DNA from: Georgenia ruanii
GTDB lineage: Bacteria > Actinomycetota > Actinomycetes > Actinomycetales > Actinomycetaceae
Direction of reading: 5' to 3'
Length of the DNA stretch: 64,000 nt
Assembly: GCF_009193175.1 (NCBI RefSeq)
Contig: NZ_VUKE01000003.1
Location: 186,001 to 250,000, forward strand
The notes beneath the pieces were generated by a model, which was given only the letters and a program-made list of their open reading frames with translations, ran no database searches and had not been told where the DNA came from. The position numbers and the translations under genes are program-made. This document shows, in pieces, positions 1 through 64,000 of this stretch (the first letter of the stretch is position 1; every line of letters starts with the position of its first letter).

Positions 1-359
1 TGGACAGCACGGTCAAGAACCTCCAGACGCTCGGCGAGAAGGTCGGGCTGACCTTCGGCGCGGCGTCGAAGGCGGCGGACGAGAACGCCTTCGCGGTCAC
101 CACGGCCTTCGCCAAGGAGCACGACGTCAAGACGCTGTCCGACCTTGCCGGTGCGTGCGGCGGACTCGTCCTGGGCGGGCCGGCCGAGTGCCCGGACCGG
201 CCGTTCTGCGAGCCCGGCCTCAAGCAGACCTACGGCTTGGACGTCACCCAGTTCGTCTCGCTCGATGCCGGCGGGCCCCTGACGAAGCAGGCGCTGAAGT
301 CGGGTCAGATCACCTTCGGGCTGGTCTTCTCCTCCGACGCGGCGCTCGCCCAGGGCTGA
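1..359 (+). CDS. Betaine/osmoprotectant ABC transporter substrate-binding protein, C-terminal part (5' end outside window)
   Basis: Frame 3 reads about 118 residues to a TGA at 357-359. The run LGGPAECPDRPFC followed by GLKQTYGLDV is characteristic of OpuAC/ProX-type substrate-binding proteins, which deliver glycine betaine or choline to an ABC importer at the cell surface. The reading frame stops right after VFSSDAALAQG. Family members usually continue roughly 35-40 residues (a segment about DD..LQPA.N..P.V), so the C-terminus looks short; neither other frame supplies the missing part. A strong hairpin follows at once, so this is the operon end. Importer subunits would lie to the left of the window. 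Confidence 0.8.
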   Translation, partial: DSTVKNLQTLGEKVGLTFGAASKAADENAFAVTTAFAKEHDVKTLSDLAGACGGLVLGGPAECPDRPFCEPGLKQTYGLDVTQFVSLDAGGPLTKQALKSGQITFGLVFSSDAALAQG

Positions 360-401
360 CCCCGCGCGGGCAGAGGGACGGCGCGTCGCGCGGGCAGAGG
401 C

Positions 402-443
402 GCGGCGTGCCGTGCCGGTAGCAAGGCCGGCACGGCACGCCGC
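402..443. terminator. Bidirectional terminator hairpin between convergent genes
   Basis: Perfect 17-bp inverted repeat (402-418 with 427-443) around an 8-nt loop. It sits between the stop of the binding protein (359) and the stop of the leftward ABC permease (455). No U tract follows, as is common in actinobacteria. A 13-bp direct repeat (364-376, 388-400) lies just before it. Confidence 0.85.
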
Positions 444-454
444 CCCTTCACCGC

Positions 455-1270
455 TCAGATGCTGTGCCGCATCTGACGGATGCCCACCCAGAGCCCGACG
501 ACGGCGGTGAGCACCGCGGCCAGCGCGCCGTGCCACACGGCCGGGTCGCCGAACGCGCCGTTGAACAGCGCCCGTTCCGCCTCGACCATGTACTTCAGCG
601 GGTTGAAGGCGGAGAGGACCTGCATCCACCGCGGCCCGTTCTCCAGCGGCAGCAGCATCCCCGAGAGCAGCATCAGCGGGAACAGCAGGCCCTGCTGCAC
701 GGTCCAGAACATCCAGTCCCGCTCCCGGGAGGCGATGCCCAGCGCGTAGCTCAGCGCCCCGAGGCCGAGCCCGAACACCGCGAGCACGACGAGCCCGGCG
801 ACCATCCCGGGCAGCGAGGGACGGAACCCCCAGAGCGCCGCGATCGCCGTGATGACCACCGCCTGCAGCACCAGCGGGACCATCTCCTTGCACGCCCGGC
901 CCACCAGCAGCGCCGAGCGGGCGACCGGGGCGACGAGCATCCGCTCGTGCGCGCCGCTCTGGATCTCGTAGAGCAGGTTCGACCCCGTCATGGCGGTGCC
1001 GAACAGTGCGATCATCACGATGATCCCGGGGATGAACCACTGGAACGCCTGCCCGATGGGCGCGCCGGTCATGCCGCCGAGCAGCGGGGCGTAGAGCGCG
1101 ACGAACATCAGCGGCTGCATGAGCGAGAAGACGATGTTGAGCGGGTCGCGCAGCAGCGGGTGGATCTCGCGGACGAACACGCTGCGCGAGTCGCGCAGCA
1201 CGCCCGACGGACGGGGGCCGGCCTGGTCCGGGCCGGACGGGCGGGGGTCGGAATGAGTCGCGGTGGTCAT
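455..1270 (-). CDS. ABC-2 type transporter permease (DrrB-like)
   Basis: A 271-residue membrane protein with about six hydrophobic segments, matching the ABC-2 permease family that pairs with DrrA-type ATPases to export drugs or lipids. A cytoplasmic lead with VREIHPLLRDPLN precedes the first membrane segment, as in DrrB relatives. The ATG at 1270 overlaps the ATPase stop (ATGA, 1267-1270), which fixes the start and implies translational coupling. The frame extends far upstream as a shadow of the ATPase gene; that part is not used. The substrate cannot be inferred. Confidence 0.88.
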   Translation of the reverse strand: MTTATHSDPRPSGPDQAGPRPSGVLRDSRSVFVREIHPLLRDPLNIVFSLMQPLMFVALYAPLLGGMTGAPIGQAFQWFIPGIIVMIALFGTAMTGSNLLYEIQSGAHERMLVAPVARSALLVGRACKEMVPLVLQAVVITAIAALWGFRPSLPGMVAGLVVLAVFGLGLGALSYALGIASRERDWMFWTVQQGLLFPLMLLSGMLLPLENGPRWMQVLSAFNPLKYMVEAERALFNGAFGDPAVWHGALAAVLTAVVGLWVGIRQMRHSI

Positions 1271-2304
1271 CGGATCGCTCCTGCGGTCTCGGGGGTGGGG
1301 ACGTCGCTGTCCTGGCCCTCCTCGCGCAGGCTGCGCCCGGTCAGGCCGAGGAAGACGTCGTCGAGGGTCGGGCGGGCGAGCTCGGCGGCGAGGACCCGGT
1401 GCCCGGCCGCGTGCAGCGCGGTGATCAGCCCGGGGAGCACCCGGTCCCCGGAGTCCAGGCGGACGACGACGCGGGTGCCCTCCGTGGTCGGGTTCGCCTC
1501 GATCTCGGGCTCGCCCACGCCGGCGCGGGCGGCGGCGCGGCGGACGACGGCGTCGGCCCCGTCCCACGGCCCGGCGAGCGTCAGGGTGATCCGGTCGCCG
1601 GCGAGGTCCGCCTTGAGCCGCGGGGCGGTGTCGTCGGCGATGATCCGGCCCTGGTCGACCACCATGACCCGCTCGGCGAACTGGTCGGCCTCGTCGAGGT
1701 AGTGGGTGGTCAGCAGCAGGGTCATGCCGTAGCGGCGGCGCAGGTCGAGGATGTGCTCCCACAGGTGGGCGCGCGACTGGGGGTCCAGGCCGGTGGACGG
1801 CTCGTCGAGGAAGAGCAGCCGCGGGGCGGGGACGAGCCCGAGCGCGATGTCGACCCGGCGCTTCTGGCCGCCGGAGAGTTGCATGGTCTTGCGGTCCGCG
1901 ACCTCGCCGAGGTCGAGGGCCTCGATCAGCTCGTCCACCCGCCGCCGGGTCTTGGCCCGGCCGAGCCCGTACAGGGCGCCCTGGCTCGTCAGCTCGTCGC
2001 GCACGCGCTGGTACAGGCCCGCGCCGTTCTTCTGGCCGATGTAGCCCAGCCGCGCCCGCACCTGCGCCGGCTGGGTCACGACGTCGAAGCCGCACACCGT
2101 CGCCGTGCCGCCGGAGGGCTCGAGCAGGGTGGTGAGCAGGCGCAGGGAGGTGGACTTCCCCGCGCCGTTGGGGCCGAGAAAGGCGGTGAGCGAGCCCTCC
2201 GCGATGTCCATGGTGAGGTCGCGCACCGCCTCGACGCGGGCGCCGCCCGGGCCGCGGAAGTGCTTGCGGAGGTGCCGGGCGCTGATGATCGGGGGAGTGG
2301 CCAT
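1267..2304 (-). CDS. ABC transporter ATP-binding protein (DrrA family)
   Basis: A 345-residue ATPase that energises the adjacent permease. Walker A GPNGAGKST is at residues 44-52; the signature LSGGQKRRVDIALGL, Walker B LLFLDEPSTGLDP and the switch histidine in TTHYLDEADQ follow in order. The C-terminal ~90 residues match the extra domain of DrrA/daunorubicin-type ATPases. It is the first gene of a two-gene operon and lies divergently from the WYL regulator, 62 bp away, which makes that regulator a candidate controller. Family is certain; substrate is unknown. Confidence 0.92.
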   Translation of the reverse strand: MATPPIISARHLRKHFRGPGGARVEAVRDLTMDIAEGSLTAFLGPNGAGKSTSLRLLTTLLEPSGGTATVCGFDVVTQPAQVRARLGYIGQKNGAGLYQRVRDELTSQGALYGLGRAKTRRRVDELIEALDLGEVADRKTMQLSGGQKRRVDIALGLVPAPRLLFLDEPSTGLDPQSRAHLWEHILDLRRRYGMTLLLTTHYLDEADQFAERVMVVDQGRIIADDTAPRLKADLAGDRITLTLAGPWDGADAVVRRAAARAGVGEPEIEANPTTEGTRVVVRLDSGDRVLPGLITALHAAGHRVLAAELARPTLDDVFLGLTGRSLREEGQDSDVPTPETAGAIR

Positions 2305-2353
2305 GGCGCCACGCTAGGAACCTATGCGGTCAGATCCTGTCCGCGACGGGGCG

Positions 2354-2359
2354 TAGTTT
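2354..2359 (+). promoter_or_regulatory. -10 element, leaderless promoter of WYL regulator
   Basis: TAGTTT (TANNNT type) ends 7 nt before the ATG at 2367. Transcription would begin at the start codon, and no Shine-Dalgarno sequence is present. One of a recurring set in this window. Confidence 0.55.
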
Positions 2360-2366
2360 GGCGGGC

Positions 2367-3365
2367 ATGTCCGATCCCACCGCGCGGGCGCTGCGGCTCC
2401 TCTCGCTGCTCCAGACCCATCGCTTCTGGTCCGGTCCCGAGCTGGCCGCCCGGCTGGAGGTCAGCGACCGGACGCTGCGCCGGGACGTGGACCGGCTGCG
2501 CGAGCTCGGCTACCGGGTGGCCGCCCGGCCCGGCGGCGCGGGCGGCTACCAGCTCGAGAGCGGCGGGGCGGTGCCCCCGCTGCTCCTCGACGACGACGAG
2601 GCCGTGGCCATCGCCGTCGGCCTGCGCACCGCGGCGATCCAGGGCGTGGGCGCGGGCGAGCAGACCTCGCTCAGCGCGCTGGCCAAGCTCGAGCAGGTGC
2701 TCCCGCGCCACCTGCGCCGCCGCGTCTCGGCCCTCCAGGAGCACACCATCCCCGCAGTCCGGCCCGGCGCGCGGGTGGCCGCGGACCTGCTCGCCCAGCT
2801 CGCCCTGACCTGCCGCGACCACGAGCGGCTGCGGTTCCGCTACACCGACCGCGCCGGCGCGGAGACCGCCCGGCACGTCGAGCCGCACGCGCTCGTGCCG
2901 TACGGGCGGCGCTGGTACGTCGTCGCCTGGGACGTGGACCGGGCGGACTGGCGCACCTTCCGCATCGACCGGATGAGCGCGCTGCTGCCCACCGGCGTCC
3001 GCGTCGCGCCGCGCGACCTGCCCGCCGAGGACGCCGCCGAGTTCGTCCGGGCCGCCCACGGCGCGCTCGCCCGCCGGCACACCGCCGTCGTCCACCTCAG
3101 GGCGCCGCTGCACCAGGTGCGCGCGTACTTCGGGGTGTGGGCGCAGGCGGCGACGGAGGGCCCGGACGGCACCGTGGACTGGGAGATCGCCGGCGGGTCG
3201 GTGCCCGAGGTGGTCGCCGCGCTGCTGTGGATCCCGGCGGAGTACGAGTGGACGATCTCCTGTTCCCCGGAGGTCGCGGGCGCGCTCGCGGCGTTCGGGC
3301 AGCGGCTGGGGCAGGCGCTGGCCGATCAGTCCTCGCCGGTCGCGCGCAGCCGCACGAAGGAGTAG
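2367..3365 (+). CDS. WYL-domain transcriptional regulator (HTH_11 + WYL)
   Basis: 332 residues. An N-terminal winged helix (about residues 5-60, SDRTLRRDVDRLRELGY as recognition region) is followed by a WYL domain whose core reads YGRRWYVVAWD near residue 180, and a C-terminal WCX-like extension. WYL proteins bind DNA and sense nucleic acid or small ligands. I chose ATG 2367 over an in-frame TTG at 2358 because a -10 hexamer sits just upstream. It is divergent from the ABC exporter, which it may regulate (inference). Its last 40 bp overlap tail-to-tail with the methyltransferase gene. Confidence 0.88.
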   Translation: MSDPTARALRLLSLLQTHRFWSGPELAARLEVSDRTLRRDVDRLRELGYRVAARPGGAGGYQLESGGAVPPLLLDDDEAVAIAVGLRTAAIQGVGAGEQTSLSALAKLEQVLPRHLRRRVSALQEHTIPAVRPGARVAADLLAQLALTCRDHERLRFRYTDRAGAETARHVEPHALVPYGRRWYVVAWDVDRADWRTFRIDRMSALLPTGVRVAPRDLPAEDAAEFVRAAHGALARRHTAVVHLRAPLHQVRAYFGVWAQAATEGPDGTVDWEIAGGSVPEVVAALLWIPAEYEWTISCSPEVAGALAAFGQRLGQALADQSSPVARSRTKE

Positions 3366-3934
3366 GTGCCGTAGGCCCGGGTGCGCACCTGATGCGGGTC
3401 CGGCCCGGCCCGCTCGACGACGACGAGGTCGCCGCGCACCGGCACCACCATCCGGCCCGCCTCGGTGAGCTGCTCGACGAGGCCGCGCGGCACCCGCCGG
3501 GCCTCGGCGGAGACGAGGATGCGGTCGTAGGGGCCGTCCTCGGGGCGGCCCAGCCGGCCCGGCACCGCCGGCTCGATGCGCGCCGGCAGGCCCGCGGCCA
3601 GGAGGTTCGCCCGGCCCAGCGTGACGAGCGCGGGCTCGATCTCCACACCGACCACCGTGCCGCCGGGCGCCACCAGGCGGGCGAGCAGCGCCGTCGTCCA
3701 GCCGGAGCCGGAGCCGACGTCGAGCACCCGCTGGCCGGGGCACGCGTCGAGGAGGCGGAGCATGACCGCGACGGTGCTCGGCTGGGTGCAGGTGGCGCCG
3801 TGGCCGATGCGCAGGGCCTGGTCGGCATGGGCGAAGCGTTGCTGGGAGGACGGGAGGAAGTCGCGGCGGTCGACGGCGTGCATCGCCGCGGCGACGCGCG
3901 CGGCGGCGGGGTCCTCGGGTGCGCCGTCGGCCAT
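3326..3934 (-). CDS. Protein-L-isoaspartate O-methyltransferase family protein
   Basis: 202 residues, close to the normal bacterial length of about 205-215. It would methylate isoaspartyl residues in damaged proteins using SAM. Supporting motifs: TQPSTVAVML (residues 50-59), the SAM loop VLDVGSGSGWT (70-80), and a post-I acidic residue in VVGVEIEP. The frame is open further upstream, but ATG 3934 begins just before the conserved region; a GTG upstream is possible. The gene ends inside the 3' end of the WYL regulator (40-bp convergent overlap). Confidence 0.82.
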   Translation of the reverse strand: MADGAPEDPAAARVAAAMHAVDRRDFLPSSQQRFAHADQALRIGHGATCTQPSTVAVMLRLLDACPGQRVLDVGSGSGWTTALLARLVAPGGTVVGVEIEPALVTLGRANLLAAGLPARIEPAVPGRLGRPEDGPYDRILVSAEARRVPRGLVEQLTEAGRMVVPVRGDLVVVERAGPDPHQVRTRAYGTYSFVRLRATGED

Positions 3935-4047
3935 GCGGCCATGGTGGTGCCGGACCAGGTCCACGGCGCGCCGGGCACGGCCCGCGCGGGTGCGCCCGGA
4001 CGCCCCGGGGCCGCCGCCGGGCCCCGGGCCGGCCTCGCGACGGATGA

Positions 4048-4053
4048 CAGGAT
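4048..4053 (+). promoter_or_regulatory. -10-like element, likely leaderless promoter
   Basis: CAGGAT ends exactly 6 nt before the ATG at 4060, with no ribosome binding site. It deviates from TANNNT at the first base but shares the spacing seen at other genes here. Confidence 0.4.
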
Positions 4054-4059
4054 GGCGGC

Positions 4060-4725
4060 ATGCGACTGATCCTCGTCCGGCACGGCCAGACCACCTCCAA
4101 CCTCGGCGGGCTCCTCGACACCGGCGCACCGGGCGCTGACCTGACCGACCTCGGGCGCCGCCAGGCCGCCGCCCTGCCGGCGGCGCTCGGCGGCGAGCGG
4201 ATCGAGGCGCTGTGGGCCTCCACGCTCGTGCGGACCCAGCAGACGGCCGCCCCGCTCGCCGAGGCGCGCGACCTCGAGGTCGTCGTGCGCGACGGCATCC
4301 GCGAGGTGACGGCCGGTCACCTGGAGATGCTCGGGGACGACGCCTCGGTCCGCGCCTACCTGGAGGCCGTCTTCGCCTGGCCCGCCGGCGACACCGACGT
4401 GCGCGTGCCGGGCGGGGAGAGCGGCGAGGAGTTCCTCGGCCGCTACGACGAGGTCGTCGCCGAGGTCGCCGCCTCGGGCGTGGGCACGGCGGTCCTCGTC
4501 AGCCACGGCGCGGCGATCCGCGCGTGGACCTCGGCCCGCACCGACAACCTCCCGGTGGAGTTCGTCGCCGCCAACCCGGTGAGCAACACCGGCGCGATCG
4601 TGCTCGAGGGATCCCCGGCGGAGGGCTGGACGGCCCTCACCTGGGAGGGGCAGGCGCTCGGCGGGCCCGCGCTGGACACCTCCGCCACCGACGGCCCCGC
4701 CGGCGAGCCGGTCGACGCGTACTGA
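4060..4725 (+). CDS. Histidine phosphatase family protein (phosphoglycerate mutase-like)
   Basis: 221 residues. The catalytic LVRHGQT motif (R7-H8-G9) and the second histidine in VLVSHGAAIRAW identify the branch-1 histidine phosphatase superfamily; the substrate is not predictable from sequence. Residues around DGIREVTAGHLE provide the expected acid position. It lies 17 bp before the oxidoreductase on the same strand, but that gene has its own -10-like element. A second, unrelated copy of the superfamily is at 27018. Confidence 0.88.
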   Translation: MRLILVRHGQTTSNLGGLLDTGAPGADLTDLGRRQAAALPAALGGERIEALWASTLVRTQQTAAPLAEARDLEVVVRDGIREVTAGHLEMLGDDASVRAYLEAVFAWPAGDTDVRVPGGESGEEFLGRYDEVVAEVAASGVGTAVLVSHGAAIRAWTSARTDNLPVEFVAANPVSNTGAIVLEGSPAEGWTALTWEGQALGGPALDTSATDGPAGEPVDAY

Positions 4726-4730
4726 GCAGG

Positions 4731-4736
4731 TAGTTT
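4731..4736 (+). promoter_or_regulatory. -10 element, leaderless promoter
   Basis: TAGTTT ends 6 nt before the ATG at 4743. The hexamer is identical to the one in front of the WYL regulator at 2354. Confidence 0.55.
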
Positions 4737-4742
4737 CGGGGC

Positions 4743-5759
4743 ATGCGCCGCTCCTCCCGCCACCAGCCCACAACCGTCCGCTGGGGGATCCTCGGCGTCG
4801 GTGACGTCACCGAGCGCAAGAGCGGGCCCGGGCTCCGGCGCGCCGACCGGTCCGAGCTCGTCGCCGTCATGCGCCGCGACGGCGCCAAGGCGGCGGACTA
4901 CGCGCGGCGCCACGGGGTGCCGCGCTGGTACGACGACGCCGACGCGCTCATCGCCGACCCCGAGGTCGACGCCGTCTACATCGCCACCCCGCCGGACAGC
5001 CACCGCGACCTCACCCTGAAGGTGGCCGCCGCCGGCAAGCCGGTCTACGTCGAGAAGCCCATGGCCCGCACCGCCGCCGAGGGCGAGGAGATGATCGCCG
5101 CCTGCGAGCGGGCCGGGGTGCCGCTGTTCGTGGCGTACTACCGCCGCGCCATGCCCCGGTTCGTCACGGTCAAGGGGCTCCTGGACGACGGCGCCATCGG
5201 CACCCCGCGCGCCGTCAGCGTGCGCACCCAGGGCGTGCCCGGCATGTGGGAGCCCGGGCACCTGCCCTGGCGGGTGCAGCCGGAGATCTCCGGCGGCGGG
5301 CTCTTCGTCGACCTCGGCTCGCACACCCTGGACCTGCTCGACCACCTCCTCGGCCCCATCGGCGCCGTCAGCGGCGTGGCCGCCAACCACGCGGGCCGCT
5401 ACCCCGCCGAGGACACCGTCACGGCCACCTTCGTCTTCACCTCCGGGGTGCAGGGGGTGGGCCTGTGGGCCTTCGACGCGACCGAGCAGCGCGACGAGGT
5501 CGAGATCGTCGGCAGCGCCGGGTCGCTGACCTTCTCCTCCTTCGGCACCGAGCCGCTCGTGCTGCGCACCGCCGACGGCGAGCGCCGCATCGAGGCGCCC
5601 TACCCGGAGGTGGTCCAGCAGCCCCTCATCCAGACGGTCGTCGACGAGCTGACCGGGCGGGGCAACTGCCCGAGCACCGGGGCGAGCGCGCTGCGCACCG
5701 CCCGGTTCGTCGACACCGTGCTCGCGGTCTACCGCGCGGAGCACGGCATCACGTTCTGA
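4743..5759 (+). CDS. Gfo/Idh/MocA family NAD(P)-dependent oxidoreductase
   Basis: 338 residues. The N-terminal Rossmann fold begins WGILGVGDV (residues 14-22), and the EKP signature (VEKPMA) follows the second nucleotide-binding half, as in Gfo/Idh/MocA dehydrogenases of sugars and polyols. The C-terminal half carries the family's substrate domain (GGGLFVDLGSHTLDLLDHLL, with the conserved D and H). The substrate is not predictable. The start is set by the -10 hexamer at 4731. Confidence 0.9.
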   Translation: MRRSSRHQPTTVRWGILGVGDVTERKSGPGLRRADRSELVAVMRRDGAKAADYARRHGVPRWYDDADALIADPEVDAVYIATPPDSHRDLTLKVAAAGKPVYVEKPMARTAAEGEEMIAACERAGVPLFVAYYRRAMPRFVTVKGLLDDGAIGTPRAVSVRTQGVPGMWEPGHLPWRVQPEISGGGLFVDLGSHTLDLLDHLLGPIGAVSGVAANHAGRYPAEDTVTATFVFTSGVQGVGLWAFDATEQRDEVEIVGSAGSLTFSSFGTEPLVLRTADGERRIEAPYPEVVQQPLIQTVVDELTGRGNCPSTGASALRTARFVDTVLAVYRAEHGITF

Positions 5760-5815
5760 CCGCGGCCCCGCGGCGACGCGCCCCCGCGGCCCCGCAGCCC
5801 TGCGGCGACGCGGCG

Positions 5816-5835
5816 CGCACGGCGATGGCCGTGCG
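5816..5835. terminator. Hairpin between convergent genes
   Basis: 8-bp perfect stem (5816-5823 with 5828-5835) and a GATG tetraloop, between the oxidoreductase stop and the DUF488 stop. Confidence 0.55.
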
Positions 5836-5845
5836 TACCCGGCGG

Positions 5846-6421
5846 CTACGACGGCGCCGCCTCGGGCGGGCCGTCCCACACGACCTCCTCCGGACCGGCG
5901 AGGCGCGCACCCGCGGCGACGACGTGAGCCCGGCGCGCGCCGTCGGGCATGAGGTGCCAGACCTCCACCCCGTGAGCGAGGACCGCGACGTCGCAGATGA
6001 GCCGGCGGTGGCAGCGCCACCACACGGTCTCCGAGCACATGATGGCCACGCGCCGCTGCGCCGCCTCGGCCAGGAGGTCGGCGAGCGCCGCGCGGAAGTC
6101 GGCGGTGCGCGTCCAGGCCGCGTAGGCACGGAACGCGTCGACGTCCCACCAGGTGTCGGGGGCGGGGTCCGCCCGGCGCAGGTGCCGCCGGCCGCCGAGG
6201 CGGTCCTCCCACCGGTAGCCGATCCCGGCCGCCGGCAGCCACGCCTCCAGCGCCTCGCGGCGCACGTCCGGGTTCGCCCGCGAGCCCGGGAAGCGGCGCA
6301 CGTCGACCACCTCGGCCACCGACGCGCCGCGCAGCAGCGCGACCAGGGCGGGCCGGTCCAGCCGGCCGTGCCCCACGGTGAGGAGCAAGCGGGCACCTCC
6401 TCGGTGTGGCGGGCGGGGCAA
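5846..6421 (-). CDS. DUF488 domain-containing protein
   Basis: 191 residues from ATG 6421; a TTG nearer the conserved block is possible. Hallmarks of DUF488 are visible: VGHGRLDRPALVALL near the N-terminus, DVRRFPGSR, a basic WLPAAGIGYRW segment, and the C-terminal MCSETVWWRCHRRLI with the conserved Cys and His. The molecular function of the family is not established. It is convergent with the oxidoreductase. Confidence 0.85.
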   Translation of the reverse strand: MPRPPHRGGARLLLTVGHGRLDRPALVALLRGASVAEVVDVRRFPGSRANPDVRREALEAWLPAAGIGYRWEDRLGGRRHLRRADPAPDTWWDVDAFRAYAAWTRTADFRAALADLLAEAAQRRVAIMCSETVWWRCHRRLICDVAVLAHGVEVWHLMPDGARRAHVVAAGARLAGPEEVVWDGPPEAAPS

Positions 6422-6581
6422 CGTCAGCCCCTTGTCGGCACGGTCTCACCCCGAGGTGGTCGGCGCCGCGCCGGTCGTGGCGCCGACGCCTCGCACGTCC
6501 CCGGGTCCGCCATGATGGCGGCCGTGCCTGCCCGCGCCCTGCCGTCGTCCTGCGCCACCGTCCCCGCGTGCGGGGCGTGAC

Positions 6582-7055
6582 ATGGCCGTCCTCCTCTCGG
6601 CCTTCCTCTACTGCCTGCTCGCCGCCGTCGCCGTCGTCCTGCCCGCCGAGGCGTACCTCGTCGGTGCCGCGCTGCTCTCCGACGTCCCCGCGCTCGCGCT
6701 GGCGTTCGCCGGTGCCGCGGGCCAGGTGGCGGGGAAGATGGCGTACTACCTCATGGGCCGGGGCCTGCTCGACGTCACGCGGCTGCGCCGCGGCGGGCGC
6801 ACGGAGGGCCGCTGGGCCGCGCGGATGACGGCGGTGGAGCAGTGGTGCCGCCGGCACACCTGGGGGACCAGCGCCGTCACCGCCGTGAGCGCCTTCGCCG
6901 GGGTGCCGCCGTACGCGGTGGTCTCGGTGCTGGCCGGGACGGTGGGCATGCGGTGGTGGCTCTTCGTGGTCGTGTCGCTGGTGGGGCGCTTCCTGCGCTT
7001 CTGGCTCCTGGTGCTGTCCCCCGAGCTGCTCCCGCCCGGGTGGCTGGGGAGCTGA
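6582..7055 (+). CDS. Small VTT/DedA-like membrane protein (YqaA-like)
   Basis: 157 residues with four to five hydrophobic segments. The early LPAEAYLVGAALL, the glycine-rich GAAGQVAGKMAYYLMGR and the later FAGVPPYAVVSVLAG resemble the SNARE-associated/VTT fold of YqaA and DedA proteins, which are implicated in lipid scrambling. It is shorter than DedA (about 200 residues; compare the gene at 24465). Assignment is by pattern, not by a decisive motif. Confidence 0.65.
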   Translation: MAVLLSAFLYCLLAAVAVVLPAEAYLVGAALLSDVPALALAFAGAAGQVAGKMAYYLMGRGLLDVTRLRRGGRTEGRWAARMTAVEQWCRRHTWGTSAVTAVSAFAGVPPYAVVSVLAGTVGMRWWLFVVVSLVGRFLRFWLLVLSPELLPPGWLGS

Positions 7056-7139
7056 CGGGCGAGGGCGCGCACCCGTCCGGCGCCGGGCCGGCACCGCGGC
7101 CGCCCGCGAACCGGCCGGGCAGCGCAGCGACAGCTGTGG

Positions 7140-7427
7140 TCACGCAGTGAACGAGATGACCGACGTGCCCGTGATGACCTCCGGCGGGGCGACGCTCAGC
7201 TGAGGCACGTTCGTGCGGATGAAGTCGGCGGCCGCCCTCACCGACTCCTCGGTGCCGGACGCGTCCTGGTAGACGCTGACGCTGAACCCGCCGTCGGCGG
7301 TCTTCACCAGGTGGTAGGCGACAAAGCCCGGGACCCCCCGGATCAGCTGCTCGACCTCGCCCGATCGGCGTGCCAGCTCGTCGATGAGCTCGGAGGCGCC
7401 CTTGTAGTGCCTGATCACGACATCCAT
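7140..7427 (-). CDS. Hypothetical protein, 95 aa, possible dimeric alpha/beta-barrel fold
   Basis: ATG 7427 is preceded by AGGAGA at good spacing on the minus strand, so a short gene is likely real. The pattern (DVVIRHYKGASELIDELA, GFVAYHLVKTADGGFSVSVYQD, AADFIRTNVPQL) resembles antibiotic-biosynthesis-monooxygenase-like dimeric barrels: strand, helix, strand with a conserved FxSVSVYxD, then helix. I do not recognise a named family, and no catalytic residue can be assigned. It is divergent from gluconokinase. Confidence 0.65.
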   Translation of the reverse strand: MDVVIRHYKGASELIDELARRSGEVEQLIRGVPGFVAYHLVKTADGGFSVSVYQDASGTEESVRAAADFIRTNVPQLSVAPPEVITGTSVISFTA

Positions 7428-7560
7428 GGAAATCTCCTGGTGTGTGTCGCCGTGGCCTGCGGGATCGGCGTTCGGGGCAGCCCCGGCGCGCGTGACGCCG
7501 CGGTGCGAACGCGCCCCTCCACCATACGACCCGCTCGCGGGGCACCGCACCCACGCGGAA

Positions 7561-7592
7561 CCGGTGACTGACTGCTGACGGCGCGTCACCGG
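7561..7592. promoter_or_regulatory. Inverted repeat, possible operator upstream of gluconokinase
   Basis: CCGGTGAC (7561-7568) and GTCACCGG (7585-7592) form perfect 8-bp arms with a 16-nt spacer. It lies in the 276-bp divergent region between the 95-aa protein and gluconokinase. A TACCGT hexamer at 7666-7671 is a candidate -10 for gluconokinase. The regulator is unknown. Confidence 0.4.
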
Positions 7593-7703
7593 GTGTGACC
7601 CATCTCGCCCGCCTGGACGAGCGGCAACTGCTGGCAAGGCGTGGATCGCGCCGTCGACGGCTCGGTACCGTCCCTTCAGCCCAGTCCTGAGGAGCGTTCC
7701 AGC

Positions 7704-8258
7704 ATGACCCAGATTCCTGTCCCCGAGCTCTCCCCGCTGCCCAAGCGCTCGCGCGGGCCGCGCCACGTCGTCGTCATGGGCGTCTCCGGCGGCGGCAAGA
7801 CCACGCTGGCGATGATGCTCGCCGGCAAGCTCGGCTACGTCTTCGCCGAGGGCGACGAGTTCCACAGCCAGGCGAACCGGGACAAGATGCACTCGGGCAC
7901 CCCGCTCGACGACGACGACCGCGCGCCCTGGCTGCAGTCCATCCAGGACTGGATGACCGCCGAGGCCCGCGCCGGCCGGTCGACCGTGGTGACCTGCTCG
8001 GCGCTGAAGCGGCGCTACCGCGACGTGCTGCGCGGCGCGGAGGGGAGCACGATCTTCGTGCACATGGCCCCGCCCGTCGACCTCACCGCCGAGCGGCTCG
8101 CCACCCGCAAGGGCCACTACATGCCCGCGAGCCTGCTGAACTCCCAGGTGGCGACGCTCGAGGAGCTGGAGGACGACGAGGCCGGCTTCAAGGTCACCTC
8201 CGGCGGCACCCCGCCCGAGATCCTCGCCGAGGTGCTGGGCCAGCTCAAGGACCACTGA
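7704..8258 (+). CDS. Gluconokinase
   Basis: 184 residues, slightly longer than typical GntK (about 165-175) because of an N-terminal tail. It phosphorylates D-gluconate to 6-phosphogluconate with ATP, feeding the pentose phosphate pathway. P-loop GVSGGGKTT is at residues 26-34; EGDEFHSQANRDKMHSG and TCSALKRRYRDVLR are gluconokinase hallmarks, as is GHYMPASLLNSQ. The start at ATG 7704 follows a GAGGAG ribosome binding site. No gluconate permease or GntR regulator is adjacent. Confidence 0.93.
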   Translation: MTQIPVPELSPLPKRSRGPRHVVVMGVSGGGKTTLAMMLAGKLGYVFAEGDEFHSQANRDKMHSGTPLDDDDRAPWLQSIQDWMTAEARAGRSTVVTCSALKRRYRDVLRGAEGSTIFVHMAPPVDLTAERLATRKGHYMPASLLNSQVATLEELEDDEAGFKVTSGGTPPEILAEVLGQLKDH

Positions 8259-8283
8259 GCCGGGCCGCGCCGCTCGACCACGA

Positions 8284-8326
8284 CGACGGCCGCGAGCTCG
8301 TCACCCTGACGAGCTCGCGGCCGTCG
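8284..8326. terminator. Bidirectional terminator hairpin
   Basis: Perfect 20-bp stem (8284-8303 with 8307-8326) with a 3-nt CCC loop, between the convergent gluconokinase and CopC-domain genes. The strongest hairpin in the window. Confidence 0.88.
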
Positions 8327-8359
8327 ATGCATCGGGGGCGCGCGCCGCAGCGGCCGGGC

Positions 8360-8947
8360 TCAGCCCTTCCGCGGCCAGTTCCGGATGGCGATCGCGATGA
8401 CCCCGCCGGCCACGCCCAGCGCCAGGACGACGGCGACCCATCCCGGGAACCCGCCCTGGTCCTTGCCCTGCTCGGGCTGCGTCGTGGGCTGCGGTGTGGT
8501 GACCACGTCGCCCCCGGCCGGGCTTGGCGTCGCCGCGGCGGTCGGCTCGGGGGTCGGCGTCGCCGCGCCGGTGCCGGCCACGCTGAAGCCGTACTCGCCG
8601 TCGATCCGGTGCCCGTCCGAGGAGACCACCGACCACGTGACCCGGTAGCTCCCGTCCCCGAGCGGCGTGGGCAGCGCGAAGGTGGCCGCGGGCCCGGCGA
8701 CGACGCCGGCGACCTCCGCCACCTTCTGCCCGGCGGCGTCGGCCACGACGACGGCCTGGGTGCTGTCGAGCAGGTCGTTGTTGAACGTCAGGACGATCTC
8801 GGTGGGCCGCTCGCCGAGCGTCTGGTCGGCCGCGGGCGAGGTGCTCAGCAGGACGTCGTGCGCCTGGGCCGGGGCGGCGACGAGGGTGAGGAGACCGACC
8901 AGCAGGCCGGCGAGCACGGCGGGCACGCGGGGACGACGGAACGACAT
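8360..8947 (-). CDS. CopC domain-containing periplasmic-type copper resistance protein
   Basis: 195 residues. A signal peptide (residues 1 to about 29, ending AQA) leaves histidine as the first mature residue (HDVLLSTSPAADQTL), as in CopC copper sites. The second hallmark is SSDGHRIDGEYGFSV. A proline/threonine linker then leads to a C-terminal membrane anchor (VAVVLALGVAGGVIAIAI) and a basic tail. It probably binds copper outside the membrane. The start at 8947 is chosen because TACGGT lies exactly 6 nt upstream; an upstream in-frame start at 8965 would include that promoter. Confidence 0.88.
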   Translation of the reverse strand: MSFRRPRVPAVLAGLLVGLLTLVAAPAQAHDVLLSTSPAADQTLGERPTEIVLTFNNDLLDSTQAVVVADAAGQKVAEVAGVVAGPAATFALPTPLGDGSYRVTWSVVSSDGHRIDGEYGFSVAGTGAATPTPEPTAAATPSPAGGDVVTTPQPTTQPEQGKDQGGFPGWVAVVLALGVAGGVIAIAIRNWPRKG

Positions 8948-8953
8948 GGAGCC

Positions 8954-8959
8954 ACCGTA
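8954..8959 (-). promoter_or_regulatory. -10 element, leaderless promoter of the CopC-domain gene
   Basis: TACGGT on the minus strand ends 6 nt before the ATG at 8947. The same hexamer with the same spacing precedes the gene at 55316. Confidence 0.55.
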
Positions 8960-8991
8960 AGCCACCGGACGAGGCGCCCTCGCACGCCGTC

Positions 8992-9354
8992 TCAGACCAG
9001 CGCCGCGCCCGCCGCGGCGCCCAGCGCCGCCGCGGCCACGGTAAGCACCAGCGTGCCCCCCACGGTCGCCAGCGCCCGGGCCAGGCGTCCGTCGCGCAGG
9101 AGGTTGACGCCGTCGACCATGGCGGTCGAGAAGGTGGTGTACCCGCCGCAGAACCCGGTCCCGAGGACGAGCAGGGCGCCGCCGGGGGCGGTGAGCAGAC
9201 CGGTGAGCAGGCCCAGCAGGAACGAGCCGGTGACGTTGACCACCGTGATGCCGTCGGGGTCGGCCAGCGAGGTGTGGGCCCGCACGACGCCGTCGACGAC
9301 GAACCGGCAGACGGCGCCGAGGCCGCCGGCGAGCGCGAGCAGCAGCACCGTCAC
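8992..9354 (-). CDS. crcB: Fluoride efflux channel CrcB/Fluc, second copy
   Basis: 120 residues with four membrane segments. NVTGSFLLGLL and GTGFCGGYTTFSTAMVDGVN are the Fluc signature (ion-selectivity and phenylalanine-box region). Fluc proteins form antiparallel dimers that leak F- from the cytoplasm. The GTG start at 9354 overlaps the stop of the first copy (9351-9353), so the two are translationally coupled. Pairs of crcB genes usually make heterodimeric channels. Confidence 0.9.
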   Translation of the reverse strand: MTVLLLALAGGLGAVCRFVVDGVVRAHTSLADPDGITVVNVTGSFLLGLLTGLLTAPGGALLVLGTGFCGGYTTFSTAMVDGVNLLRDGRLARALATVGGTLVLTVAAAALGAAAGAALV

Positions 9355-9788
9355 GACGGCCTCCGGCGGAGCAGGACCTCGGCGAGCTTGACGCCGAGCG
9401 CCGCCGCCCCCAGGCCCGTGAGGACCATGGCGGCCGCGTAGCCGAGGCCGGCCAGGGCGCCGCCGTGGAGCAGCACGCCGACCTGGCGTGCGAACGTGCT
9501 GTAGGTCGTGAAGCCGCCGAGGAAGCCCGTGCCCAGCAGCAGGCGCAGCCGGTCTCCGCGCCGGCTGGGCCGGCGGGCGGCGTAGACCTCGAGCAGCAGC
9601 CCGAGCAGGAAGGCGCCGACGATGTTGACGGCGAACGTCGACCACGGCACCTCGGCGGGCCCGGCGAGCCTGTCCGTCCCGAAGCGCGCCAGCGTCCCGG
9701 CGGCGCCGCCCACGCCGACGGCCGCCCACGCCCCCGCCCGCAGGTAGGTCGGTCGGTGCACAGGCACCGGCCCGTCGGGGACGCTCAC
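9351..9788 (-). CDS. crcB: Fluoride efflux channel CrcB/Fluc, first copy
   Basis: 145 residues. It carries a GTLARFGTDRL segment, NIVGAFLLGLL and GTGFLGGFTTYSTFARQVG, the family signature with a Tyr variant in the phenylalanine box. It is about 25 residues longer than its partner at the N-terminus. It would act with the downstream copy as a two-gene fluoride channel. The GTG start at 9788 is 48 bp after the DUF2079 stop; that gap is too short for a fluoride riboswitch and none was seen. A TAGCGT hexamer 8 nt before the GTG could be a near-leaderless promoter. Confidence 0.88.
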   Translation of the reverse strand: MSVPDGPVPVHRPTYLRAGAWAAVGVGGAAGTLARFGTDRLAGPAEVPWSTFAVNIVGAFLLGLLLEVYAARRPSRRGDRLRLLLGTGFLGGFTTYSTFARQVGVLLHGGALAGLGYAAAMVLTGLGAAALGVKLAEVLLRRRPS

Positions 9789-9836
9789 GTCGGGTAACGC
9801 TATCCGGTCGCGGCGGTCACCCCTGGCGTCGGCGGC

Positions 9837-11354
9837 TCAGTGCACCCGCTCGGCCACCTGGTAGCCCTCCGCGTCGAACACGAGCCGGTAGTCGGTGCCC
9901 GGGTGGCGCTCCTCGGCGAACGCCGCGGCGTCGGTGATGTTCCGGTCCGACCAGGTCCGCCGCCAGGTGTCGAGCTCGACGAAGTCCGGCGACGGGTTGC
10001 CGGAGTTGCCCACCCAGTACACCTGCGCCCGGGGCACGAGGTAGGCCATGAGGTAGATGTCCGTCTCCACGGTGGCGCCGGGGGCGACGGCCGCCAGCGC
10101 GCCCATGGCGGCGTCGTGCCGGGCCGGCAGCCGCCAGGTGTCGGGGTCGGCGAGCCGCGCGAGCGGCAGCGACGGCAGCATGACCAGCGTGGTGGCGAGG
10201 GAGACGCCGACGGCGAGGGTCGCCGTCGTCGACCGTGCGGGCCGCCGCGGGCCGGGGGCGCGGGCGGTCACGGCGTCGACCAGGGCGATGGCGGCCACCG
10301 GCATGAGGATCGCCGAGTAGTGCCACTGCCAGCCCCAGTAGTACTCGACGTTGCCGAGGAACCGCCACGCCAGCGTGGGCACCGCCAGCCAGGCCAGCGG
10401 TGAGCGCAGCCCGACGACGCCCGCGACGCCGACGAGCAGCAGGAGCGTGAGGTACTTCTCCGCCGGGACGACGGCGCCGAGGAGCAGATCGAGGAGGCCG
10501 CCCGACTCCGCGGAGCCCAGCCGACCGGTGTAGTCCCAGCGCCCGTGGGGGTTCAGCGCCGGCAGGACGACGCCGATCGCGAGCACCACCCACGCGACCC
10601 CCCACGCCGCCAGCCCCAGGCCGACCCGGCGCGGCGAGCCGGGCCCGGTCGCTCGCGCGTCGGGCCCGTCGGGCCCCACGGGCGCGTCGGGCCCCACGGG
10701 CGCGTCGGGCGCCACGGGGGCCACCCGGCCCCGCCACGCCATGACCAGGCCGAGGACCGCCACGGTCAGGCCCAGGTCCTCCTTGACGAAGACCAGCGGC
10801 GCCGCCCAGGCCGCGCACGCCCACCAGCGCCGCCGCACGAACGCGGCGAGCGACCACGCGAGCAGCGGCACGGCGAGGGCGATCTCGTGGAACTGCGCCG
10901 CCACCGCGCCCTGCAGGCCCCAGCTCAGGCCGTAGGCGACCCCGAGCACGGTGCCCCGGCGCCAGCCCAGCCGCTCGCGCGCCACGGCGGCGACCGGCAC
11001 GACCGACAGCCCCAGCAGCAGCGCCTGGAGGATCAGCAGCGTCAGCCCCGACGGGAAGATCCGGTAGATCGGGCCGAGGACGACGAGCAGGGGGTGGAAG
11101 TGGTCGCCGAGGAGGTTGAACCCCGCGCCCTTGATCGTCACGATCGGTGCCCGGCCGTGGGCGTAGGCCTGGGCGAGCTGGGTGAAGATGCCCAGGTCCC
11201 AGGACGGGGACTCGAGCAGCCGCCACTGCAGCACCGCGAAGAGCGTGTAGAGCCCGGCGACGGTGCCGGCCAGTGCCCACGGCACCCACCGGTCGGCGCG
11301 GGTGCGGACGGCGCCGGGCCCGGGCGGGGCCTGGGTCGCCTCCAGCCGAGCCAT
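9837..11354 (-). CDS. DUF2079 domain-containing multi-pass membrane protein
   Basis: 505 residues with about ten hydrophobic segments. The N-terminal SPSWDLGIFTQLAQAYAHGR and GDHFHPLLVVLGPIYR are DUF2079 signatures; the family resembles GT-C glycosyltransferases, and the aspartate of WDLGIF is at the position of a catalytic acid in that fold (inference). The start ATG 11354 has AGAGGA upstream. An 18-bp tandem repeat inside the gene (10667-10720) encodes a GPDAPV-type loop. No sugar-pathway neighbours indicate a substrate. Confidence 0.82.
   Translation of the reverse strand: MARLEATQAPPGPGAVRTRADRWVPWALAGTVAGLYTLFAVLQWRLLESPSWDLGIFTQLAQAYAHGRAPIVTIKGAGFNLLGDHFHPLLVVLGPIYRIFPSGLTLLILQALLLGLSVVPVAAVARERLGWRRGTVLGVAYGLSWGLQGAVAAQFHEIALAVPLLAWSLAAFVRRRWWACAAWAAPLVFVKEDLGLTVAVLGLVMAWRGRVAPVAPDAPVGPDAPVGPDGPDARATGPGSPRRVGLGLAAWGVAWVVLAIGVVLPALNPHGRWDYTGRLGSAESGGLLDLLLGAVVPAEKYLTLLLLVGVAGVVGLRSPLAWLAVPTLAWRFLGNVEYYWGWQWHYSAILMPVAAIALVDAVTARAPGPRRPARSTTATLAVGVSLATTLVMLPSLPLARLADPDTWRLPARHDAAMGALAAVAPGATVETDIYLMAYLVPRAQVYWVGNSGNPSPDFVELDTWRRTWSDRNITDAAAFAEERHPGTDYRLVFDAEGYQVAERVH
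10667..10720. repeat. 18-bp tandem repeat, 3 copies, inside the DUF2079 gene
   Basis: Units at 10667-10684, 10685-10702 (identical) and 10703-10720 (two differences). In frame it encodes hexapeptide repeats of Gly-Pro-Asp-Ala-Pro-Val type in a hydrophilic loop, so copy number can vary without a frameshift. Confidence 0.85.
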
Positions 11355-11437
11355 GGAAGTCCTCTCGCCGATCGCGGCCGCCGGTCCGAGGGTACCTGCG
11401 CCCGCGGCGCGCCCGCGTCGAGCGGCGGGTGCCCGGG

Positions 11438-12130
11438 TCAGCGGTGCCGCAGGCCCACCATCGACAGCAGGAGGGGCAGGAGGGTGAGGCTGATGAGGAA
11501 CGCCCACCCGCCGGTGAGGCGCCGCCGCGGCGGCGGCATGCTCCGGGCCCAGGCGGGGGCGGGCTCGAGGAGGAGGAACGCGATCCAGAGGGGCGTGGCG
11601 CCGGCGAGCCAGAACCAGGCCCACTTCGTCGCCAGGTGCGGTTGTGGCCCGGCGATCAGCAGGCACAGGGCCGCGAAGGCGGCGAGCCCGGTCAGCCAGG
11701 CGAGCGGGCCGCCGTCGAGGCGCACGGGCGCGTCCTGGACGGTGACGGCCACGTGGCTCGGGGACCGGTCGGCCGCGGCGAGGATCCGCTCGGCGTCGGC
11801 GGAGCCGGCCGCGGCGTCGGCGCCGACATCGCCCTGGCCGGCGGGGGAGGGGAAGGTCGCGGACGCGCGGTGCCCGCCGGCGGTGGTCCACACGACGGAG
11901 AAGGGGCCGCCGTCGTCCGGGCCGGCGGGGCGCTCCAGGGTCAGCGCGGTGACCGACCCGGCCGCCAGGTCCGCGAGGAGGTTCTCGAGCGGGCGCTCCA
12001 CGGGCTGGCGCAGCGTGCTGGCCCAGCCCAGGAGCAGGAGCGCGGCGAGCACGCAGCGCAGGGCGAGCAGGGCGGGCGAGGCCGGCGGAGACGGCGTGAG
12101 CGCCGCGGGCGACGCGCTGGCGACAGTCAT
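11438..12130 (-). CDS. Hypothetical membrane protein, 230 aa
   Basis: Not recognised. One hydrophobic segment lies near residues 20-36 (PALLALRCVLAALLLLGW), then about 100 extracytoplasmic-looking residues with Thr/Ala/Gly-rich stretches, then three C-terminal segments (LAWLTGLAAFAALCLLIAG, WFWLAGATPLWIAFLLL, WAFLISLTLLPLLLSMVG). An ATG at 12130 begins just past the end of the flippase-like gene on the same strand (91-bp gap), so they may be co-transcribed. No enzymatic motif is visible. Confidence 0.6.
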   Translation of the reverse strand: MTVASASPAALTPSPPASPALLALRCVLAALLLLGWASTLRQPVERPLENLLADLAAGSVTALTLERPAGPDDGGPFSVVWTTAGGHRASATFPSPAGQGDVGADAAAGSADAERILAAADRSPSHVAVTVQDAPVRLDGGPLAWLTGLAAFAALCLLIAGPQPHLATKWAWFWLAGATPLWIAFLLLEPAPAWARSMPPPRRRLTGGWAFLISLTLLPLLLSMVGLRHR

Positions 12131-12221
12131 GCCGGGGGCTCCCTCGGTCCGTCCCCGCCCTCCGTCGGGCGTGCTGGGCTCAACCTAGCGGTCCGGCCCG
12201 CCGCCGAGGTGCCGGCCGGCG

Positions 12222-14948
12222 TCAGAGGATGCCGCGGCGCTGCACCAGCCGCAGCGCCGCCCAGCCCAGCGGCACGCACAGCCAGAAGGTCAGCAGCCGG
12301 AAGACGATCGAGACCGAGACCGCCGTCGCGCCCGGGATGCCGGCCAGGGCCAGCCCACCGGTGAGGGCGGCCTCGACCGGACCGATGCCGCCGGGGGACG
12401 GGATGACCGAGCCCAGGGAGTTCGACGCCAGGTAGGTGATGGCCAGCGACGTCAGCGGCAGCTGGTAGCCGAACGCCGCCAGCGAGGCGCCGAACGCGGC
12501 GACGTACCCGGCGGTGAGGATGAGGTTGCCCGCGATCCCGACGAGGAGGCGGCGCGGGTTCGACGCCACCCACACCAGCCGGGGCCACGCCTGGCGCACC
12601 GTCGGGGCGACCTTCTCCCACACCCACTCGCGCAGCCGCGGGATGAGGAACAGCACGCCCACGACCACCAGGACGCCGACGACGACGGCCACCACCGAGC
12701 TCGACGGCATCCCCAGGGTCCCGGCGGAGCCGGTCGCCAGGGCGACGGCGACGAGCAGGAGCACGGTGGTGACGAACCGGGACAGCTGCACCAGCCCCAC
12801 CGTGGCCGCGGCCATCGCGGTGGCCACCTTCTGCTTGGTCAGGAAGCGCAGGTCGACCGCGGCCGGCCCGATCCCGGCCGGCGCCACCAGCGCGATGACC
12901 GAGGCGGCGATCTGCACCAGCGTGGTGCGCCACAGCCCGAGCTTCTCGGGGGTGAAGGCCACCAGGGACATCGCCGAGCCGACGTACGTCGTCATGCCGA
13001 GCAGGAACGCGGCCACCATCCACCCGACCGACGCCCCGCGGACCGACTCGGCGACCTGCTGGAAGTTCAGCGACCCGAACAGCACCCACAGGGCCACGAC
13101 GCCGACGGTGACCGTGATGACGGTGCGCGGCGAGAACCGGGCGAGCTGGACCGGCGGGACGTCCGCCGTCGGGATGAGGTCGACGAGCTCGGAGCGCAGG
13201 CTCGCGAGCAGGCCGCGGTGGTCCTTCGCCGCGGCACGGGTGCGGCTGGGCAGCGCCACCGGCTGCAGCAGGGGCGCCATCGAGGCCATCTGGTCGCGGG
13301 TGAGCACCCGGGCGGCGGAGGCGAGGGCACGCTCGGTGCCGACGAGCATGCCGAGCATGGCGAGGAGCTGGGCGAAGTCGATGCGGCGGGCGAGCTCGGT
13401 GGAGATGATCTCCCCGTTCTCCCAGCCCACGAGCCACACGTGCCGGTCGCCGTCGACCACGACCGAGCCGGCGTGGAGGTCGCGGTGCGCGATGCCGTGC
13501 GCGTGCGCCGCCCGGACCTGGGCCCAGACCTCGTCGAGCAGGGCCTCGTCGATCTCCTCCGGGGCGAGCTCGTCGAGCGGGCGGCTGTCGGGCAGGTGGT
13601 CGGTGACGATGAGGACGGAGTCGCGCGCCTCGGTGATCCCGGTCATGGCCGGGGTGTGCACGCCGGCGGCGCGGGTGGCCAGCGCCATGAGCGCCGCGCC
13701 GTCGGCGGCGTCGCGCAGGGTCCGCGCCGGACGCCGGGAGAAGCCGCGCAGCCGGATGCTCTCCCACAGGCCGGAGAGGTAGCCGACGACGTGCCGGTCG
13801 CCGTCGAGGACGGTGACGTCGTGCCGGCGCCCGTCCGTGTCCCAGACCGCGTACAACCGGGGCGTGTCCTCGCTCTCGGGGGCGACGGCCGCGGAGGAGG
13901 CCACCTCGGCGAGGACCTGCTGGGGGTCGGTCAGCACGTCGGGGACGATCGTGTCGCCCGTCCCGCCCTCCTGGTCGACGGCGGCGAGCAGCTCGGCGGG
14001 CGAGAGGTCGGTGTCCCGGCCGGGCCGGGAGGAGCGGTACTCCTCGTGCCCGGCGGCCGCGGCGGCGTCGCCCGCGCGGGCCGGCGCGCCCTCCGGCAGC
14101 CGCTCGGTGTAGCCGATGGGGGACGAGGTGGTCACCGTCCAGGCCTGGACGGGGGTGGTGGGCAGCAGGGGGTCGACCCGCACCACCCGCACCGCGTCGA
14201 CGCCGGCGCGCCGGAGCCCCCGGACGAGCGTGACGCCGGTGGCCCGCTCGTGCAGCACGCCGGACGCGTACCGCATGCCCAGGCCGGTGGCGCGGCCGAG
14301 GAGCACGGTGACGAGTGCGCCGGGCAGGGTCTGCTCGCCCTGGACGACCCCGAGGCCGAGCACCACCCACAGCAGGATCCAGGACCAGCCGAGGGTGCGG
14401 TTGTGGGACCGGTCGCCCACGGCCGTGAGCAGCCCGGCGATGGCCGCGACGAACGGGTTGAGCGCGATGTGGGTGTGGCCCTGGGAGTTGGTGATCGCCA
14501 GGCCGGTGACGAGGGCGGAGGGGCCGACGGCGTCGAGCAGCCACACCGCGCCGACGGCGAGCAGTCCGGCGACGACGGCGGTGATGGCCGCCTCGAGCGC
14601 GGAGCGCCAGCTGCGCCGGATGAGGCGGTCGGCCAGGACGGCCAGCGGCACGAACAGCGTGACGATGCCCTGCAGGACCGTGACCGGCACGAGAAGCACC
14701 TGGCGCAGCACGTCCGCGACGGCGGACTGCACGTCCTTGGTCACGCCCTGGGTGGTGGCGTTCGCGTAGACGGCGAGGATCAGCACGACGACGATGCCGA
14801 CCGCGCAGAGGATCAGGGCGATGAGGTCGGCCGGACGGCGCACGCGGGCCTGCGGGGCGTCGACGAGCAGCACCTGCCGGCGCGGCGAGTCCTCGCGCGG
14901 GGCGCTCGCGGGCACGGCGGCGCCGCCCTCGCCCAGCTGCTGCCTCAT
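12222..14948 (-). CDS. Large membrane protein: kinase-like module fused to LPG-synthase-type flippase domain (UPF0104)
   Basis: 908 residues in three parts. Residues 40-235 hold about six membrane segments. Residues about 360-530 are soluble and contain AHAHGIAHRDLHAGSVVVDGD (around 481-501), resembling the catalytic loop of protein-kinase-like folds, followed by LVGWENG where a DFG-type motif would be. Residues about 600-895 form a multi-span lysylphosphatidylglycerol-synthase transmembrane domain (AYGP-like segments, NSLGSVIPSPGGIGPVEAAL). I saw no clear N-lobe lysine, so kinase activity is doubtful. Such fusions occur in actinobacteria; the function is not established. It may move or sense lipids. 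Confidence 0.75.
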   Translation of the reverse strand: MRQQLGEGGAAVPASAPREDSPRRQVLLVDAPQARVRRPADLIALILCAVGIVVVLILAVYANATTQGVTKDVQSAVADVLRQVLLVPVTVLQGIVTLFVPLAVLADRLIRRSWRSALEAAITAVVAGLLAVGAVWLLDAVGPSALVTGLAITNSQGHTHIALNPFVAAIAGLLTAVGDRSHNRTLGWSWILLWVVLGLGVVQGEQTLPGALVTVLLGRATGLGMRYASGVLHERATGVTLVRGLRRAGVDAVRVVRVDPLLPTTPVQAWTVTTSSPIGYTERLPEGAPARAGDAAAAAGHEEYRSSRPGRDTDLSPAELLAAVDQEGGTGDTIVPDVLTDPQQVLAEVASSAAVAPESEDTPRLYAVWDTDGRRHDVTVLDGDRHVVGYLSGLWESIRLRGFSRRPARTLRDAADGAALMALATRAAGVHTPAMTGITEARDSVLIVTDHLPDSRPLDELAPEEIDEALLDEVWAQVRAAHAHGIAHRDLHAGSVVVDGDRHVWLVGWENGEIISTELARRIDFAQLLAMLGMLVGTERALASAARVLTRDQMASMAPLLQPVALPSRTRAAAKDHRGLLASLRSELVDLIPTADVPPVQLARFSPRTVITVTVGVVALWVLFGSLNFQQVAESVRGASVGWMVAAFLLGMTTYVGSAMSLVAFTPEKLGLWRTTLVQIAASVIALVAPAGIGPAAVDLRFLTKQKVATAMAAATVGLVQLSRFVTTVLLLVAVALATGSAGTLGMPSSSVVAVVVGVLVVVGVLFLIPRLREWVWEKVAPTVRQAWPRLVWVASNPRRLLVGIAGNLILTAGYVAAFGASLAAFGYQLPLTSLAITYLASNSLGSVIPSPGGIGPVEAALTGGLALAGIPGATAVSVSIVFRLLTFWLCVPLGWAALRLVQRRGIL

Positions 14949-15113
14949 GCGGGGAGTCTACGGGGCATACCTGCGGGAATACGGTGTGCCGCGAGCGGGC
15001 GGCGCCAGCCCGCGGCGGGCGGCCGCGCCGTCTCCTCGCGCTCAGGTCCGCTAGGTATCGTGGACGGCGGGGAAATCGGCGGCGTGCGCCTCGTCGACGG
15101 GAGGGAGCGGGCG

Positions 15114-15710
15114 ATGACCTGGATGCGCGGACCGGACCGTCGCCGGCTGCTGGACGAGCTCCAGCGCTTCACCACGCGGACCTGGCGACTGACCCTCGTG
15201 CGCGGCGTCGTCGTGCTGGCGCTCGGCCTCGTCATCCTCCTCGCGCCGCTGACCAGCGTGGTGGCGGTGGTGGCCCTGCTCGGCGCGCTCGCGGTGGTCG
15301 ACGGCGTGGTCGCCCTCGTCGTCGGCCTGCGCGCCCGCGGCGCGGCGGGCTCGGGCTGGCGGCTGGCCCAGGGCGTGGTGAGCGTGCTGCTCGGGCTGCT
15401 GCTCATGTGGCAGCCGGAGGTGCTGCTCGTGTCCCTGGCGGCGATCGCCGGCGTCGCGCTGGTCGTCGTCGGGGTGGGCATGGCGGTCATCGCCGCCCAG
15501 ACCCGCCGCATGGGGCCGTCGACCTGGCGCTGGCAGGTCCGGGTCGGCGTGCTGCTCGCGCTGGTGGGCGCCGTCCTCCTCGCCTTCCCCGCCACGAGCG
15601 TCGCGACCGTGGCCGTCCTCGTCGGGCTCACCGCCTGCGCCGCCGGGATCGTGGGCCTGGTCCACGGCGTCCGGCTGCGCCGCGCGGCGAAGGACCTGCA
15701 GCACCGCTGA
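15114..15710 (+). CDS. DUF308/HdeD-like membrane protein
   Basis: 198 residues with six hydrophobic segments arranged in pairs, glycine-rich and typical of HdeD/DUF308 proteins (RGVVVLALGLVILLAP, RLAQGVVSVLLGLLLMWQP). In E. coli HdeD is linked to acid resistance; the role here is unknown. The ATG at 15114 follows a GGGAGCGGG ribosome-binding region; an in-frame GTG at 15060 is less likely. The last codons and stop are duplicated in tandem (15693-15732). Confidence 0.72.
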   Translation: MTWMRGPDRRRLLDELQRFTTRTWRLTLVRGVVVLALGLVILLAPLTSVVAVVALLGALAVVDGVVALVVGLRARGAAGSGWRLAQGVVSVLLGLLLMWQPEVLLVSLAAIAGVALVVVGVGMAVIAAQTRRMGPSTWRWQVRVGVLLALVGAVLLAFPATSVATVAVLVGLTACAAGIVGLVHGVRLRRAAKDLQHR

Positions 15711-15732
15711 GCGACCTGCGGCACCGCTGAGC
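15693..15732. repeat. 20-bp tandem duplication spanning a stop codon
   Basis: 15693-15712 and 15713-15732 match at 19 of 20 bases. The first copy contains the last five codons and TGA stop of the DUF308 gene; the second lies wholly in the 3' untranslated region. Confidence 0.9.
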
Positions 15733-15757
15733 CGCGTGACCGGGCGCGCCGCCCGTC

Positions 15758-16639
15758 TCACGTCAGGCCGAGGGACGCCAGCACCCCGGCCGGCAGCAAC
15801 GCGTAACCGACGAAGGCGACCACGTCGATGAGGGCGTGGGCGACGACGAGCGGCATGGTGCGCCGTCGGCGCCGGTAGTACTGCGCGAAGATCACGCCCA
15901 TGACGGCGTTGCCCACGAACGGGCCGATGCCCTGGTAGAGGTGGTAGGCGCCGCGCACCAGGGCGCTGGTGGCGACGACGGCGGCCGGCCGCCAGCCCAG
16001 CTGCTCGAGCCGCTCGACGAGGTACCCGGCCACGATGACCTCCTCGAGCAGCGCGTTCTGCAGCGCCGCGAGGATGAGCACCGGCACGGTCCACCAGTGG
16101 GCGTTGAGCGCCGAGGCGTGCACCTCCACGGTGACGCCCAGGGCCCGGCCCAGCAGGTACAGCCCCAGGCCGGGGATGCCGATGAGGGCGGCGAGGCCCA
16201 CCCCGTCGGCGAGCGTGCGCCAGGGCCGGTGGGCGTCCAGGCCGATGCGCGCCGTCGCCCGCCGGCCCGGCTCGGAGAGCAGGAACAGCGCCAGGGCCAC
16301 CGGGACGAGCGCGAAGCCGATGGACAGCAGCTGGTAGGTGAGGTCGAGGTACGGCCGCGGCGAGCGCGAGGGGTTCAGCGCGGCGGCCTGCTCGCCCAGC
16401 GGCGTGCCGGCGGTGAGCCGGGCGACGATGGTGACGACGGCGTAGACCGCCGACTGCCCCAGCGACAGCCCCAGGACGATCCAGATCTCGGTGCGCAGCC
16501 GACGGCGCTGCCACCCGGCGGGCACGGGCGGGCTGCCGACGGCGCGGGGTGGCGCCGCGGTGGCGTGGTCGGCGCCCGCCGGGGCGGCGGCGGTGCGGAC
16601 GCCGCCGTCCGGCGGGTCCGTGGTGTCGTTCGCGCTCAC
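15758..16639 (-). CDS. CPBP family intramembrane metalloprotease (Abi/Rce1-like)
   Basis: 293 residues with about seven hydrophobic segments. The CPBP motifs are in order: EEVIVAGYLVERL (paired glutamates of motif 1), RGAYHLYQG (motif 2 His), and VVAHALIDVVAF (motif 3 His-Asp). These residues form the metal-dependent protease site of the Rce1/Abi family. The N-terminal ~45 residues are Ala/Pro-rich and cytoplasmic. The start is a GTG at 16639. The substrate is unknown; bacterial members process membrane proteins or peptides. Confidence 0.88.
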   Translation of the reverse strand: MSANDTTDPPDGGVRTAAAPAGADHATAAPPRAVGSPPVPAGWQRRRLRTEIWIVLGLSLGQSAVYAVVTIVARLTAGTPLGEQAAALNPSRSPRPYLDLTYQLLSIGFALVPVALALFLLSEPGRRATARIGLDAHRPWRTLADGVGLAALIGIPGLGLYLLGRALGVTVEVHASALNAHWWTVPVLILAALQNALLEEVIVAGYLVERLEQLGWRPAAVVATSALVRGAYHLYQGIGPFVGNAVMGVIFAQYYRRRRRTMPLVVAHALIDVVAFVGYALLPAGVLASLGLT

Positions 16640-16710
16640 CTACGACAGTGTGCCCCCGGCGGCGGCCGGGGCGGCGAAGGCGGGCTGGTGGCGGCCCTCG
16701 GCGCGGGCGG

Positions 16711-16770
16711 TCAGGCCGGGGTCACGTCCGGCGCGGGGCGTCAGGCCGGGGTCACGTCCGGCGCGGGGCG
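16711..16770. repeat. Perfect 30-bp tandem duplication spanning the STAS gene stop codon
   Basis: 16711-16740 and 16741-16770 are identical. The gene-proximal copy encodes the last nine residues and stop of the STAS protein; the distal copy is an untranslated in-frame replica including a second TGA. Confidence 0.95.
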
Positions 16771-17121
16771 CGACGACAGCGGCACGCCCTCGAAGCCGGG
16801 GTCCTTGTCCAGCACGTCCATCGCCTGGTCGAGCTTGGTGACCTCCAGCAGGAACAGCAGAAGCTCGGGCGGCTCGATGAGCCGCGCCCGGGCTGGCAGG
16901 CGCGCGGCGAGGCGGGTGAGGGTGGCGACGCTGGAGGAGTCCATGAACGTCAGGCCGCGGGCGTCGATGTCCACCGGCAGGCCTCGGCGCACCGCGAGGT
17001 CCACCGCCTCGGTGAGGTCCGCGGTCAGGCTGTCGTCCAGCTCGCCGGCGAGCAGGAGGCGGGTGCGCTCCTCGGAGGCGAGCACGGACACCCAGCCCAC
17101 GTCGTTCGTCCGCCGTTGCAT
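16741..17121 (-). CDS. STAS domain-containing protein (anti-sigma factor antagonist-like)
   Basis: 126 residues. The phosphorylatable-loop region reads IDARGLTFMDSSSVATLTRL, with the serine cluster where SpoIIAA/RsbV antagonists carry the target Ser, and ELDDSLTADLTEAV precedes it. It would be controlled by a cognate anti-sigma kinase, none of which is nearby. ATG 17121 has AGAGGAG upstream. The last 30 bp including the stop are duplicated in tandem, suggesting recent replication slippage. Confidence 0.82.
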   Translation of the reverse strand: MQRRTNDVGWVSVLASEERTRLLLAGELDDSLTADLTEAVDLAVRRGLPVDIDARGLTFMDSSSVATLTRLAARLPARARLIEPPELLLFLLEVTKLDQAMDVLDKDPGFEGVPLSSRPAPDVTPA

Positions 17122-17233
17122 CGGTGCTCCTCTCGCCCGCACCTTCGGCAGGCTCCTGATTTCGGGAAGTTTACGGACTAAATCACGGTCCCGCGCGGCG
17201 AGGCTGGGCGCGCACCGGGTCGGCTCCGTCGGG

Positions 17234-17239
17234 CACGAT
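17234..17239 (+). promoter_or_regulatory. -10-like element, likely leaderless promoter of the HAD gene
   Basis: CACGAT ends exactly 6 nt before the ATG at 17246; no ribosome binding site is evident. Confidence 0.4.
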
Positions 17240-17245
17240 GGGACC

Positions 17246-17926
17246 ATGCCGCAGCCCCCCTCCCCGCTCGACGCCGTCGTCTTCGACATGGACGGTGTGC
17301 TCACCGACACCGAGACCATCTGGGACGAGGTGCGGCGGTCCCTCGCCGCGGCCGACGGCCTGCCCTGGCCGGACGGCGCGTCCGAGGCGATGCTCGGGAT
17401 GAGCACGCCGGAGTGGTCGCAGTACATGGCCGCCACCGTGGGGGTCCGCGGGGACGCGCGGGAGGTGGCCGAACGGGTCATCGACGAGATGGCCCGGCGG
17501 TACCACGAGCACCTGCCCACCCTGCCCGGCGCGGTCGAGGCCGTGACCCGGCTGGCCGCCCGCTGGCCGCTGGGCCTGGCCTCGTCCTCCCCGCGTCGCC
17601 TCATCGACGCCTCGCTGGACGCGCTGGGCATCGCCGCGTGCTTCCGGGCGACGGTGTCGACCGAGGAGGTGGCCCGCGGCAAGCCGGCCCCCGACGGCTA
17701 CGCGCGGGTCTGCGAGCTGCTCGGCGCCGACCCCGCCCGCACCGTGGCGATCGAGGACTCGAGCAACGGCCTGCGGTCGGCCTCGGCGGCCGGGATGATC
17801 GTCGTCGCGGTCCCCCACCAGGCGTTCCCGCCGGCCCCGGACGCCCTCGCGGTCACCGCCGCGCAGGTGCGCACCCTGGACGACGTCACCCCCGACCTGC
17901 TCGAGGCGCTCGCGCCGCCGCGCTGA
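17246..17926 (+). CDS. HAD superfamily hydrolase (beta-phosphoglucomutase/phosphatase-like)
   Basis: 226 residues. Motif I FDMDGVLTDTE (nucleophile and acid/base Asp), motif II SSSPRR, the Lys motif GKPAPDGY and motif IV IEDSSNGLRSA are all present, typical of subclass IA sugar-phosphate phosphatases and phosphoglucomutases. The substrate is unknown. A paralogous HAD gene lies at 47702. Confidence 0.88.
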   Translation: MPQPPSPLDAVVFDMDGVLTDTETIWDEVRRSLAAADGLPWPDGASEAMLGMSTPEWSQYMAATVGVRGDAREVAERVIDEMARRYHEHLPTLPGAVEAVTRLAARWPLGLASSSPRRLIDASLDALGIAACFRATVSTEEVARGKPAPDGYARVCELLGADPARTVAIEDSSNGLRSASAAGMIVVAVPHQAFPPAPDALAVTAAQVRTLDDVTPDLLEALAPPR

Positions 17927-18000
17927 TCCCGCGGCGCGCTGGACCCCAGCCGCGACGGCCCGGCCAGCAGCGGCACAGCCTATCGACCCAGGGACGATGC

Positions 18001-18034
18001 GGTGAGCCAGTGGGCCGGACCCGACTGACTCACC
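18001..18034. terminator. Probable terminator hairpin between convergent genes
   Basis: 11-bp stem with one mismatch (18001-18011 with 18024-18034) and a 12-nt loop, 75 bp after the HAD stop and upstream of the copA stop at 18170. Confidence 0.5.
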
Positions 18035-18169
18035 ACATCTCCACTGACCTGGCACCCGTGCCCGCTGAATGGGGTGCTGGGATCTGGGGCGCTGGGACCG
18101 GTCCGCCGGCCGGCCACGTCGTTGCGGAGGCGACGCGCCTACCGCAGAGGGCGCGTGAGCGGCCCCGAC

Positions 18170-20554
18170 TCAGCCCGCGCGGCGCAGCCGCAGCGAGTTC
18201 GTCACGACGATGACGGAGCTGGCCGCCATCGCGGCGCCGGCGATCATCGGGTTGAGCAGCCCGAGCGCGGCGAGCGGGATCGCCGCGACGTTGTAGGCGA
18301 AGGCCCAGAACAGGTTCTCCTTGATGATCCGCAGCGTCCGGCGGGAGATGCGGATCGCCGTCGGGGCCGCCCGCAGGTCACCGCGCACCAGGGTGATGTC
18401 GGAGGCCTCGATCGCCACGTCCGTCCCGGTGCCCATGGCCAGGCCCAGGCCCCGCCGGCCGGCCTGGGCGAGGGCGGCGGCGTCGTTGACGCCGTCGCCG
18501 ACCATCGCGACGACCTTGCCCTGCGCCTGCAGGTCCGTGACGACGTCGAGCTTCTGCTCCGGGAGCACCTCGGCGACGACGTGGTCCGGGGCGATGCCGA
18601 CCCGCGTGGCCACCCGCTCGGCCGCGGCGCGGTTGTCCCCGGTGAGCAGGTACGGGGTGATGCCCAGAGTCCTGAGCTGCGCGATCGCCTCCGGGGAGGT
18701 GTCCTTGACCTCGTCGCGCAGCGTGAGCGCCCCCCGGGCCCGGCCGTCCCAGGCAGCGACGACGGCGGTGGCCCCGTCGCGCTCGGCGGCGCGGTGCTCG
18801 CGGGTGACCGCGTCCTCCGGCGCGGCGCCGACGACGCCCTGCGCGGCGAGCCAGGACGGGCGCCCGACGAGCACGAGACGAGGGGTGCCGCCGTCGTCCA
18901 CCGTGGCGGACACGCCCTGCCCGGCGTGGTTGGAGAAGTCGGTGGACCGCGGCAGGGGGCTGCCGTCCTGGGCCGCGCGGGCGGCCTCGGTGACGGCCCG
19001 GGCGATGGGGTGCTCGCTGCCGGCCTCGGCGGCGCCGGCCAGGCGGAGGACGTGCGCCGCGTGGTCGTCGCCGGCGGGGGTCAGGACCTCGGCGAGCCGC
19101 ATGCGGCCCTCGGTGACGGTGCCGGTCTTGTCCAGGACGATGGTGTCGACCTGCCGGGTGGACTCGAGGATCTCCGGGCCCTTGATGAGGATGCCCAGCT
19201 GGGCGGCCCGGCCGGTGCCGACGAGCAGCGCCGTCGGGGTGGCCAGCCCGAGCGCGCAGGGGCAGGCGATGATGAGCACGGCGACCGCGGCGGTGAACGC
19301 CGACTGCACCGGGTTGCCCAGCAGCAGCCACGCCGCCAGCGTGGCGAGCGCGAGGACGATGACGATGGGGACGAACACCGCGGAGATGCGGTCCGCGAGG
19401 CGCTGGACGGGCGCCTTGCCGGTCTGCGCCTGGGTCACCAGGCGGCCGATCTGGGCCAGCGTGGTCTCCTCGCCCACCCGGGTGGCGCGCACGAGCAGGT
19501 TGCCGGCGGTGTTGACGGTCGCGCCGGCGACCTCGTCGCCGGGCCCGACGTCGACGGGCACCGGCTCGCCGGTGAGCAGGGAGGTGTCCACGGCCGAGCG
19601 GCCCTCGACGACGACGCCGTCGGTGGCCACCTTCTCGCCCGGGCGCACGACGAACAGGTCGCCCACGGCGAGCGCGTCGATCGGGACCCGGGTCTCCGTG
19701 CGGTGGCCCTGGGCGTCCCGGGTCACCCGGGCGACGTCCTTGGCGCCGAGGGAGAGCAGGGCGCGCAGCGCGTCGCCGGCGCGGCGGCGCGAGCGGGACT
19801 CGGCGTAGCGGCCGGCGAGCAGGAACGTCGTGACCACCGCGGCGGTCTCGAAGTACATCTCCGGCGCGGCGTGCATGGCGCCCTGGGCGGGGAAGAGCGA
19901 GAACTGCATCCGCAGGCCGATCTCGCCGGCGCCGCCGAGCGTGATGGCCCACAGCGACCACAGGCTCGCGGCGCCGACGCCGAGGGCGACGAGGGTGTCC
20001 ATCGTCGAGGCCCCGTGCCGGGCCGCGCGCAGCGCGGAGGTATGGAAGGGCCAGGCGCCCCAGGTGACCACCGGCAGGGCCAGCACCAGGACCAGCCACT
20101 GCCAGCCGGGGAACTGCAGCGCCGGGACCATCGACAGGACGGTGACCGGCACGGTGAGGACGGCGGAGACGATCAGGCGGCGGCGCAGGTCGGCGGCGCG
20201 GCGGTCGGCGGGGGCGGAGGTGTCGGCGTCTCGTGCGGCGGCGGTCTCGCTGCCGGCGCCGGCGTCGCGCGCGGCGGCCGGGGCCGGCTCGGGCGCCGTC
20301 GTGCGCCGGCGCGTGACGTGGGCGGTGTAGCCGGCGGCCTCGACGGCGGCGAGCAGGTCGGCGTCGGGGACGTCCTGGGCGAGGTCGACGTGGGCGGACT
20401 CGGTGGCCAGGTTGACGGTGGCGCGCACGCCGGGGACCTTGTTGAGCTTCTTCTCGACGCGGTTCACGCAGGAGGCGCAGGTCATGCCCTCGACGGCGAG
20501 GTCGGCCTCGCCGAGCGGGACGAACGGGGCGGTGGGGTCGGTCGCGGTGGACAC
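18170..20554 (-). CDS. copA: Copper-translocating P1B-type ATPase
   Basis: 794 residues. One N-terminal HMA domain ([17 protein letters not shown], about residues 21-37), eight expected membrane helices, the [16 protein letters not shown] metal site, phosphorylation motif DKTGTVTEG, the SEHPIARAV loop and hinge [12 protein letters not shown] are all intact. C-terminal YN and MAASS residues complete the Cu(I) site pattern. It exports Cu(I) at ATP expense. The start is GTG 20554. It is the last gene of csoR-copZ-copA; a 185-bp gap separates it from copZ. Confidence 0.95.
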
Positions 20555-20739
20555 GGATTCTTCTTCCCGGGAGTCGGGTGGCGCGGCGTCGACGGTACGC
20601 GACGCCGGAGCCGGGTGCCTGGGCGGGTGGCGGGAGGCACCCCGCTCGGTGGGGAGGGGATGGCGTCGCCGGCAGCAGCGGGCGGCGCCACCCGGCAGTG
20701 GCGGTGGACGGCGCCGGCGGGCCCGGGCCGTTCCACGGG

Positions 20740-20985
20740 TCAGTCGCGGTGGATCGCGGCGACGGCGTAGCCCGCCTCGTCCACGGCGGCGCGGATGGCG
20801 GCGTCGTCGAGGACGACGTCGGAGACGACGGTGACCGGGGAGAGGCCGCCGGCGTTGAGCTGGACGGAGACGTCCTTGACGTTCTCGAGCGCGGACAGCT
20901 CGGTGGTCACGTGCTGCACGCAGTGCCCGCAGGTCATGCCCTCGACGTCGACGACGGTGGTCCGGTCGATCTCGGTGGTGCTCAT
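20740..20985 (-). CDS. copZ: CopZ-like copper chaperone (HMA domain)
   Basis: 81 residues, a single HMA fold with the metal loop GMTCGHC (about residues 16-22). It carries Cu(I) in the cytoplasm, probably to CopA. The start is ATG 20985 with AGAGGAG upstream. It lies between csoR and copA on the same strand, the usual order of actinobacterial copper operons. Confidence 0.92.
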
Positions 20986-21056
20986 CTCGTTCTCCTCTGT
21001 GTGAGCGGGGGCGGCGCCGGTGCGGCGACGTCGGTCGGTGGGGACCGCGCGGTGGG

Positions 21057-21338
21057 TCAGGAGCGGACGAGCCGCGCGATGGCCTGGGCGGCCTCGGCGA
21101 CCTTCTCCTGGCCCGCCTCGTCCGAGGCGCGGGCGGCGTCCACGACGCAGTGGCCGAGGTGGTCCTCGACCAGCCCGATCCCGACGGCCTGCAGGGCCTT
21201 GGTCACCGCCGAGATCTGCGTGAGCACGTCGATGCAGTACGTGTCCTCGTCGACCATGCGGGCGATCCCCCGCACCTGCCCCTCGATGCGGCGCAGCCGC
21301 TTGAGGTACTGCTCCTTGGTCCCGCTGTATCCGGGCAC
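21057..21338 (-). CDS. csoR: Copper-sensing transcriptional repressor CsoR
   Basis: 93 residues, all-alpha DUF156 family. [17 protein letters not shown] opens the first helix, Cys-Ile-Asp-Val (YCIDVLTQ) gives the first metal Cys and DHLGHCV gives the His and second Cys of the Cu(I) site. On Cu(I) binding the tetramer leaves DNA and the operon is expressed. The GTG start at 21338 is preceded by AAGGAG. Two matching operators lie upstream. Confidence 0.94.
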
Positions 21339-21386
21339 GCCGGCTCCTTCGGTCCTGCACGGCCCCCTGCGGGCCGCGACAACGAC

Positions 21387-21415
21387 AACGTACCCCCTGG
21401 GGGTATCGAGTTCAA
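21387..21415 (-). promoter_or_regulatory. csoR-copZ-copA promoter
   Basis: On the minus strand, -35 TTGAAC (21415-21410) and -10 TACGTT (21392-21387) are separated by exactly 17 bp. Operator 1 fills the spacer and touches the -10, which explains repression by occlusion. The predicted 5' untranslated region is about 40 nt. Confidence 0.75.
21390..21406. promoter_or_regulatory. CsoR operator 1
   Basis: GTACCCCCTGGGGGTAT, close to the known CsoR consensus GTATACCCCNNNGGGGTAT-type G-tract palindrome. It overlaps the spacer and -10 of the promoter. Confidence 0.8.
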
Positions 21416-21417
21416 GA

Positions 21418-21434
21418 GTACCCGGCGGGGGTAT
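21418..21434. promoter_or_regulatory. CsoR operator 2
   Basis: GTACCCGGCGGGGGTAT, a second imperfect copy 28 bp from operator 1, lying just upstream of the -35. Confidence 0.65.
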
Positions 21435-21540
21435 GTGTGGGCGGGGACGAAGGTCCTCCGGGCTGCCCGTCCCGGGGGAGCGTGGCTCTCGGTCCGGGGG
21501 AATCGGCGCACGTCCGGCTCACCGACGACGCCTACGAGCG

Positions 21541-21610
21541 GCCCGCCGAGGTGTCGACCGCAGGGCTGGCTCGGGCTGCCCGCCGAGGTGTCGACCGCAG
21601 GACTGGCTCG
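21541..21610. repeat. Direct repeat, two 33-bp copies with 37-bp period
   Basis: 21541-21573 and 21578-21610 differ at one base. They lie in the ~210-bp gap between the CsoR operators and the stop of the YezG-like gene. A partial third copy of the CTGGCTCG element follows. No coding role seen. Confidence 0.8.
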
Positions 21611-21646
21611 CGCTCGAGACCGCTGGCTCGCGCGCGGACGGGCTGC

Positions 21647-23227
21647 TTACGCGCCGGACTCGCCGGCGGCGCCGGCAGCGGCCTCGGCCAGCCGGGCGCG
21701 GAGCCAGTCCGGGGTGTGCTCCTCGTCCCGGGGGTAGCGCCGGACGTCCTCGGCGAACTCGGCGGCCTCGATCGGCGTGCTCCACTTCGGCTCGTTCGTC
21801 GAATCCACGTTCAGCGTCAGCGTGCCGTCGGCCGCGAGGGTGGCCAGGGCGGTGAACCAGGTGCCCTCGCCGGGGTTGTAGCTGACGTGGCGCAGCTGCG
21901 AGAGCGCCTGGCCGACGTCGTCGGCCAGGCGGGGGAGGACGACCTCCTTGCCGTCCTGGCCGGTGACGGCGCCGAGGATCTCCCCGCGCGACCCCGCCAT
22001 CCGGCACAGCACCCGCACCCGGGTCCACCCCGCCGGCAGCCCGGTGGCCAGCCCGCGGGCGACCCGCTCGAGCAGGTCACCGTGGGCGGCCAGCGGGCCG
22101 CTGGCGGTCGCTTGGGCCTGGGACGGGGCGGCGCCGCCTGGCGCCGCGCCGTCGCCCGCCGTGGCACCGGCCCCGACGGGGCCACCCGCCGGCCCCGCCG
22201 GCCCCACGCCGGCCGCGGCCGCGCCGGCCCCCGTCGCGGTTGCGGCCGCACCCGCCGCGGCCGCCTCGCGGGCGGCACGCGCCTCGGCGAGCTGGCTCTC
22301 CTTGGCCCAGGCGTTGGGCACCCGCTGGGTGTAGCGGACGTCGGTGAGCGCGCTAAGCGCCGCGGTGGTCTCGTAGACGCCGGCGTCGATCTTGTCCATG
22401 AGCATCCGCTCGGCGGCGTCGGCGTCGTACGCGAGCGAGCTGACCCGGCACATCACCTCGCCGTCGGGACCGGGGCCCTGGTCGACGATGCGCACCGGCA
22501 GCCCGTGCCACCGGGCGGTGGCGTGGATCTCGAAGAGCTCGACGTCCGCGGCGGGGACCTGCTTGGCCCACGTGCCGGCGTTCGTGCGGGTGAAGCCGTG
22601 CTCCTCCGAGCCCGCGGCCATGGTGACGAGGGTGACCACGGTGGGGGCGCCGTCGTCGTCCGTGCGGACGTCCACCGCGAAGGTGCCGAGGTCGAGCTTG
22701 GCCAGCGGACCGACGAACTTCGACGGCGCCAGCGCGTGCAGCTCGTCGCCGGCGAGGTGGTTCTGCCAGCCGAAGGCGACGCCGTGGTAGGTGCCGACCA
22801 GCTCGGGCTCCTCCGCGCCGGGGGTGAAGCGCCACAGTCGGGCGCCGGGGGTCAGCCGGGTGTGCTCGAGCCAGGACAGCGGCGCGACGACGTCGCCGGC
22901 GGCGGCCAGGCCGGTGCCGGTGAACGGTGGCCGGTCGAGGAACGGCCCGCCGGTGGCGCGCCGGCCCGCCTCGTCCGCGCCGCCGGTGGCCCGGACCAGG
23001 TTCGCGGTGGGGGAGGCGGGCAGGTGGAGGATGTCGATGGGGCGGTCCGGGGCGAACGGGGAGCCGGGGAAGCCCAGGCCGTGCAGCTCGAACAGCGCTG
23101 CGGTGCTCGTCACGGCGGCGACGTCCGCGGCCGGGACGACGAACCCGGCGACCCGATCCAGCCCGCGCTCGAGGTAGGCGGCGGACATCGGCGGCGTGAT
23201 CGCCTTCTGCAGCGTGACGGTGCTCAT
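21647..23227 (-). CDS. Two-part hypothetical protein with C-terminal YezG/DUF600-like (immunity-type) domain
   Basis: 526 residues. The N-terminal ~315 residues are not recognised (for example VGTYHGVAFGWQNHLAGDEL and DVRYTQRVPNAWAKE). An Ala/Gly/Pro-rich linker (about 318-378) joins them to a C-terminal ~148-residue region with HGDLLERVARGLATGLPAGW, HVSYNPGEGTWFTALATL and EFAEDVRRYPRDEE, the layout of YezG/DUF600 proteins, many of which are immunity proteins of polymorphic toxins. No toxin gene is adjacent. The start ATG 23227 is assumed. The gene stands alone between the copper operon and Ppx/GppA. Confidence 0.6.
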   Translation of the reverse strand: MSTVTLQKAITPPMSAAYLERGLDRVAGFVVPAADVAAVTSTAALFELHGLGFPGSPFAPDRPIDILHLPASPTANLVRATGGADEAGRRATGGPFLDRPPFTGTGLAAAGDVVAPLSWLEHTRLTPGARLWRFTPGAEEPELVGTYHGVAFGWQNHLAGDELHALAPSKFVGPLAKLDLGTFAVDVRTDDDGAPTVVTLVTMAAGSEEHGFTRTNAGTWAKQVPAADVELFEIHATARWHGLPVRIVDQGPGPDGEVMCRVSSLAYDADAAERMLMDKIDAGVYETTAALSALTDVRYTQRVPNAWAKESQLAEARAAREAAAAGAAATATGAGAAAAGVGPAGPAGGPVGAGATAGDGAAPGGAAPSQAQATASGPLAAHGDLLERVARGLATGLPAGWTRVRVLCRMAGSRGEILGAVTGQDGKEVVLPRLADDVGQALSQLRHVSYNPGEGTWFTALATLAADGTLTLNVDSTNEPKWSTPIEAAEFAEDVRRYPRDEEHTPDWLRARLAEAAAGAAGESGA

Positions 23228-23308
23228 GGTGGGCCTGTCGGTCGGGGACGCGGGGCTGCCTCGACTCTAGGTGGTGCGCGCCACGGCCCGCGCCCCGCCC
23301 GGCTGCCA

Positions 23309-23355
23309 GGCGCGGCCGTGCCCGGCCGATCGGCGCGGTCGTGCCCGGCCGCGCC
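23309..23355. repeat. 20-bp direct repeat and flanking inverted repeat upstream of the Ppx gene
   Basis: 23309-23328 and 23332-23351 match at 19 of 20 bases; 23309-23318 is also the exact inverse of 23346-23355. It may fold into a hairpin in the divergent promoter region. Confidence 0.6.
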
Positions 23356-23402
23356 AGGCGCCCGCGCCGCGGGCGGCCGTCCGGCCCGGCGGCGCGCGCC
23401 GC

Positions 23403-23408
23403 TACCGT
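23403..23408 (+). promoter_or_regulatory. -10 element, leaderless promoter of the Ppx gene
   Basis: TACCGT ends exactly 6 nt before the ATG at 23415; no ribosome binding site is present. Confidence 0.55.
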
Positions 23409-23414
23409 GTGCCC

Positions 23415-24344
23415 ATGCGTCTGGGCGTCCTCGACATCGGCTCCAACACCGTCCACCTCCTCGTCGTCGACGCCGTACGGGACGGGCGCCCGGACCCCGC
23501 GGCCGACGACCGCAGCACCGTGCGCCTCATGCGCTACCTCGACGACGAGGGCCGCATCGACAACGACGGCGTGGCGGCGCTCTCCGAGGCCGTGCGCAAG
23601 GCCGCGAAGGCCGCCAAGCGGCTCGGGGCGGAGGAGCTGATCGGCATCGCCACCTCGGCCATCCGCGAGGCGACCAACGGCCCCGAGGTCCTCGCCCGGC
23701 TGGAGGAGATCGCGGGCGTGCCGCTGCAGGTGCTCACCGGCAGCGAGGAGGCCGAGCTGACGTTCCTCGCGGCGCGCCGCTGGCACGGCTGGGCCGCCGG
23801 GCGGCTGCTGGTGCTCGACATCGGCGGCGGGTCGCTGGAGATCGCCATGGGCATGGACGAGCTCCCGGACTACGCCGTCTCCGTGCCACTGGGAGCCGGC
23901 CGGCTCACGCACGACTTCCTGCGCTCCGACCCGGCCACGGACAAGCAGCTCGACGCCCTGAAGTCCCACATCAAGAAGACGCTGGCGCCGGTGGCCAAGG
24001 AGATCCGCAAGCAGGCGGCCCCCGACCACGTGGTCGCGACGTCGAAGACCTTCCGCTCGCTCGCCCGGCTCGCCGGTCAGCGGGTCGAGGTGATCGGCCC
24101 CGAGGAACGGCGTCGCATGCAGCTCGCGGACCTGGTGGACTGGACCCCGCGGCTCGCGAAGATCCCGGCGGAGCAGCGCATGGAGCTGCCCGGGATCACG
24201 CCGGAGCGCACATACCAGATCGTCGCCGGCGCGATGGTCGCGCAGCGGGCGATGAAGGACCTGGGCATCGAGGAGATCGAGGTGTGCCCCTGGGCGCTGC
24301 GCGAGGGGGTGCTGCTGCGCCGGCTGGACGTCCTGACGGACTGA
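23415..24344 (+). CDS. Ppx/GppA-type exopolyphosphatase / pppGpp phosphohydrolase
   Basis: 309 residues, the short actinobacterial form. The ASKHA-fold phosphate loops are clear: LDIGSNTVHLLVVD (residues 5-18) and LVLDIGGGSLEIAMG (about 136-150), with ATSAIREATNG between them. It hydrolyses terminal phosphate of polyphosphate or pppGpp; sequence does not decide between them. The frame extends upstream, but ATG 23415 is supported by its -10-like hexamer and by homology to the usual N-terminus. Confidence 0.9.
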   Translation: MRLGVLDIGSNTVHLLVVDAVRDGRPDPAADDRSTVRLMRYLDDEGRIDNDGVAALSEAVRKAAKAAKRLGAEELIGIATSAIREATNGPEVLARLEEIAGVPLQVLTGSEEAELTFLAARRWHGWAAGRLLVLDIGGGSLEIAMGMDELPDYAVSVPLGAGRLTHDFLRSDPATDKQLDALKSHIKKTLAPVAKEIRKQAAPDHVVATSKTFRSLARLAGQRVEVIGPEERRRMQLADLVDWTPRLAKIPAEQRMELPGITPERTYQIVAGAMVAQRAMKDLGIEEIEVCPWALREGVLLRRLDVLTD

Positions 24345-24464
24345 GCGCGTCGAGCGGCGCCGAGTCCCAGGACGGTGTGTCCCACGGGGACGGCGGGATG
24401 GGCGTCGCCAGCGGGTGAGGCGCCGTCGTCCCGCGGTCAGGCGGTGGCGTCGTCCTCGCGCGGG

Positions 24465-25151
24465 TCAGGCGGCGTCGTCGCCCGTCTCGCCGGAGGGGCG
24501 GGCGACCCGCATGGCCCGCACGCGGGACACGACGAACCACGCCAGGGCCAGCACGACGAGGACGATGACGACCTTGGTGAAGACCCCGACGTAGTTCTCG
24601 ACGACGCTCCAGTTCTCCCCGAGGGCGTAGCCGGCCACGATGAGCGCGGTGTTCCACACGAGGGACCCGGCCGCCGTGAGGACGGTGAAGAGCACCAGCG
24701 GCATGCGGGTGATGCCCGCGGGGATGGAGATGAGGCTGCGGAAGATGGGGATCATCCGGCCGAGGAAGACGGTGCCCTTGCCGTGCCGGTGGAACCACGC
24801 CTCGGTCTTGTCGACGTCCTCGATCTTGACCAGCGGCAGCCAGTTCATGATCGCCCGGGTGCGCTCGCGCCCCAGCAGCGCACCGACGCCGTAGAGCACC
24901 CACGCCCCCACCACGGACCCGGCCGTGCACCACACGATCATCTCGACCAGGCCGAGCGAGCCCTGCGACGCGGTGAACCCGGCCAGGGGCAGGATGACCT
25001 CGCTGGGCAGCGGCGGGAAGATGTTCTCCAGGGCGATGAGCAGGGCGGCGCCGAGGCCGCCGAGCGCCTCCATGACGCTCACCGCCCAGGCGGCGACGCC
25101 GTCGAGGGAGGCGGTGGCGGTGGACGAGGCGCTGGCGAAGATCGGGGTCAC
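24465..25151 (-). CDS. DedA family membrane protein
   Basis: 228 residues, the standard DedA length, with ENIFPPLPSEVILPLAGF near residue 42 and GRMIPIFRSLISIPAGITRM in the second half: the acidic and basic motifs required in E. coli YqjA/YghB. The family is linked to undecaprenyl-phosphate and lipid flipping and to envelope homeostasis. The start is GTG 25151; a TACCGT hexamer ends 8 nt upstream. It follows purB by about 110 bp on the same strand. Confidence 0.9.
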   Translation of the reverse strand: MTPIFASASSTATASLDGVAAWAVSVMEALGGLGAALLIALENIFPPLPSEVILPLAGFTASQGSLGLVEMIVWCTAGSVVGAWVLYGVGALLGRERTRAIMNWLPLVKIEDVDKTEAWFHRHGKGTVFLGRMIPIFRSLISIPAGITRMPLVLFTVLTAAGSLVWNTALIVAGYALGENWSVVENYVGVFTKVVIVLVVLALAWFVVSRVRAMRVARPSGETGDDAA

Positions 25152-25260
25152 GAGCGGCTACGGTACGGCCGATTCCTGGGAATGTCGTGAAGACGGCCTG
25201 TGACGCCCGCGGCGCCGGGCCGCCGGAACCGGGCGCCGCGCCGGCGCTGGCGGCGCAGGC

Positions 25261-26709
25261 TCAGTCGTCCAGGTGGCCCACCAGCTGCTCGGCCAGCCCC
25301 GTGTACGTGCCGGGCTCGAGGGCGAGCAGGCGGGCCTCGACGTCGTCGGGAAGGCCGAGTCCGCCGATGAATTCCCGCATCGCCGGTCCGTCGACCTTCT
25401 TGCCGCGGGTGAGGTCCTTGAGCCGCTCGTAGGGGTCCTCCATGCCCGTCGCCCCGGCGATCGACGCCGCGCGCATGGCCTGCTGGACCGCCTCGCCGAG
25501 CACCTCCCAGTTGGCGTCGAGGTCGCGGGCCAGGGCGGCGCCGTCGACGTCGAGGCCGGCCAGCCCGCGCCGGACGTTGTCGACGGCGAGCAGGGAGTGG
25601 CCGAACGCGACGCCGATGTTGCGCTGGGTGGAGGAGTCGGTGAGGTCGCGCTGGAGCCGGGAGGTCACGAGCGTGGCCGCGAGGGTGTCGAGCAGCGCGC
25701 AGGAGATCTCGAGGTTGGCCTCGGCGTTCTCGAAGCGGATGGGGTTGACCTTGTGCGGCATGGTCGACGAGCCGGTCGAGCCCTGCGCGGAGAGGCGCTG
25801 GTGGAAGTAGCCCAGCGAGATGTAGGTCCACACGTCGGTCGCGAGGTTGTGCAGCACCCGGTTGAAGCGGGCGACGTCGCCGTAGAGCTCGGCCTGCCAG
25901 TCGTGCGACTCGATCTGGGTGGTCAGCGGGTTCCACGTCAGGCCCAGGTGCTCGACGAACCCGCGCGACACCGCCTCCCAGTCGGCGCCGGGGACGGAGA
26001 CGGTGTGCGCGCCGAACGTGCCGGTCGCGCCGTTGATCTTGCCCAGGTACTCGGCGCCCTCGACGCGGCGCAGCTGGCGGCGCAGCCGGTGGGCGAGAAC
26101 GGCGAGCTCCTTGCCCAGCGTGGTGGGCGTGGCCGGCTGGCCGTGGGTGCGGGCCAGCATCGCCGCGCCGGCGTGCTCCTTGGCGAGGGCGGCGACGTCG
26201 TCCGCCATCGCGGAGGCGGCGGGCAGCCAGACGTCCTCGACGGCGCTCTTGACCGTCAGCGCGTAGGAGAGGTTGTTGATGTCCTCGCTTGTGCAGAAGA
26301 TGTGGACGATCTCGTGCACCTGGGGCAGCACGGTGTCCTCGCCGAGGACGGCCGGGGCGGCGTCCAGGCGGCGCTTGAGGAAGTACTCGACGGCCTTGAC
26401 GTCGTGGAGGGTCTCGCGCTCGATGGCGGCGAGCTCCTCGAGCTCGTCGCCGGCGCCGAAGACGTCGACGACGTCGCGGAGGTAGCCCTTGTCGCCCTCG
26501 CTCAGCCGCGGGGCGCCGGGCAGCACGCCCGCGTCGGTGAGGTGGATGAGCCACTCGACCTCGACGTGCAGGCGGGCCCGGTTGAGGGCGGCCTCGGAGA
26601 GGTGGTTGACGAGCGGGGCGACGACCCTGCGGTAGCGCCCGTCCAGCGGGCCGAGGGCGACGGGCGGGGTCACGGTGGCGAGGTCGACGCGCTCAGTCAT
26701 GCCCGTCAT
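25261..26709 (-). CDS. purB: Adenylosuccinate lyase
   Basis: About 482 residues, E. coli-type PurB. It cleaves SAICAR and adenylosuccinate, releasing fumarate in purine synthesis. The superfamily signature GSTGSSTMPHKVNP is intact, as are the catalytic His region (ARTHGQPATPTTLGKE), SEDINNLSYAL and TTQIESHDW. Three ATGs are clustered (26712, 26709, 26700) with no decisive ribosome binding site; I took 26709. It stands apart from other pur genes. Confidence 0.93.
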   Translation of the reverse strand: MTGMTERVDLATVTPPVALGPLDGRYRRVVAPLVNHLSEAALNRARLHVEVEWLIHLTDAGVLPGAPRLSEGDKGYLRDVVDVFGAGDELEELAAIERETLHDVKAVEYFLKRRLDAAPAVLGEDTVLPQVHEIVHIFCTSEDINNLSYALTVKSAVEDVWLPAASAMADDVAALAKEHAGAAMLARTHGQPATPTTLGKELAVLAHRLRRQLRRVEGAEYLGKINGATGTFGAHTVSVPGADWEAVSRGFVEHLGLTWNPLTTQIESHDWQAELYGDVARFNRVLHNLATDVWTYISLGYFHQRLSAQGSTGSSTMPHKVNPIRFENAEANLEISCALLDTLAATLVTSRLQRDLTDSSTQRNIGVAFGHSLLAVDNVRRGLAGLDVDGAALARDLDANWEVLGEAVQQAMRAASIAGATGMEDPYERLKDLTRGKKVDGPAMREFIGGLGLPDDVEARLLALEPGTYTGLAEQLVGHLDD

Positions 26710-26778
26710 CATTCCAGCCGCGCCGCGCGCGGGGCCGGGCTGTCCATCGCGCCCGGGGTCGGCGTCCGGCGGGCCGTG

Positions 26779-26860
26779 GAACGCCACAACTGGTGCAGAT
26801 GAGGCGATCCCGGCGCGGCGAGGCGTCACACCGGTCTCACCAGTACCGGTTGTGGCGTTC
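26779..26860. repeat. 82-bp imperfect palindromic element with 12-bp terminal inverted repeats
   Basis: 26779-26790 is the exact inverse of 26849-26860. Inside it, further symmetric pieces occur (TGGTG/CACCA and two ACCGGT motifs). It lies in the ~308-bp divergent region between purB and the phosphatase gene and could be a small palindromic repeat element or a large operator. No coding potential seen. Confidence 0.7.
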
Positions 26861-26901
26861 TGTGGCTTCCCCGCCGGTGCCCGACCGTGCCGCGCCGCGA
26901 C

Positions 26902-26991
26902 CCGGTGCGCGGGCGCGGGGCTGACGCATCCGGGGTGCGCGGGCGCGGGCCTGGCGCCTCCGGGGTGCGCGGGCGCGGGGCCTGGCGCATG
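26902..26991. repeat. Three tandem ~30-bp imperfect repeats
   Basis: 26902-26930, 26931-26960 and 26961-26991 share the core GGTGCGCGGGCGCGGG followed by a CTGRCGC-type segment. They sit directly upstream of the phosphatase at 27018. They are too few and too GC-rich, and lack spacers, for a CRISPR array. Confidence 0.8.
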
Positions 26992-27017
26992 CTCGTGCCC
27001 CTCGGGAGGGAGCGGCG

Positions 27018-27608
27018 ATGGCCGAGCTGATCGTTGTGCGCCACGGCGAGACCGAGTGGAGCAAGTCCGGCCGCCACACCGGTGTCAGCGACATCCCGTT
27101 GACGGCCGAGGGTGAGGACCAGACTCGCCGCCTGCTCGCGGACCTCGGCAACCGCAGCTGGGCCGTCGTCCTGGTCAGCCCGCGCCAGCGCGCCCGGCGC
27201 ACGGCCGAGCTCGCCGGCATCGCGGAGTACGAGGTGCTCGAGGACCTCGCCGAGTGGGACTACGGCGTGCTCGAGGGGCACACCACCGCCGAGTACGAGG
27301 CGCGCCGCACGTCCGTCGGCCTGCCTCGCTGGCAGCTCTTCGCCGACGGGGCGCCGGGCGGGGAGGACGCCGCCGCGGTGGGCGTCCGGGTGGACCGAGT
27401 GCTCGAGCGGGCACGCCGGGAGATGGAGGGCGGCGACGTGCTCCTCATCGCCCACAGCCACGTGCTGCGCGTTCTGGCGGCGCGCTGGCTCGAGCTCGAC
27501 CCGCGGCACGGCTCGGGGTTCCTGCTCGGCGCGGCCCGCCGCGGGGTGCTGACCTACGAGCACTCCCTGCCCGTCATCGGCCACTGGAACGTGCCCCTGT
27601 CCGCCTGA
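27018..27608 (+). CDS. Histidine phosphatase family protein
   Basis: 196 residues. LIVVRHGETEWS (R8-H9-G10) and the later LLIAHSHVLRVLAAR supply the two catalytic histidines; EWDYGVLEGHTTAEYE gives the acid loop, close to acid phosphatase/phosphoglycerate-mutase-like enzymes such as SixA/CobC relatives. The substrate is unknown. GGGAG lies 6-10 nt before ATG 27018. It is convergent with hemL, 40 bp away, but no motif ties it to heme synthesis. Confidence 0.88.
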   Translation: MAELIVVRHGETEWSKSGRHTGVSDIPLTAEGEDQTRRLLADLGNRSWAVVLVSPRQRARRTAELAGIAEYEVLEDLAEWDYGVLEGHTTAEYEARRTSVGLPRWQLFADGAPGGEDAAAVGVRVDRVLERARREMEGGDVLLIAHSHVLRVLAARWLELDPRHGSGFLLGAARRGVLTYEHSLPVIGHWNVPLSA

Positions 27609-27648
27609 CGGCGCAGACCGGGAACCCCTTGCCGGGCGCCCAACGCTC

Positions 27649-29010
27649 CTACCGCGCCGGGCGCGCCGCGGCCGCCGCCTGCGCCGCCGCGGGCAGCGCC
27701 TCCAGGATGCGGTTCACCGCGGCGTCGTCGTGCGCCGCGGAGAGGAACCAGGCCTCGAACACGCTGGGCGGCAGGGCGACGCCGGCGTCGAGCATGGCGT
27801 GGAAGAACGGCGGGTGGCGGAAGGTGTCCTGCGCCTGGGCGTCGGCGTAGCTGTGCACGCCGTCGCGGGCGGCCGTCTCGCCGAACATCACCGAGAAGAG
27901 GTTGCCGGCGCGCTGCACCCGGTGCGGCACGCCCTCGGCGTCCAGGGCCGCGCCCACGGCGTCGCCGATCACCCGGGCCGCCTCGTCCACCCGGGCGTAG
28001 ACGGCGTCGTCGGCCAGCCGCAGGGTGGCCAGCCCGGCGGCGGTGGCCAGCGGGTTCCCGGAGAGGGTGCCGGCCTGGTAGACGGGCCCGGAGGGGCTGA
28101 GCAGGTCCATGAGCGCGGCGCGCCCGCCCAGGCCCGCCAGCGGCATGCCGCCGCCGACCACCTTGCCGAACGCGAACAGGTCCGGGGTGTACGCCTCGGA
28201 GCCGGTGGCGCTCACCCCGCCGTCGCGGGCGACGCCGTCGAGCCCCCACCAGCCCGCCGGGCCCACCCGGAAGCCGGTGAGGACCTCGTCGAGGATGAAC
28301 AGGGCGCGGTGCTCGGTGGTGAGGCGGCGGATCGCGGCGTTGAACCCCGGCCGCGGGGGCACTACGCCCATGTTGGCCGGCGAGGCCTCGGCGATGACCG
28401 CGGCGATGTCGTCCCCGCGCTCGGCGAAGACGGCCTCCAGGGCGGCGAGGTCGTTGTAGGGCACGACGATCGTCTCGGCCGCGCTCGCGGCCGTCACCCC
28501 GGCCGAGCCGGGCAGGCCGAAGGTGGCGACCCCCGAGCCGGCGTCGGCGAGCAGGGCGTCGACGTGGCCGTGGTAGCACCCGGCGAACTTCACGACGAGG
28601 TCGCGGCCGGTGGCGCCGCGGGCCAGGCGCACCGCGGTCATGGTCGCCTCGGTGCCGGTGGAGACGAAGCGGACCTTCTCGGCCGCCGGTACCCGGGCCC
28701 GCACCGCCTCGGCGAGCTCGACCTCCGCCACCGTCGGCGCGCCGAAGGACAGCCCGCGCGCGGCGGCCTCCTGCACCGCGGCGACCACCTCGGGCGCGGC
28801 GTGGCCGAGCAGCGCCGGGCCCCACGACATGACGAGGTCGACGTACTCGCGCCCCTCGACGTCGGTGACGTAGGGGCCGCGGGCGGAGGCGATGAACCGC
28901 GGGTCCCCGCCCACCGAGCCGAACGCGCGCACCGGCGAGTTGACCCCGCCGGGGGTCACGCGGTGGGCGCGCTCGAAGATCTCGTGCATGGTCGAGGTGG
29001 TGGTCGTCAT
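27649..29010 (-). CDS. hemL: Glutamate-1-semialdehyde 2,1-aminomutase
   Basis: 453 residues. A PLP-dependent enzyme that converts glutamate-1-semialdehyde to 5-aminolevulinate, the second step of the C5 pathway. The Lys that binds PLP is in [28 protein letters not shown] at the N-terminus and [25 protein letters not shown]-type class III aminotransferase features agree. ATG 29010 follows AAGGAG at 8 nt. It is the last gene of the leftward heme group, 57 bp after hemB. Confidence 0.95.
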
Positions 29011-29067
29011 CACGGCTCCTTGGGGTGGCGGTGGGCGGAGGCTACCGGGTCGGCACGGCGGGCGCGG

Positions 29068-30060
29068 TCAGCGCAGCCAGCCGGCGAGCTCGGTGGCCCA
29101 GTAGGTGAGCACGAAGTCGGCGCCGGCGCGCTGGATGCTCAGCACCGACTCCTCGATGGCGCGGCGCCGCTCGATCCAGCCGTTCGCGGCGGCGGCCTCG
29201 ATCATCGCGTACTCGCCGGAGACCTGGTAGGCGGCCACCGGCACGGGGGAGAGCTCGGCGACCTCGGCGAGGACGTCGAGGTAGCTCAGGGCGGGCTTGA
29301 CCATGACGACGTCGGCGCCCTCGGCCAGGTCCAGGGTGGCCTCGCGCAGGCCCTCGCGGCCGTTCGCCGGGTCCATCTGGTAGGTCTTGCGGTCCCCGCG
29401 CAGCTGGGAGTCGACGGCGTCGCGGAAGGGGCCGTAGAACGCCGAGGCGTACTTGGCCGAATAGGCCAGCACCGAGGTGTCGGCGTAGCCGTCGCGCTCG
29501 AGGACCTCGCGCACCGCGGCGACCTGGCCGTCCATCATGCCGCTCAGGCCGAGCATGTGGGCCCCGGTGGCCGCCTGGGCCAGCGCCATCTCCTGGTAGC
29601 GCACCAGGGTGGCGTCGTTGTCCACCCGGCCGGCGCCGTCGAGCACGCCGCAGTGACCGTGGTCGGTGAACTCGTCGAGGCACAGGTCGGACATGACGAC
29701 GACGGCGTCCCCGACCTCCTCGACCAGCGCCCGCAGCCCGGCGTTGAGGATCCCGTCCGGCTCGCTGGCGGCCGTGCCGACGGCGTCGCGCGCGGCCGGG
29801 ACGCCGAAGAGCATGAGCCCGCCGACGCCGGCCTCGGCGGCCTCGATGGCGGCGCGGCGCAGGGAGTCCATTGTGTGCTGGACGACGCCGGGCATGGACG
29901 CCAGCGGGGCCGGCTCGGTGAGGCCCTCGCGGACGAACATGGGCAGCACCAGGTCGGCCGGGTGGGTGCGGTGCTCCGCGACGAGGCGGCGCATCGCGGC
30001 GGTGGTGCGCAGCCGGCGGGGACGCTCGAGGGGCTGCGGGACGGAGGTGAGCGTGGTCAT
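29068..30060 (-). CDS. hemB: Delta-aminolevulinic acid dehydratase (porphobilinogen synthase)
   Basis: 330 residues. It condenses two ALA molecules into porphobilinogen. The metal-binding stretch [16 protein letters not shown] has two cysteines of the catalytic zinc triad region, and the Schiff-base lysines are in [13 protein letters not shown] and [26 protein letters not shown] is the usual N-terminus. ATG 30060 has a GGAGCACCG leader. It lies between hemD (116-bp gap containing a hairpin) and hemL. Confidence 0.95.
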
Positions 30061-30130
30061 CGGTGCTCCTGGGACGGTCGGTGGCGGTCGGGGTGCAAGC
30101 GGGACGGGCCTGGGGGGCGCGCGAGGTCAT

Positions 30131-30168
30131 CTTCTCGGTGTGACGTCGCGGGACGCCTCACCGGGAAG
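30131..30168. terminator. Hairpin between hemD and hemB
   Basis: 10-bp arms with one imperfect pair (30131-30140 with 30159-30168) and an inner near-symmetric GACG/CGTC section. It could be a weak terminator or processing site in the leftward heme operon. Confidence 0.35.
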
Positions 30169-30176
30169 ACGGCACC

Positions 30177-30974
30177 TCAAGGCGGGGGCGGGGCGGCCAG
30201 GGCCTGGGCGACGGCGGCGACCACCCCGGCGGGGGTGGGCTCCGCGGCCACCGCGCGCACCGCGAGCCCCGCCTCGGCCGCGGCCCGGGCGGTGGGGGCG
30301 CCGATGGTCACCACGTGCGCCGGCGGCACCCCGTACAGGCCGACCAGCGCCCGGGCGGTGGAGCCGGAGGTGAGGACGACGACGGCGACCTGCCCGGCGG
30401 CGAGCCGGGCGGCGACCGCCGGGTCGGGCTCGGGGACGGGCAGGGTCCGGTAGGCGACGACGTCGTCGACGAGCCAGCCCCGCTCGCGCAGGCCGGTGGC
30501 CAGCGTGGGGCCGGCGATCTCGGAGTGCGGGAACAGCACGATGCCGCGCCCGTCGGCCGGGGGCCAGGCGGCGACCAGGCCGGCGGCGCTCGACTCGGCC
30601 GGGCGCAGGTCGACCGGCACGCCGGCCGCCTCCAGGGCCGCCGCGGTGGCCGGGCCGACGGCGGCCACGCGGGCGCCGCGGGCGAGGTCGGCCAGGCTGG
30701 TGCCTAGCGCCGCGGCCCGGGCGAGGAGGACCTCCACCGTCGTCGCGCTGGTCACCGCCAGCCAGGTGTGCGCGCCCTCGCCCAGCGCGCGCAGCGCCTG
30801 GTCGAGCTGGTGGGGCGGGTCGACGGCGACGGTGCGCACCAGCTCGGTGCCCAGGGGCACCCCGCCGGCCGCCGCGACCGCGGCGAGCAGCGGGTCGTCG
30901 GGGCCGGTGCGCGGCAGGAGCACCGTGGCGCCGCGCAGGTCCGGCGCCGGGCCCCCCACCGGCGTGGCCGTCAT
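30177..30974 (-). CDS. hemD: Uroporphyrinogen-III synthase
   Basis: 265 residues. It closes hydroxymethylbilane to uroporphyrinogen III with inversion of ring D. The family is poorly conserved; WLAVTSATTVEVLL, VAAVGPATAAALEAAGV and VVVLTSGSTARALV with VVTIGAPTARAAAEAGL are its recurrent segments. ATG 30974 overlaps the hemC stop (ATGA at 30971-30974), so the two are translationally coupled, as expected for successive steps. The C-terminus is proline-rich. Confidence 0.92.
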   Translation of the reverse strand: MTATPVGGPAPDLRGATVLLPRTGPDDPLLAAVAAAGGVPLGTELVRTVAVDPPHQLDQALRALGEGAHTWLAVTSATTVEVLLARAAALGTSLADLARGARVAAVGPATAAALEAAGVPVDLRPAESSAAGLVAAWPPADGRGIVLFPHSEIAGPTLATGLRERGWLVDDVVAYRTLPVPEPDPAVAARLAAGQVAVVVLTSGSTARALVGLYGVPPAHVVTIGAPTARAAAEAGLAVRAVAAEPTPAGVVAAVAQALAAPPPP

Positions 30975-32044
30975 GGGCGCGCGTCGGTGCCGTCGGCGCC
31001 GTCGAGGACGCCCGGCAGGTCGGGGGCGCCGACGTCGTCGGGGGTGGGCAGGCCCGCGATCGCGGCCGCGCCGGCGTCGAGGAGCTCGACGGCGGTGGCC
31101 TCGCCGAGCTCGCGGGCGAGGGAGACGGCCACGTCCTGGCCCAGCGCGTTGCCCGGGTCCTCGGTGGCCTCGCCCAGCCCGGGCAGCTCCACGCCGCCCG
31201 TGCGGACCAGGCCCTGGGCGCCGGCCGGGTCGAACGCCCCGCCGCGCAGCTCCAGGCGGGCCGGCGCGGCGGCGGTGGCGGGCACCACGTGGGCCCAGGC
31301 GGCCACCGGGGCGGCGCAGCCGGCCTCGAGGGTGGCGAGCAGGGCGCGCTCGGCCACCACGGCCAGGCGGGTGGGCAGGTCGTCGATGGCGCGCAGGGCC
31401 TCGCCGAGCGGGCCGGCCAGGTCCGCGGTCCGGCACTCCACGGCCAGCGCGCCCTGCCCGGGCGCGGAGAGTATGACGTCGGGGTCGAGGGTGTCGGTCA
31501 CCTTCTCGAGCAGGCCCAGGCGGGCGAGGCCGGCCCGGGCGAGGACGACGGCGTCGAGGTCCGTCTCCACCCGCGCCAGGCGGGTGCCGACGTTGCCACG
31601 GATGTCCACGACCTCGACGTCGGGCCGGGCCAGGCGCACCTGGGCGGCGCGGCGCGGCGAGCCGGTGCCCACGCGGGCGCCGGCGGGCAGGGTGGCCAGC
31701 GTCCAGCCCTCGCGGGCGCACAGCACGTCGCGCTGGTCCTCGCGGACGGGCAGGGCGCCGATGCTCAGCCCGGCGGTGGGGGCGGTGGGCAGGTCCTTGA
31801 GGGAGTGCACGGCGACGTCGCACGCGCCGGCGAGCAGGGCCTCGCGCAGGGCGGCGGCGAAGACGCCGGTGCCGCCGAGGCTGGCCAGGGAGGCGGTGGA
31901 GCGGTCGCCCTCGGTGCGGATCCGCACGAGCTCGACCTCGCGGCCGGCGGCGAGGGCGAGCGCGTCCGCCACGGCGGACGTCTGGGTGAGGGCGAGCTCG
32001 CTGCCCCGGGTTCCGACGCGCAGGGGAGGGGTCGACGTGCTCAC
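30971..32044 (-). CDS. hemC: Hydroxymethylbilane synthase (porphobilinogen deaminase)
   Basis: 357 residues, longer than the typical ~310. It polymerises four porphobilinogens. RVGTRGSELALTQT opens the protein, HSLKDLPT and GTGSPRRAAQ follow, and the cysteine that carries the dipyrromethane cofactor is in LEAGCAAPVAAWA. The GTG start at 32044 is preceded by a GGGGAG-type site. It is separated from hemY by a 165-bp palindrome-rich region that probably holds its own promoter. Confidence 0.95.
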   Translation of the reverse strand: MSTSTPPLRVGTRGSELALTQTSAVADALALAAGREVELVRIRTEGDRSTASLASLGGTGVFAAALREALLAGACDVAVHSLKDLPTAPTAGLSIGALPVREDQRDVLCAREGWTLATLPAGARVGTGSPRRAAQVRLARPDVEVVDIRGNVGTRLARVETDLDAVVLARAGLARLGLLEKVTDTLDPDVILSAPGQGALAVECRTADLAGPLGEALRAIDDLPTRLAVVAERALLATLEAGCAAPVAAWAHVVPATAAAPARLELRGGAFDPAGAQGLVRTGGVELPGLGEATEDPGNALGQDVAVSLARELGEATAVELLDAGAAAIAGLPTPDDVGAPDLPGVLDGADGTDARP

Positions 32045-32090
32045 CGGATCAGTCTCCCCAGGCCCGCCGGAAATGTCGATTCCGCGTTTG

Positions 32091-32105
32091 CTGACTGGCT
32101 GTCAG
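32091..32105. promoter_or_regulatory. Palindrome A upstream of hemC
   Basis: CTGACTGGCTGTCAG, CTGAC/GTCAG arms. It is paired with palindrome B 23 bp away (start to start), about two helical turns, as for cooperative repressor sites. It lies downstream of a TATTTT hexamer on the minus strand. Confidence 0.55.
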
Positions 32106-32113
32106 ATCGGTAT

Positions 32114-32128
32114 CTGACGGGCCGTCAG
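32114..32128. promoter_or_regulatory. Palindrome B upstream of hemC
   Basis: CTGACGGGCCGTCAG, perfect 7-bp arms around one central base. It abuts TATTTT (32134-32129, minus strand), a candidate -10 for hemC. A TetR- or heme-responsive-type repressor site is a reasonable inference; the regulator is unknown. Confidence 0.6.
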
Positions 32129-32189
32129 AAAATACCGGAGCCGCATTTCCCATGGCCGCTGTGCGACATTTTTCCGGCCCCTCGGAAAT

Positions 32190-32210
32190 ATGGTGACACG
32201 GCGTCACCAT
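32190..32210. terminator. Hairpin at the hemY stop codon
   Basis: ATGGTGAC and GTCACCAT (8-bp perfect arms, 5-nt loop) lie directly at the end of hemY. A second stem (32171-32176 with 32183-32188) follows. It could be a terminator separating hemEY from hemCDBL, or another operator. Confidence 0.5.
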
Positions 32211-33661
32211 CACTGTGAGATTTCCCCCGCGACCGCTTGCGCGTGTGCGACGACGGCGGCGAGCCCGGTTCCGGCCACCCACGCCCCGGTCACCCGCAGG
32301 CCGGGCAGGGCGCGGACCCGCTCGCCCAGCCGGGCCACCTGGGCGAGGTGGGCCGGGGTGGACGCGGCCAGCGCGCCGGCGCGCGCCACCACCCGCGCGT
32401 CGAGCAGGGACGCCGGGGGGAGGGGGACGCCGAGCAGGGTCGCGGCGTCGCGCAGCGCCAGGGCGGGCTCGACGTCGTCGGTCCGCTCGCCGGGGCGGCC
32501 GTAGGACACCCGCAGCACGTGCTCGCCCGGCGCCGTGGCGGCCGCCAGCCAGGCCCACTTCGCGCTGGCGTGGGTGAGGGCCTTGGCCCGCACCGCGGCG
32601 GCGCCCGGCGGGACGAGCAGGCCGGAGCCGCGCGGGGCGGCGTCGAGCGCGGTGGCCCGGACCGCGAGGGTGACGTGGGTGATGGCCGAGCCCGCCGGCA
32701 GGGCGACGTCGGAGACGTCGACCAGACCGCGCAGCAGGTCCAGCGCGGCGCCGCCGGGGGTGGCGAGGACGACGCGCGGGGCCCGCAGCGTCGCCGGGCC
32801 GCCCGGCCCGGTGACGGCGGCCTCCCAGATGGCCGCCTCCGCCCCGTCCGCGCCGGAGCCACCCCGGCTGGCGCCGGCCCGCTCGCCCGCGCCGGGCCCC
32901 GGCGCGGCGACCCGGCGCAGCGCGGTGACGCGGCTGCCGGTGCGGACCTCGCCGCCCGCGGCCACCACGGCGTCGCGCAGCGCCCGGGGCAGCCGGAACA
33001 GCCCGCCGGTGGTGGTGGCCACCGCGGCGCCGGGCGGGGCGGCGGCGAGCAGCGCGCGCACCGCGGCGGCGAGGGAGCCCTCCCGGGCCAGCGCGGCGCG
33101 CAGGCCGGGGGCCACCGAGTCCACCGCGAGGTCGGCCGGGTCGGCGTTGTGGATCCCGCCGGCGACCGGGCGCACCAGCCGGGCGAGGACCGCCTCGCCC
33201 ATCCGGGCGCGTACGAGCGCCGCCAGGTCGGCGGCGTCGGCGCCCACCTCCGGGCCCAGGTGCGCGTCCTGGGCCGCGCGGGCGGCGCCGTCGGGGCCGA
33301 TCGCGAGCCGCACGTCGGCGTCGTCGGGGTTGGCGGGGATGCCCAGGAGCGAGCCGGCCGGGATGGGCACGGCGCCGACGGCGTCGCCGTCCTCCGCCCA
33401 CACCCACGACCGGCCCGCGGGACGCTCGACGGCCAGGCCCAGGCCCTCGGCGAGGGCGAGCACCTCGGGCCGGCGCAGCGCGAACGCCTCCGCCCCCAGG
33501 TCGACCTCGTACCCGCCGACCGTGCCGGCGGCGACCAGCCCGCCGACGTCCGCGCCGGCCTCGAGCACCACCGCGCGCAGACCCCGCGCGGCCAGGGCGT
33601 GCGCGGCGGTGAGCCCCGCCATGCCGGCGCCGACGACGAGGACGTCCGGCGTGGGGGTCAC
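32210..33661 (-). CDS. hemY: HemY-type FAD-dependent protoporphyrinogen/coproporphyrinogen III oxidase
   Basis: 483 residues. N-terminal dinucleotide fold DVLVVGAGMAGLTAAHALA with VVLEAGADVGGL, middle RPVAGGIHNADPADL (the family's product-binding region), and C-terminal GAWVAGTGLAAVVAHA that closes the FAD site. In organisms with HemQ, as here, it oxidises coproporphyrinogen III to coproporphyrin III (CgoX role; established for Gram-positives). GTG 33661 overlaps the hemE stop by four bases. Confidence 0.92.
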   Translation of the reverse strand: MTPTPDVLVVGAGMAGLTAAHALAARGLRAVVLEAGADVGGLVAAGTVGGYEVDLGAEAFALRRPEVLALAEGLGLAVERPAGRSWVWAEDGDAVGAVPIPAGSLLGIPANPDDADVRLAIGPDGAARAAQDAHLGPEVGADAADLAALVRARMGEAVLARLVRPVAGGIHNADPADLAVDSVAPGLRAALAREGSLAAAVRALLAAAPPGAAVATTTGGLFRLPRALRDAVVAAGGEVRTGSRVTALRRVAAPGPGAGERAGASRGGSGADGAEAAIWEAAVTGPGGPATLRAPRVVLATPGGAALDLLRGLVDVSDVALPAGSAITHVTLAVRATALDAAPRGSGLLVPPGAAAVRAKALTHASAKWAWLAAATAPGEHVLRVSYGRPGERTDDVEPALALRDAATLLGVPLPPASLLDARVVARAGALAASTPAHLAQVARLGERVRALPGLRVTGAWVAGTGLAAVVAHAQAVAGEISQ

Positions 33662-34710
33662 AGGGAGTGGACCAGCTCGACGACGCGGGTGAGCACGGCG
33701 GGGTCGGTGGCCGGCGGGACGCCGTGGCCGAGGTTGACCACGTGCGCCGGCGCGGCGCGGCCGCGTTCGACCACGGCGCGCACGTGCGCCTCGAGCACCT
33801 CCCAGGGGGCGGCGAGCAGGGCGGGGTCGATGTTGCCCTGCAGCGGCGTGGTGCCCCCGAGGCGGCGGTTCGCCTCGTCCAGGGGCAGGCGGTAGTCCAC
33901 GCCGACGACGTCGGCGCCCACGTCGCGCATGGCCACGAGCAGCTCGCTCGTGCCGGTGCCGAAGTGGACCACCGGCACGTCGAGGTCGCGCACCCGCGAC
34001 AGCGCCCGGGCGCTGAACGGGGCGGCGTGGGTGGCGTAGTCGGCCAGGGACAGGGCGCCGGCCCAGGAGTCGAAGAGCTGGGCCGCGCGGGCCCCGGCGA
34101 GCATCTGGGCGCGCAGGAACGCGCCGGTGATGTCCGCCGCCCAGCGCATGAGGTGGCGCCACGCCTCGGGGTCGGCGTGCATCATCGTGCGGGCCGCGAG
34201 GTGGTCGCGCGAGGGCCGGCCCTCGACGAGGTAGGCCGCCAGCGTGAAGGGCGCGCCGGCGAAGCCGATGAGCGGGGTGGCGCCGAGCTCGGCGACCGTC
34301 AGGCGCACCGCCTCGGTGATGGCGGCGTGGTCGCCGGGACGGTGCTCGACGAGGCGGTCGACGTCGGCGCGGGTGCGCACCGGCTCGGCCACCACCGGGC
34401 CCACCCCGGGGACGATCTCGACGTCGACGCCGGCGAGCTTGAGCGGCACGACGATGTCGGAGAAGAAGATCGCGGCGTCCACGCCGTGGCGGCGCACCGG
34501 CTGCAGGGTGATCTCGGCGGCGAGCTCGGGGCGCAGGCACGAGTCGAGCATGGCCACGCCCTCGCGGGCGGCCCGGTACTCGGGCAGGGACCGGCCGGCC
34601 TGGCGCATGAACCACACCGGCAGCCGGTCGGGGCGGCGTCCGGAATACGCCTCGAGGAGCGGGGACGCGGTGATTTCCGGCACGTTTGGCTCGGGGGCAG
34701 CATTTGTCAC
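33658..34710 (-). CDS. hemE: Uroporphyrinogen decarboxylase
   Basis: 350 residues. It decarboxylates uroporphyrinogen III to coproporphyrinogen III. Signature PVWFMRQAGRSLPEYR (residues about 31-46), FSDIVVPLKLAG and GFAGAPFTLAAYLVEG are all intact, with the catalytic Asp in FFSDI. The start GTG 34710 is placed by the -10-like CACAAT 6 nt upstream. It heads the leftward heme group and is divergent from hemA across 38 bp. Confidence 0.95.
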   Translation of the reverse strand: MTNAAPEPNVPEITASPLLEAYSGRRPDRLPVWFMRQAGRSLPEYRAAREGVAMLDSCLRPELAAEITLQPVRRHGVDAAIFFSDIVVPLKLAGVDVEIVPGVGPVVAEPVRTRADVDRLVEHRPGDHAAITEAVRLTVAELGATPLIGFAGAPFTLAAYLVEGRPSRDHLAARTMMHADPEAWRHLMRWAADITGAFLRAQMLAGARAAQLFDSWAGALSLADYATHAAPFSARALSRVRDLDVPVVHFGTGTSELLVAMRDVGADVVGVDYRLPLDEANRRLGGTTPLQGNIDPALLAAPWEVLEAHVRAVVERGRAAPAHVVNLGHGVPPATDPAVLTRVVELVHSL

Positions 34711-34716
34711 GAGGGC

Positions 34717-34722
34717 ATTGTG
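34717..34722 (-). promoter_or_regulatory. -10-like element, leaderless promoter of hemE
   Basis: CACAAT on the minus strand ends 6 nt before the GTG at 34710. A CACTAT hexamer for hemA lies on the other strand at 34745-34750, so the two heme operons fire from overlapping divergent promoters. Confidence 0.5.
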
Positions 34723-34748
34723 CCTGGCGCTCGGGGAAATGGTTCACT

Positions 34749-36116
34749 ATGGGTGCTGTGGTGCTCCTTCTCCTGACTGCGAATCACCACGACCTGGACC
34801 TGGCCGACATCGAGCGGCTCAGCGTCGGCGCACCCGAGGTGGGCCGGCAGGTCGTGGCCGACGGTGCTGCCGTGCGCGGCGCCGTCGTCCTGGCCACCTG
34901 CAACCGCTTCGAGGTCTACCTCGACGCCGACGCGGACCCCGAGGAGGCCGCCCGCGCCGCCCGGCACGCGGTGGCCGAGGCCAGCGGCGCGAGCGAGGAG
35001 GACGTCGCCCGGCTCATGACCCCCGCCGTCGGCCAGGACGCCGTGCGCCACCTGTTCGAGGTGGCCTCCGGGCTGGACTCCATGGTGGTCGGCGAGCGGG
35101 AGATCACCGGGCAGGTGCGCCGGGCGCTGGCCGCCGCCCGCGCCGAGGGGCTGACCTCCCCGCTGCTCGAGGCGACCCTGCAGCACGCCACCCGCACCTC
35201 CCGGCAGGTGGCCGTGGCCACCGACCTCGCCCGCGCCGGCCGCTCCGTCGTCGCCGTCGCCCTCGACCTGGCCGGCGCCCGCCTCGCCCACCTGGAGTGC
35301 GAGCGCGAGCAGCGCCCCTGGCCCGCCGACGCCCATACCGGCCCGGTGCCGACGGCGAGCTGGTCCGGGCGGCGGGTGCTGCTCGTGGGCACCGGCTCCT
35401 ACGCCGGTGCGTCGCTGGCCGCGCTGCGCGAGCGGGGCGCGAGCGACGTCGCCGTCTGGTCCGCGTCCGGCCGCGCCCGGGCCTTCGCCGAGTCCCACGG
35501 CGTGCGCACCGCCCCGCAGGACCTCGCCGCCGCCCTCGCCGCCGCCGACCTGGTGGTCACCTGCCGCGGCACCGGCACCCCCGTCCTCGACCTCGCCACC
35601 GTGCGCGCCGGGCTCGCCGCCCGCCGCGCCGCCGGCGCCGAGGGGCCGGTGGTCTTCGTGGACCTCGCCCTGCGCCACGACGTCGACCCGGCGGTGGCCG
35701 GCCTCGACGACGTCGTCCTCGTGGACCTGCCCACCGTGCGCGAGCACGCCCCGGCCGCCACCGCCGGGGAGGTGGCCCGCGCCCGCGACATCGTCGGCGA
35801 GGGCATCCGCGCCCTGGCCGACGACACCGCCGAGCGGCAGATGGACGACGCCGTCGTCGCGCTGCGCACCCGGGTGGCCGACGCCGTCGCCGCCGAGCTC
35901 GACCGGCTGCCCGCCGAGGGCAGCGTCAGCGCCGAGAAGGCCGCCCAGGCGCTGCGCCGGCTCGCCGCCCGCCTGGTGCACGAGCCGACCGTCCGGGCCC
36001 GCGCCGCCGGCCGCGAGGGGCGCGGCGCGGAGCACCTGCGCGCGCTGGAGCAGGTGCTCGGCGTGGCCGTGCCGGCCCCGCAGGACGGGCCCCCGCCGGT
36101 GGCGACGCCGGCCTGA
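34749..36116 (+). CDS. hemA: Glutamyl-tRNA reductase
   Basis: 455 residues from ATG 34749; in-frame GTGs at 34758 and 34761 are alternatives and the former lies 7 nt after a CACTAT hexamer. It reduces glutamyl-tRNA(Glu) to glutamate-1-semialdehyde with NADPH, the committed step. The nucleophilic Cys is in VLATCNRFEVY (C51), and VGEREITGQV, the Rossmann loop VLLVGTGSYAGASLAAL and the C-terminal dimerisation helix are present. An insertion with many Glu/Arg/Pro lies near residue 185. It is first of hemA-hemH-hemQ. Confidence 0.94.
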   Translation: MGAVVLLLLTANHHDLDLADIERLSVGAPEVGRQVVADGAAVRGAVVLATCNRFEVYLDADADPEEAARAARHAVAEASGASEEDVARLMTPAVGQDAVRHLFEVASGLDSMVVGEREITGQVRRALAAARAEGLTSPLLEATLQHATRTSRQVAVATDLARAGRSVVAVALDLAGARLAHLECEREQRPWPADAHTGPVPTASWSGRRVLLVGTGSYAGASLAALRERGASDVAVWSASGRARAFAESHGVRTAPQDLAAALAAADLVVTCRGTGTPVLDLATVRAGLAARRAAGAEGPVVFVDLALRHDVDPAVAGLDDVVLVDLPTVREHAPAATAGEVARARDIVGEGIRALADDTAERQMDDAVVALRTRVADAVAAELDRLPAEGSVSAEKAAQALRRLAARLVHEPTVRARAAGREGRGAEHLRALEQVLGVAVPAPQDGPPPVATPA

Positions 36117-36202
36117 CCCGCGGCGCCCGCCGCCGCACCTACCCCGCCGCCCGCGAGGCGGTCCCGCACGCCGGCTTGCCGGCCGAGACGAGAACGAGCC
36201 AG

Positions 36203-37324
36203 ATGACCTCCACGCTTGCCCCGTACGACGCGATCCTCCTGCTCTCCTTCGGCGGACCGGAACGTCCCGAGGACGTCGTGCCGTTCCTGCGCAACGTCAC
36301 CCACGGGCGCGGGATCCCGGACGAGCGCCTGGAGGAGGTGGGCGAGCACTACTACCACTTCGGCGGCCGCAGCCCCATCAACGACCAGAACAAGGCGCTG
36401 CTCGCCGCCCTGCGCGAGGAGCTGGCGCGCCGCGGCCTGGACCTGCCGGTCGCCTGGGGCAACCGGAACTGGGACCCCTACCTCACCGACGCCCTGCGCG
36501 ACCTGCACGCCGGCGGCGCCCGCCGCGTGCTCACCATCGTGACCAGCGCGTACGCCTCCTACTCGGGCTGCCGCCAGTACCGCGAGAACATCGCCGCCTC
36601 GCTCGACGAGCTCGCCGGGGAGGGCGTGGACCTGGTCGTCGACAAGGTGCGCGCCTACTTCAACGACCCCGGCTTCGTCGCCGCCAACGTCGACGCCGTC
36701 GTCGCCGCCTACGAGCGCCTCGGCGCCGCGCCGGGCCCGGACGCGCCGCTGGTCTTCGTCACCCACTCCATCCCCACGACGATGGAGGTCGCCTCGGGCA
36801 CGCGGACGACGGGCAGCTACTCCGTGCAGCACCTCGACGTCGCCGCCGAGGTCGCCAAGGCGGCCGGGGAGCGGCTCGGGCACCCGGTGCCCTGGGAGCT
36901 GGCCTACTGCTCGCGCTCGGGCACCCCGCTGACCCCGTGGACCGAGCCGGACGTCAACCGCACCCTGCACGCGCTGCACGCCGACGGCGCCGCCCGGGTG
37001 GTCCTCGCGCCCATCGGGTTCGTCTCGGACCACATGGAGGTCATCTACGACCTCGACACCGAGGCCCGCGCCACCGCCGACGAGCTCGGCATGCGGATGG
37101 AGCGGGCCGGCACCGCCGGCACCGCGCCGGAGTTCGTCGCCGGCCTGGTGGACCTGCTCGTCGAGCGGGCCGGCACCGAGCGCGGCGAGGCGCCCGAGCG
37201 GGCGGCGGTCGGGGCGCTGGGCGCCTGGCCGGACGTCTGCCGGCCCGGCTGCTGCCGCCTGCGCGCCGGGGTGGACTCCGGCGTGCCCGCCGCGTGCGAG
37301 CAGCCCGCCGGCGCCGCCGTCTGA
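36203..37324 (+). CDS. hemH: Ferrochelatase (coproporphyrin ferrochelatase, CpfC type)
   Basis: 373 residues. It inserts Fe2+ into coproporphyrin III. Catalytic His188 is in [10 protein letters not shown] and the Glu in [13 protein letters not shown]. Cys123 (SGCRQYREN) plus the C-terminal CRPGCC (C346, C350, C351) match the four-cysteine [2Fe-2S] pattern reported for mycobacterial-type ferrochelatases. The C-terminus adds a short Ala/Gly/Pro tail with one more Cys. ATG 36203 begins the conserved [15 protein letters not shown]. The upstream frame is not coding. Confidence 0.94.
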
Positions 37325-37373
37325 GCTCCCGGCTGCCGCCGTCCGAGGTCCCACCCATCCCAGGAGGAAGAGC

Positions 37374-38090
37374 ATGAGCACCATCCCGCGCATCGGCGAG
37401 GGCGCCGACACCGAGGCGATCAACGCCGGCATCAACTACACGATGTGGAGCGTGTTCGCCACGGCCGCGCCGCTGCCCGCCGACGCCGACGACCGCGCCG
37501 CGCTCGTGGCGGCGGCCGAGGAGGCCGTGGCCGGCGCCGGCGTCGTCGTGCGCGGCTGGTACGACGTCGCCGGGCTGCGCGCCGACGCCGACCTCATGGT
37601 GTGGTGGCACGCCGCCACCATCGAGCAGGTCCAGGACGCCTACCACCGCCTGCTCGGCTCCGCGCTGGGGGCGTTCCTCCAGCCGGTGTGGTCGGTGGTC
37701 GGTCTGCACCGGCCGGCGGAGTTCAACAAGCGGCACGTGCCGGCCTACCTCGCCGGCGAGGAGCCCGGCGGGTACCTGTGCGTGTACCCCTTCGTCCGCT
37801 CCTACGAGTGGTACCTGCTCCCCGACGAGGAGCGGCGGGACATGCTCCGCGAGCACGGCATGGCCGCCAAGGACTACCCCGACGTGCGGGCCAACACCGT
37901 CTCGGCCTTCGCGCTGGGCGACTACGAGTGGATCCTCGCATTCGAGGCGAACGACCTGCACCGCATCGTCGACGTGATGCGCGAGCTGCGCGCGGTCGGC
38001 GCCCGCCGGCACGTGCGCGAGGAGATCCCCTTCTTCACCGGCCCGCGCGTGGCGCTGGCCGCGTGGGCGGAGCGCCAGCCGCGCGCCTGA
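37374..38090 (+). CDS. hemQ: Hydrogen peroxide-dependent heme synthase (coproheme decarboxylase HemQ/ChdC)
   Basis: 238 residues. It decarboxylates coproheme twice to heme b, the last step of the coproporphyrin-dependent pathway. The chlorite-dismutase-like fold is recognised by [27 protein letters not shown] and [14 protein letters not shown]; Tyr138 in that block is the likely radical tyrosine and His161 (MLREHG) the proximal heme ligand. AGGAGG lies before ATG 37374. Its presence fixes the route: no HemN/HemF step is needed. Confidence 0.95.
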
Positions 38091-38115
38091 GCGCGGCCGC
38101 TTCGCGTACCCCTGG

Positions 38116-38153
38116 CGCCGCCGGCGGCCGCTCGTGCGGTAGACCCGGCGGCG
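38116..38153. terminator. Hairpin between convergent hemQ and fructosamine-kinase-like genes
   Basis: 9-bp perfect arms (38116-38124 with 38145-38153), 20-nt loop. A NotI-type GCGGCCGC repeat lies around it. Confidence 0.5.
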
Positions 38154-38156
38154 GCG

Positions 38157-38954
38157 TCAGGCGTACCGGGCCGCCGTCGCCACCGTCTGCCGCCCGTAGG
38201 AGCCGCCGAACAGGGCGGCGTGGACGATGAGCATGTGCAGCTGGTGCAGCCCGACCCGCTCGCGCCACCCCGGCGCGAGCGGCGAGACCTCGTCGTACGC
38301 GGCGACGATCCGCGCGCGATGGGGCGCGTCGAACACCGCCAGCTGTGCCAGGTCCGACTCCGCGTGCCCGCCGTGGGCCGCGGGGTCGATCAGGGTTGCG
38401 GTGACGCCGACCGGGCCCGTCGCCCACAGCACGTTGCCGCCCCACAGGTCCCCGTGCAGCCGCGCCGCGGCTCCGGTGACCAGCGCCGGCTGCGGGGCGT
38501 CGTGGTCGCCAGCGGCGAGCCGCTCGGCACACCGGCGCACCACCCGCGCGCCCTCCGCGTCGATCGCCCCGTTCCCGACGGCGGCAGGCAGGTAGGGCAG
38601 CAGGCGGTCGACGGCGTAGAACTCGCCCCACGAGGACGGGCCCGGCTCCGCGTGCAGCGGCAACGGGGCGCGGCCCATGAACCCGTCGCCCTCCCAGCCC
38701 GGCGGCGGGCAGCCGAGGTGGCCGGCGCCGGCGGCGTGGGTGCGGGCCAGCGCCCGGCCCAGCTCCTCGGCCGCGGCGGCGTCCGGCCGGCCCCCGTCGA
38801 TGCGGCGGGTCTCGATCCAGCCCGGGCCCTCTGCCACGACCGCCGCGACGGGAGCGCCGCCGTGGGCGGCGGCCGCCCCCAGCCACCGCAGCCCGGCGGC
38901 CTCGAACCCGGTCGCCCCGGGCAGGCCGTGGTCGTCCTTCCGAAATGCGCTCAC
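38157..38954 (-). CDS. Fructosamine kinase family protein (ketosamine-3-kinase-like)
   Basis: 265 residues. APH/FN3K fold: catalytic loop RLHGDLWGGNVLW and metal-binding IDPAAHGGHAESDLAQL are diagnostic for the fructosamine-3-kinase family, which phosphorylates glycated amines so they decompose (deglycation). The N-terminal part starts AFRKDDHGLPGATGFEAAGL. GTG 38954 is supported by a GAGGAT hexamer 6 nt upstream. It is convergent with hemQ. Confidence 0.88.
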   Translation of the reverse strand: MSAFRKDDHGLPGATGFEAAGLRWLGAAAAHGGAPVAAVVAEGPGWIETRRIDGGRPDAAAAEELGRALARTHAAGAGHLGCPPPGWEGDGFMGRAPLPLHAEPGPSSWGEFYAVDRLLPYLPAAVGNGAIDAEGARVVRRCAERLAAGDHDAPQPALVTGAAARLHGDLWGGNVLWATGPVGVTATLIDPAAHGGHAESDLAQLAVFDAPHRARIVAAYDEVSPLAPGWRERVGLHQLHMLIVHAALFGGSYGRQTVATAARYA

Positions 38955-38960
38955 CGCCCC

Positions 38961-38966
38961 ATCCTC
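38961..38966 (-). promoter_or_regulatory. -10-like element, likely leaderless promoter
   Basis: GAGGAT on the minus strand ends 6 nt before the GTG at 38954. Confidence 0.35.
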
Positions 38967-39133
38967 CCGGCGAGGCGCCGGCGGGCGCCCGCCGGCAGCC
39001 CCCGGCCGGTGACCACTCGCCGGTGACCGCGCGCCGGTGACCACCCGTCCACAGCCCGACCCGGCCCGGTGCCGGGCTGTCGGCGCCGGTGCCTAGCGTC
39101 GTCGCGAGGGACTCACCGGGACGGGGGAGCGCG

Positions 39134-39418
39134 ATGGACGTCGAGCACGGTCCGGGCAGCGGCCCACCCGGAGGGCTTTCGCCGGCCCGCCGCCAGCTCC
39201 TCGGCGCGCTCGCCGCCCTGGCGCTGGCCCAGGCCGAGCTGGCGGCGGCATTCCCCCAGACCTGGCGCGGCACCGGCGCCGACGCCTACGCGCAGGCGCT
39301 CGGCGGGCTGCTCCACCACGCCCACGCCGCGGGCGCGGGCCTGCGGGCGGCAGACCTCACCGCGGCGGCGGCCGACCGCGAGCAGGCGGCCGCGCGCGGC
39401 TGGGCGGGGACGGGATGA
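39134..39418 (+). CDS. WXG100-like small helical protein
   Basis: 94 residues. Two helices are predicted around a central FPQTWRGTGADAY turn, resembling the WxG of ESAT-6/WXG100 proteins, which dimerise and act as partners or substrates of ESX/type VII secretion. An Ala-rich first helix (LLGALAALALAQAELAAAF) and a second with LRAADLTAAAADREQAA fit. The ATG at 39134 has GGGGGAG upstream. Its stop overlaps the next start (ATGA), so the pair is translationally coupled. No ESX ATPase or membrane gene is in the window. Confidence 0.65.
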   Translation: MDVEHGPGSGPPGGLSPARRQLLGALAALALAQAELAAAFPQTWRGTGADAYAQALGGLLHHAHAAGAGLRAADLTAAAADREQAAARGWAGTG

Positions 39419-40875
39419 GCCCGGCGGCCGGGGCCGATGGCGGCGGCGCGTGGGCCCCGGGGCCGGACCACGCGGTCGGGCTGCGGCTCATGGTGACCGG
39501 GGGCGTCGCCGTCGCCGTCGACGCCGATGAGCTGGGCGCGCTCGGCGCGCGCCTGCTGCGCGCGGCGGACCTGGCGCAGGCGGCGGTCGAGCAGGCCCAC
39601 GGCGTGAGCACGCTCGGCTACTTCGTGCCGCTGGTTCCCTCCGCCGGTGCGCTCGTCGCGCGCCTCGCGGCGGTCCTGACCGGGGCGCTGTCCCTGCCGG
39701 CGCTGGGGGAGCGCATCCGCGCCCTCGCCGCGGACCTCGAGGTCCAACGGCAGTGGTACGAGGAGGCCGAGGAGCGCGCGGTGCGTGGATTCCGCCCGCC
39801 GCTGTGGCGCTACGCGGTGCACCTGCTGGGGCCGCCGAAGCTGCGGGGCCTCGTCACCGGGCTCGACGCCGCCGCCGTGCTCGGTCACGCGGGCGCGGCC
39901 ACCTCCCGCATGCGCGACCCGCGCCTGCTCGACGCCGTCGTGGCCCAGCAGCACGCGCGCTCGCTGGCCGGACGGATGCAGTGGGCCCGGCCCGAGTCGG
40001 TCATGGGCGGGCTGTTCCTCGGCCGGGAGTGGGTGGACGTGCGGCGCATGACCCCCGTCGAGCGCACCGCGCTGAGCCTGGTCGGCACGCACGAGCAGGC
40101 GTCCTGGGTCGCGCGCGGCGGCCGGGTGCGCGCCGGGCTCACCGTCGCCACCACCGTCGGGCACCCGGTCGCCGCGCCGCCCGTGACGCCGGGGCAGGCC
40201 CTCGGCCGGATCGGCGCGCTGGAGGAGCGCATCCGCGCGCGCGGGACCGGCGCGGTCGAGGTGCTGCGCACCACCACCCCCGGCGGCGCGCGGCACTGGA
40301 CCGTCGTCGTGCCGGGCACCCAGGAGCAGTGGGCGGGCGGGCGCAACCCGATGGACAACGGGACCAACCTGCGGGCGATGGCCGGCGTGGGCAGCGACAT
40401 GGAGATCGGCGTCGCCGCCGCCATGCGTCAGGCCGGGATCGCCCCGGGCGAGCCGGTCGCGATGGCGGTCCACAGCCAGGGCGGCCTGGTCGCGGCCCGG
40501 CTGGTCGCGGACCCGGTCTTCCGGGCCCGGTTCCGGGTCACCTCCGTGCTCACCGCCGGCAGCCCCATCGCCGGCATCGCCCTGCCGCCCACGGTGGACG
40601 TGCTCAGCCTGGAGGACGTCAACGACCCCACCGTCGGGCTCGACGGCGCCGCCAACGCCCCCGACGCCCACCACGTCACCGTGGCGGTGAACTCCGGCGA
40701 ACCGGCCAGGGCGGGCGAGCCGCACCACGCGGCCCGCTATGCCGCCGCCGCGGACCTGCTCGCCGAGCTGGACGACGACGGCGTCCAGGCGTGGCTCGCG
40801 CGCAACCGGGCCGCGATGGGGACCACCGTGCCGGGGGCGCGCACCGACTCCTTCGTGTTCGAGATCAGCCGGTGA
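39415..40875 (+). CDS. Alpha/beta hydrolase-like protein coupled to WXG100-like partner
   Basis: 486 residues. The C-terminal ~230 residues form a lipase/esterase-type fold: VVVPGTQEQW (oxyanion strand), nucleophile elbow AVHSQGGLVAA, candidate Asp in EDVNDPTVG and His in GEPHHAARY. The N-terminal ~250 residues are helical with one hydrophobic stretch (VPSAGALVARLAAVLTGAL) and are not recognised. The 4-bp overlap with the WXG100-like gene suggests the pair works together, possibly as an exported esterase or effector; this is inference. No signal peptide is visible. Confidence 0.7.
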   Translation: MSPAAGADGGGAWAPGPDHAVGLRLMVTGGVAVAVDADELGALGARLLRAADLAQAAVEQAHGVSTLGYFVPLVPSAGALVARLAAVLTGALSLPALGERIRALAADLEVQRQWYEEAEERAVRGFRPPLWRYAVHLLGPPKLRGLVTGLDAAAVLGHAGAATSRMRDPRLLDAVVAQQHARSLAGRMQWARPESVMGGLFLGREWVDVRRMTPVERTALSLVGTHEQASWVARGGRVRAGLTVATTVGHPVAAPPVTPGQALGRIGALEERIRARGTGAVEVLRTTTPGGARHWTVVVPGTQEQWAGGRNPMDNGTNLRAMAGVGSDMEIGVAAAMRQAGIAPGEPVAMAVHSQGGLVAARLVADPVFRARFRVTSVLTAGSPIAGIALPPTVDVLSLEDVNDPTVGLDGAANAPDAHHVTVAVNSGEPARAGEPHHAARYAAAADLLAELDDDGVQAWLARNRAAMGTTVPGARTDSFVFEISR

Positions 40876-40944
40876 CGCGGCGCGGTCCCGGCGCCGCCGG
40901 CGGAGCGGGCCAGCCGGGGCGCCGACGCCCAACCCCCGCGTCGG

Positions 40945-41325
40945 TCAGCGCTGGTTGCCCGGGAGGATGAGCTGGATGATCCAGCTCGCGATGGCGATGA
41001 TCACCCCGCCGATCACCGCGGTCCAGAACCCGTCCACGTGGATGCCGTACGAGGTGAACTGGCTGAGCCAGCCGGTGAGCAGCAGCATGAGCGCGTTGAC
41101 GACGACGAAGAACAGCCCCAGCGTGAGGATGTACAGCGGCAGCGAGAGCAGCACCACGATCGGGCGCACGATCGTGTTCACGAGCGTGAAGATCAGGGCG
41201 ACCACCGCCAGGTTGACGACGAACGCGCCCGTGGACCCGGTCTGCGGAAGCGTGATCCCGGGCACGATGAGCGTGCACAGCCAGATCGCCGCGGCGTCGA
41301 CGAGGAACCGCACGATGAAGCTCAT
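40945..41325 (-). CDS. Phage holin family protein (YvlD-like membrane protein)
   Basis: 126 residues with four hydrophobic segments and the conserved NTIVRPIVVLLSLPLYILTL and FVVVNALMLLLTGWLS blocks of the Phage_holin_4_2/YvlD family. Despite the name it is a common chromosomal membrane protein; no phage genes are nearby. The role is unknown. ATG 41325 is assumed. Confidence 0.88.
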   Translation of the reverse strand: MSFIVRFLVDAAAIWLCTLIVPGITLPQTGSTGAFVVNLAVVALIFTLVNTIVRPIVVLLSLPLYILTLGLFFVVVNALMLLLTGWLSQFTSYGIHVDGFWTAVIGGVIIAIASWIIQLILPGNQR

Positions 41326-41525
41326 GCACTGATCCTGCCACTGATCGGACCCGGCGGTTGCCCGTCTGACCAGCGGTTTCGCGGGCTCGGCGCCACGGCG
41401 CGGCCGCGCCGCCGGTCCGGCGCCGTCCGGGTCGGCCTGCCCCGAGCGCCCCGGTGTCCCTCCCCGGCGTCGGCGGGCCGGCGTCCCCAGCGCGGCAGGC
41501 GCGCTCCCGCCGGGAGCCGTTCGGG

Positions 41526-41540
41526 GTGCACACTTTGCAC
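41526..41540. promoter_or_regulatory. Short inverted repeat directly before the aminotransferase start
   Basis: GTGCA-CACTT-TGCAC ends at the base before the ATG at 41541. It is too short to prove an operator, but its position would block transcription or initiation. The rest of the 215-bp divergent gap shows nothing clear. Confidence 0.3.
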
Positions 41541-42644
41541 ATGGCCCCGAAGAACCCCTCGGTCCGTCTGCGCCCCGACATCGAGAGCCTCCCGGCTTAC
41601 GTCCCCGGTGAGCGCCCGACGGTAGGGATGCAGGTCTACAAGCTCTCGAGCAACGAGATCGCCTTCCCGCCGCTCGTCGCGGTGGGCGCCGCCCTGGTCG
41701 ACGCCGCGGCGGACCTCAACCGCTATCCGGACATGTACGCCACCGCGCTCACGGAGGCGCTCGGCGCCCGGCACGGCGTCGGCGCGGAGCGCGTCACCGT
41801 CGGCAACGGCTCCGTGGCCGTGCTCCAGCACGTCCTCACGGCGGTCTGCGAGCCCGGCGACGAGGTCATGATGGCCTGGCGCTCCTTCGAGGCCTACCCC
41901 ATCGCCGTGCAGGTGGCCGGCGCCCGGGCCGTCATGGTCCCGGTGGACGGCGAGGGCCGCCACGACCTCGCTGCCATGGCCGCCGCCATCACCGAGCGGA
42001 CCCGCGCCGTCCTGCTGTGCAGCCCCAACAACCCCACGGGGCCGGCGCTGACCCAGTCCGAGCTGCGCGGCTTCCTCGCGGCCGTGCCCGCCTCCGTGAT
42101 GGTCGTGCTCGACGAGGCCTACATCGACTTCGTCACCGCCCCCGACCCCACCGACGGCCCGGCCCTGCTGGGCGAGCACAAGAACCTCGTCGTGCTGCGC
42201 ACCTTCTCCAAGGCCTACGGGCTGGCCGGGTTGCGGGTCGGCTACGCCCTCGCCCGCCGACGCCTCACCACCGGCTTCCGGGCCGCGTCCACCCCGTTCG
42301 GGGTCAACAACATGGCCATGGCCGCCGCCCTGGCCGCGCTGCAGGCGGAGGCCCAGATCCGCGACCGGGTCGCCGAGGTCATCACGGAGCGCGACCGCGT
42401 CGTCGCCGCCCTCCGCGACCAGGGCTGGACGATCCCCGACGCCCAGGGCAACTTCGTCTGGCTCGACCTCGGACGGCGCGCCACGGCGTTCGCCGACCAC
42501 ACCCGCGCCCGCGGCGTGCTGGTGCGGGCGTTCGCCGGCGACGGCGTGCGCGTGTCCATCGGCGAGCCGGAGGGCAACGACCTCTTCCTCAGCCTCGCCG
42601 GCGAGTGGGCCGCCCGCTCCGCCCGCACCCTCGAGCGCGCCTGA
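41541..42644 (+). CDS. Histidinol-phosphate/aromatic aminotransferase (HisC/Pat family)
   Basis: 367 residues. Class I/II PLP enzyme: NGSVAVLQHVL, SPNNPTGPALT, VVLDEAYIDF and the PLP-lysine FSKAYGLAGLRVGYAL are in order. It is in the HisC-like subgroup that includes actinobacterial phenylalanine aminotransferase (Pat). It lies away from his genes, so an aromatic or general aminotransferase role is as likely as HisC. The start ATG 41541 precedes the usual SVRLRPDIESLPAYVPG. Confidence 0.88.
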   Translation: MAPKNPSVRLRPDIESLPAYVPGERPTVGMQVYKLSSNEIAFPPLVAVGAALVDAAADLNRYPDMYATALTEALGARHGVGAERVTVGNGSVAVLQHVLTAVCEPGDEVMMAWRSFEAYPIAVQVAGARAVMVPVDGEGRHDLAAMAAAITERTRAVLLCSPNNPTGPALTQSELRGFLAAVPASVMVVLDEAYIDFVTAPDPTDGPALLGEHKNLVVLRTFSKAYGLAGLRVGYALARRRLTTGFRAASTPFGVNNMAMAAALAALQAEAQIRDRVAEVITERDRVVAALRDQGWTIPDAQGNFVWLDLGRRATAFADHTRARGVLVRAFAGDGVRVSIGEPEGNDLFLSLAGEWAARSARTLERA

Positions 42645-42740
42645 GCACGTTCTGAAGCCGCGAGCGGGCCTGAGTCCCTCGAGCGCGCCGACGGGTCCTC
42701 TCGGCGCTCGCCGGCACCGGGAGGACGCCGGCACCGACGC

Positions 42741-43641
42741 TCAGCCGAGCAGCGTGAGCGCCACGAGCAGGGAGAGGACGATCTCGCCCAGCCCGAGCAG
42801 CATGGGCCGCACCGGCCGACCACGCCGCGCGGCCAGCACCGGCACCGCCGCGGCCCGCACGGCCAGCGCCGCCCACACCGCCAGGTGCCAGCCGCTCACG
42901 AGGCCGGCCGCGGCCAGGGCCGCCACCGCCGCCGTCACGGCGACGTGGAAGGCGATCGAGCCGACGAGGTAGGCCCGGTTGCCCCGCTCGCGGATGTTGG
43001 TCTTGACGTAGGGCACCGTGCCGAGGAAGTACGCGGTGACCAGCGCCGTGACCAGCCAGGCCCAGGCCCAGCCGGTCAGGGCGCCGTCGGGGGAGGCGCC
43101 AGGCAGCGGGCCGCCGACGGCGCTGCCGAGCCAGCCGGTGCCCGGCAGCCACCCGGTGCCCCACACCCCGCCGGCCCCGCCGGTTCCGGCGTCGTAGGCG
43201 ACGGCGGTCATGAGGCCGGCCGCGCCGACGGTGACGACGTCGTTGAGGGTTGAGGAGGGAGCGGTCCCTGCGGTGCGCCGAGCACCACAGGGCGATCGCG
43301 ACCAGCGGGGCGTACGGCAGCGCCCACGCCAGCAGGTAGGGCGCCGCGACCACGACCGCCACCGCCAAGGGCGCCGTGACGAGCGCGTACGCCCGCACCG
43401 GCGGCAGGTAGCGGGCCTTGCGGTACGAGCGCAGCCACAGCCCGGTCGCGAAGAAGGCCAGGTACCCCACCCACCACAGCCCGAGCAGGGGCACGTGCAC
43501 CCAGGCGGGGCCGGACAGCGCCACCCCCACGAGCGCCGGGACGGCGATCATCGCCCAGGCGCCGTGCTGGTCCGGGACCCACCCGGCCCGGCGCCGCCGG
43601 CGGCGCCGGGCCGCGACGGCGGTGGGGGTCGTGGCGGTCAC
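42741..43641 (-). pseudogene. YwiC-like membrane protein gene broken by a 7-bp tandem duplication
   Basis: The first frame (GTG 43641) encodes a YwiC-like N-terminus (GWVPDQHGAWAMIAVPAL) and runs through RRDRSLLN. There the sequence contains a 7-bp duplication (43242-43248 and 43249-43255), after which the membrane-protein sequence continues in another frame (DVVTVGAAGLMTAVAYD, then GWAWAWLVTALVTAYFLGT) to a stop at 42741. Removing seven bases gives exactly 298 codons. The full-length protein would have about nine membrane segments; the family function is unknown. It may be a sequencing error, a true null or a reversible switch. Confidence 0.82.
43242..43255. repeat. 7-bp tandem duplication causing a frameshift
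   Basis: GTTGAGG occurs twice in a row; a GAGG follows, so the tract is slippage-prone. One copy restores the YwiC-like reading frame. Confidence 0.9.
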
Positions 43642-43647
43642 GCGCCG

Positions 43648-43653
43648 AGGATA
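43648..43653 (-). promoter_or_regulatory. -10 element, leaderless promoter of the YwiC-like gene
   Basis: TATCCT on the minus strand ends 6 nt before the GTG at 43641. Confidence 0.5.
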
Positions 43654-43694
43654 GGCACGACGGCGCCGCCCCGGCCGGGCCCACGGTCCCGGCC

Positions 43695-43733
43695 GCCACA
43701 GCCGCGAATCACCTCCCAGGCGGCGGCTGTGGC
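43695..43733. other. Hairpin in the 389-bp divergent region
   Basis: 11-bp perfect arms (43695-43705 with 43723-43733) and a 17-nt loop, between the YwiC-like start and the dehydrogenase operon. The role is unknown. The remainder of 43734-43880 shows nothing distinctive. Confidence 0.5.
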
Positions 43734-43887
43734 ACGCGCCACGCGCCGGGGTCCGGGCCGTCGTCGGCCACGAACGGCCCCGCACCGCGTCCACCACCTG
43801 GGACGTTGCCGATTCCCACGAAACTGATGCGCCGCGCCAAGCGTTCTGACACGATCTTTGTCGAGAGCCCACAACTGAAACTTACGG

Positions 43888-43915
43888 TTGCGTAGCCTAC
43901 GCTGGCGTAGGTTGC
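43888..43915. promoter_or_regulatory. Compound palindrome, candidate operator of the 2-oxoacid dehydrogenase operon
   Basis: CGTAG-C-CTACG (43891-43901) and CCTACG-CTGG-CGTAGG (43896-43911) overlap, and TTGCG flanks both ends, giving three half-sites of CCTACG type. It lies about 120 bp before the E1 alpha start. Lrp/AsnC or PdhR-like regulators bind such sites upstream of these operons; the identity here is not known. Confidence 0.55.
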
Positions 43916-43940
43916 GCGACCGGCCATCCCTGGGTCGCTT

Positions 43941-43984
43941 CCTGCCAGCCCGCCGCCACCACCCCCGGCGGCGGACCTGGCAGG
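43941..43984 (+). other. Stable hairpin in the 5' leader of the E1 alpha mRNA
   Basis: Outer 8-bp arms (43941-43948 with 43977-43984) and inner 7-bp arms (43951-43957 with 43967-43973). It is about 47 nt before the start codon and could slow or attenuate transcription, or stabilise the leader. Confidence 0.5.
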
Positions 43985-44030
43985 CACACCACGCGTCCGG
44001 ACCGGACGCTCGCCGAGGAGGTCCCGCTCG

Positions 44031-45176
44031 ATGGAACAGCTCGAAACCATGCTGGGTTCCGGCCCACGTCTGGACGACATGGTGCAGATCCTCGACGCCG
44101 ACGGGCGTCGGCACGAGGACCCGCAGTACAGCGCCTACGCCGTCGACCTGGACGCCGGGGACCTGCGCGCGATGTACCGGGACATGGTGCTCACGCGCGC
44201 GTTTGACGCCGAGGCCACCGCCCTGCAACGCAAGGGCGAGCTGGGCCTGTGGGCGCCGTGCGTGGGGCAGGAGGCGGCGCAGGTCGGCTCCGCGCACGCC
44301 CTGGCGCCCCGGGACTTCGTCTTCCCGTCCTACCGCGAGCTGGGCGTGGCCCAGGTGCGCGGGCTGGACCTGCGCGAGACGCTCCCGCTCTTCCGTGGCG
44401 TCCGCCACGGCGGCTGGGACCCGCACGCGCACAACATGCAGATCCCCACCCTGGTCATCGGCGCGCACACCCTGCACGCCGTCGGCTACGCCCTCGGCGT
44501 GCAGCGCGACGGCGACGTCGGCACCGGCGACCCCACCCGCGACCGCGCCGTCGTCGCCTACTTCGGCGACGGCGCCACCTCCCAGGGCGACACCAACGAG
44601 GCGCTCGTCTTCGCCGCCTCCGCCAGTGCCCCGGTCGTCTTCTTCTGCCAGAACAACCACTGGGCCATCTCGGTGCCGACCACCACCCAGAGCCGGGTGC
44701 CGCTGGTCCACCGCGGCGGCGGGTTCGGCGTCCCCTCGGTGCGGGTGGACGGCAACGACGCCCTGGCCTGCTACGCCGTGGCCCGCGAGGCGCTCGAGCG
44801 TGCCCGCGCCGGCGGCGGCCCGACCTTCATCGAGGCCGTCACCTACCGCATGGGCGCGCACACCACCTCCGACGACCCCACGCGCTACCGCGACCGCGCC
44901 GAGGAGGACCTCTGGCGCGCCAAGGACCCCATCGCCCGGCTCCGGGTCTACCTCGAGCGCCAGGACCTCGCCGACGCGGCGTACTTCGCCGCCGTCGACG
45001 CCGAGGCCGGCGAGCTCGCCGAGTCCGCCCGCGCCTACTGCACCTCCCTGACCGGCGGCCCGGCCGAGGAGATGTTCGAGCACGTCTACACCCTGCCCCA
45101 CCCGCTCGTCACGGAGGAGAAGGCGGCACGGGCCGCCTACGAGGCCGGCTTCGCCGACGAGGAGGACGCCCGATGA
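44031..45176 (+). CDS. 2-oxoacid dehydrogenase E1 component, alpha subunit (branched-chain type)
   Basis: 381 residues. It carries the thiamine diphosphate motif [13 protein letters not shown] ending QNN (residues 179-209) and the phospho-loop-like [15 protein letters not shown]. It decarboxylates a 2-oxoacid and passes the acyl group to E2. The separate alpha/beta E1 genes followed by E2 and the length point to branched-chain keto acid (Bkd) rather than actinobacterial AceE-type pyruvate dehydrogenase. GAGGAG lies 10 nt before ATG 44031. E3 is not in the window. Confidence 0.92.
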
Positions 45177-46171
45177 CCGCCACCCCGATGGCCCGCGCGC
45201 TCAACGCCGGCCTGCGCCGGGCGCTGGAGCGCGACCCGAAGGTCGTGCTCATGGGCGAGGACATCGGCGCCCTCGGCGGGGTCTTCCGCGTCACCGACGG
45301 GCTGCAGAAGGACTTCGGCCCCGACCGGGTGGTGGACACCCCGCTCGCGGAGTCCGGCATCGTCGGCACCGCGGTCGGGCTGGCCATGGCCGGCTACCGG
45401 CCGGTGTGCGAGATCCAGTTCGACGGGTTCATCTTCCCCGCGTTCGACCAGATCACCACCCAGCTCGCCAAGCTCACCTACCGCTCCCACGGGGACCTCT
45501 CGCTCCCGGTGGTCATCCGGGTGCCCTTCGGCGGCGGGATCGGTGCCGTCGAGCACCACAGCGAGTCCCCCGAGGCGCTGTTCGCGCACACCGCCGGGCT
45601 CCGGGTGGTCGCGCCGTCCACCGCCGCCGACGCCTTCACGATGATCCAGCAGGCCATCGCCTCGCCCGACCCGGTGCTCTTCTTCGAGCCGAAGTCGCGC
45701 TACTGGGACAAGGGCGAGGTGGACCTCGACGCCGAGGTCGACCTCACCGAGACCGGGCTGACCACCGGCCTGCACGCGGCCCGCACCGTACGCCCCGGCA
45801 CCGACGCCACGGTCGTGGGCTACGGCCCGACCGTCAAGACGCTGCTCAACGCCGCCGAGGCCGCGGCCCAGGAGGGCCGGAGCCTGGAGGTCATCGACCT
45901 GCGCTCGGTCTCCCCGCTCGACGTCGACGCCGTCGTCGCCTCGGTCAACCGCACCGGCCGGCTCGTGGTGGTCCACGAGGCGCCGGTGTTCTTCGGCCCG
46001 GGCGCCGAGATCGCCGCCCGCGTCACCGAGCGCTGCTTCTACTCCCTCGAGGCTCCGGTGCTGAGGGTGGGCGGGTTCCACATGCCCTACCCGGCGAGCA
46101 CCCACGAGGAGGAGTACCTGCCGAACCTGGACCGCGTGCTCGACGCCGTCGACCGGGTCATGGCCTACTAG
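45173..46171 (+). CDS. 2-oxoacid dehydrogenase E1 component, beta subunit
   Basis: 332 residues, the normal length. Signatures [51 protein letters not shown] and the C-terminal [15 protein letters not shown] match BkdA2/PdhB. It completes the E1 heterotetramer. ATG 45173 overlaps the alpha-subunit stop (ATGA), ensuring equal synthesis. Confidence 0.93.
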
Positions 46172-46248
46172 CCCGCTGCCGACCGCACGGCGCGCGCCCG
46201 GTACCCGGGCGCCGCGGGCAGCACGCACCACTTGGAGGAGAGCACATC

Positions 46249-47649
46249 GTGCCGAGCTACCAGCACTTCCGCCTGCCGGACGTCGGCGAGGGCCTGACCG
46301 AGGCCGACATCGTGACGTGGCAGGTCGCCGTCGGGGACACCGTGGCCGTCAACCAGACGCTGTGCGAGATCGAGACCGCCAAGTCCGTCGTCGAGCTGCC
46401 CAGCCCCTTCGCCGGCGTCGTGCACGAGCTGCTCGCCCCCGAGGGGGCCACGGTAGAGGTCGGCGCGCCGATCATCTCCATCGACGTCGATCCCGGCGGG
46501 ACCGCCCCCGCGGGTGCGGCCCCCGCCGCGGAGGAGGCGGGGACGGGCGAGGGGTCCGGCAGCGTGCTCGTGGGGTACGGGACCCGGCCCGGCGCGGTGA
46601 CCCGGCGCCCCCGCAAGCAGCCGGGTGAGGCGCGGGACGCGAGCACGACGACGTCCGCTCCGCCGTCTCCCGCCCCCACGCCCGCTCCGCCAACGCCCGC
46701 CGCGCCGGCGTCCCCGGCCGTGGCCGCGGCGCCATCCCAGCGCGCCCGCGTGCTCGCCAAGCCGCCGGTGCGCAAGCTCGCCAAGGACCTCGGCGTCGAC
46801 CTCGCCGCGGTCGCCGGCACCGGCCCGGGCGGCATCATCACCCGCGAGGACGTCCAGCGCTTCCGTGACATCGCCGAGCCGGCCCCGCTGGCCACCTACG
46901 CCGGCGACGAGGAGCCCTGGCTGGCCGGCGGCACGGTCTCCGCCGACGGGCGCCAGACCCGGGTGCCGGCCAAGGCCGTCCGCAAGCGCACCGCCGAGGC
47001 GATGGTGGCCTCGGCCTTCACCGCCCCGCACGTGACCGTGTTCCACACGGTCGACGTCACCCGGAGCATGCGGCTGGTCGAGCGGCTCAAGTCGGACCGC
47101 GAGTTCGCCGACGTGCGGGTCACGCCCCTGCTGGTCACGATGAAGGCCCTCATCACCGCCGTGCGGCGCAACCCGGAGATCAACGCCGCCTGGGACGACG
47201 AGCGCAAGGAGATCGTCTACAAGCACTACATCAACCTCGGCATCGCCGCCGCGACGCCGCGGGGCCTGGTGGTGCCGAACATCAAGGACGCGCACCGGAT
47301 GAGCCTGCACGAGCTGGCCGTGGCGCTCGCGGACCTCACCGCCACGGCCCGGGCGGGCAAGTCCCAGCCGGCCGACATGGCCGACGGCACCATCACCATC
47401 ACCAACGTCGGCGTCTTCGGCATCGACACCGGCACGCCGATCCTCAACCCCGGCGAGTCCGCGATCCTCGCCTTCGGCGCCATCCGGCAGCAGCCGTGGG
47501 TGCACCGCGGCAAGGTCAAGGCGCGCTGGGTGACCCAGCTGGCCCTGTCGGTGGACCACCGCCTCGTCGACGGCGGGCTGGCCTCCAAGGTGCTCGCGGA
47601 CGTCGCCCGCGTGCTCGAGGACCCGGCCCAGGCGCTCGTCTGGGGCTGA
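46249..47649 (+). CDS. Dihydrolipoamide acyltransferase (E2) of the 2-oxoacid dehydrogenase complex
   Basis: 466 residues: lipoyl domain (1-80) with the modified Lys45 in [14 protein letters not shown], a Ser/Pro/Ala linker (about 84-165), an E3-binding domain (about 168-205, [18 protein letters not shown]), a second linker and the catalytic domain with the active-site histidine in [16 protein letters not shown]. It forms the core of the complex and transfers the acyl group to CoA. The GTG start at 46249 follows GGAGGAG. It ends the operon. Confidence 0.94.
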
Positions 47650-47701
47650 CCCGGGCGGCTTCGCCGTGCGGGTCCGCGCGGTGCGCGGTAGCAAGAGGGG
47701 C

Positions 47702-48376
47702 ATGACCTCTTCCTCCGGTGCCGTGCTGCTCGACGCGGACGGCACCCTCGTGGACTCCACCTACCTGCACGTCTCCGCCTGGTCCCAGGCCTTCGCGCAA
47801 GTCGGGCACCCGGTGGACGCCTGGCGCGTCCACCGCTGCATCGGCATGGGCTCCGACAAGCTCCTCGCCGAGCTCCTCGGCGACCGGGCCGACGACGTCG
47901 GCGGACCGGCGAAGGACGCCCACTCCGAGATCTACGCCGGGATGAGCGATCGCATCCGCCGCTTCGCCGGCGTCCACGAGCTGCTGCGCGCGCTGCGCGA
48001 GCGCGGGCTGACCGTGGTCCTCTCCACCTCCGCGCCGCCGGACGAGCTCGCCCACATCCGCCGGGCGCTGGACGCGGACGACCTGTTCGACGCGGTCACC
48101 GCCGACGAGGACGTCGAGAGCGCCAAGCCCGACCCCGACCTCGTGGGCACCGCGCTGAAGAAGGCCGGCGTGCCCGCCGACCGGGCCGTCTTCGTGGGGG
48201 ACGCCGTCTGGGACGTCGAGGCCTGTCGCCGCGCCGGCGTGCCGTGCCTCGGGGTGCGTACCGGCGGCATCGACTCCGCCGAGCTCCGCGACGCCGGCGC
48301 CGTCGAGGTGTATCGGGACGTATCGGACCTGCTCGCCCGGCTGGACGACTCCGCGATCGGCCGCCTCGCCGGGTGA
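47702..48376 (+). CDS. HAD superfamily hydrolase (phosphoglycolate-phosphatase-like)
   Basis: 224 residues. Motif I LLDADGTLVDSTYLH, motif II LSTSAPPDEL, Lys motif SAKPDPDLV and motif IV VFVGDAVWDVEACRRAGV are complete. Subclass IA cap; the substrate is unknown. The start ATG 47702 has a TAGCAA segment upstream but no clear ribosome binding site. It lies 52 bp after E2 and may be transcribed separately. Confidence 0.86.
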   Translation: MTSSSGAVLLDADGTLVDSTYLHVSAWSQAFAQVGHPVDAWRVHRCIGMGSDKLLAELLGDRADDVGGPAKDAHSEIYAGMSDRIRRFAGVHELLRALRERGLTVVLSTSAPPDELAHIRRALDADDLFDAVTADEDVESAKPDPDLVGTALKKAGVPADRAVFVGDAVWDVEACRRAGVPCLGVRTGGIDSAELRDAGAVEVYRDVSDLLARLDDSAIGRLAG

Positions 48377-48449
48377 GGCCGCGCCAGGCCGGAGGACCCT
48401 GTCGCCGCCGCCGTCCCGCTGCCACCATGGCGTCAGGAAGGGAGACGCG

Positions 48450-49151
48450 ATGGCGCGCACGTGCGTGGTGGCGCTGCTGGCGGGCGCCGCCCTCCTGACG
48501 AGCTGTTCGGCGGGCATGGGCGCCGGCCCCGCCCACACCGAGGAACGGGACGTCGCCGGCACCTCCGCCGTCGTCCTGGGCACGAGCGGGACGCTGCGGA
48601 TCCGCACGGGCAGCCCGGCCCGGCTCACCGTCACAGCCGGGGAGAACGTCATCGACCACCTCACCAGCGACGTGGGCGACGGCGTGCTCGAGCTGGGTCT
48701 GACCACCGCCCGGCCCACCGGTACCGGCGACATCGAGTACCTCCTGATCGCGCCGCAGATCCACGCCATCGACGTGAGGGGATCCGGCGACGTCGAGGCG
48801 GACGTGCCCACCGCCTCGACGCTGCGGCTCGCCGCCCGGGGCTCCGGCCGGATCGCCTTCCCCAAGGTGGACGCCGACGAGGTCCAGGTCGAGGTCTCCG
48901 GATCCGGCGGGGTGCGGGTGGGTGGAACCACCACCACCCAGCGGGTCACCCTCAGCGGGTCCGGCACCTACGACGGGGCGGGCCTGGCCAGCGAGTCCGT
49001 CATCGTCACCGTCTCGGGCTCCGGCCGCGCCGACGTCACGGCCAGCCGGACGGTGGACGCGGCGGTCACCGGCAGCGGCTCGGTCACCTACGCCGGCAAC
49101 CCCCGGGTCACCAGCGAGGTCAACGGCTCCGGGCACGTCCGCCCGCGGTAA
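48450..49151 (+). CDS. DUF2807-type lipoprotein (GIN-domain, beta-helical)
   Basis: 233 residues. A lipobox LTSCSAG follows a hydrophobic signal (residues 1-19), so Cys19 is probably lipidated and the protein anchored outside. The body is built of repeating GSG turns (DVRGSGDVEAD, ARGSGRIAF, VSGSGGVRVG, TVSGSGRADVT, EVNGSGHV), the head-GIN/DUF2807 parallel beta-helix. The function is unknown. GGAAGGGAG lies before ATG 48450. Confidence 0.85.
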   Translation: MARTCVVALLAGAALLTSCSAGMGAGPAHTEERDVAGTSAVVLGTSGTLRIRTGSPARLTVTAGENVIDHLTSDVGDGVLELGLTTARPTGTGDIEYLLIAPQIHAIDVRGSGDVEADVPTASTLRLAARGSGRIAFPKVDADEVQVEVSGSGGVRVGGTTTTQRVTLSGSGTYDGAGLASESVIVTVSGSGRADVTASRTVDAAVTGSGSVTYAGNPRVTSEVNGSGHVRPR

Positions 49152-49294
49152 GGGCGTGGCATGTTGTGGCCATGGCATTTACATGCCCGCCCGCAGGCTG
49201 GTATTAGGTCCACGCGTCTCGTTAAGTTCGACATGCCGCAAGGAACACCGGCCCGCAACCGCGGGCGGAGGCAGTCGAGCGAGAGGGGCAGGCC

Positions 49295-50536
49295 ATGGGT
49301 GACGCGTCGGTGCTGCTCCGGTTCGAGAGGCGTCACGCCGACTCTGCCGTCCGCACGACTGCCGCCACCGCTGCGACGGCCTCGGAGAGCCGGACGGGGC
49401 AGCTGATCGATCTGGTCAGCCGCCGCGGTGGCGTCATGGAGGCCTCGCTCGACGCCGAGACCTACCCCCTCCTGCGCGACCACCTCGTGCACAGCATCCT
49501 TGCGACGGCGACGCCCGAGCGGGCGGAGCGACTCTTCCCCGGCGACCCGCAGCAGCTCCTGCGACCCTTCGGCAGCGTGAGCCTCGGCTCCGGCGCCGCG
49601 GGGGTCCTGGGGGTGCTCGCGACCGTCGGGACCAAGGTTCCCACCGAGCTCGTCGACTGGTTGGAGGGGGCGGTTCCCGGGATGGAGGGCCCGGGACCGG
49701 GGCTTGTCGACGGGCTCGGTGGGATCGCGCTGGCGCTCGACCGGCTCGGTCGCCACGAGGCGGCCGGGAGGATCTGGCACGAGGTGGAGCGGGCGCCGCT
49801 GGACCGGCTGGGCACCGCGCTGGCCGACGGCCTGCCCGGGCTGGGCCTGGCCCTGCTCGAGCGCGCACCGTTCAGCGACGGCGAGGCGCTGTGCGACCGG
49901 ATCTTCCTCATCGCCGAGGAGCTCGTCCGCCGCCTCGAGGACGGCGCTCACGACCTGCGCCGCCCCGGCCTGCTGCATGGCGGGGCGGGTGCCGCGTTGT
50001 TCCTGCTGCACGTCTACGAGATGACGGCGGACCGCCGGATGCTCGCGCAGGCCGAGCGGGCACTGCGGCACGATCTCGCCTTCCTCGGCTGGGCCGACCT
50101 CGCCGCCGAGGGGGCGCCGGAGCTGTGGCGCACCCGCCCGCTGCTCGGCAGCGGAAGCGCGGGCGTGGCCATGGTGCTGCACGAGGCCCTGAACCACCTC
50201 GACACCCCGTGGATGCTCCAGGCCCGGGACGCCATCGCCGAGGCCTGCGAGCGGCGGGTTGGCTCGCACGCCGGGCTGCTGCACGGCTGGGCGGGCACGC
50301 TCGTCGCGCTGCACTACCTGCGCAGCCGGCCCTGGGACCCGCCGGCCGACCGGCACGCCGTCGTCCGGCCGCACCTCGAGCGGCTGGCCCACCCGGCGGC
50401 CCGCGCACGGATCCCATTCGTCGGGCTCGACGCCTCTCGCTCCTCCGCCGACCTGGGCACCGGGGCGGCCGGTGTGCTGCTCGCGCTCGAGCACCTGCTG
50501 GGGGAGGGGGAGCGTCGTCTTCCCCTCTTCTGGTGA
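49295..50536 (+). CDS. Stand-alone LanC-like domain protein (homologous to the C-terminus of class III/IV LanKC)
   Basis: 413 residues. From residue 65 on it follows LanKC cyclase domains: LATATPERAERLFPGDPQQL, GSVSLGSGAAGVLGVL, GLVDGLGGIALALDRLG, PGLLHGGAGAALFLLHVYE, GSGSAGVAMVLHEAL, HAGLLHGWAGTLVALHYLR and DLGTGAAGVLLALEHLL, the alpha/alpha-barrel repeats. The kinase and lyase parts of LanKC are absent, and the zinc cysteines of classical LanC are not seen. Without a dehydratase nearby it cannot make a lanthipeptide alone. It starts the accessory locus and is 44 bp before the methyltransferase. The start ATG 49295 has GAGAGGGG upstream. Confidence 0.8.
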   Translation: MGDASVLLRFERRHADSAVRTTAATAATASESRTGQLIDLVSRRGGVMEASLDAETYPLLRDHLVHSILATATPERAERLFPGDPQQLLRPFGSVSLGSGAAGVLGVLATVGTKVPTELVDWLEGAVPGMEGPGPGLVDGLGGIALALDRLGRHEAAGRIWHEVERAPLDRLGTALADGLPGLGLALLERAPFSDGEALCDRIFLIAEELVRRLEDGAHDLRRPGLLHGGAGAALFLLHVYEMTADRRMLAQAERALRHDLAFLGWADLAAEGAPELWRTRPLLGSGSAGVAMVLHEALNHLDTPWMLQARDAIAEACERRVGSHAGLLHGWAGTLVALHYLRSRPWDPPADRHAVVRPHLERLAHPAARARIPFVGLDASRSSADLGTGAAGVLLALEHLLGEGERRLPLFW

Positions 50537-50580
50537 CCATCCAGGCCCTTCGGCCCGATGAGACGAGGGGAGGGGGCACG

Positions 50581-51477
50581 ATGAACGCACCGCAGGCCGC
50601 CGCGCTGGCGACGAGCCGGCTCCGGGGCGCGATGACGGCGCCGCGGGCCACGACCGCGGCGACCCGCGGCATCCCGGGACACGCGGGCCAGCTCGTCGCC
50701 TCCCTCGGTCTCCGCGTCGAGCTCCACCCCGCCTGCGACCCGGTCGGTTCGGCGATGCTCGCCGACGTCGCCGACGCCGAGATGCAGGAGGTCCGGGCGG
50801 TGCTGCGGCTGGTCCTCGGCGTCGACGGCCCGGTGCTGGACCTCGCGGCCGGCGTGGGACGCCTCACCGTCCCGCTGCTGGCGCTGCGCAAGCAGGTCAC
50901 CGCGCTCGAGCTCTCGGGCGACGTCATCGCCCGGCTCGTGCACCGGCTGCAGCAGGCTCCCGCCGCCCTGCGGGCGCGTTGCAGCACGGTGCAGGCCGAC
51001 ATGGCCGATTTCCGCATCGACCGCGCCTTCGCCGCGGTGGTGCTCGGCGGGGCCTCGGTCAGCCTGCTCGACGGCGCCGATCGCATGGGCCTGTACCGGT
51101 CGGTGCGCCGGCACCTGATGCCCGGCGGGCGCTTCCTCGTGAGCACGGTCGACCACGGCGCGGCGGTGCTGCCGCCCGAGGTCGGCGGCGAGGTGCAGGC
51201 CCCGAGCGGGCGCTCGTACCGGGTGTACGAGTACTGGGAGCGGGGCGCACCCACGTGGACGCTCACCGCTCTGTCGAAGGATTCCGGTCACGGTCCCGTC
51301 ACCGTGTGCACAACGACCCAGCGCGTGCTCGGTGCGGCACAGCTGCAGGTCGAGCTCGAGCGCGCGGGCTTCTCCGTGATCTCGCGCACGCAGGTGACCG
51401 AGCCCGGGCAGCGGCACCCGGTCGTGCTGATCGAGGCTGCGCTGCCCGACGCGGTGACGGGGCCGGCTCTTTACTGA
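50581..51477 (+). CDS. SAM-dependent class I methyltransferase
   Basis: 298 residues. Motif I VLDLAAGVGRLTVPLL (85-100), the acidic LELSG, VQADMADFRIDRAFAAVV (motif post-II/IV) and the Ser/Thr-rich post-motif GGRFLVSTVDHG support the class I fold. The N-terminus (about 50 residues) is unusual and basic. Position after the LanC-like gene, with a GGGAGGGGG site before ATG 50581, suggests one operon. Peptide-modifying (RiPP-type) methyltransferases are a possible family, including daptide-type, but I cannot confirm this without a profile search. Confidence 0.75.
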   Translation: MNAPQAAALATSRLRGAMTAPRATTAATRGIPGHAGQLVASLGLRVELHPACDPVGSAMLADVADAEMQEVRAVLRLVLGVDGPVLDLAAGVGRLTVPLLALRKQVTALELSGDVIARLVHRLQQAPAALRARCSTVQADMADFRIDRAFAAVVLGGASVSLLDGADRMGLYRSVRRHLMPGGRFLVSTVDHGAAVLPPEVGGEVQAPSGRSYRVYEYWERGAPTWTLTALSKDSGHGPVTVCTTTQRVLGAAQLQVELERAGFSVISRTQVTEPGQRHPVVLIEAALPDAVTGPALY

Positions 51478-51487
51478 GCCGTTGTGG

Positions 51488-51513
51488 CAGCGGTGCGCTC
51501 GATGCGCCCGCTG
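51488..51513. terminator. Terminator hairpin between convergent methyltransferase and regulator
   Basis: Stem 51488-51498 with 51504-51513, one bulged base, 5-nt loop, in the 48-bp gap. Confidence 0.5.
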
Positions 51514-51525
51514 TCCCGAGCGCGC

Positions 51526-52497
51526 TTACAGCCAGCCCCGCTGGGCGGCCTTCGCCCCCAGGGCGAATCGGCTGCTCGATTCCATCCGGTTGCTCAGGAT
51601 GTTGATCATGCGCCGGACGGTGCGGATCGAGATGCCGAGCTGACGGGCGATCGCCTCATCCTTGAAACCCTTGGCGAGAAGCTGGAGGAGCTCACGCTCC
51701 TCGGGCTTGAGGGCGTCATCGGCCTCAGTAGGAGCCAGATCGGTGCCTGACTCCCAGAGAAGTTCGTAAAGGCCACGAAGGGCGGCGACGACCCCAGGCG
51801 TATTTATGATCACCGCGCCGCGCGTGAAGTCGTCGGGGTCAAACATGACGACTGCCACTTCGCGATCGTAGATAAGGATGCGATTGGGGACACTGATCGC
51901 CGCGCGAGCGGAGCCCCCGTGGTCGCGTAGCCACGCGGCATACTCGACAACTGCGCTCTCATGACGGGCGGCGGCCGGGTAGATGGAGCGAATGGCGACC
52001 CCGCGGGCGAGGTCTCGGGCCTCGTCGCTCTTCGCCTGGTCAAGTTGGTGAGCGGTCGGGGTGGCAGTGATGATCGAATCGAGCGACGTCGTGAGATTCT
52101 GACCGAGTTCGAGCAGGCGAGCGACGATCTCGTCGGTACCCGTCAAGTGCTCAACTTCGCCGCGACGTCGGGTTGCCGAGCGCTGGTACTCGTCAACAAG
52201 CACCGCTGCCTCGGCCCGGATGTGGGTGAGTTGTTCCTGGGCGCGGTAAAGCTTCGTCTCTTCTTCGCTCAACAACCGCTCGAATGCGACCTGAGGAGAC
52301 TCAGTGCGAACACCCGAAGGATCAGTGTGTGAACGGCGCAGGAGACCCTTCTGCTCCAGGAGGTCGAGTACCTCATGCAGATGGTCGTGCTCGAATCGCG
52401 TGCGCTCTACAAGCTGCTCATGGGTCATCGCGGGTGCGTTGAGAAGCGCGCGGTAAACCGATATGGCGTCGCCATCGAGTCCCAACGCTTCGAACAT
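51526..52497 (-). CDS. TrmB-like N-terminal / LuxR-type C-terminal transcriptional regulator
   Basis: 323 residues from ATG 52497 (GGGGAG upstream); an ATG at 52575 would add 26 residues. The N-terminus FEALGLDGDAISVYRALL with HDHLHEVLDLLEQKGLL is a TrmB-type winged helix. A coiled-coil stretch (SEEETKLYRAQEQLTHIRAE) leads to a central ligand-type region, and the C-terminus LKPEERELLQLLAKGFKDEA with IRTVRRMINILSNRM is a LuxR-type HTH. Codons and base composition are visibly less GC-rich than the neighbours. It is divergent from the 47-aa peptide gene and probably controls it. Confidence 0.82.
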   Translation of the reverse strand: MFEALGLDGDAISVYRALLNAPAMTHEQLVERTRFEHDHLHEVLDLLEQKGLLRRSHTDPSGVRTESPQVAFERLLSEEETKLYRAQEQLTHIRAEAAVLVDEYQRSATRRRGEVEHLTGTDEIVARLLELGQNLTTSLDSIITATPTAHQLDQAKSDEARDLARGVAIRSIYPAAARHESAVVEYAAWLRDHGGSARAAISVPNRILIYDREVAVVMFDPDDFTRGAVIINTPGVVAALRGLYELLWESGTDLAPTEADDALKPEERELLQLLAKGFKDEAIARQLGISIRTVRRMINILSNRMESSSRFALGAKAAQRGWL

Positions 52498-52602
52498 CAC
52501 GCTCCCCAGTTGTCGTCGTGCGCCCGATCGTATGCCGGGATGGGTGATCTCGGACAGCGGCAGGCTCTTAACCATGTCGGGTGCCGACGTGAGGCAACTT
52601 CA

Positions 52603-52641
52603 TGCCATGGCAGGCATTGCCCGTTGACCGATCCTGCCATG
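52603..52641. promoter_or_regulatory. Candidate operator repeats and -35 of the peptide gene
   Basis: TGCCATGGCA (perfect 10-bp palindrome, 52603-52612) and a TGCCATG half-site at 52635-52641 are 32 bp apart, about three helical turns. TTGACC (52624-52629) between them is a good -35 for the + strand; no good -10 follows at 16-18 bp, which suggests activator dependence. Confidence 0.5.
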
Positions 52642-52710
52642 CGCGTCCGAAAGCGTCGATCATCAACAACGAGGCGCACCGGCCTCGATGACTACAGGAG
52701 TGTGAGATCA

Positions 52711-52854
52711 ATGAAGAAGCTCGGAGCGAGCATCCTCGTTGCCGTCGGTCTGGTCGCCGCGGTGGCGGCCCCGTCCTCGGCAGCCAGCATCGACAAGACG
52801 ACCAGCGTGTCCACCATGTGCGCCTACTGCTGGCCCACGCCGGGCACGCGCTGA
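52711..52854 (+). CDS. Secreted 47-aa peptide precursor with CxxC core
   Basis: Sec-type signal peptide: two lysines, then a hydrophobic run (LGASILVAVGLVAAVAAP), and a cleavage site near SSAA|S (residues 22-26). The likely mature peptide is about 22 residues, rich in Ser/Thr before a CAYC motif (C37, C40) and ending WPTPGTR. AGGAG lies 11 nt before ATG 52711, a regulator is divergent, and a strong hairpin follows, so the gene looks real. It may be a pheromone-like signal, a redox peptide or a modified peptide; no homologue is recognised. Confidence 0.7.
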   Translation: MKKLGASILVAVGLVAAVAAPSSAASIDKTTSVSTMCAYCWPTPGTR

Positions 52855-52887
52855 CACGTGCAGAGCGGTCGATGACCGCGACATCGG

Positions 52888-52920
52888 TGCCCCGGAGCAG
52901 AACCTGCGTGCTCCGGGGCA
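52888..52920 (+). terminator. Terminator of the peptide gene
   Basis: Perfect 12-bp stem TGCCCCGGAGCA / TGCTCCGGGGCA (52888-52899, 52909-52920), 9-nt loop, 33 bp after the peptide stop. It makes a compact monocistronic unit. Confidence 0.8.
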
Positions 52921-53013
52921 TCGTCATGTCTGGCGCGCACCACCCACGCGCTTGGACCGTGAAGCCGACAGCGCCATGCGAGATTGCCGACGCACGCTGC
53001 GAGGATGGCAGGC

Positions 53014-53862
53014 GTGCCAGTCCCACCCGCCGACGCTCCTGACCATCACCGACGGACCCGCTTGCTGACCCTCGGGGCGGCCGTGGTCGTCGTGGCCGCG
53101 CTCGCCGTCGGGCTCGTCCTGGGGTCTCGCCCGCTGCCCCGGCCGGCGGCGCAGACCCCCACGGCCGCACCGAGCCCCTCGGTGTCGATGACCGAGCAGC
53201 CGGCGCTCGCCGGACTTCACATCGTGCTGGACCCCGGCCACAACGGCGGCAATGCCGCCGCGGCGGCCGAGATGGCGCAGCAGGTGGACGCCGGGCGGGG
53301 GAGCCGCAAGCCCTGCAACACCGTCGGCACCTCCACCGCGGGCGGCTACCCCGAGCACGCCTTCGCGTGGGACGTCGCCCAGCGCGCCCGCGGACTGCTC
53401 GAGGCGGCGGGCGCCGCGGTCACCCTCACCCGCGACGACGACGCCGGCATCGGCCCCTGCGTCGACGTGCGCGGCCGCTCGGCGCAGGAGCACGACGCGG
53501 ACCTGCTCGTCTCCCTGCACGCCGACGGCTCGGAGAACCCCGACGTGGCGGGCTACTTCGCCATCGTCTCCGACCCCCCGCTCAACCACACCCAAGGCGT
53601 GCCCTCCCGCCAGCTGGCGACGGCGCTGCTCGACGCGCTCGGGCGGGCCGGCTTCAGGCCGTCGTCCTCCTACCCGGAGGCCCTGAGCGAGCGGGCCGAC
53701 CTGGCCACGCTCAACCTGGCGGAGCGCCCGGCGGTGATGCTCGAGCTCGCGGAGATGCGCAACCCCGCGGAGGCGGCCGTGGCCGAGAGTTCGGACGGTC
53801 GCCAGCGGTACGCCGAGGCGGTCGTCGCCGGGCTGGAGCAGTGGGCGGCCGAGCGCCGCTGA
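53014..53862 (+). CDS. N-acetylmuramoyl-L-alanine amidase (Amidase_3), membrane-anchored
   Basis: About 282 residues. One N-terminal membrane segment (TLGAAVVVVAALAVGLVLG) precedes a Pro/Thr linker and an Amidase_3 domain: zinc ligands in HIVLDPGHNGGN, the Glu in YPEHAFAWDVA and the His in LLVSLHADGS, with catalytic Glu in AVMLELAEMRN. It cuts the amide bond between MurNAc and the stem peptide. The GTG at 53014 lies 7 nt after GAGGAT; ATG 53005 is the alternative. It is convergent with the LRV-repeat gene. Confidence 0.88.
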   Translation: MPVPPADAPDHHRRTRLLTLGAAVVVVAALAVGLVLGSRPLPRPAAQTPTAAPSPSVSMTEQPALAGLHIVLDPGHNGGNAAAAAEMAQQVDAGRGSRKPCNTVGTSTAGGYPEHAFAWDVAQRARGLLEAAGAAVTLTRDDDAGIGPCVDVRGRSAQEHDADLLVSLHADGSENPDVAGYFAIVSDPPLNHTQGVPSRQLATALLDALGRAGFRPSSSYPEALSERADLATLNLAERPAVMLELAEMRNPAEAAVAESSDGRQRYAEAVVAGLEQWAAERR

Positions 53863-53890
53863 GGGGCCAAGATGACGACGGCGAGCCGGG

Positions 53891-55207
53891 TCAGGACGTG
53901 TGCAATCCGCGGCGGGCGATCGTGAACCCGTGGCCGGTGAGGGTGCTCCAGCACTCCATGCCGTCCTGCCGGCTCGTGCACGCGAAGTGCCCGGCGGCGG
54001 CGGACTGCCCGTAGGCCAGCGCGCCGGCGTTCCCCGGCGGGGACACGCTGCAGTCGGGGCGCGCCGCGCCGCCGCGGCCGACGGTGGCGGTCACCCGCTC
54101 CGCCGAGCACCCCTCGGGCGTGGCGAACCGGTGCTCGCCGATGGTGCACGTGGCGGCGTCGTCCCCGATCGCGCAGGAGATGTTGCCGGTCGGGCTGCTG
54201 AAGGTCGAGGCCTGCCGGGCCCCGGACGGGGCGGGCCGCACGGGCTTGAGCCAGTCCCCGGCGTGGGACAGCGTGGCGACGACGGCGGGGGGCGTGTGCG
54301 CGCCGTTCACGAGCGCGTCGTTGACGGCCAGGGCGTAGGCCGGGTCGCACGCCTGCTGCAACCTCGTCAGGGTCTGGACGACGACGTCGCCCGAGGCCGG
54401 GTCGGCCCACCCCTTGCCCGAGGAGGCGGCGGTGCCGTAGCGGTCGAAGGCCTGCGCGTCGGCCGCGGGGTCCTCGCAGCTGGTGGTGTCGGGCAGGGCG
54501 GTGAGCGCCGACTTGGCCTCGGCCGCGTTGGCCGTGGCGGACGGCGACGGCGCGCTGCTCGCCTCGGCCGTGCCGGCCGGCGTCGGCGTCGAGGCGGGCT
54601 CCCCGTGCCCGCGCTGGAAGATCGCCCAGGTGATGACGGCCAGCACGACGACGAGCGCCGCCAGGACCAGCAGCCACGGCGGTCGCCGCCGGGGCCGGGC
54701 TTCCGCGGGGGAGGCTGGAGCGCCGGTGGCCTGCCCGTTCGACGGCACGGGGTCCGCGGCGCGGGTGGGGGCTGCGCCGGGCGCCGTGGCGGCTGCACCG
54801 GACGCCTCCGCTCTGGCCGCCGGCGTGGCCGGCGGGATGACCGGCGGCATGGCGGCCTTCGGCATGGCCGGCAGCTGCTCCGTGGGCTCGTCCACCCGCG
54901 CCGGTTCGCCCGGCGCCGCGGCCGGGCGCGCGGCGTCAGCGGCCGGCTCCGCTGTCGCCTGCACCCCGGCAGCCGCCTCGGCGTCGCCGGACGCCTGCGC
55001 CGCCACCCGGGCGGCCCGCGTGGCGAGCGCGGCGTCGACGTCGGGGGAGCCCAGCCGGCCGAGCCACTCCAGCAGCGCCGGGTAGGTGGACGGGTTGTGC
55101 GCCAGCGCGGGTCGCAGCTCGGGGTGGTCGCGGGCGAGCTCCTGGAGGGTCGTGAGCGGGGTCGCCGGGTCCGCGGCCAGGCGTTCCAGCTCCGCGCGAT
55201 CCTCCAC
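53891..55207 (-). CDS. LRV (variant leucine-rich repeat)-type membrane protein
   Basis: 438 residues. The N-terminal ~60 residues (LERLAADPATPLTTLQELARDHPELRPALAHNPSTYPALLEWL) match the variant-LRR unit common in actinobacterial proteins. A long Ala/Pro linker leads to one membrane segment (PWLLVLAALVVVLAVITWAIF, about 178-198) and an extracellular part with six or more cysteines (CAIGDDAATCTIGE, CSAERV, CSVSPPG, ACTSRQDGMEC) that may form disulfides. The function is unknown. ATG 55207 is assumed. Confidence 0.75.
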   Translation of the reverse strand: MEDRAELERLAADPATPLTTLQELARDHPELRPALAHNPSTYPALLEWLGRLGSPDVDAALATRAARVAAQASGDAEAAAGVQATAEPAADAARPAAAPGEPARVDEPTEQLPAMPKAAMPPVIPPATPAARAEASGAAATAPGAAPTRAADPVPSNGQATGAPASPAEARPRRRPPWLLVLAALVVVLAVITWAIFQRGHGEPASTPTPAGTAEASSAPSPSATANAAEAKSALTALPDTTSCEDPAADAQAFDRYGTAASSGKGWADPASGDVVVQTLTRLQQACDPAYALAVNDALVNGAHTPPAVVATLSHAGDWLKPVRPAPSGARQASTFSSPTGNISCAIGDDAATCTIGEHRFATPEGCSAERVTATVGRGGAARPDCSVSPPGNAGALAYGQSAAAGHFACTSRQDGMECWSTLTGHGFTIARRGLHTS

Positions 55208-55303
55208 GTACCCCTCCTCCGGCTCGGTCCGACAGATCGACAGTACACACGACGTTCACGTCGGAGTCCCCGGGAGTCGCTGCCGCGCCCCAGGTCGACG
55301 CCT

Positions 55304-55309
55304 TACGGT
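55304..55309 (+). promoter_or_regulatory. -10 element, leaderless promoter of the DUF2993 gene
   Basis: TACGGT ends 6 nt before the GTG at 55316. Confidence 0.55.
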
Positions 55310-55315
55310 GGGCCG

Positions 55316-55993
55316 GTGCGCCGACTCTTCGCCGTCCTCCTCACGCTGGTCCTCCTCGTCGCCGTCGCGGTCGCGGCGGACCGCGTGGCGGCGGGCGTGG
55401 CGGAACGCGCCGCCGCGACGGAGATCGCCCGGCAGGTCGACGTCGCCGGGACGCCCGACGTCACCATCGCCGGCTTCCCCTTCCTCACCCAGCTCGCGGC
55501 CCGCGACCTCGACGACGTGCGGGTTCGGGCCGAGGGGGTGGCCGCCGAGGGCGTCGAGCTGGGCGACGTCGACATCCGCGCCCGCGGCGTCGGGCTGGCC
55601 CAGCCGCTCACCGCCCGCACCGTGCGGCTCACCGGCACCCTCCGCCAGCCGGACCTGCAACGGCTCGTCGACCAGGCCACCGGCATGTCGCTCACCGTGG
55701 ACACCGGCACCGACGGCGTCACCCTCGGCACGACGGTCCTGGGCCAGCCGCTCGAGCTCCTGGCCGTCCCCGAGGTCAGCGACGGCACCCTCACGCTCCG
55801 CCCCGCGGGCGTGACCCTGGGCGACAAGGCGGTCGACGTCGGCACCGTGCGAGCGCTGCTGGGTGCCAACCTGCTCGACGTCGGCATCCCGCTCGGCGAC
55901 CTGCCGCTCGGGATGACGCTCGCCGAGGTCACGCCACGCGACGACGGCGTCCGCGTCACCCTCACGGGGCAGGGCGTCGCCCTCCCCGCCTAG
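55316..55993 (+). CDS. DUF2993 (LmeA-like) domain-containing protein
   Basis: 225 residues. The N-terminal hydrophobic segment (RRLFAVLLTLVLLVAVAVAAD) is a signal or anchor. The body shows the DUF2993 pattern PDVTIAGFPFLTQLAARDLDDVRVRAEGV and a LGDLPLGMTLAEVTPRDDGVRVTLTG end. A mycobacterial member (LmeA) binds phospholipid and helps lipomannan elongation. The much longer upstream frame is an antisense shadow; GTG 55316 is set by the promoter hexamer. Confidence 0.85.
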   Translation: MRRLFAVLLTLVLLVAVAVAADRVAAGVAERAAATEIARQVDVAGTPDVTIAGFPFLTQLAARDLDDVRVRAEGVAAEGVELGDVDIRARGVGLAQPLTARTVRLTGTLRQPDLQRLVDQATGMSLTVDTGTDGVTLGTTVLGQPLELLAVPEVSDGTLTLRPAGVTLGDKAVDVGTVRALLGANLLDVGIPLGDLPLGMTLAEVTPRDDGVRVTLTGQGVALPA

Positions 55994-56034
55994 CTCGAGC
56001 GGGACACCTGCGCCGCGGCGCGGTGCGGTGGCAC

Positions 56035-56802
56035 CTACGCCCCGGCCTGGTGCAGCGGGCCCGCCCCGCCCGGGTGCCCCAGGCCGGCGGTCGCGGGGTG
56101 CGGCGGCGCCCCCGCGCCGGGCAGCGTCCCCGGCGGCGGCAGGATGCCGTCCTCGACCGCCCGCTTGTACAGGTCCACCTTGGTGTCCGCCACCCGGCCG
56201 GCCATGCGGTACTTCGCCCGGATCCGGCCGATGTAGTCGTTGACGGTCTCCCGGGAGATGCCCAGCCGCTGGGCCACGCTCTCGGACTTCTCCCCGCCCG
56301 CGTACAGCGCCAGCGTCTCGCGCTCCCGCGGCGACAGCGTGGTCAGCGGCTGCCGGGCGTCGAGCCCCGTGCGGACCAGGCCCACGCGCCGGCCACGCGC
56401 CGCGGCCGCGAGCACCTCGACGAGCCGCTCCGGCGGGGTGGACTTGTGGACGACGGCGAGCGCCCCGGCCGCCAGGGCCAGCTCGGGCACGTACGAGCCG
56501 GTCAGGGCGGTGAAGACGACCACCTTCACCCCGGCACCGGTGAGCCGGCTGATGAGGCGGTCCGGCGCGGCGTCGGGCGAGAACAGCTCGAGCAGGACGA
56601 GGTCGACGGGATGGTCGGTGCCCCGCGCGCGCAGCAGCGCGGCGACCGTGGGGTACCCGCCCACCACCTCCAGCCCGGCCACCTCGCTGAGGCAGTGGGC
56701 GATGCCCAGTGCGACGACCGGGTGCTCGTCGACGACGGCGATGGTCGCCGCCCGCTCGACCGAGGCGTCGGCCCGTGCTCTCGATGACGCGGTGAGCGAC
56801 AT
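56035..56802 (-). CDS. Response-regulator-like protein (NarL/FixJ type) with Glu at the phosphorylation site
   Basis: 255 residues. The receiver domain has the acidic pair (VVDEHPVVALG, residues 23-33), the conserved Thr (VVFTALTG) and Lys (VVHKSTPPERL), but the phospho-acceptor Asp is Glu72 (VDLVLLELFSPD). The LuxR HTH is normal (LSPRERETLALYAGGEKSESVAQRLGISRETVNDYIGR). A Pro/Gly tail follows. No sensor kinase is adjacent. Glu can mimic phospho-Asp, so it may be constitutively active. ATG 56802 has AAGGAG upstream. Confidence 0.85.
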   Translation of the reverse strand: MSLTASSRARADASVERAATIAVVDEHPVVALGIAHCLSEVAGLEVVGGYPTVAALLRARGTDHPVDLVLLELFSPDAAPDRLISRLTGAGVKVVVFTALTGSYVPELALAAGALAVVHKSTPPERLVEVLAAAARGRRVGLVRTGLDARQPLTTLSPRERETLALYAGGEKSESVAQRLGISRETVNDYIGRIRAKYRMAGRVADTKVDLYKRAVEDGILPPPGTLPGAGAPPHPATAGLGHPGGAGPLHQAGA

Positions 56803-56858
56803 GCCAACTCCTTCGTCTTGCCGCGTTTCGTTCCCCTGTGCGCGCATTTCACCGGGGC

Positions 56859-56878
56859 TGTGTCGCGCATGTGTCGCG
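56859..56878. promoter_or_regulatory. Direct repeats in the divergent regulator promoter
   Basis: TGTGTCGCG occurs at 56859-56867 and 56870-56878, an 11-bp period (one helical turn). It lies between the response-regulator-like gene and its divergent neighbour, so an autoregulatory site is plausible. Confidence 0.45.
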
Positions 56879-56920
56879 AATTTCCGGAACGTCTCGAGGA
56901 CAAATGCCGGAACCATCGTC

Positions 56921-56926
56921 AAAGAT
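56921..56926 (+). promoter_or_regulatory. -10-like element, likely leaderless promoter
   Basis: AAAGAT ends exactly 6 nt before the ATG at 56933. Confidence 0.4.
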
Positions 56927-56932
56927 GGCTGT

Positions 56933-57883
56933 ATGTCCTCCGAAGCCGCCGACCAGCCGGATCCGTCGGCGCGGGCCTGCCGCCTCCTGCGGCGCCTGCT
57001 CGGCGGCGTGCCGGCGTACCGCTCGCTGTGGCAGGTCTACGTCCGGCGGGCCAGCGGCCAGGAGATCCACCAGGGGGCCATCGCCCAGGTGCTCGCCGAC
57101 TACCTGTGGGAGACGGGCGAGGTCGCCGAGACCGAGACCGATCTGCCGCGTCGCCTCAAGGACCGCGTGAACCGGGCGCTCTCCGGAAACTTCATCGCCC
57201 CCGCCACGCTGCGCCTGTTCATCGAGGCCTTCGACATGTCACCGGCCGACAGCCACCAGCTCTGGGCGCTGTTCATGAACGCCGAGTCGACCGACCTCGC
57301 GGTGGTGCGTCCGGCCGTGTCGGGCGCCGAACGGCCCCTCGCCGACGCCCCGGGCGCGTACGAGACCCTCGTGGCCCACGAGTTCCACCGCGTCGGCGCC
57401 GACGGGCTGCCCGCCGAGCACCGCACCCTGCAGGTGATCCGGGCGCTGGAGCCGATGGACCGGTACGTCTACCAGTTCGACGTCCACGCCGCCGTCGTGG
57501 AGGTGCTGCGCGGCGGTCGTGCCGGCCCAGTGCGCCGCTCGACGATGTCGGGCCTGTACGGCGTCGAGATCATGCTGACCACCCCGCTGCAGGCGGCCGA
57601 GACGGCGTCCCTGGAGTACCGCACCGTCTTCAGCTTCGGCGAGGTCCCGCCGCCGAGCTTCCGCCGCGGCGCGCGCCGCCGGCTCAACAGCCTGGAGATC
57701 AACGTCCAGTTCCACCCCGCGCGCCTGCCCGAGCGGGTCTGGTGGGGGCACTGGGACAGCATCTGGGCCGACGAGCCCGACGACGTCGAGGAGGTGCCGC
57801 TGGCCGCCGACGGGCACGTGCACCGGTTCCTTCCGCAGCTCGAGGGCGACATCGTGGGCTTCACCTGGGCCTGGCCGCGGTAG
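56933..57883 (+). CDS. Hypothetical protein with N-terminal HTH-like segment, divergent from the atypical response regulator
   Basis: 316 residues, not recognised. The N-terminal half resembles XRE-type helical DNA-binding regions (RVNRALSGNFIAPATLRLFIEAFDMSPADSHQLWALF), while the C-terminal ~190 residues form a mixed alpha/beta domain with many aromatic and basic residues (RYVYQFDVHAAVVEVL, LEYRTVFSFGEVPPPSFRRG, RVWWGHWDSIWADEPDDVEE). No catalytic motif was found. The shared 130-bp divergent promoter with the Glu-type regulator suggests a functional pair (inference). Confidence 0.6.
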   Translation: MSSEAADQPDPSARACRLLRRLLGGVPAYRSLWQVYVRRASGQEIHQGAIAQVLADYLWETGEVAETETDLPRRLKDRVNRALSGNFIAPATLRLFIEAFDMSPADSHQLWALFMNAESTDLAVVRPAVSGAERPLADAPGAYETLVAHEFHRVGADGLPAEHRTLQVIRALEPMDRYVYQFDVHAAVVEVLRGGRAGPVRRSTMSGLYGVEIMLTTPLQAAETASLEYRTVFSFGEVPPPSFRRGARRRLNSLEINVQFHPARLPERVWWGHWDSIWADEPDDVEEVPLAADGHVHRFLPQLEGDIVGFTWAWPR

Positions 57884-57925
57884 GCCACGGAGGCCGCGCC
57901 CGGCGGCGACCCGGGCGCCGGCACG

Positions 57926-60061
57926 TCAGCCCTGCCGCGGCTCCCGCGGCCCCTCGGACGGCGACAGGCCGGCCGCCTGCTCCCCGGCGGACTGGGCGGC
58001 CCGGGCGGCGAGCATCTCGTTGTACGCACGCAGCTCGGCGTCGTCGTCCCGGTCGGCCTGACGGTCGGCGCGCCGGGCCGCGCGGTCCTCGTCCCGGGAC
58101 CAGGAGAACGCGACGAAGACGGCCAGGGCGAGCGTGGGGAGCTCCCCGATGCCCCAGGTGATCGCGCCGCCCTTCTCCTGGTCCGCCAGCGCGTCGACGC
58201 CCGTGCCCCACGGCAGCCCCAGCCAGCCGAAGTAGTCGCCCGCCAGCAGCGAGGTGAGGGAGATGAGGGAGAGCCCGAAGAAGGCGTGGAACGCCATGGT
58301 GGCGAAGAGCAGCAGCAGGCGCAGCGGGTAGGACGGCCGGCGCGGGCCGGGGTCGATCCCGATGAGCACGTTGGCGAACAGATACCCGGCGAGCGTGAAG
58401 TGCAGGACCATCAGCACGTGCCCGATGTGCGTGTTCAGCGCGCCGAGGAACAGCGAGGAGAAGTAGAAGACCACCAGCGAGCCGGCGAAGTTCACCGCCG
58501 CGACGATGGGGTTGGACAAGAATTCCGCCAACCGCGAGTGCACCAAGGCCAGCAGCCACTCCCGCGGCCCGCGGGAGCCGTCCGCGCGGTGCGGCAGGGC
58601 CCGGACGGCGAGGGTGACCGGGGCGCCGAGCACGAGGAAGATCGGCACCACCATGGCGAGCAGCATGTGCTGCAGCATGTGGCCGCTGAAGAGCACCTTG
58701 CCGTACACCGCCGGACCGCCGTTGGTGACCCAGAGGAACAGCAGCATGCCCGCCACCCAGGCGGCCGTGCGCGCCGCGGACCAGGCGTCGCCCCGGCGGC
58801 GGAGCCGGACCACCCACGACAGGTAGACGAGCAGCCCCGCGGCCACCGCCAGCGCCGTGAGCGGGTCGAGCCGCCACTGGGTGAGGTAGGTCAGTCCGGT
58901 CGGGAAGGGCGGCACCGCGTAGCCGGTGATGAGGAACGTCGGGCTGGCGTCGGGGAGCGGCACCTGCGGGACCGGCGGCGCGGACGAGCCCAGCGCGACG
59001 CCGACCCCCACGACGGCGCCCATGACGAGCACCTCGACGCCGGCGAGCCGCCAGAACGCCCGGCCCGGCCCGGCCCCGGGCCGGCGGTCCGCCGCCGCGG
59101 CGCGGATGTGCGGGATCGTCACGCTGCGGTGCGCCCAGCCCGCCACGCCCAGCGCCGCCGTGAGCACGATCTTGATCAGCAGGAGCTGGCCGTACGGGTG
59201 GGTGACCAGGTCGGCGGGGGAGTTCAGGCGGATCCACGCGCTGGCGACGCCGCCGAACACGGCGATCGCGAAGGCCCACACGGCCAGCGCGGAGTAGCGC
59301 TCGACCGACGCCGGCAGGTCCTTGCCGGTGCGGCCGGCGACCACGCACATCACGGCCAGGCCGCCCGCCCACAGGGCCACCCCGCCGAGGTGCAGCCACC
59401 ACGAGGAGACGGCCAGCTCGTGGCTCGCGGCCCCGGCGGCGTGGCCGGTGAGCGCCAGCGGGAAGAGGGCGACCAGGGCGAGGACCGCCGTCCACGCCGC
59501 GGAGGTGTAGCCGGCGACGGCGACCGCCAGCACCGCGACCAGGGCGGTCAGGACGGTGGACCAGGCCAGGTAGCGGCCCAGCTCGATCTCGGTGACGAAC
59601 TGCGCCAGCTGCGCCCCGTAGCCCGGGCCGCCCAGACCGGTGCCGATGACGGAGGCGTGGGTGAGCACGAGGTGGGCGAGCTGGGCCAGGGCCCAGACGA
59701 CGGCGGCGATCGCGCCCGTGCCGGCGGCCAGCGCCCAGGCGCGGCCGTCGGCGGCGACCCGCGGGGTCCGCTCCCGCCCGGCCCGGGCCTGCGGCCGGTG
59801 TCCGGGCTGGCGGGCGGGCGCCTGCCGGGGCAGGACGACGGCGCACAGCGCGAAGGCGCCGAGGGTCACCGCCGCCGCGGCGTGGGTCAGCACCGTGACC
59901 ACCGGCAGGCCCCAGCGCACGAGGGGCCCGGGGTCGAACAGGGGGAGCGGCGCGGCGGCCCCGGTCAGCAGCAGGCCGCCGGCGAGGGCCACGAGCGCCA
60001 GCGGGAGGGCGCCGAGGGCGTACCACCACACTCGCGGCGCACGCGCGGGAAGATCGGCCAC
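57926..60061 (-). CDS. CopD–CtaG fusion protein (copper import / cytochrome oxidase assembly)
   Basis: 711 residues with about fifteen membrane segments. The first ~330 residues are CopD-like (WWLHLGGVALWAGGLAVM, RYSALAVWAFAIAVFGG, HPYGQLLLIKIVLTAALG). The second half is a caa3 CtaG domain (GKVLFSGHMLQHMLLAMVVPIFLVLG, FVYFSS-like and IGHVLMVLHFTLAGYLF histidines), implicated in copper delivery to oxidase. Fusion of the two is frequent in actinobacteria. GTG 60061 is supported by TACCCT 6 nt upstream; the remaining upstream frame is not needed. Confidence 0.88.
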   Translation of the reverse strand: MADLPARAPRVWWYALGALPLALVALAGGLLLTGAAAPLPLFDPGPLVRWGLPVVTVLTHAAAAVTLGAFALCAVVLPRQAPARQPGHRPQARAGRERTPRVAADGRAWALAAGTGAIAAVVWALAQLAHLVLTHASVIGTGLGGPGYGAQLAQFVTEIELGRYLAWSTVLTALVAVLAVAVAGYTSAAWTAVLALVALFPLALTGHAAGAASHELAVSSWWLHLGGVALWAGGLAVMCVVAGRTGKDLPASVERYSALAVWAFAIAVFGGVASAWIRLNSPADLVTHPYGQLLLIKIVLTAALGVAGWAHRSVTIPHIRAAAADRRPGAGPGRAFWRLAGVEVLVMGAVVGVGVALGSSAPPVPQVPLPDASPTFLITGYAVPPFPTGLTYLTQWRLDPLTALAVAAGLLVYLSWVVRLRRRGDAWSAARTAAWVAGMLLFLWVTNGGPAVYGKVLFSGHMLQHMLLAMVVPIFLVLGAPVTLAVRALPHRADGSRGPREWLLALVHSRLAEFLSNPIVAAVNFAGSLVVFYFSSLFLGALNTHIGHVLMVLHFTLAGYLFANVLIGIDPGPRRPSYPLRLLLLFATMAFHAFFGLSLISLTSLLAGDYFGWLGLPWGTGVDALADQEKGGAITWGIGELPTLALAVFVAFSWSRDEDRAARRADRQADRDDDAELRAYNEMLAARAAQSAGEQAAGLSPSEGPREPRQG

Positions 60062-60067
60062 CCGTCC

Positions 60068-60073
60068 AGGGTA
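60068..60073 (-). promoter_or_regulatory. -10 element, leaderless promoter of the CopD–CtaG gene
   Basis: TACCCT on the minus strand ends 6 nt before the GTG at 60061. Confidence 0.5.
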
Positions 60074-60092
60074 GGCGTTCGTTCCGGGCGCC

Positions 60093-60155
60093 GACGGCCG
60101 GGGTCGTGTGGCCCCCGTGACAGCCGACGGGCGGCGTCGTGTGGGCTCCGTGACA
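60093..60155. repeat. 30-bp imperfect direct repeat in the MoxR operon promoter region
   Basis: 60093-60122 and 60126-60155 match at 26 of 30 bases with a 33-bp period, each ending CCGTGACA. The downstream copy abuts TACGCT (60156-60161), a candidate -10. Tandem regulator sites or a duplicated promoter are possible. Confidence 0.6.
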
Positions 60156-60194
60156 TACGCTCGCTGCGGGCACTGGCGACCACCCGGGGGGACG

Positions 60195-61256
60195 ATGAGC
60201 ACTTCTCAGAGGCCGGTGGCGACCACCCCGACGGGTGCGGCCACGACGACGCCAGGCTCCGACCACTCCCGGCCGCCGCTGACCGACGCCGAGATCGAGC
60301 GGGCCACCCACCTGTTGCGCCGGGTCACCCACATCTTCGCCCAGCGGGTGGTGGGGCAGGAGGGCCTGCGCACGGCCCTCGTCTCCACCCTCATCGCCGG
60401 CGGGCACGTGCTGCTCGAGTCGGTGCCCGGCCTGGCCAAGACCACCGCCGCGCACACCCTGGCCAGCGCCGTCTCCGGCACCTTCCACCGCATCCAGTGC
60501 ACGCCGGACCTCATGCCCAACGACATCGTCGGCACCCAGGTGTTCAACTACACCACCGGCGAGTTCTCCACCCAGCTGGGCCCGGTGCACGCCAACGTCG
60601 TCCTCCTCGACGAGATCAACCGGTCCTCGGCCAAGACCCAGTCGGCGATGCTCGAGGCGATGCAGGAGGGGCAGACCTCCATCGGTGGGCAGGTCTACCC
60701 GCTGCCGAGCCCGTTCATGGTGCTCGCCACGCAGAACCCCATCGAGGAGGAGGGCACCTACGTCCTGCCCGAGGCGCAGATGGACCGCTTCCTCATGAAG
60801 GAGGTGCTCAGCTATCCCACCCCGGCCGAGGAGGTGGACATCCTCGAGCTGACCTCCACCGGGGCGCTGGCCGCCCCGCTCGAGGGGCAGCCCGTCGCCC
60901 TGGAGGACGTGCTGTTCCTGCGCCACCTCACCGACCGGGTCTACGTCGACCGGTCGATCAAGCAGTACCTCGTCGCCCTGGTCAACACCACCCGCGGCGG
61001 CGGGCCCCGCCCGCTGCCCGAGCTGCACCGGCACGTGCGCGTGGGCGCCTCGCCCCGCGGGGCCATCGCCCTCATGCGCGGCGCCCAGGCCGTGGCGCTG
61101 CAGGAGAGCCGCCGCTACGTCGTGCCCGACGACGTGCGCCGGGTGCGCCACGCCGTCCTGCGCCACCGCCTCGTGCGCACCTACGACGCCCTGGCCAACA
61201 ACGTCGCCCCGGAGGCCATCATCGACGCCGTCTTCCAGGCCGTCCCGGCGCCCTGA
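60195..61256 (+). CDS. MoxR family AAA+ ATPase
   Basis: 353 residues. Walker A region SVPGLAKTTAAHTLA (76-90), Walker B VVLLDEINRSSAKTQSAM, sensor LATQNPIEEEGTYVLPEAQMDRF are textbook MoxR (RavA-related). These chaperone-like ATPases act with VWA proteins to activate or insert partners. ATG 60195 has GGGGGGACG upstream. It is first of a five-gene operon with DUF58, a small membrane protein and two VWA proteins. Confidence 0.92.
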   Translation: MSTSQRPVATTPTGAATTTPGSDHSRPPLTDAEIERATHLLRRVTHIFAQRVVGQEGLRTALVSTLIAGGHVLLESVPGLAKTTAAHTLASAVSGTFHRIQCTPDLMPNDIVGTQVFNYTTGEFSTQLGPVHANVVLLDEINRSSAKTQSAMLEAMQEGQTSIGGQVYPLPSPFMVLATQNPIEEEGTYVLPEAQMDRFLMKEVLSYPTPAEEVDILELTSTGALAAPLEGQPVALEDVLFLRHLTDRVYVDRSIKQYLVALVNTTRGGGPRPLPELHRHVRVGASPRGAIALMRGAQAVALQESRRYVVPDDVRRVRHAVLRHRLVRTYDALANNVAPEAIIDAVFQAVPAP

Positions 61257-61260
61257 CGCC

Positions 61261-62148
61261 GTGGACGCCCAGGACCCCGCCTCCCGGCTCGCCCAGGTGC
61301 GGGCCCGCCTCGACCTGCCCACCGTGCGCCGCGCCGCCGGGCTGCTCGACGGGCGGCACCGCTCGATCTTCACCGGCCACGGCCAGGACTTCGACGACCA
61401 GGTGGAGTACCGCCCCGGCGACGACGTCAAGGACATCGACTGGAAGTCCTCCGCCCGTGCGGGGCAGCCGATCATCCGCCGCTTCGTGCGCGAGTCCAAC
61501 CTCGCCGTCGTCCTCGCCGTGGACACCGGGCGCAACATGGCGGCCGCCGCCCCCTCGGGCGAGACGAAGGCCGAGGTCGCCCTGTTCGTCGCCGACGTCG
61601 TCGCCTACCTCGCTCGGGCCCGCGGGGACCTCGTCGCGCTCGTGGCCGGCGACGCCGCCCGCCTCGTCCAGCTCCCCGGGCGCGGGGGGACCGCCCACCT
61701 GGAGACCCTGCTGCGCCTCGTCGAGCGCGCGCTCACCCGCGACGCCCCACCCTCCGACCTGGGCCGGGTGCTCGACCGGGTGGTGGCGCTGACCCGCCGC
61801 TCGCTCGTCGTCGTCCTCACCGACGCCGCCCGGCCCGAGCCGGCCCACGAGGAGGCCCTGCGCCGGCTGCGCACCCGCCACGAGGTCATGGTCCTCGCCG
61901 TGGCCGACGCCCCGCCCACCGGGGCCGGGCCGACCGCCGACGTCGACGGCGTCGCGCCCCTGCCGGCGTTCCTGCGCGCCGACCCGGGGCTGCACGCCGA
62001 GGCCGCGGCGGCCGCCGCCGCCCGCGCCGCCGCCGTGCGTGACCGGCTGCGCCGCATGGGCGTCGGGTACGTGACGGTCACCGGCACCGACGACGTCGTC
62101 GACCGCCTCGCCGAGCTGCTGGGGAGGCAGCACCGTGCCCGCCGCTGA
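61261..62148 (+). CDS. DUF58 domain-containing protein
   Basis: 295 residues. The DUF58 hallmark VEYRPGDDVKDIDWKSSARAG with IIRRFVRESN is present near residue 56, followed by a VWA-like fold (VVLAVDTGRNMAA). Such proteins are invariant partners of MoxR ATPases. The GTG start at 61261 lies 4 bp after the MoxR stop. It overlaps the next gene by 14 bp. Confidence 0.9.
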   Translation: MDAQDPASRLAQVRARLDLPTVRRAAGLLDGRHRSIFTGHGQDFDDQVEYRPGDDVKDIDWKSSARAGQPIIRRFVRESNLAVVLAVDTGRNMAAAAPSGETKAEVALFVADVVAYLARARGDLVALVAGDAARLVQLPGRGGTAHLETLLRLVERALTRDAPPSDLGRVLDRVVALTRRSLVVVLTDAARPEPAHEEALRRLRTRHEVMVLAVADAPPTGAGPTADVDGVAPLPAFLRADPGLHAEAAAAAAARAAAVRDRLRRMGVGYVTVTGTDDVVDRLAELLGRQHRARR

Positions 62149-62584
62149 CCTGCTGCCGCCGGAGCCCTACGGCTGGTGGGTGCCGGTCCTCGGGGCCGGG
62201 CTGCTGCTCCTCGCCGGCGCCTGGGCCCTGCTCGTGCGGCGCCTGACCCGCGCCCCCCGGCCGGCCCCGCCCCCGCCGCCGGGCCCCGGGCTGCGCCCCC
62301 GCTACGCCGCGGAGGTCGACCGGCTCTACGCCGGCTACCGCGCCGGCGCCCTGGACCTGCGCGCCCTGCACCTGGCGCTGGCGCGCACCATGCGGGCGTT
62401 CGCCTCCGAGCGCCTGGGCACCGACGTGCGGTCCTGGACGCGCGCGGAGGTGGCCGGGCACGACCCGACCCGGCGGGTCGGGCACCTGCTGGCCCGGTGG
62501 GAGGAGCCGAGCTTCGCGCCGGACTCCGACGCCGAGGCCGGCGCCGCCGCCGCGGCCGCCCGGGAGGTGGTCGCGACGTGGTGA
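62135..62584 (+). CDS. Small membrane protein of MoxR operon (DUF4381-like position)
   Basis: 149 residues. One membrane segment (WWVPVLGAGLLLLAGAWALLV, about 14-34), a Pro-rich linker and a helical cytoplasmic domain (LRALHLALARTMRAFASERLG). In BatI-type operons this position usually holds a DUF4381 protein, but the sequence is divergent. The GTG start overlaps the DUF58 end by 14 bp and the stop overlaps the next start by four. Confidence 0.7.
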   Translation: MPAADLLPPEPYGWWVPVLGAGLLLLAGAWALLVRRLTRAPRPAPPPPPGPGLRPRYAAEVDRLYAGYRAGALDLRALHLALARTMRAFASERLGTDVRSWTRAEVAGHDPTRRVGHLLARWEEPSFAPDSDAEAGAAAAAAREVVATW

Positions 62585-63594
62585 CGCCCTGGGTGGTCCC
62601 GCTCGTCCTGGCCGCGGTCGCCGCCGCGGCGCTCGCGGGCTGGCTGGCGCGCGGGCGGGGCTCGCGCGACCGGGCGGTGCGGTGGGTGGCCAACTCCGCC
62701 TACGTGCGCGCCCTGACGAGCTACCGCCGCCGGCTGCGGGTCCTGCGCGGCGGCCTGGCGCTGGCCGCGGCGGCCCTGGCGCTGCTGGCCGTGGCCGCGG
62801 CGGCCCTGACCGCCCGGCCGGTGGACAAGGACATGCGGCCCGACTCCCTCGCCAGCCGGGACATCGTGCTGTGCCTGGACGTCTCGGGCTCGATGATCGA
62901 GCTCGACTCCGAGATCGTCGCGACCTTCTCCCGGCTCGTGGGCTCCTTCCGGGGCGAGCGGATCGCCCTGAGCATCTGGAACAACACCTCGCGCACCGTC
63001 TTCCCCCTCACCGACGACTACGGGCTGGTGCGCCAGGAGCTCGACGAGGCGGCCCAGGCCCTCGACTTCAACCTCGACTCCTGGGTGTACGACCCCGCCC
63101 GGCTGGCGCGCCTCGAGCGGTTCCTCACCGGCACCGTCTCGCTCAAGGGCGACGCCTCCTCGCTGGTCGGCGACGGCCTGGCCACCTGCGCCCTCGCCTT
63201 CGACGACGCCGACACCCACCGGTCCCGCTCGATCATCCTCGCGACGGACAACCTCGTCCTCGGCACGCCGATCTACACCCTGCCCGAGGCCGCCCGGCTC
63301 GCCGCCGACCGCGGCATCGTCGTGCACGGGCTCTACGCCTCGCAGAGCGACGCCGGCTCCAGTCGCGCCCGCGCCCAGATGGAGCAGGTCATCACCGCCG
63401 GCGGCGGCCGCTTCTACCAGGCCGACGACCCCGCCGCCGTCGACGGCATCATCGCCGACATCGAGGCCCAGCAGGCCGTCGCGCTCGACCCGACCCCCGA
63501 GCCGGTCGTCACCGACCGGCCCGACCGCTGGTTCGGCTGGCTGGTGGGGGCCCTGGCCGTGCTCCTGGTGACGATGTGGAGGCTGCGCGCATGA
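62581..63594 (+). CDS. VWA domain-containing membrane protein (first)
   Basis: 337 residues. Two N-terminal membrane segments flank about 45 basic residues; the VWA domain starts DIVLCLDVSGSM (MIDAS DxSxS, about residue 95-106) and keeps the Thr (GDASSLVGDG) and Asp (LATDN) metal positions. A C-terminal anchor (WFGWLVGALAVLLVTMW) follows. The likely client or adaptor of the MoxR ATPase. Start GTG 62581 (alternative 62578) overlaps the previous stop. Confidence 0.88.
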   Translation: MTPWVVPLVLAAVAAAALAGWLARGRGSRDRAVRWVANSAYVRALTSYRRRLRVLRGGLALAAAALALLAVAAAALTARPVDKDMRPDSLASRDIVLCLDVSGSMIELDSEIVATFSRLVGSFRGERIALSIWNNTSRTVFPLTDDYGLVRQELDEAAQALDFNLDSWVYDPARLARLERFLTGTVSLKGDASSLVGDGLATCALAFDDADTHRSRSIILATDNLVLGTPIYTLPEAARLAADRGIVVHGLYASQSDAGSSRARAQMEQVITAGGGRFYQADDPAAVDGIIADIEAQQAVALDPTPEPVVTDRPDRWFGWLVGALAVLLVTMWRLRA

Positions 63595-64000
63595 CCCTCC
63601 GCCTCGTCTGGCCCGCCTGGGCGCTCGCCGCTGTCCTGGTGCCGCTGCTCGCCCTGACCGTGGCCGGCTGGTGGCGGGCCCGCCGCGGCGGCGACGCGGC
63701 GGGCGCCTGGGTCCGGCGCGGGGGGATGGTGCTCGCCGCCGCCGGCATCGGCCTGGCGCCGGCCGTCCCGGCCGCGACCACGCGGCTGGAGACCAACGCG
63801 GAGGTCTTCTTCGTCGTCGACCGCACCGGGTCGATGGCAGCGGAGGACTACGACGGCGCCCGCCCGCGCCTGGAGGGGGTGCGGCACGACCTCGTCGCGC
63901 TCATGGAGGCGCTGCCCGGGGCGCGGTACTCGGTCATCGCGTTCGACTCCCAGGCCAGCCGGCAGCTGCCGCTGACCAGTGACGCCCGCGCGGTGCGCAG
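63591..64000 (+). CDS. VWA domain-containing membrane protein (second), 3' end outside the window
   Basis: 136 residues visible. Two N-terminal membrane segments and a VWA start VFFVVDRTGSMAAEDYDG, where the MIDAS reads D-x-T-x-S rather than D-x-S-x-S. ATG 63591 overlaps the previous stop (ATGA). It continues the operon beyond the right edge. Confidence 0.85.
   Translation, partial: MTLRLVWPAWALAAVLVPLLALTVAGWWRARRGGDAAGAWVRRGGMVLAAAGIGLAPAVPAATTRLETNAEVFFVVDRTGSMAAEDYDGARPRLEGVRHDLVALMEALPGARYSVIAFDSQASRQLPLTSDARAVR

Follow-up and report, generated by a model that had tools for sequence, protein, structure and literature searches.

A candidate peptide signalling locus in Georgenia with a TrmB-LuxR regulator, a secreted CxxCW peptide and a LanC-like protein

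Peptide quorum sensing through cytosolic receptors is best known in Bacillota, and the RRNPP receptors carry a TPR domain. In the excerpted account of RRNPP systems (PMC10075063), the propeptide gene adjoins the gene of the cytosolic receptor. A lanthipeptide-type protein takes part in peptide signalling in Clostridium acetobutylicum: According to excerpts of PMC10301443, CA_C0082, an effector of Agr quorum sensing, is LanM-like: a shortened lanthipeptide-synthetase-like protein without zinc ligands that adjoins a peptide signalling locus, is expressed under Agr control, is dispensable for making the signal and is believed to descend from an enzyme of biosynthesis. The same excerpts state that class III cyclases function without the zinc motif. 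As for the regulator, the archaeal proteins TrmB and TrmBL2 (PDB 3qph, 2f5t, 5bpd, 5bqt) combine an N-terminal wHTH, a coiled coil and a PLD-like effector domain, and Pyrococcus TrmB binds sugars, as the title of PDB 2f5t has it.

A locus in the window, the 64,000-nucleotide stretch of Georgenia ruanii DNA analysed here, can be set beside these systems. Its features are as follows.

49155..49188, + strand: operator-like motif before the LanC gene (palindrome 49158-49187), centre 122 bp upstream of the ATG
49295..50536, + strand: stand-alone LanC-domain protein, 413 aa, corresponding to the cyclase part at the C-terminus of class III LanKC
50581..51477, + strand: SAM methyltransferase, DapM-like (daptide type) by profile match, 298 aa
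51526..52575, - strand: regulator, longer ORF as called, 349 aa
51526..52497, - strand: regulator from the conserved start at Met27, with TrmB wHTH, coiled coil, PLD-like effector domain and LuxR HTH; candidate receptor
52590..52623, + strand: operator-like motif in the regulator-peptide intergenic region, centred 103 bp upstream of the peptide ATG
52667..52690, + strand: short inverted repeat within the peptide gene's leader
52711..52854, + strand: secreted 47-aa peptide, a Sec-type signal followed by about SIDKTTSVSTMCAYCWPTPGTR
52885..52923, + strand: inverted repeat with 15-nt arms 3' of the peptide gene, possibly its transcription end

The four genes listed by the earlier note, the divergent peptide gene included, are thus present, as are its hairpins (the two inverted repeats and the palindrome), and pN/pS was below 1 for all four genes in every computed pair (range 0.18-0.77). 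The regulator deviates in composition, as had been claimed: Its third-position GC is 0.73, against 0.92 for LanC in the window, while the regulators of several congeners reach 0.83-0.91. Although the genes are real, they probably do not form a peptide-modification cluster.

The regulator carries TrmB and GerE/LuxR domains above the Pfam cut-offs (TrmB wHTH PF01978, 27.4 bits versus 25.6), and its structural matches are 5bpd (E 1.4e-10), 3qph (E 1.3e-7) and PLD-family proteins. Since the regulators of relatives begin at the position that corresponds to Met27 in the longer ORF, the gene more likely spans 51526-52497. The architecture follows the TrmBL2/TrmB plan, differing from it by an added C-terminal LuxR/NarL-type HTH and by the partnership with a secreted peptide gene. 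The arrangement is like that of RRNPP systems as excerpted in PMC10075063, with secretion here judged from the sequence and the receptor role a candidate one. By contrast with RRNPP receptors, the protein has a TrmB wHTH, a PLD-like effector domain and a LuxR HTH; among the 25 of its 29 Pfam matches listed there was no TPR domain, the fold being TrmB/PLD-like, and no AHL-type autoinducer-binding domain.

The earlier note had placed the regulator with the peptide, and comparison bears this out: The pair occurs in each of the nine further genomes that have a close regulator, eight from Georgenia and one from another genus; regulator and CxxCW peptide are adjacent and divergent in 8/8 same-genus genomes found and in G015. 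In the regulator tree, a peptide was found in 25/40 rows of the window's clade versus 0/21 outside it. Beyond these, looser pairings with different cores, most of them containing Trp, appeared in Streptomyces, Tetrasphaera, Micromonosporaceae and others. Under a strict filter, 18 of the 28 loci L058-L085 (the first 28 of 80 named) had a divergent small secreted ORF, four of these 18 being Georgenia genomes already in the pair count, and a relaxed filter added L064 and L082; both filters are home-made rules, and the signal and cleavage site of the peptide were likewise judged by eye and by a home-made rule. The cores are lineage-specific, with a Trp near the C-terminus in all those found except that of Actinospica (L083), and two Streptomyces precursors repeat theirs (GVIGWD, DGIIWD); some pheromone precursors also carry repeated cores. 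The leaders in Streptomyces and in MAGs contain conserved blocks, but a motif common with Georgenia was not established there. A peptide profile (A1) matched 109 of 347 genomes of the order at E<=0.05; outside Georgenia these matches were mostly signal-peptide noise, and we kept them as leads only. No TrmB-LuxR/peptide pair was described among the literature matches listed (open-licence full texts).

A palindromic motif, TTCC-TGCCATGGCA-GGAA, lies upstream of both the peptide gene and the LanC gene in 10/10 genomes, at 101-110 bp and 110-133 bp, respectively. We regard it as a candidate operator of this regulator. The earlier note had overlooked that these two upstream regions have a motif in common. 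With 150 candidates scored per genome, the motif model found three sites only in the own genome: before the peptide gene (E 2.9e-5) and before LanC (E 1.2e-4), both of which belong to its training set, and before a LanC paralogue. The bare 10-mer with one mismatch was not enriched in the window (3 occurrences versus a shuffle mean of 1.67; 26/100 shuffles reached 3), and the exact pattern TGCCATGGCA-N4-9-TGCCA occurred 0 times in G000 and G002 and 3 times in G007.

Away from the locus, 25 sites were found at E<=0.08, a count in which the close relatives G005 and G006 enter twice. Six of them precede LanC paralogues, ten precede secreted proteins and one a pilin-like gene, leaving 8/25 without an assigned target; by comparison, the secreted test, a home-made rule, was positive at 259 of 4000 random positions (6.5%) drawn from all positions rather than from promoters alone. 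Seven of the ten secreted targets are hydrolases, and the other three have no Pfam match. The hydrolases are S8 subtilases (L172, its G006 copy L176, L182 and L263), an M14 protein (L185), an M28 protein (L187) and a GH35 protein (L180). For the S8 protein of L172, the site is present at 4/5 orthologues, the subtilase orthologue of G008 being without one; the M14 orthologue of G003 has a site at background level (E 0.95; consensus score 17), and the own genome has neither the S8 nor the M14 targets. Among 22 weak sites, 18 were read and five of these precede secreted starts, so the strong sites (10/25) are not sharply separated from the weak ones. The weak-site targets include a BNR-repeat protein.

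The LanC protein matches LANC_like at 37.2 bits (gathering cut-off 23.2) and, with a pTM of 0.78 for its AlphaFold2 model, is a stand-alone domain of about 400 aa. It shares this domain with class III LanKC (PDB 8sao, 9wj0), but aligns only with positions 455-833 of the 833-position LanKC model (247.8 bits, cut-off 575). The kinase and lyase (dehydratase) part that a class III lanthipeptide system requires is lacking, in agreement with the earlier view that this is not a standard lanthipeptide cluster. No Cys or His is invariant in an alignment of 12 sequences, a further likeness to class III LanKC. We considered a C-terminal FW as a LanC hallmark and rejected it: It ends 10/10 main-locus copies, but is absent in 3/6 operator-linked paralogues (L169, L175, L183). 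LanC copies number up to three in one genome. The methyltransferase scores 245.4 bits against the daptide_MTase model, above its cut-off of 175. This likeness, together with the order LanC then methyltransferase, recalls daptide clusters as excerpted in PMC10036551 and PMC12338566; in two genomes of the family (G010 and G016), LanKC is directly followed by the daptide methyltransferase within such clusters. The gene pair resembles, at the level of sequence, a reduced LanKC-DapM pair. It differs from daptide clusters in lacking the kinase/lyase part and in having no close daptide protease relative in the genomes: The HExxH metalloprotease of G010, used as query, gave partial matches only (29-32% identity) in 4/9 Georgenia genomes and nothing in the remaining five or in G015. 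Visual inspection of the ORFs flanking the regulator revealed no daptide dehydrogenase, aminotransferase or precursor.

We then ask what the locus does. We hold it improbable that the CxxCW peptide is turned into a mature signal or antibiotic by the LanC protein and the methyltransferase, through thioether formation or methylation. The enzyme genes adjoin the peptide locus and have the same motif upstream, they look like RiPP enzymes, Ser/Thr residues precede both Cys of the peptide, and the zinc motif is dispensable for class III cyclases according to the excerpts of PMC10301443. The common operator-like motif also upholds the part of the earlier claim that linked the enzymes to the peptide; peptide modification as the purpose of the enzymes is not supported, although the peptide may yet be a substrate. 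Among 80 regulator loci, LanC occurs at 4 and the methyltransferase at 3, all in Georgenia, a count that covers fetched flanks of <=6 kb, so that enzymes could sit elsewhere in those genomes. Outside Georgenia and G015, the flanks fetched around the pair showed neither enzyme, and G015 has LanC without the methyltransferase; the flank genes, like those in several other steps of the analysis, were called by GC periodicity with a home-made program, which overlooked the methyltransferase at several loci and sometimes gave the wrong strand. The methyltransferase is missing genome-wide in 3/10 genomes, all of which retain the peptide. Motif-bearing LanC paralogues have no such peptide within 330 bp of the motif. 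Finally, no LanKC-sized frame was among the matches in the own genome (5 of 71 candidates scored). The rarity of the enzymes at regulator loci, the missing frame and protease relative, and the loss of the methyltransferase together lower our estimate of a modification cluster.

A serious rival, which we hold to be unlikely, though less so than peptide modification, is a nutrient sensor: A sugar or the like would bind to the TrmB-type effector domain, and the regulator would control scavenging hydrolases, with the peptide as a regulated product (e.g., an inhibitor, a metal-binding peptide or an antimicrobial). The architecture fits both TrmB, whose effector domain is sugar-binding by its PDB title, and TrmBL2, and among the targets are GH35, peptidases and the BNR-repeat protein of a weak site. 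Such a sensor, however, accounts poorly for the recurrence of the peptide gene as divergent neighbour of the regulator across several families, and for cores that vary between lineages and are repeated in some. The same cores, Trp-containing and lineage-variable, are left unexplained if the regulator and a cell-envelope or secretion-stress peptide answer to an internal cue without communication; despite the secreted proteins and the pilin-like gene among the targets, we give this very little credence. Co-evolution of effector domain and peptide core across 9 genomes was not significant, which counts against signalling: The two did not track each other beyond general divergence (partial r 0.20, matched or exceeded in 902/5000 permutations), and LanC tracked the core better than the effector domain did. 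In favour of signalling, comparison with G002 finds the window 60% identical in the effector domain, 70-86% in the DNA-binding domains and 93% in LanC; against G007, which has a nearly identical core, the effector domain is 84% identical.

From the gene pairing, the common motif, the further motif sites and the LanKC-DapM likeness of the enzymes, we infer, leaning modestly towards it, a peptide signalling system with an autoinducing peptide, a cytosolic receptor-regulator and LanC-like proteins as regulon members. The 47-aa precursor would leave the cell via Sec and be processed into a short CxxCWP-core peptide, which is probably taken back into the cell and would be sensed as a ligand by the PLD-like effector domain. 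Bound to the palindrome, the regulator would activate the peptide gene (autoinduction) and the LanC(-methyltransferase) operon. Its further targets would be LanC paralogues, to which congeners would add secreted proteases and various other proteins that are secreted. LanC and the methyltransferase would descend from a daptide-type LanKC-DapM pair and may now be part of the response. As in the excerpted Agr/CA_C0082 case, a shortened lanthipeptide-synthetase-like protein stands beside a candidate peptide signalling locus, whereas the Clostridium effector is LanM-derived and belongs to an Agr system, and the Georgenia LanC is of class III type with a one-component TrmB-LuxR regulator. No Agr gene came to notice at the Georgenia locus.

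Whether this extends to a hitherto unrecognised Actinobacterial class of peptide quorum sensing, we regard as evenly balanced. Such a class, seen here in five named families, would pair short Sec-exported, mostly Trp-containing peptides with TrmB/PLD-like/LuxR one-component receptors and would govern extracellular hydrolases together with, in Georgenia, daptide-derived LanC-like effectors. If the pair works in this way, Actinobacteria, Streptomyces included, would own a separate peptide quorum sensing with an unrelated receptor, and small testable peptides would be at hand for switching secreted enzymes. It would also add to the Clostridium example an independent second one in which Lan-like proteins serve in signalling and not in biosynthesis.

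The window is part of contig C30 in a Georgenia genome of 4.42 Mb, and all four genes that the earlier note claimed for it are present:

49295-50536, plus strand, LanC-domain protein
50581-51477, plus strand, methyltransferase
51526-52575, minus strand, divergent TrmB-LuxR regulator
52711-52854, plus strand, peptide precursor

Against the 833-position profile of class III LanKC, the LanC-domain protein aligns with the C-terminal portion (455-833), and the methyltransferase scores above the NCBIfam daptide methyltransferase cut-off (245.4 versus 175 bits). In the regulator, a TrmB wHTH is combined with a C-terminal LuxR/GerE HTH; since its relatives begin at the residue matching its Met27, its gene probably spans 51526-52497. 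The peptide carries a Sec-type signal (judged by eye) and ends in CAYCWPTPGTR.

The search for close regulators covered 119 genomes. Full-length ones (55-79% identity) occurred in all eight same-genus genomes returned and in G015, a genome of another genus. Each of these nine regulators has, as its divergent neighbour, a gene for a secreted peptide of 41-52 aa that carries CxxCWP close to the C-terminus; two genomes further off (G052 and G022) have CxxCWE in its place. LanC adjoins the regulator in 9/9 genomes and the methyltransferase does so in 6/9; the latter is missing genome-wide from G001, G003 and G015, which leaves 7 of 10 genomes positive with the window's own included. For each of the four genes, pN/pS was below 1 against the relatives compared. 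ABC transporter-like gene pairs, identified by eye on home-made gene calls, lie upstream of LanC in G007 (L038:10288-11840) and downstream of the peptide in G015 (L046:3956-5841).

Upstream of both the peptide and LanC genes, a palindrome with the centre GCCATGGC or a near variant (CACTTCCTGCCATGGCAGGAAGTG in G001) was found in 10/10 genomes, 101-110 bp before the peptide starts and 110-133 bp before the LanC starts. The bare 10-mer showed no enrichment inside the window. In our reading of the upstream regions, conserved -10-like blocks follow the motif centre at about 48 bp (peptide) or 25 bp (LanC), a spacing that would suit an activator. Of the 20 peptide and LanC sites, 18 went into a sequence-only profile (R1); the two from G006 were excluded because this genome is a near copy of G005. 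In each of the 10 genomes, 150 candidates for R1 were scored; recovery of its own training sites is no new proof.

Away from the locus, 25 distinct R1 sites at E<=0.08 were each inspected. Six lie 85-160 bp before LanC paralogues, one apiece in the window's own genome (G000), G002, G004, G005, G006 and G007; ten precede genes for signal-peptide proteins, one a pilin-like gene (named by eye), and eight have no target under the assignment rule used. The control for the secreted test drew 4000 random positions from loci of these genomes, without limiting them to promoters, and 259 passed. Among the ten secreted targets, Pfam named subtilases in loci L172 (with its G006 copy, L176), L182 and L263, GH35 in L180, M14 in L185 and M28 in L187, and named nothing in L173, L177 and L178. 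Eighteen of 22 weaker sites were inspected, five of them before secreted starts. Weak sites stand before genes for additional subtilases (L267, L271), a BNR-repeat protein (L278) and an M14 orthologue (L277). Full orthologues of the L172 S8 protein occur in G005, G006, G007, G008 and G015, with the site at 4/5, the G008 copy being without it. The M14 target protein is confined to G002 and G003, and the G003 site reaches only background level. Both the S8 and the M14 target are missing from the window's own genome, and its only R1 sites among the 150 candidates scored precede the peptide, LanC and one LanC paralogue. Its second LanC (L006:7884-9194, contig G000:C22) adjoins genes judged by eye to be Tad pilus-like; the motif precedes both the second LanC and a pilin-like gene in G007 (L168:4576 and 5410). 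A third stand-alone paralogue (L007:10112-11284, G000:C22) has no such motif within 260 bp before the start we chose.

The AlphaFold2 model of the regulator reached pLDDT 80.6 and pTM 0.46, the latter leaving domain placement unsure. Foldseek matched the whole to TrmBL2/TrmB, the middle (effector) domain to phospholipase D-like folds and the end to NarL/LuxR HTHs; the ligand may be a sugar instead of the peptide. Against G002 (locus L039), the regulator forms a sharp divergence island at 51526-52500, which suggests allele replacement: its DNA identity is 68%, compared with 92-93% in LanC and methyltransferase and 84% in the next gene past the peptide. The effector domain is 60% identical to that of G002 (core CFACWP) and 84% to that of G007 (CAYCWP, as in the window), the remainder being near-equally close to both (78% and 76%). 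Receptor-signal matching would produce such a pattern; this is a hint only, because over nine genomes the tracking falls short of significance (matched or exceeded in 902 of 5000 permutations) and the peptide core is followed more closely by LanC divergence than by the effector domain.

A regulator-alignment scan of named genomes yielded 80 loci, of which L058-L061 are Georgenia genomes already in the conservation count and L071 and L074 seem to overlap G052 and G022. Under a strict filter, a divergent small secreted ORF occurred in 18 of the first 28 loci (L058-L085); the other 52 gave precursors in L091 and L128, which are contigs from a single species. L092, L096 and L106 also passed, yet are unlike precursors. 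A relaxed filter, tried on nine loci, brought in L064 and L082. In a tree of 61 regulators, the peptide accompanies 25 of 40 rows in the window's clade and 0 of 21 elsewhere, with 6 label changes versus a shuffled mean of 19.5, although near-copies among the rows favour clustering. Peptide rows span five named families, Allobogoriellaceae, Streptomycetaceae, Actinospicaceae, Micromonosporaceae and Intrasporangiaceae, plus unnamed Actinomycetales.

Peptide cores beside regulators of the family
Georgenia: CxxCWP
MAGs: CxxCWE
Tetrasphaera: CIACWVTGH
Streptomyces: DGIIWD or GVIGWD, as repeats
Streptomyces: SISWD, NDLSWG
Micromonosporaceae: PWIWPD
Actinospica: core without Trp

Within flanks of up to 6 kb, LanC occurs in 4/80 loci and the methyltransferase in 3/80, exclusively in Georgenia. 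In three Streptomyces loci (L062:1498-1767, L063:5302-5568, L078:5240-5551) the next gene after the peptide is a similar one of 88-103 aa with no Pfam match, and in L063 a gene for an FG-GAP-repeat protein stands behind it. In another family of the order, L218:6143, L219:6074 and L220:6247 (G336, G164, G244) encode a 46-51-aa secreted peptide with a closely similar signal sequence and a C-terminus WWPN or WWPH, divergent from a gene for a 342-347-aa protein. The L218 protein has TPR matches below threshold, and the arrangement is a possible RRNPP-like pair in Actinobacteria.

As for the origin of LanC and METHYLTRANSFERASE, the LanC profile matched at E<=1e-15 in 14 of 347 genomes of the order (up to five scored candidates per genome), the window's own being the sole Georgenia sampled. 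At least three matches are in this genome, with open-frame lengths of 436, 484 and 537 aa; elsewhere the profile matched at 15 places, 14 of them inside frames of at least 847 aa and one (G316) inside a frame of 222 aa. In the best two non-Georgenia genomes, G010 and G016, a LanKC is followed by a daptide methyltransferase. Dehydrogenase and aminotransferase daptide models pass in the G016 neighbourhood, protease, precursor and LanKC models in that of G010, and the two share a daptide protease (61% identity); these surroundings are daptide clusters. Georgenia has the same LanC-to-methyltransferase order, but the kinase and lyase parts are absent, and no close relative of the daptide protease was found there. 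The simplest reading of these sequences is that the Georgenia pair would be a reduced descendant of a LanKC-daptide methyltransferase pair; alternatively, Georgenia may have acquired a pair that was already reduced. Across 12 aligned sequences, no Cys or His position of the Georgenia LanC is invariant; in lacking conserved zinc-ligand-type residues it resembles the LanM-like effector CA_C0082 of Clostridium acetobutylicum Agr quorum sensing (PMC10301443).

The earlier note had taken the peptide as a substrate or signal that the enzymes or regulator act on or respond to, and this interpretation is supported in part. In the literature searched, we found no report of a receptor of this type. In the proposed mechanism, the peptide would be secreted and re-enter the cell, where it would bind the effector domain of the regulator; the regulator, on the palindrome, would then activate the peptide gene in a positive loop, together with LanC(-methyltransferase) and secreted enzymes. 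The locus is best placed as a candidate peptide-signalling system.
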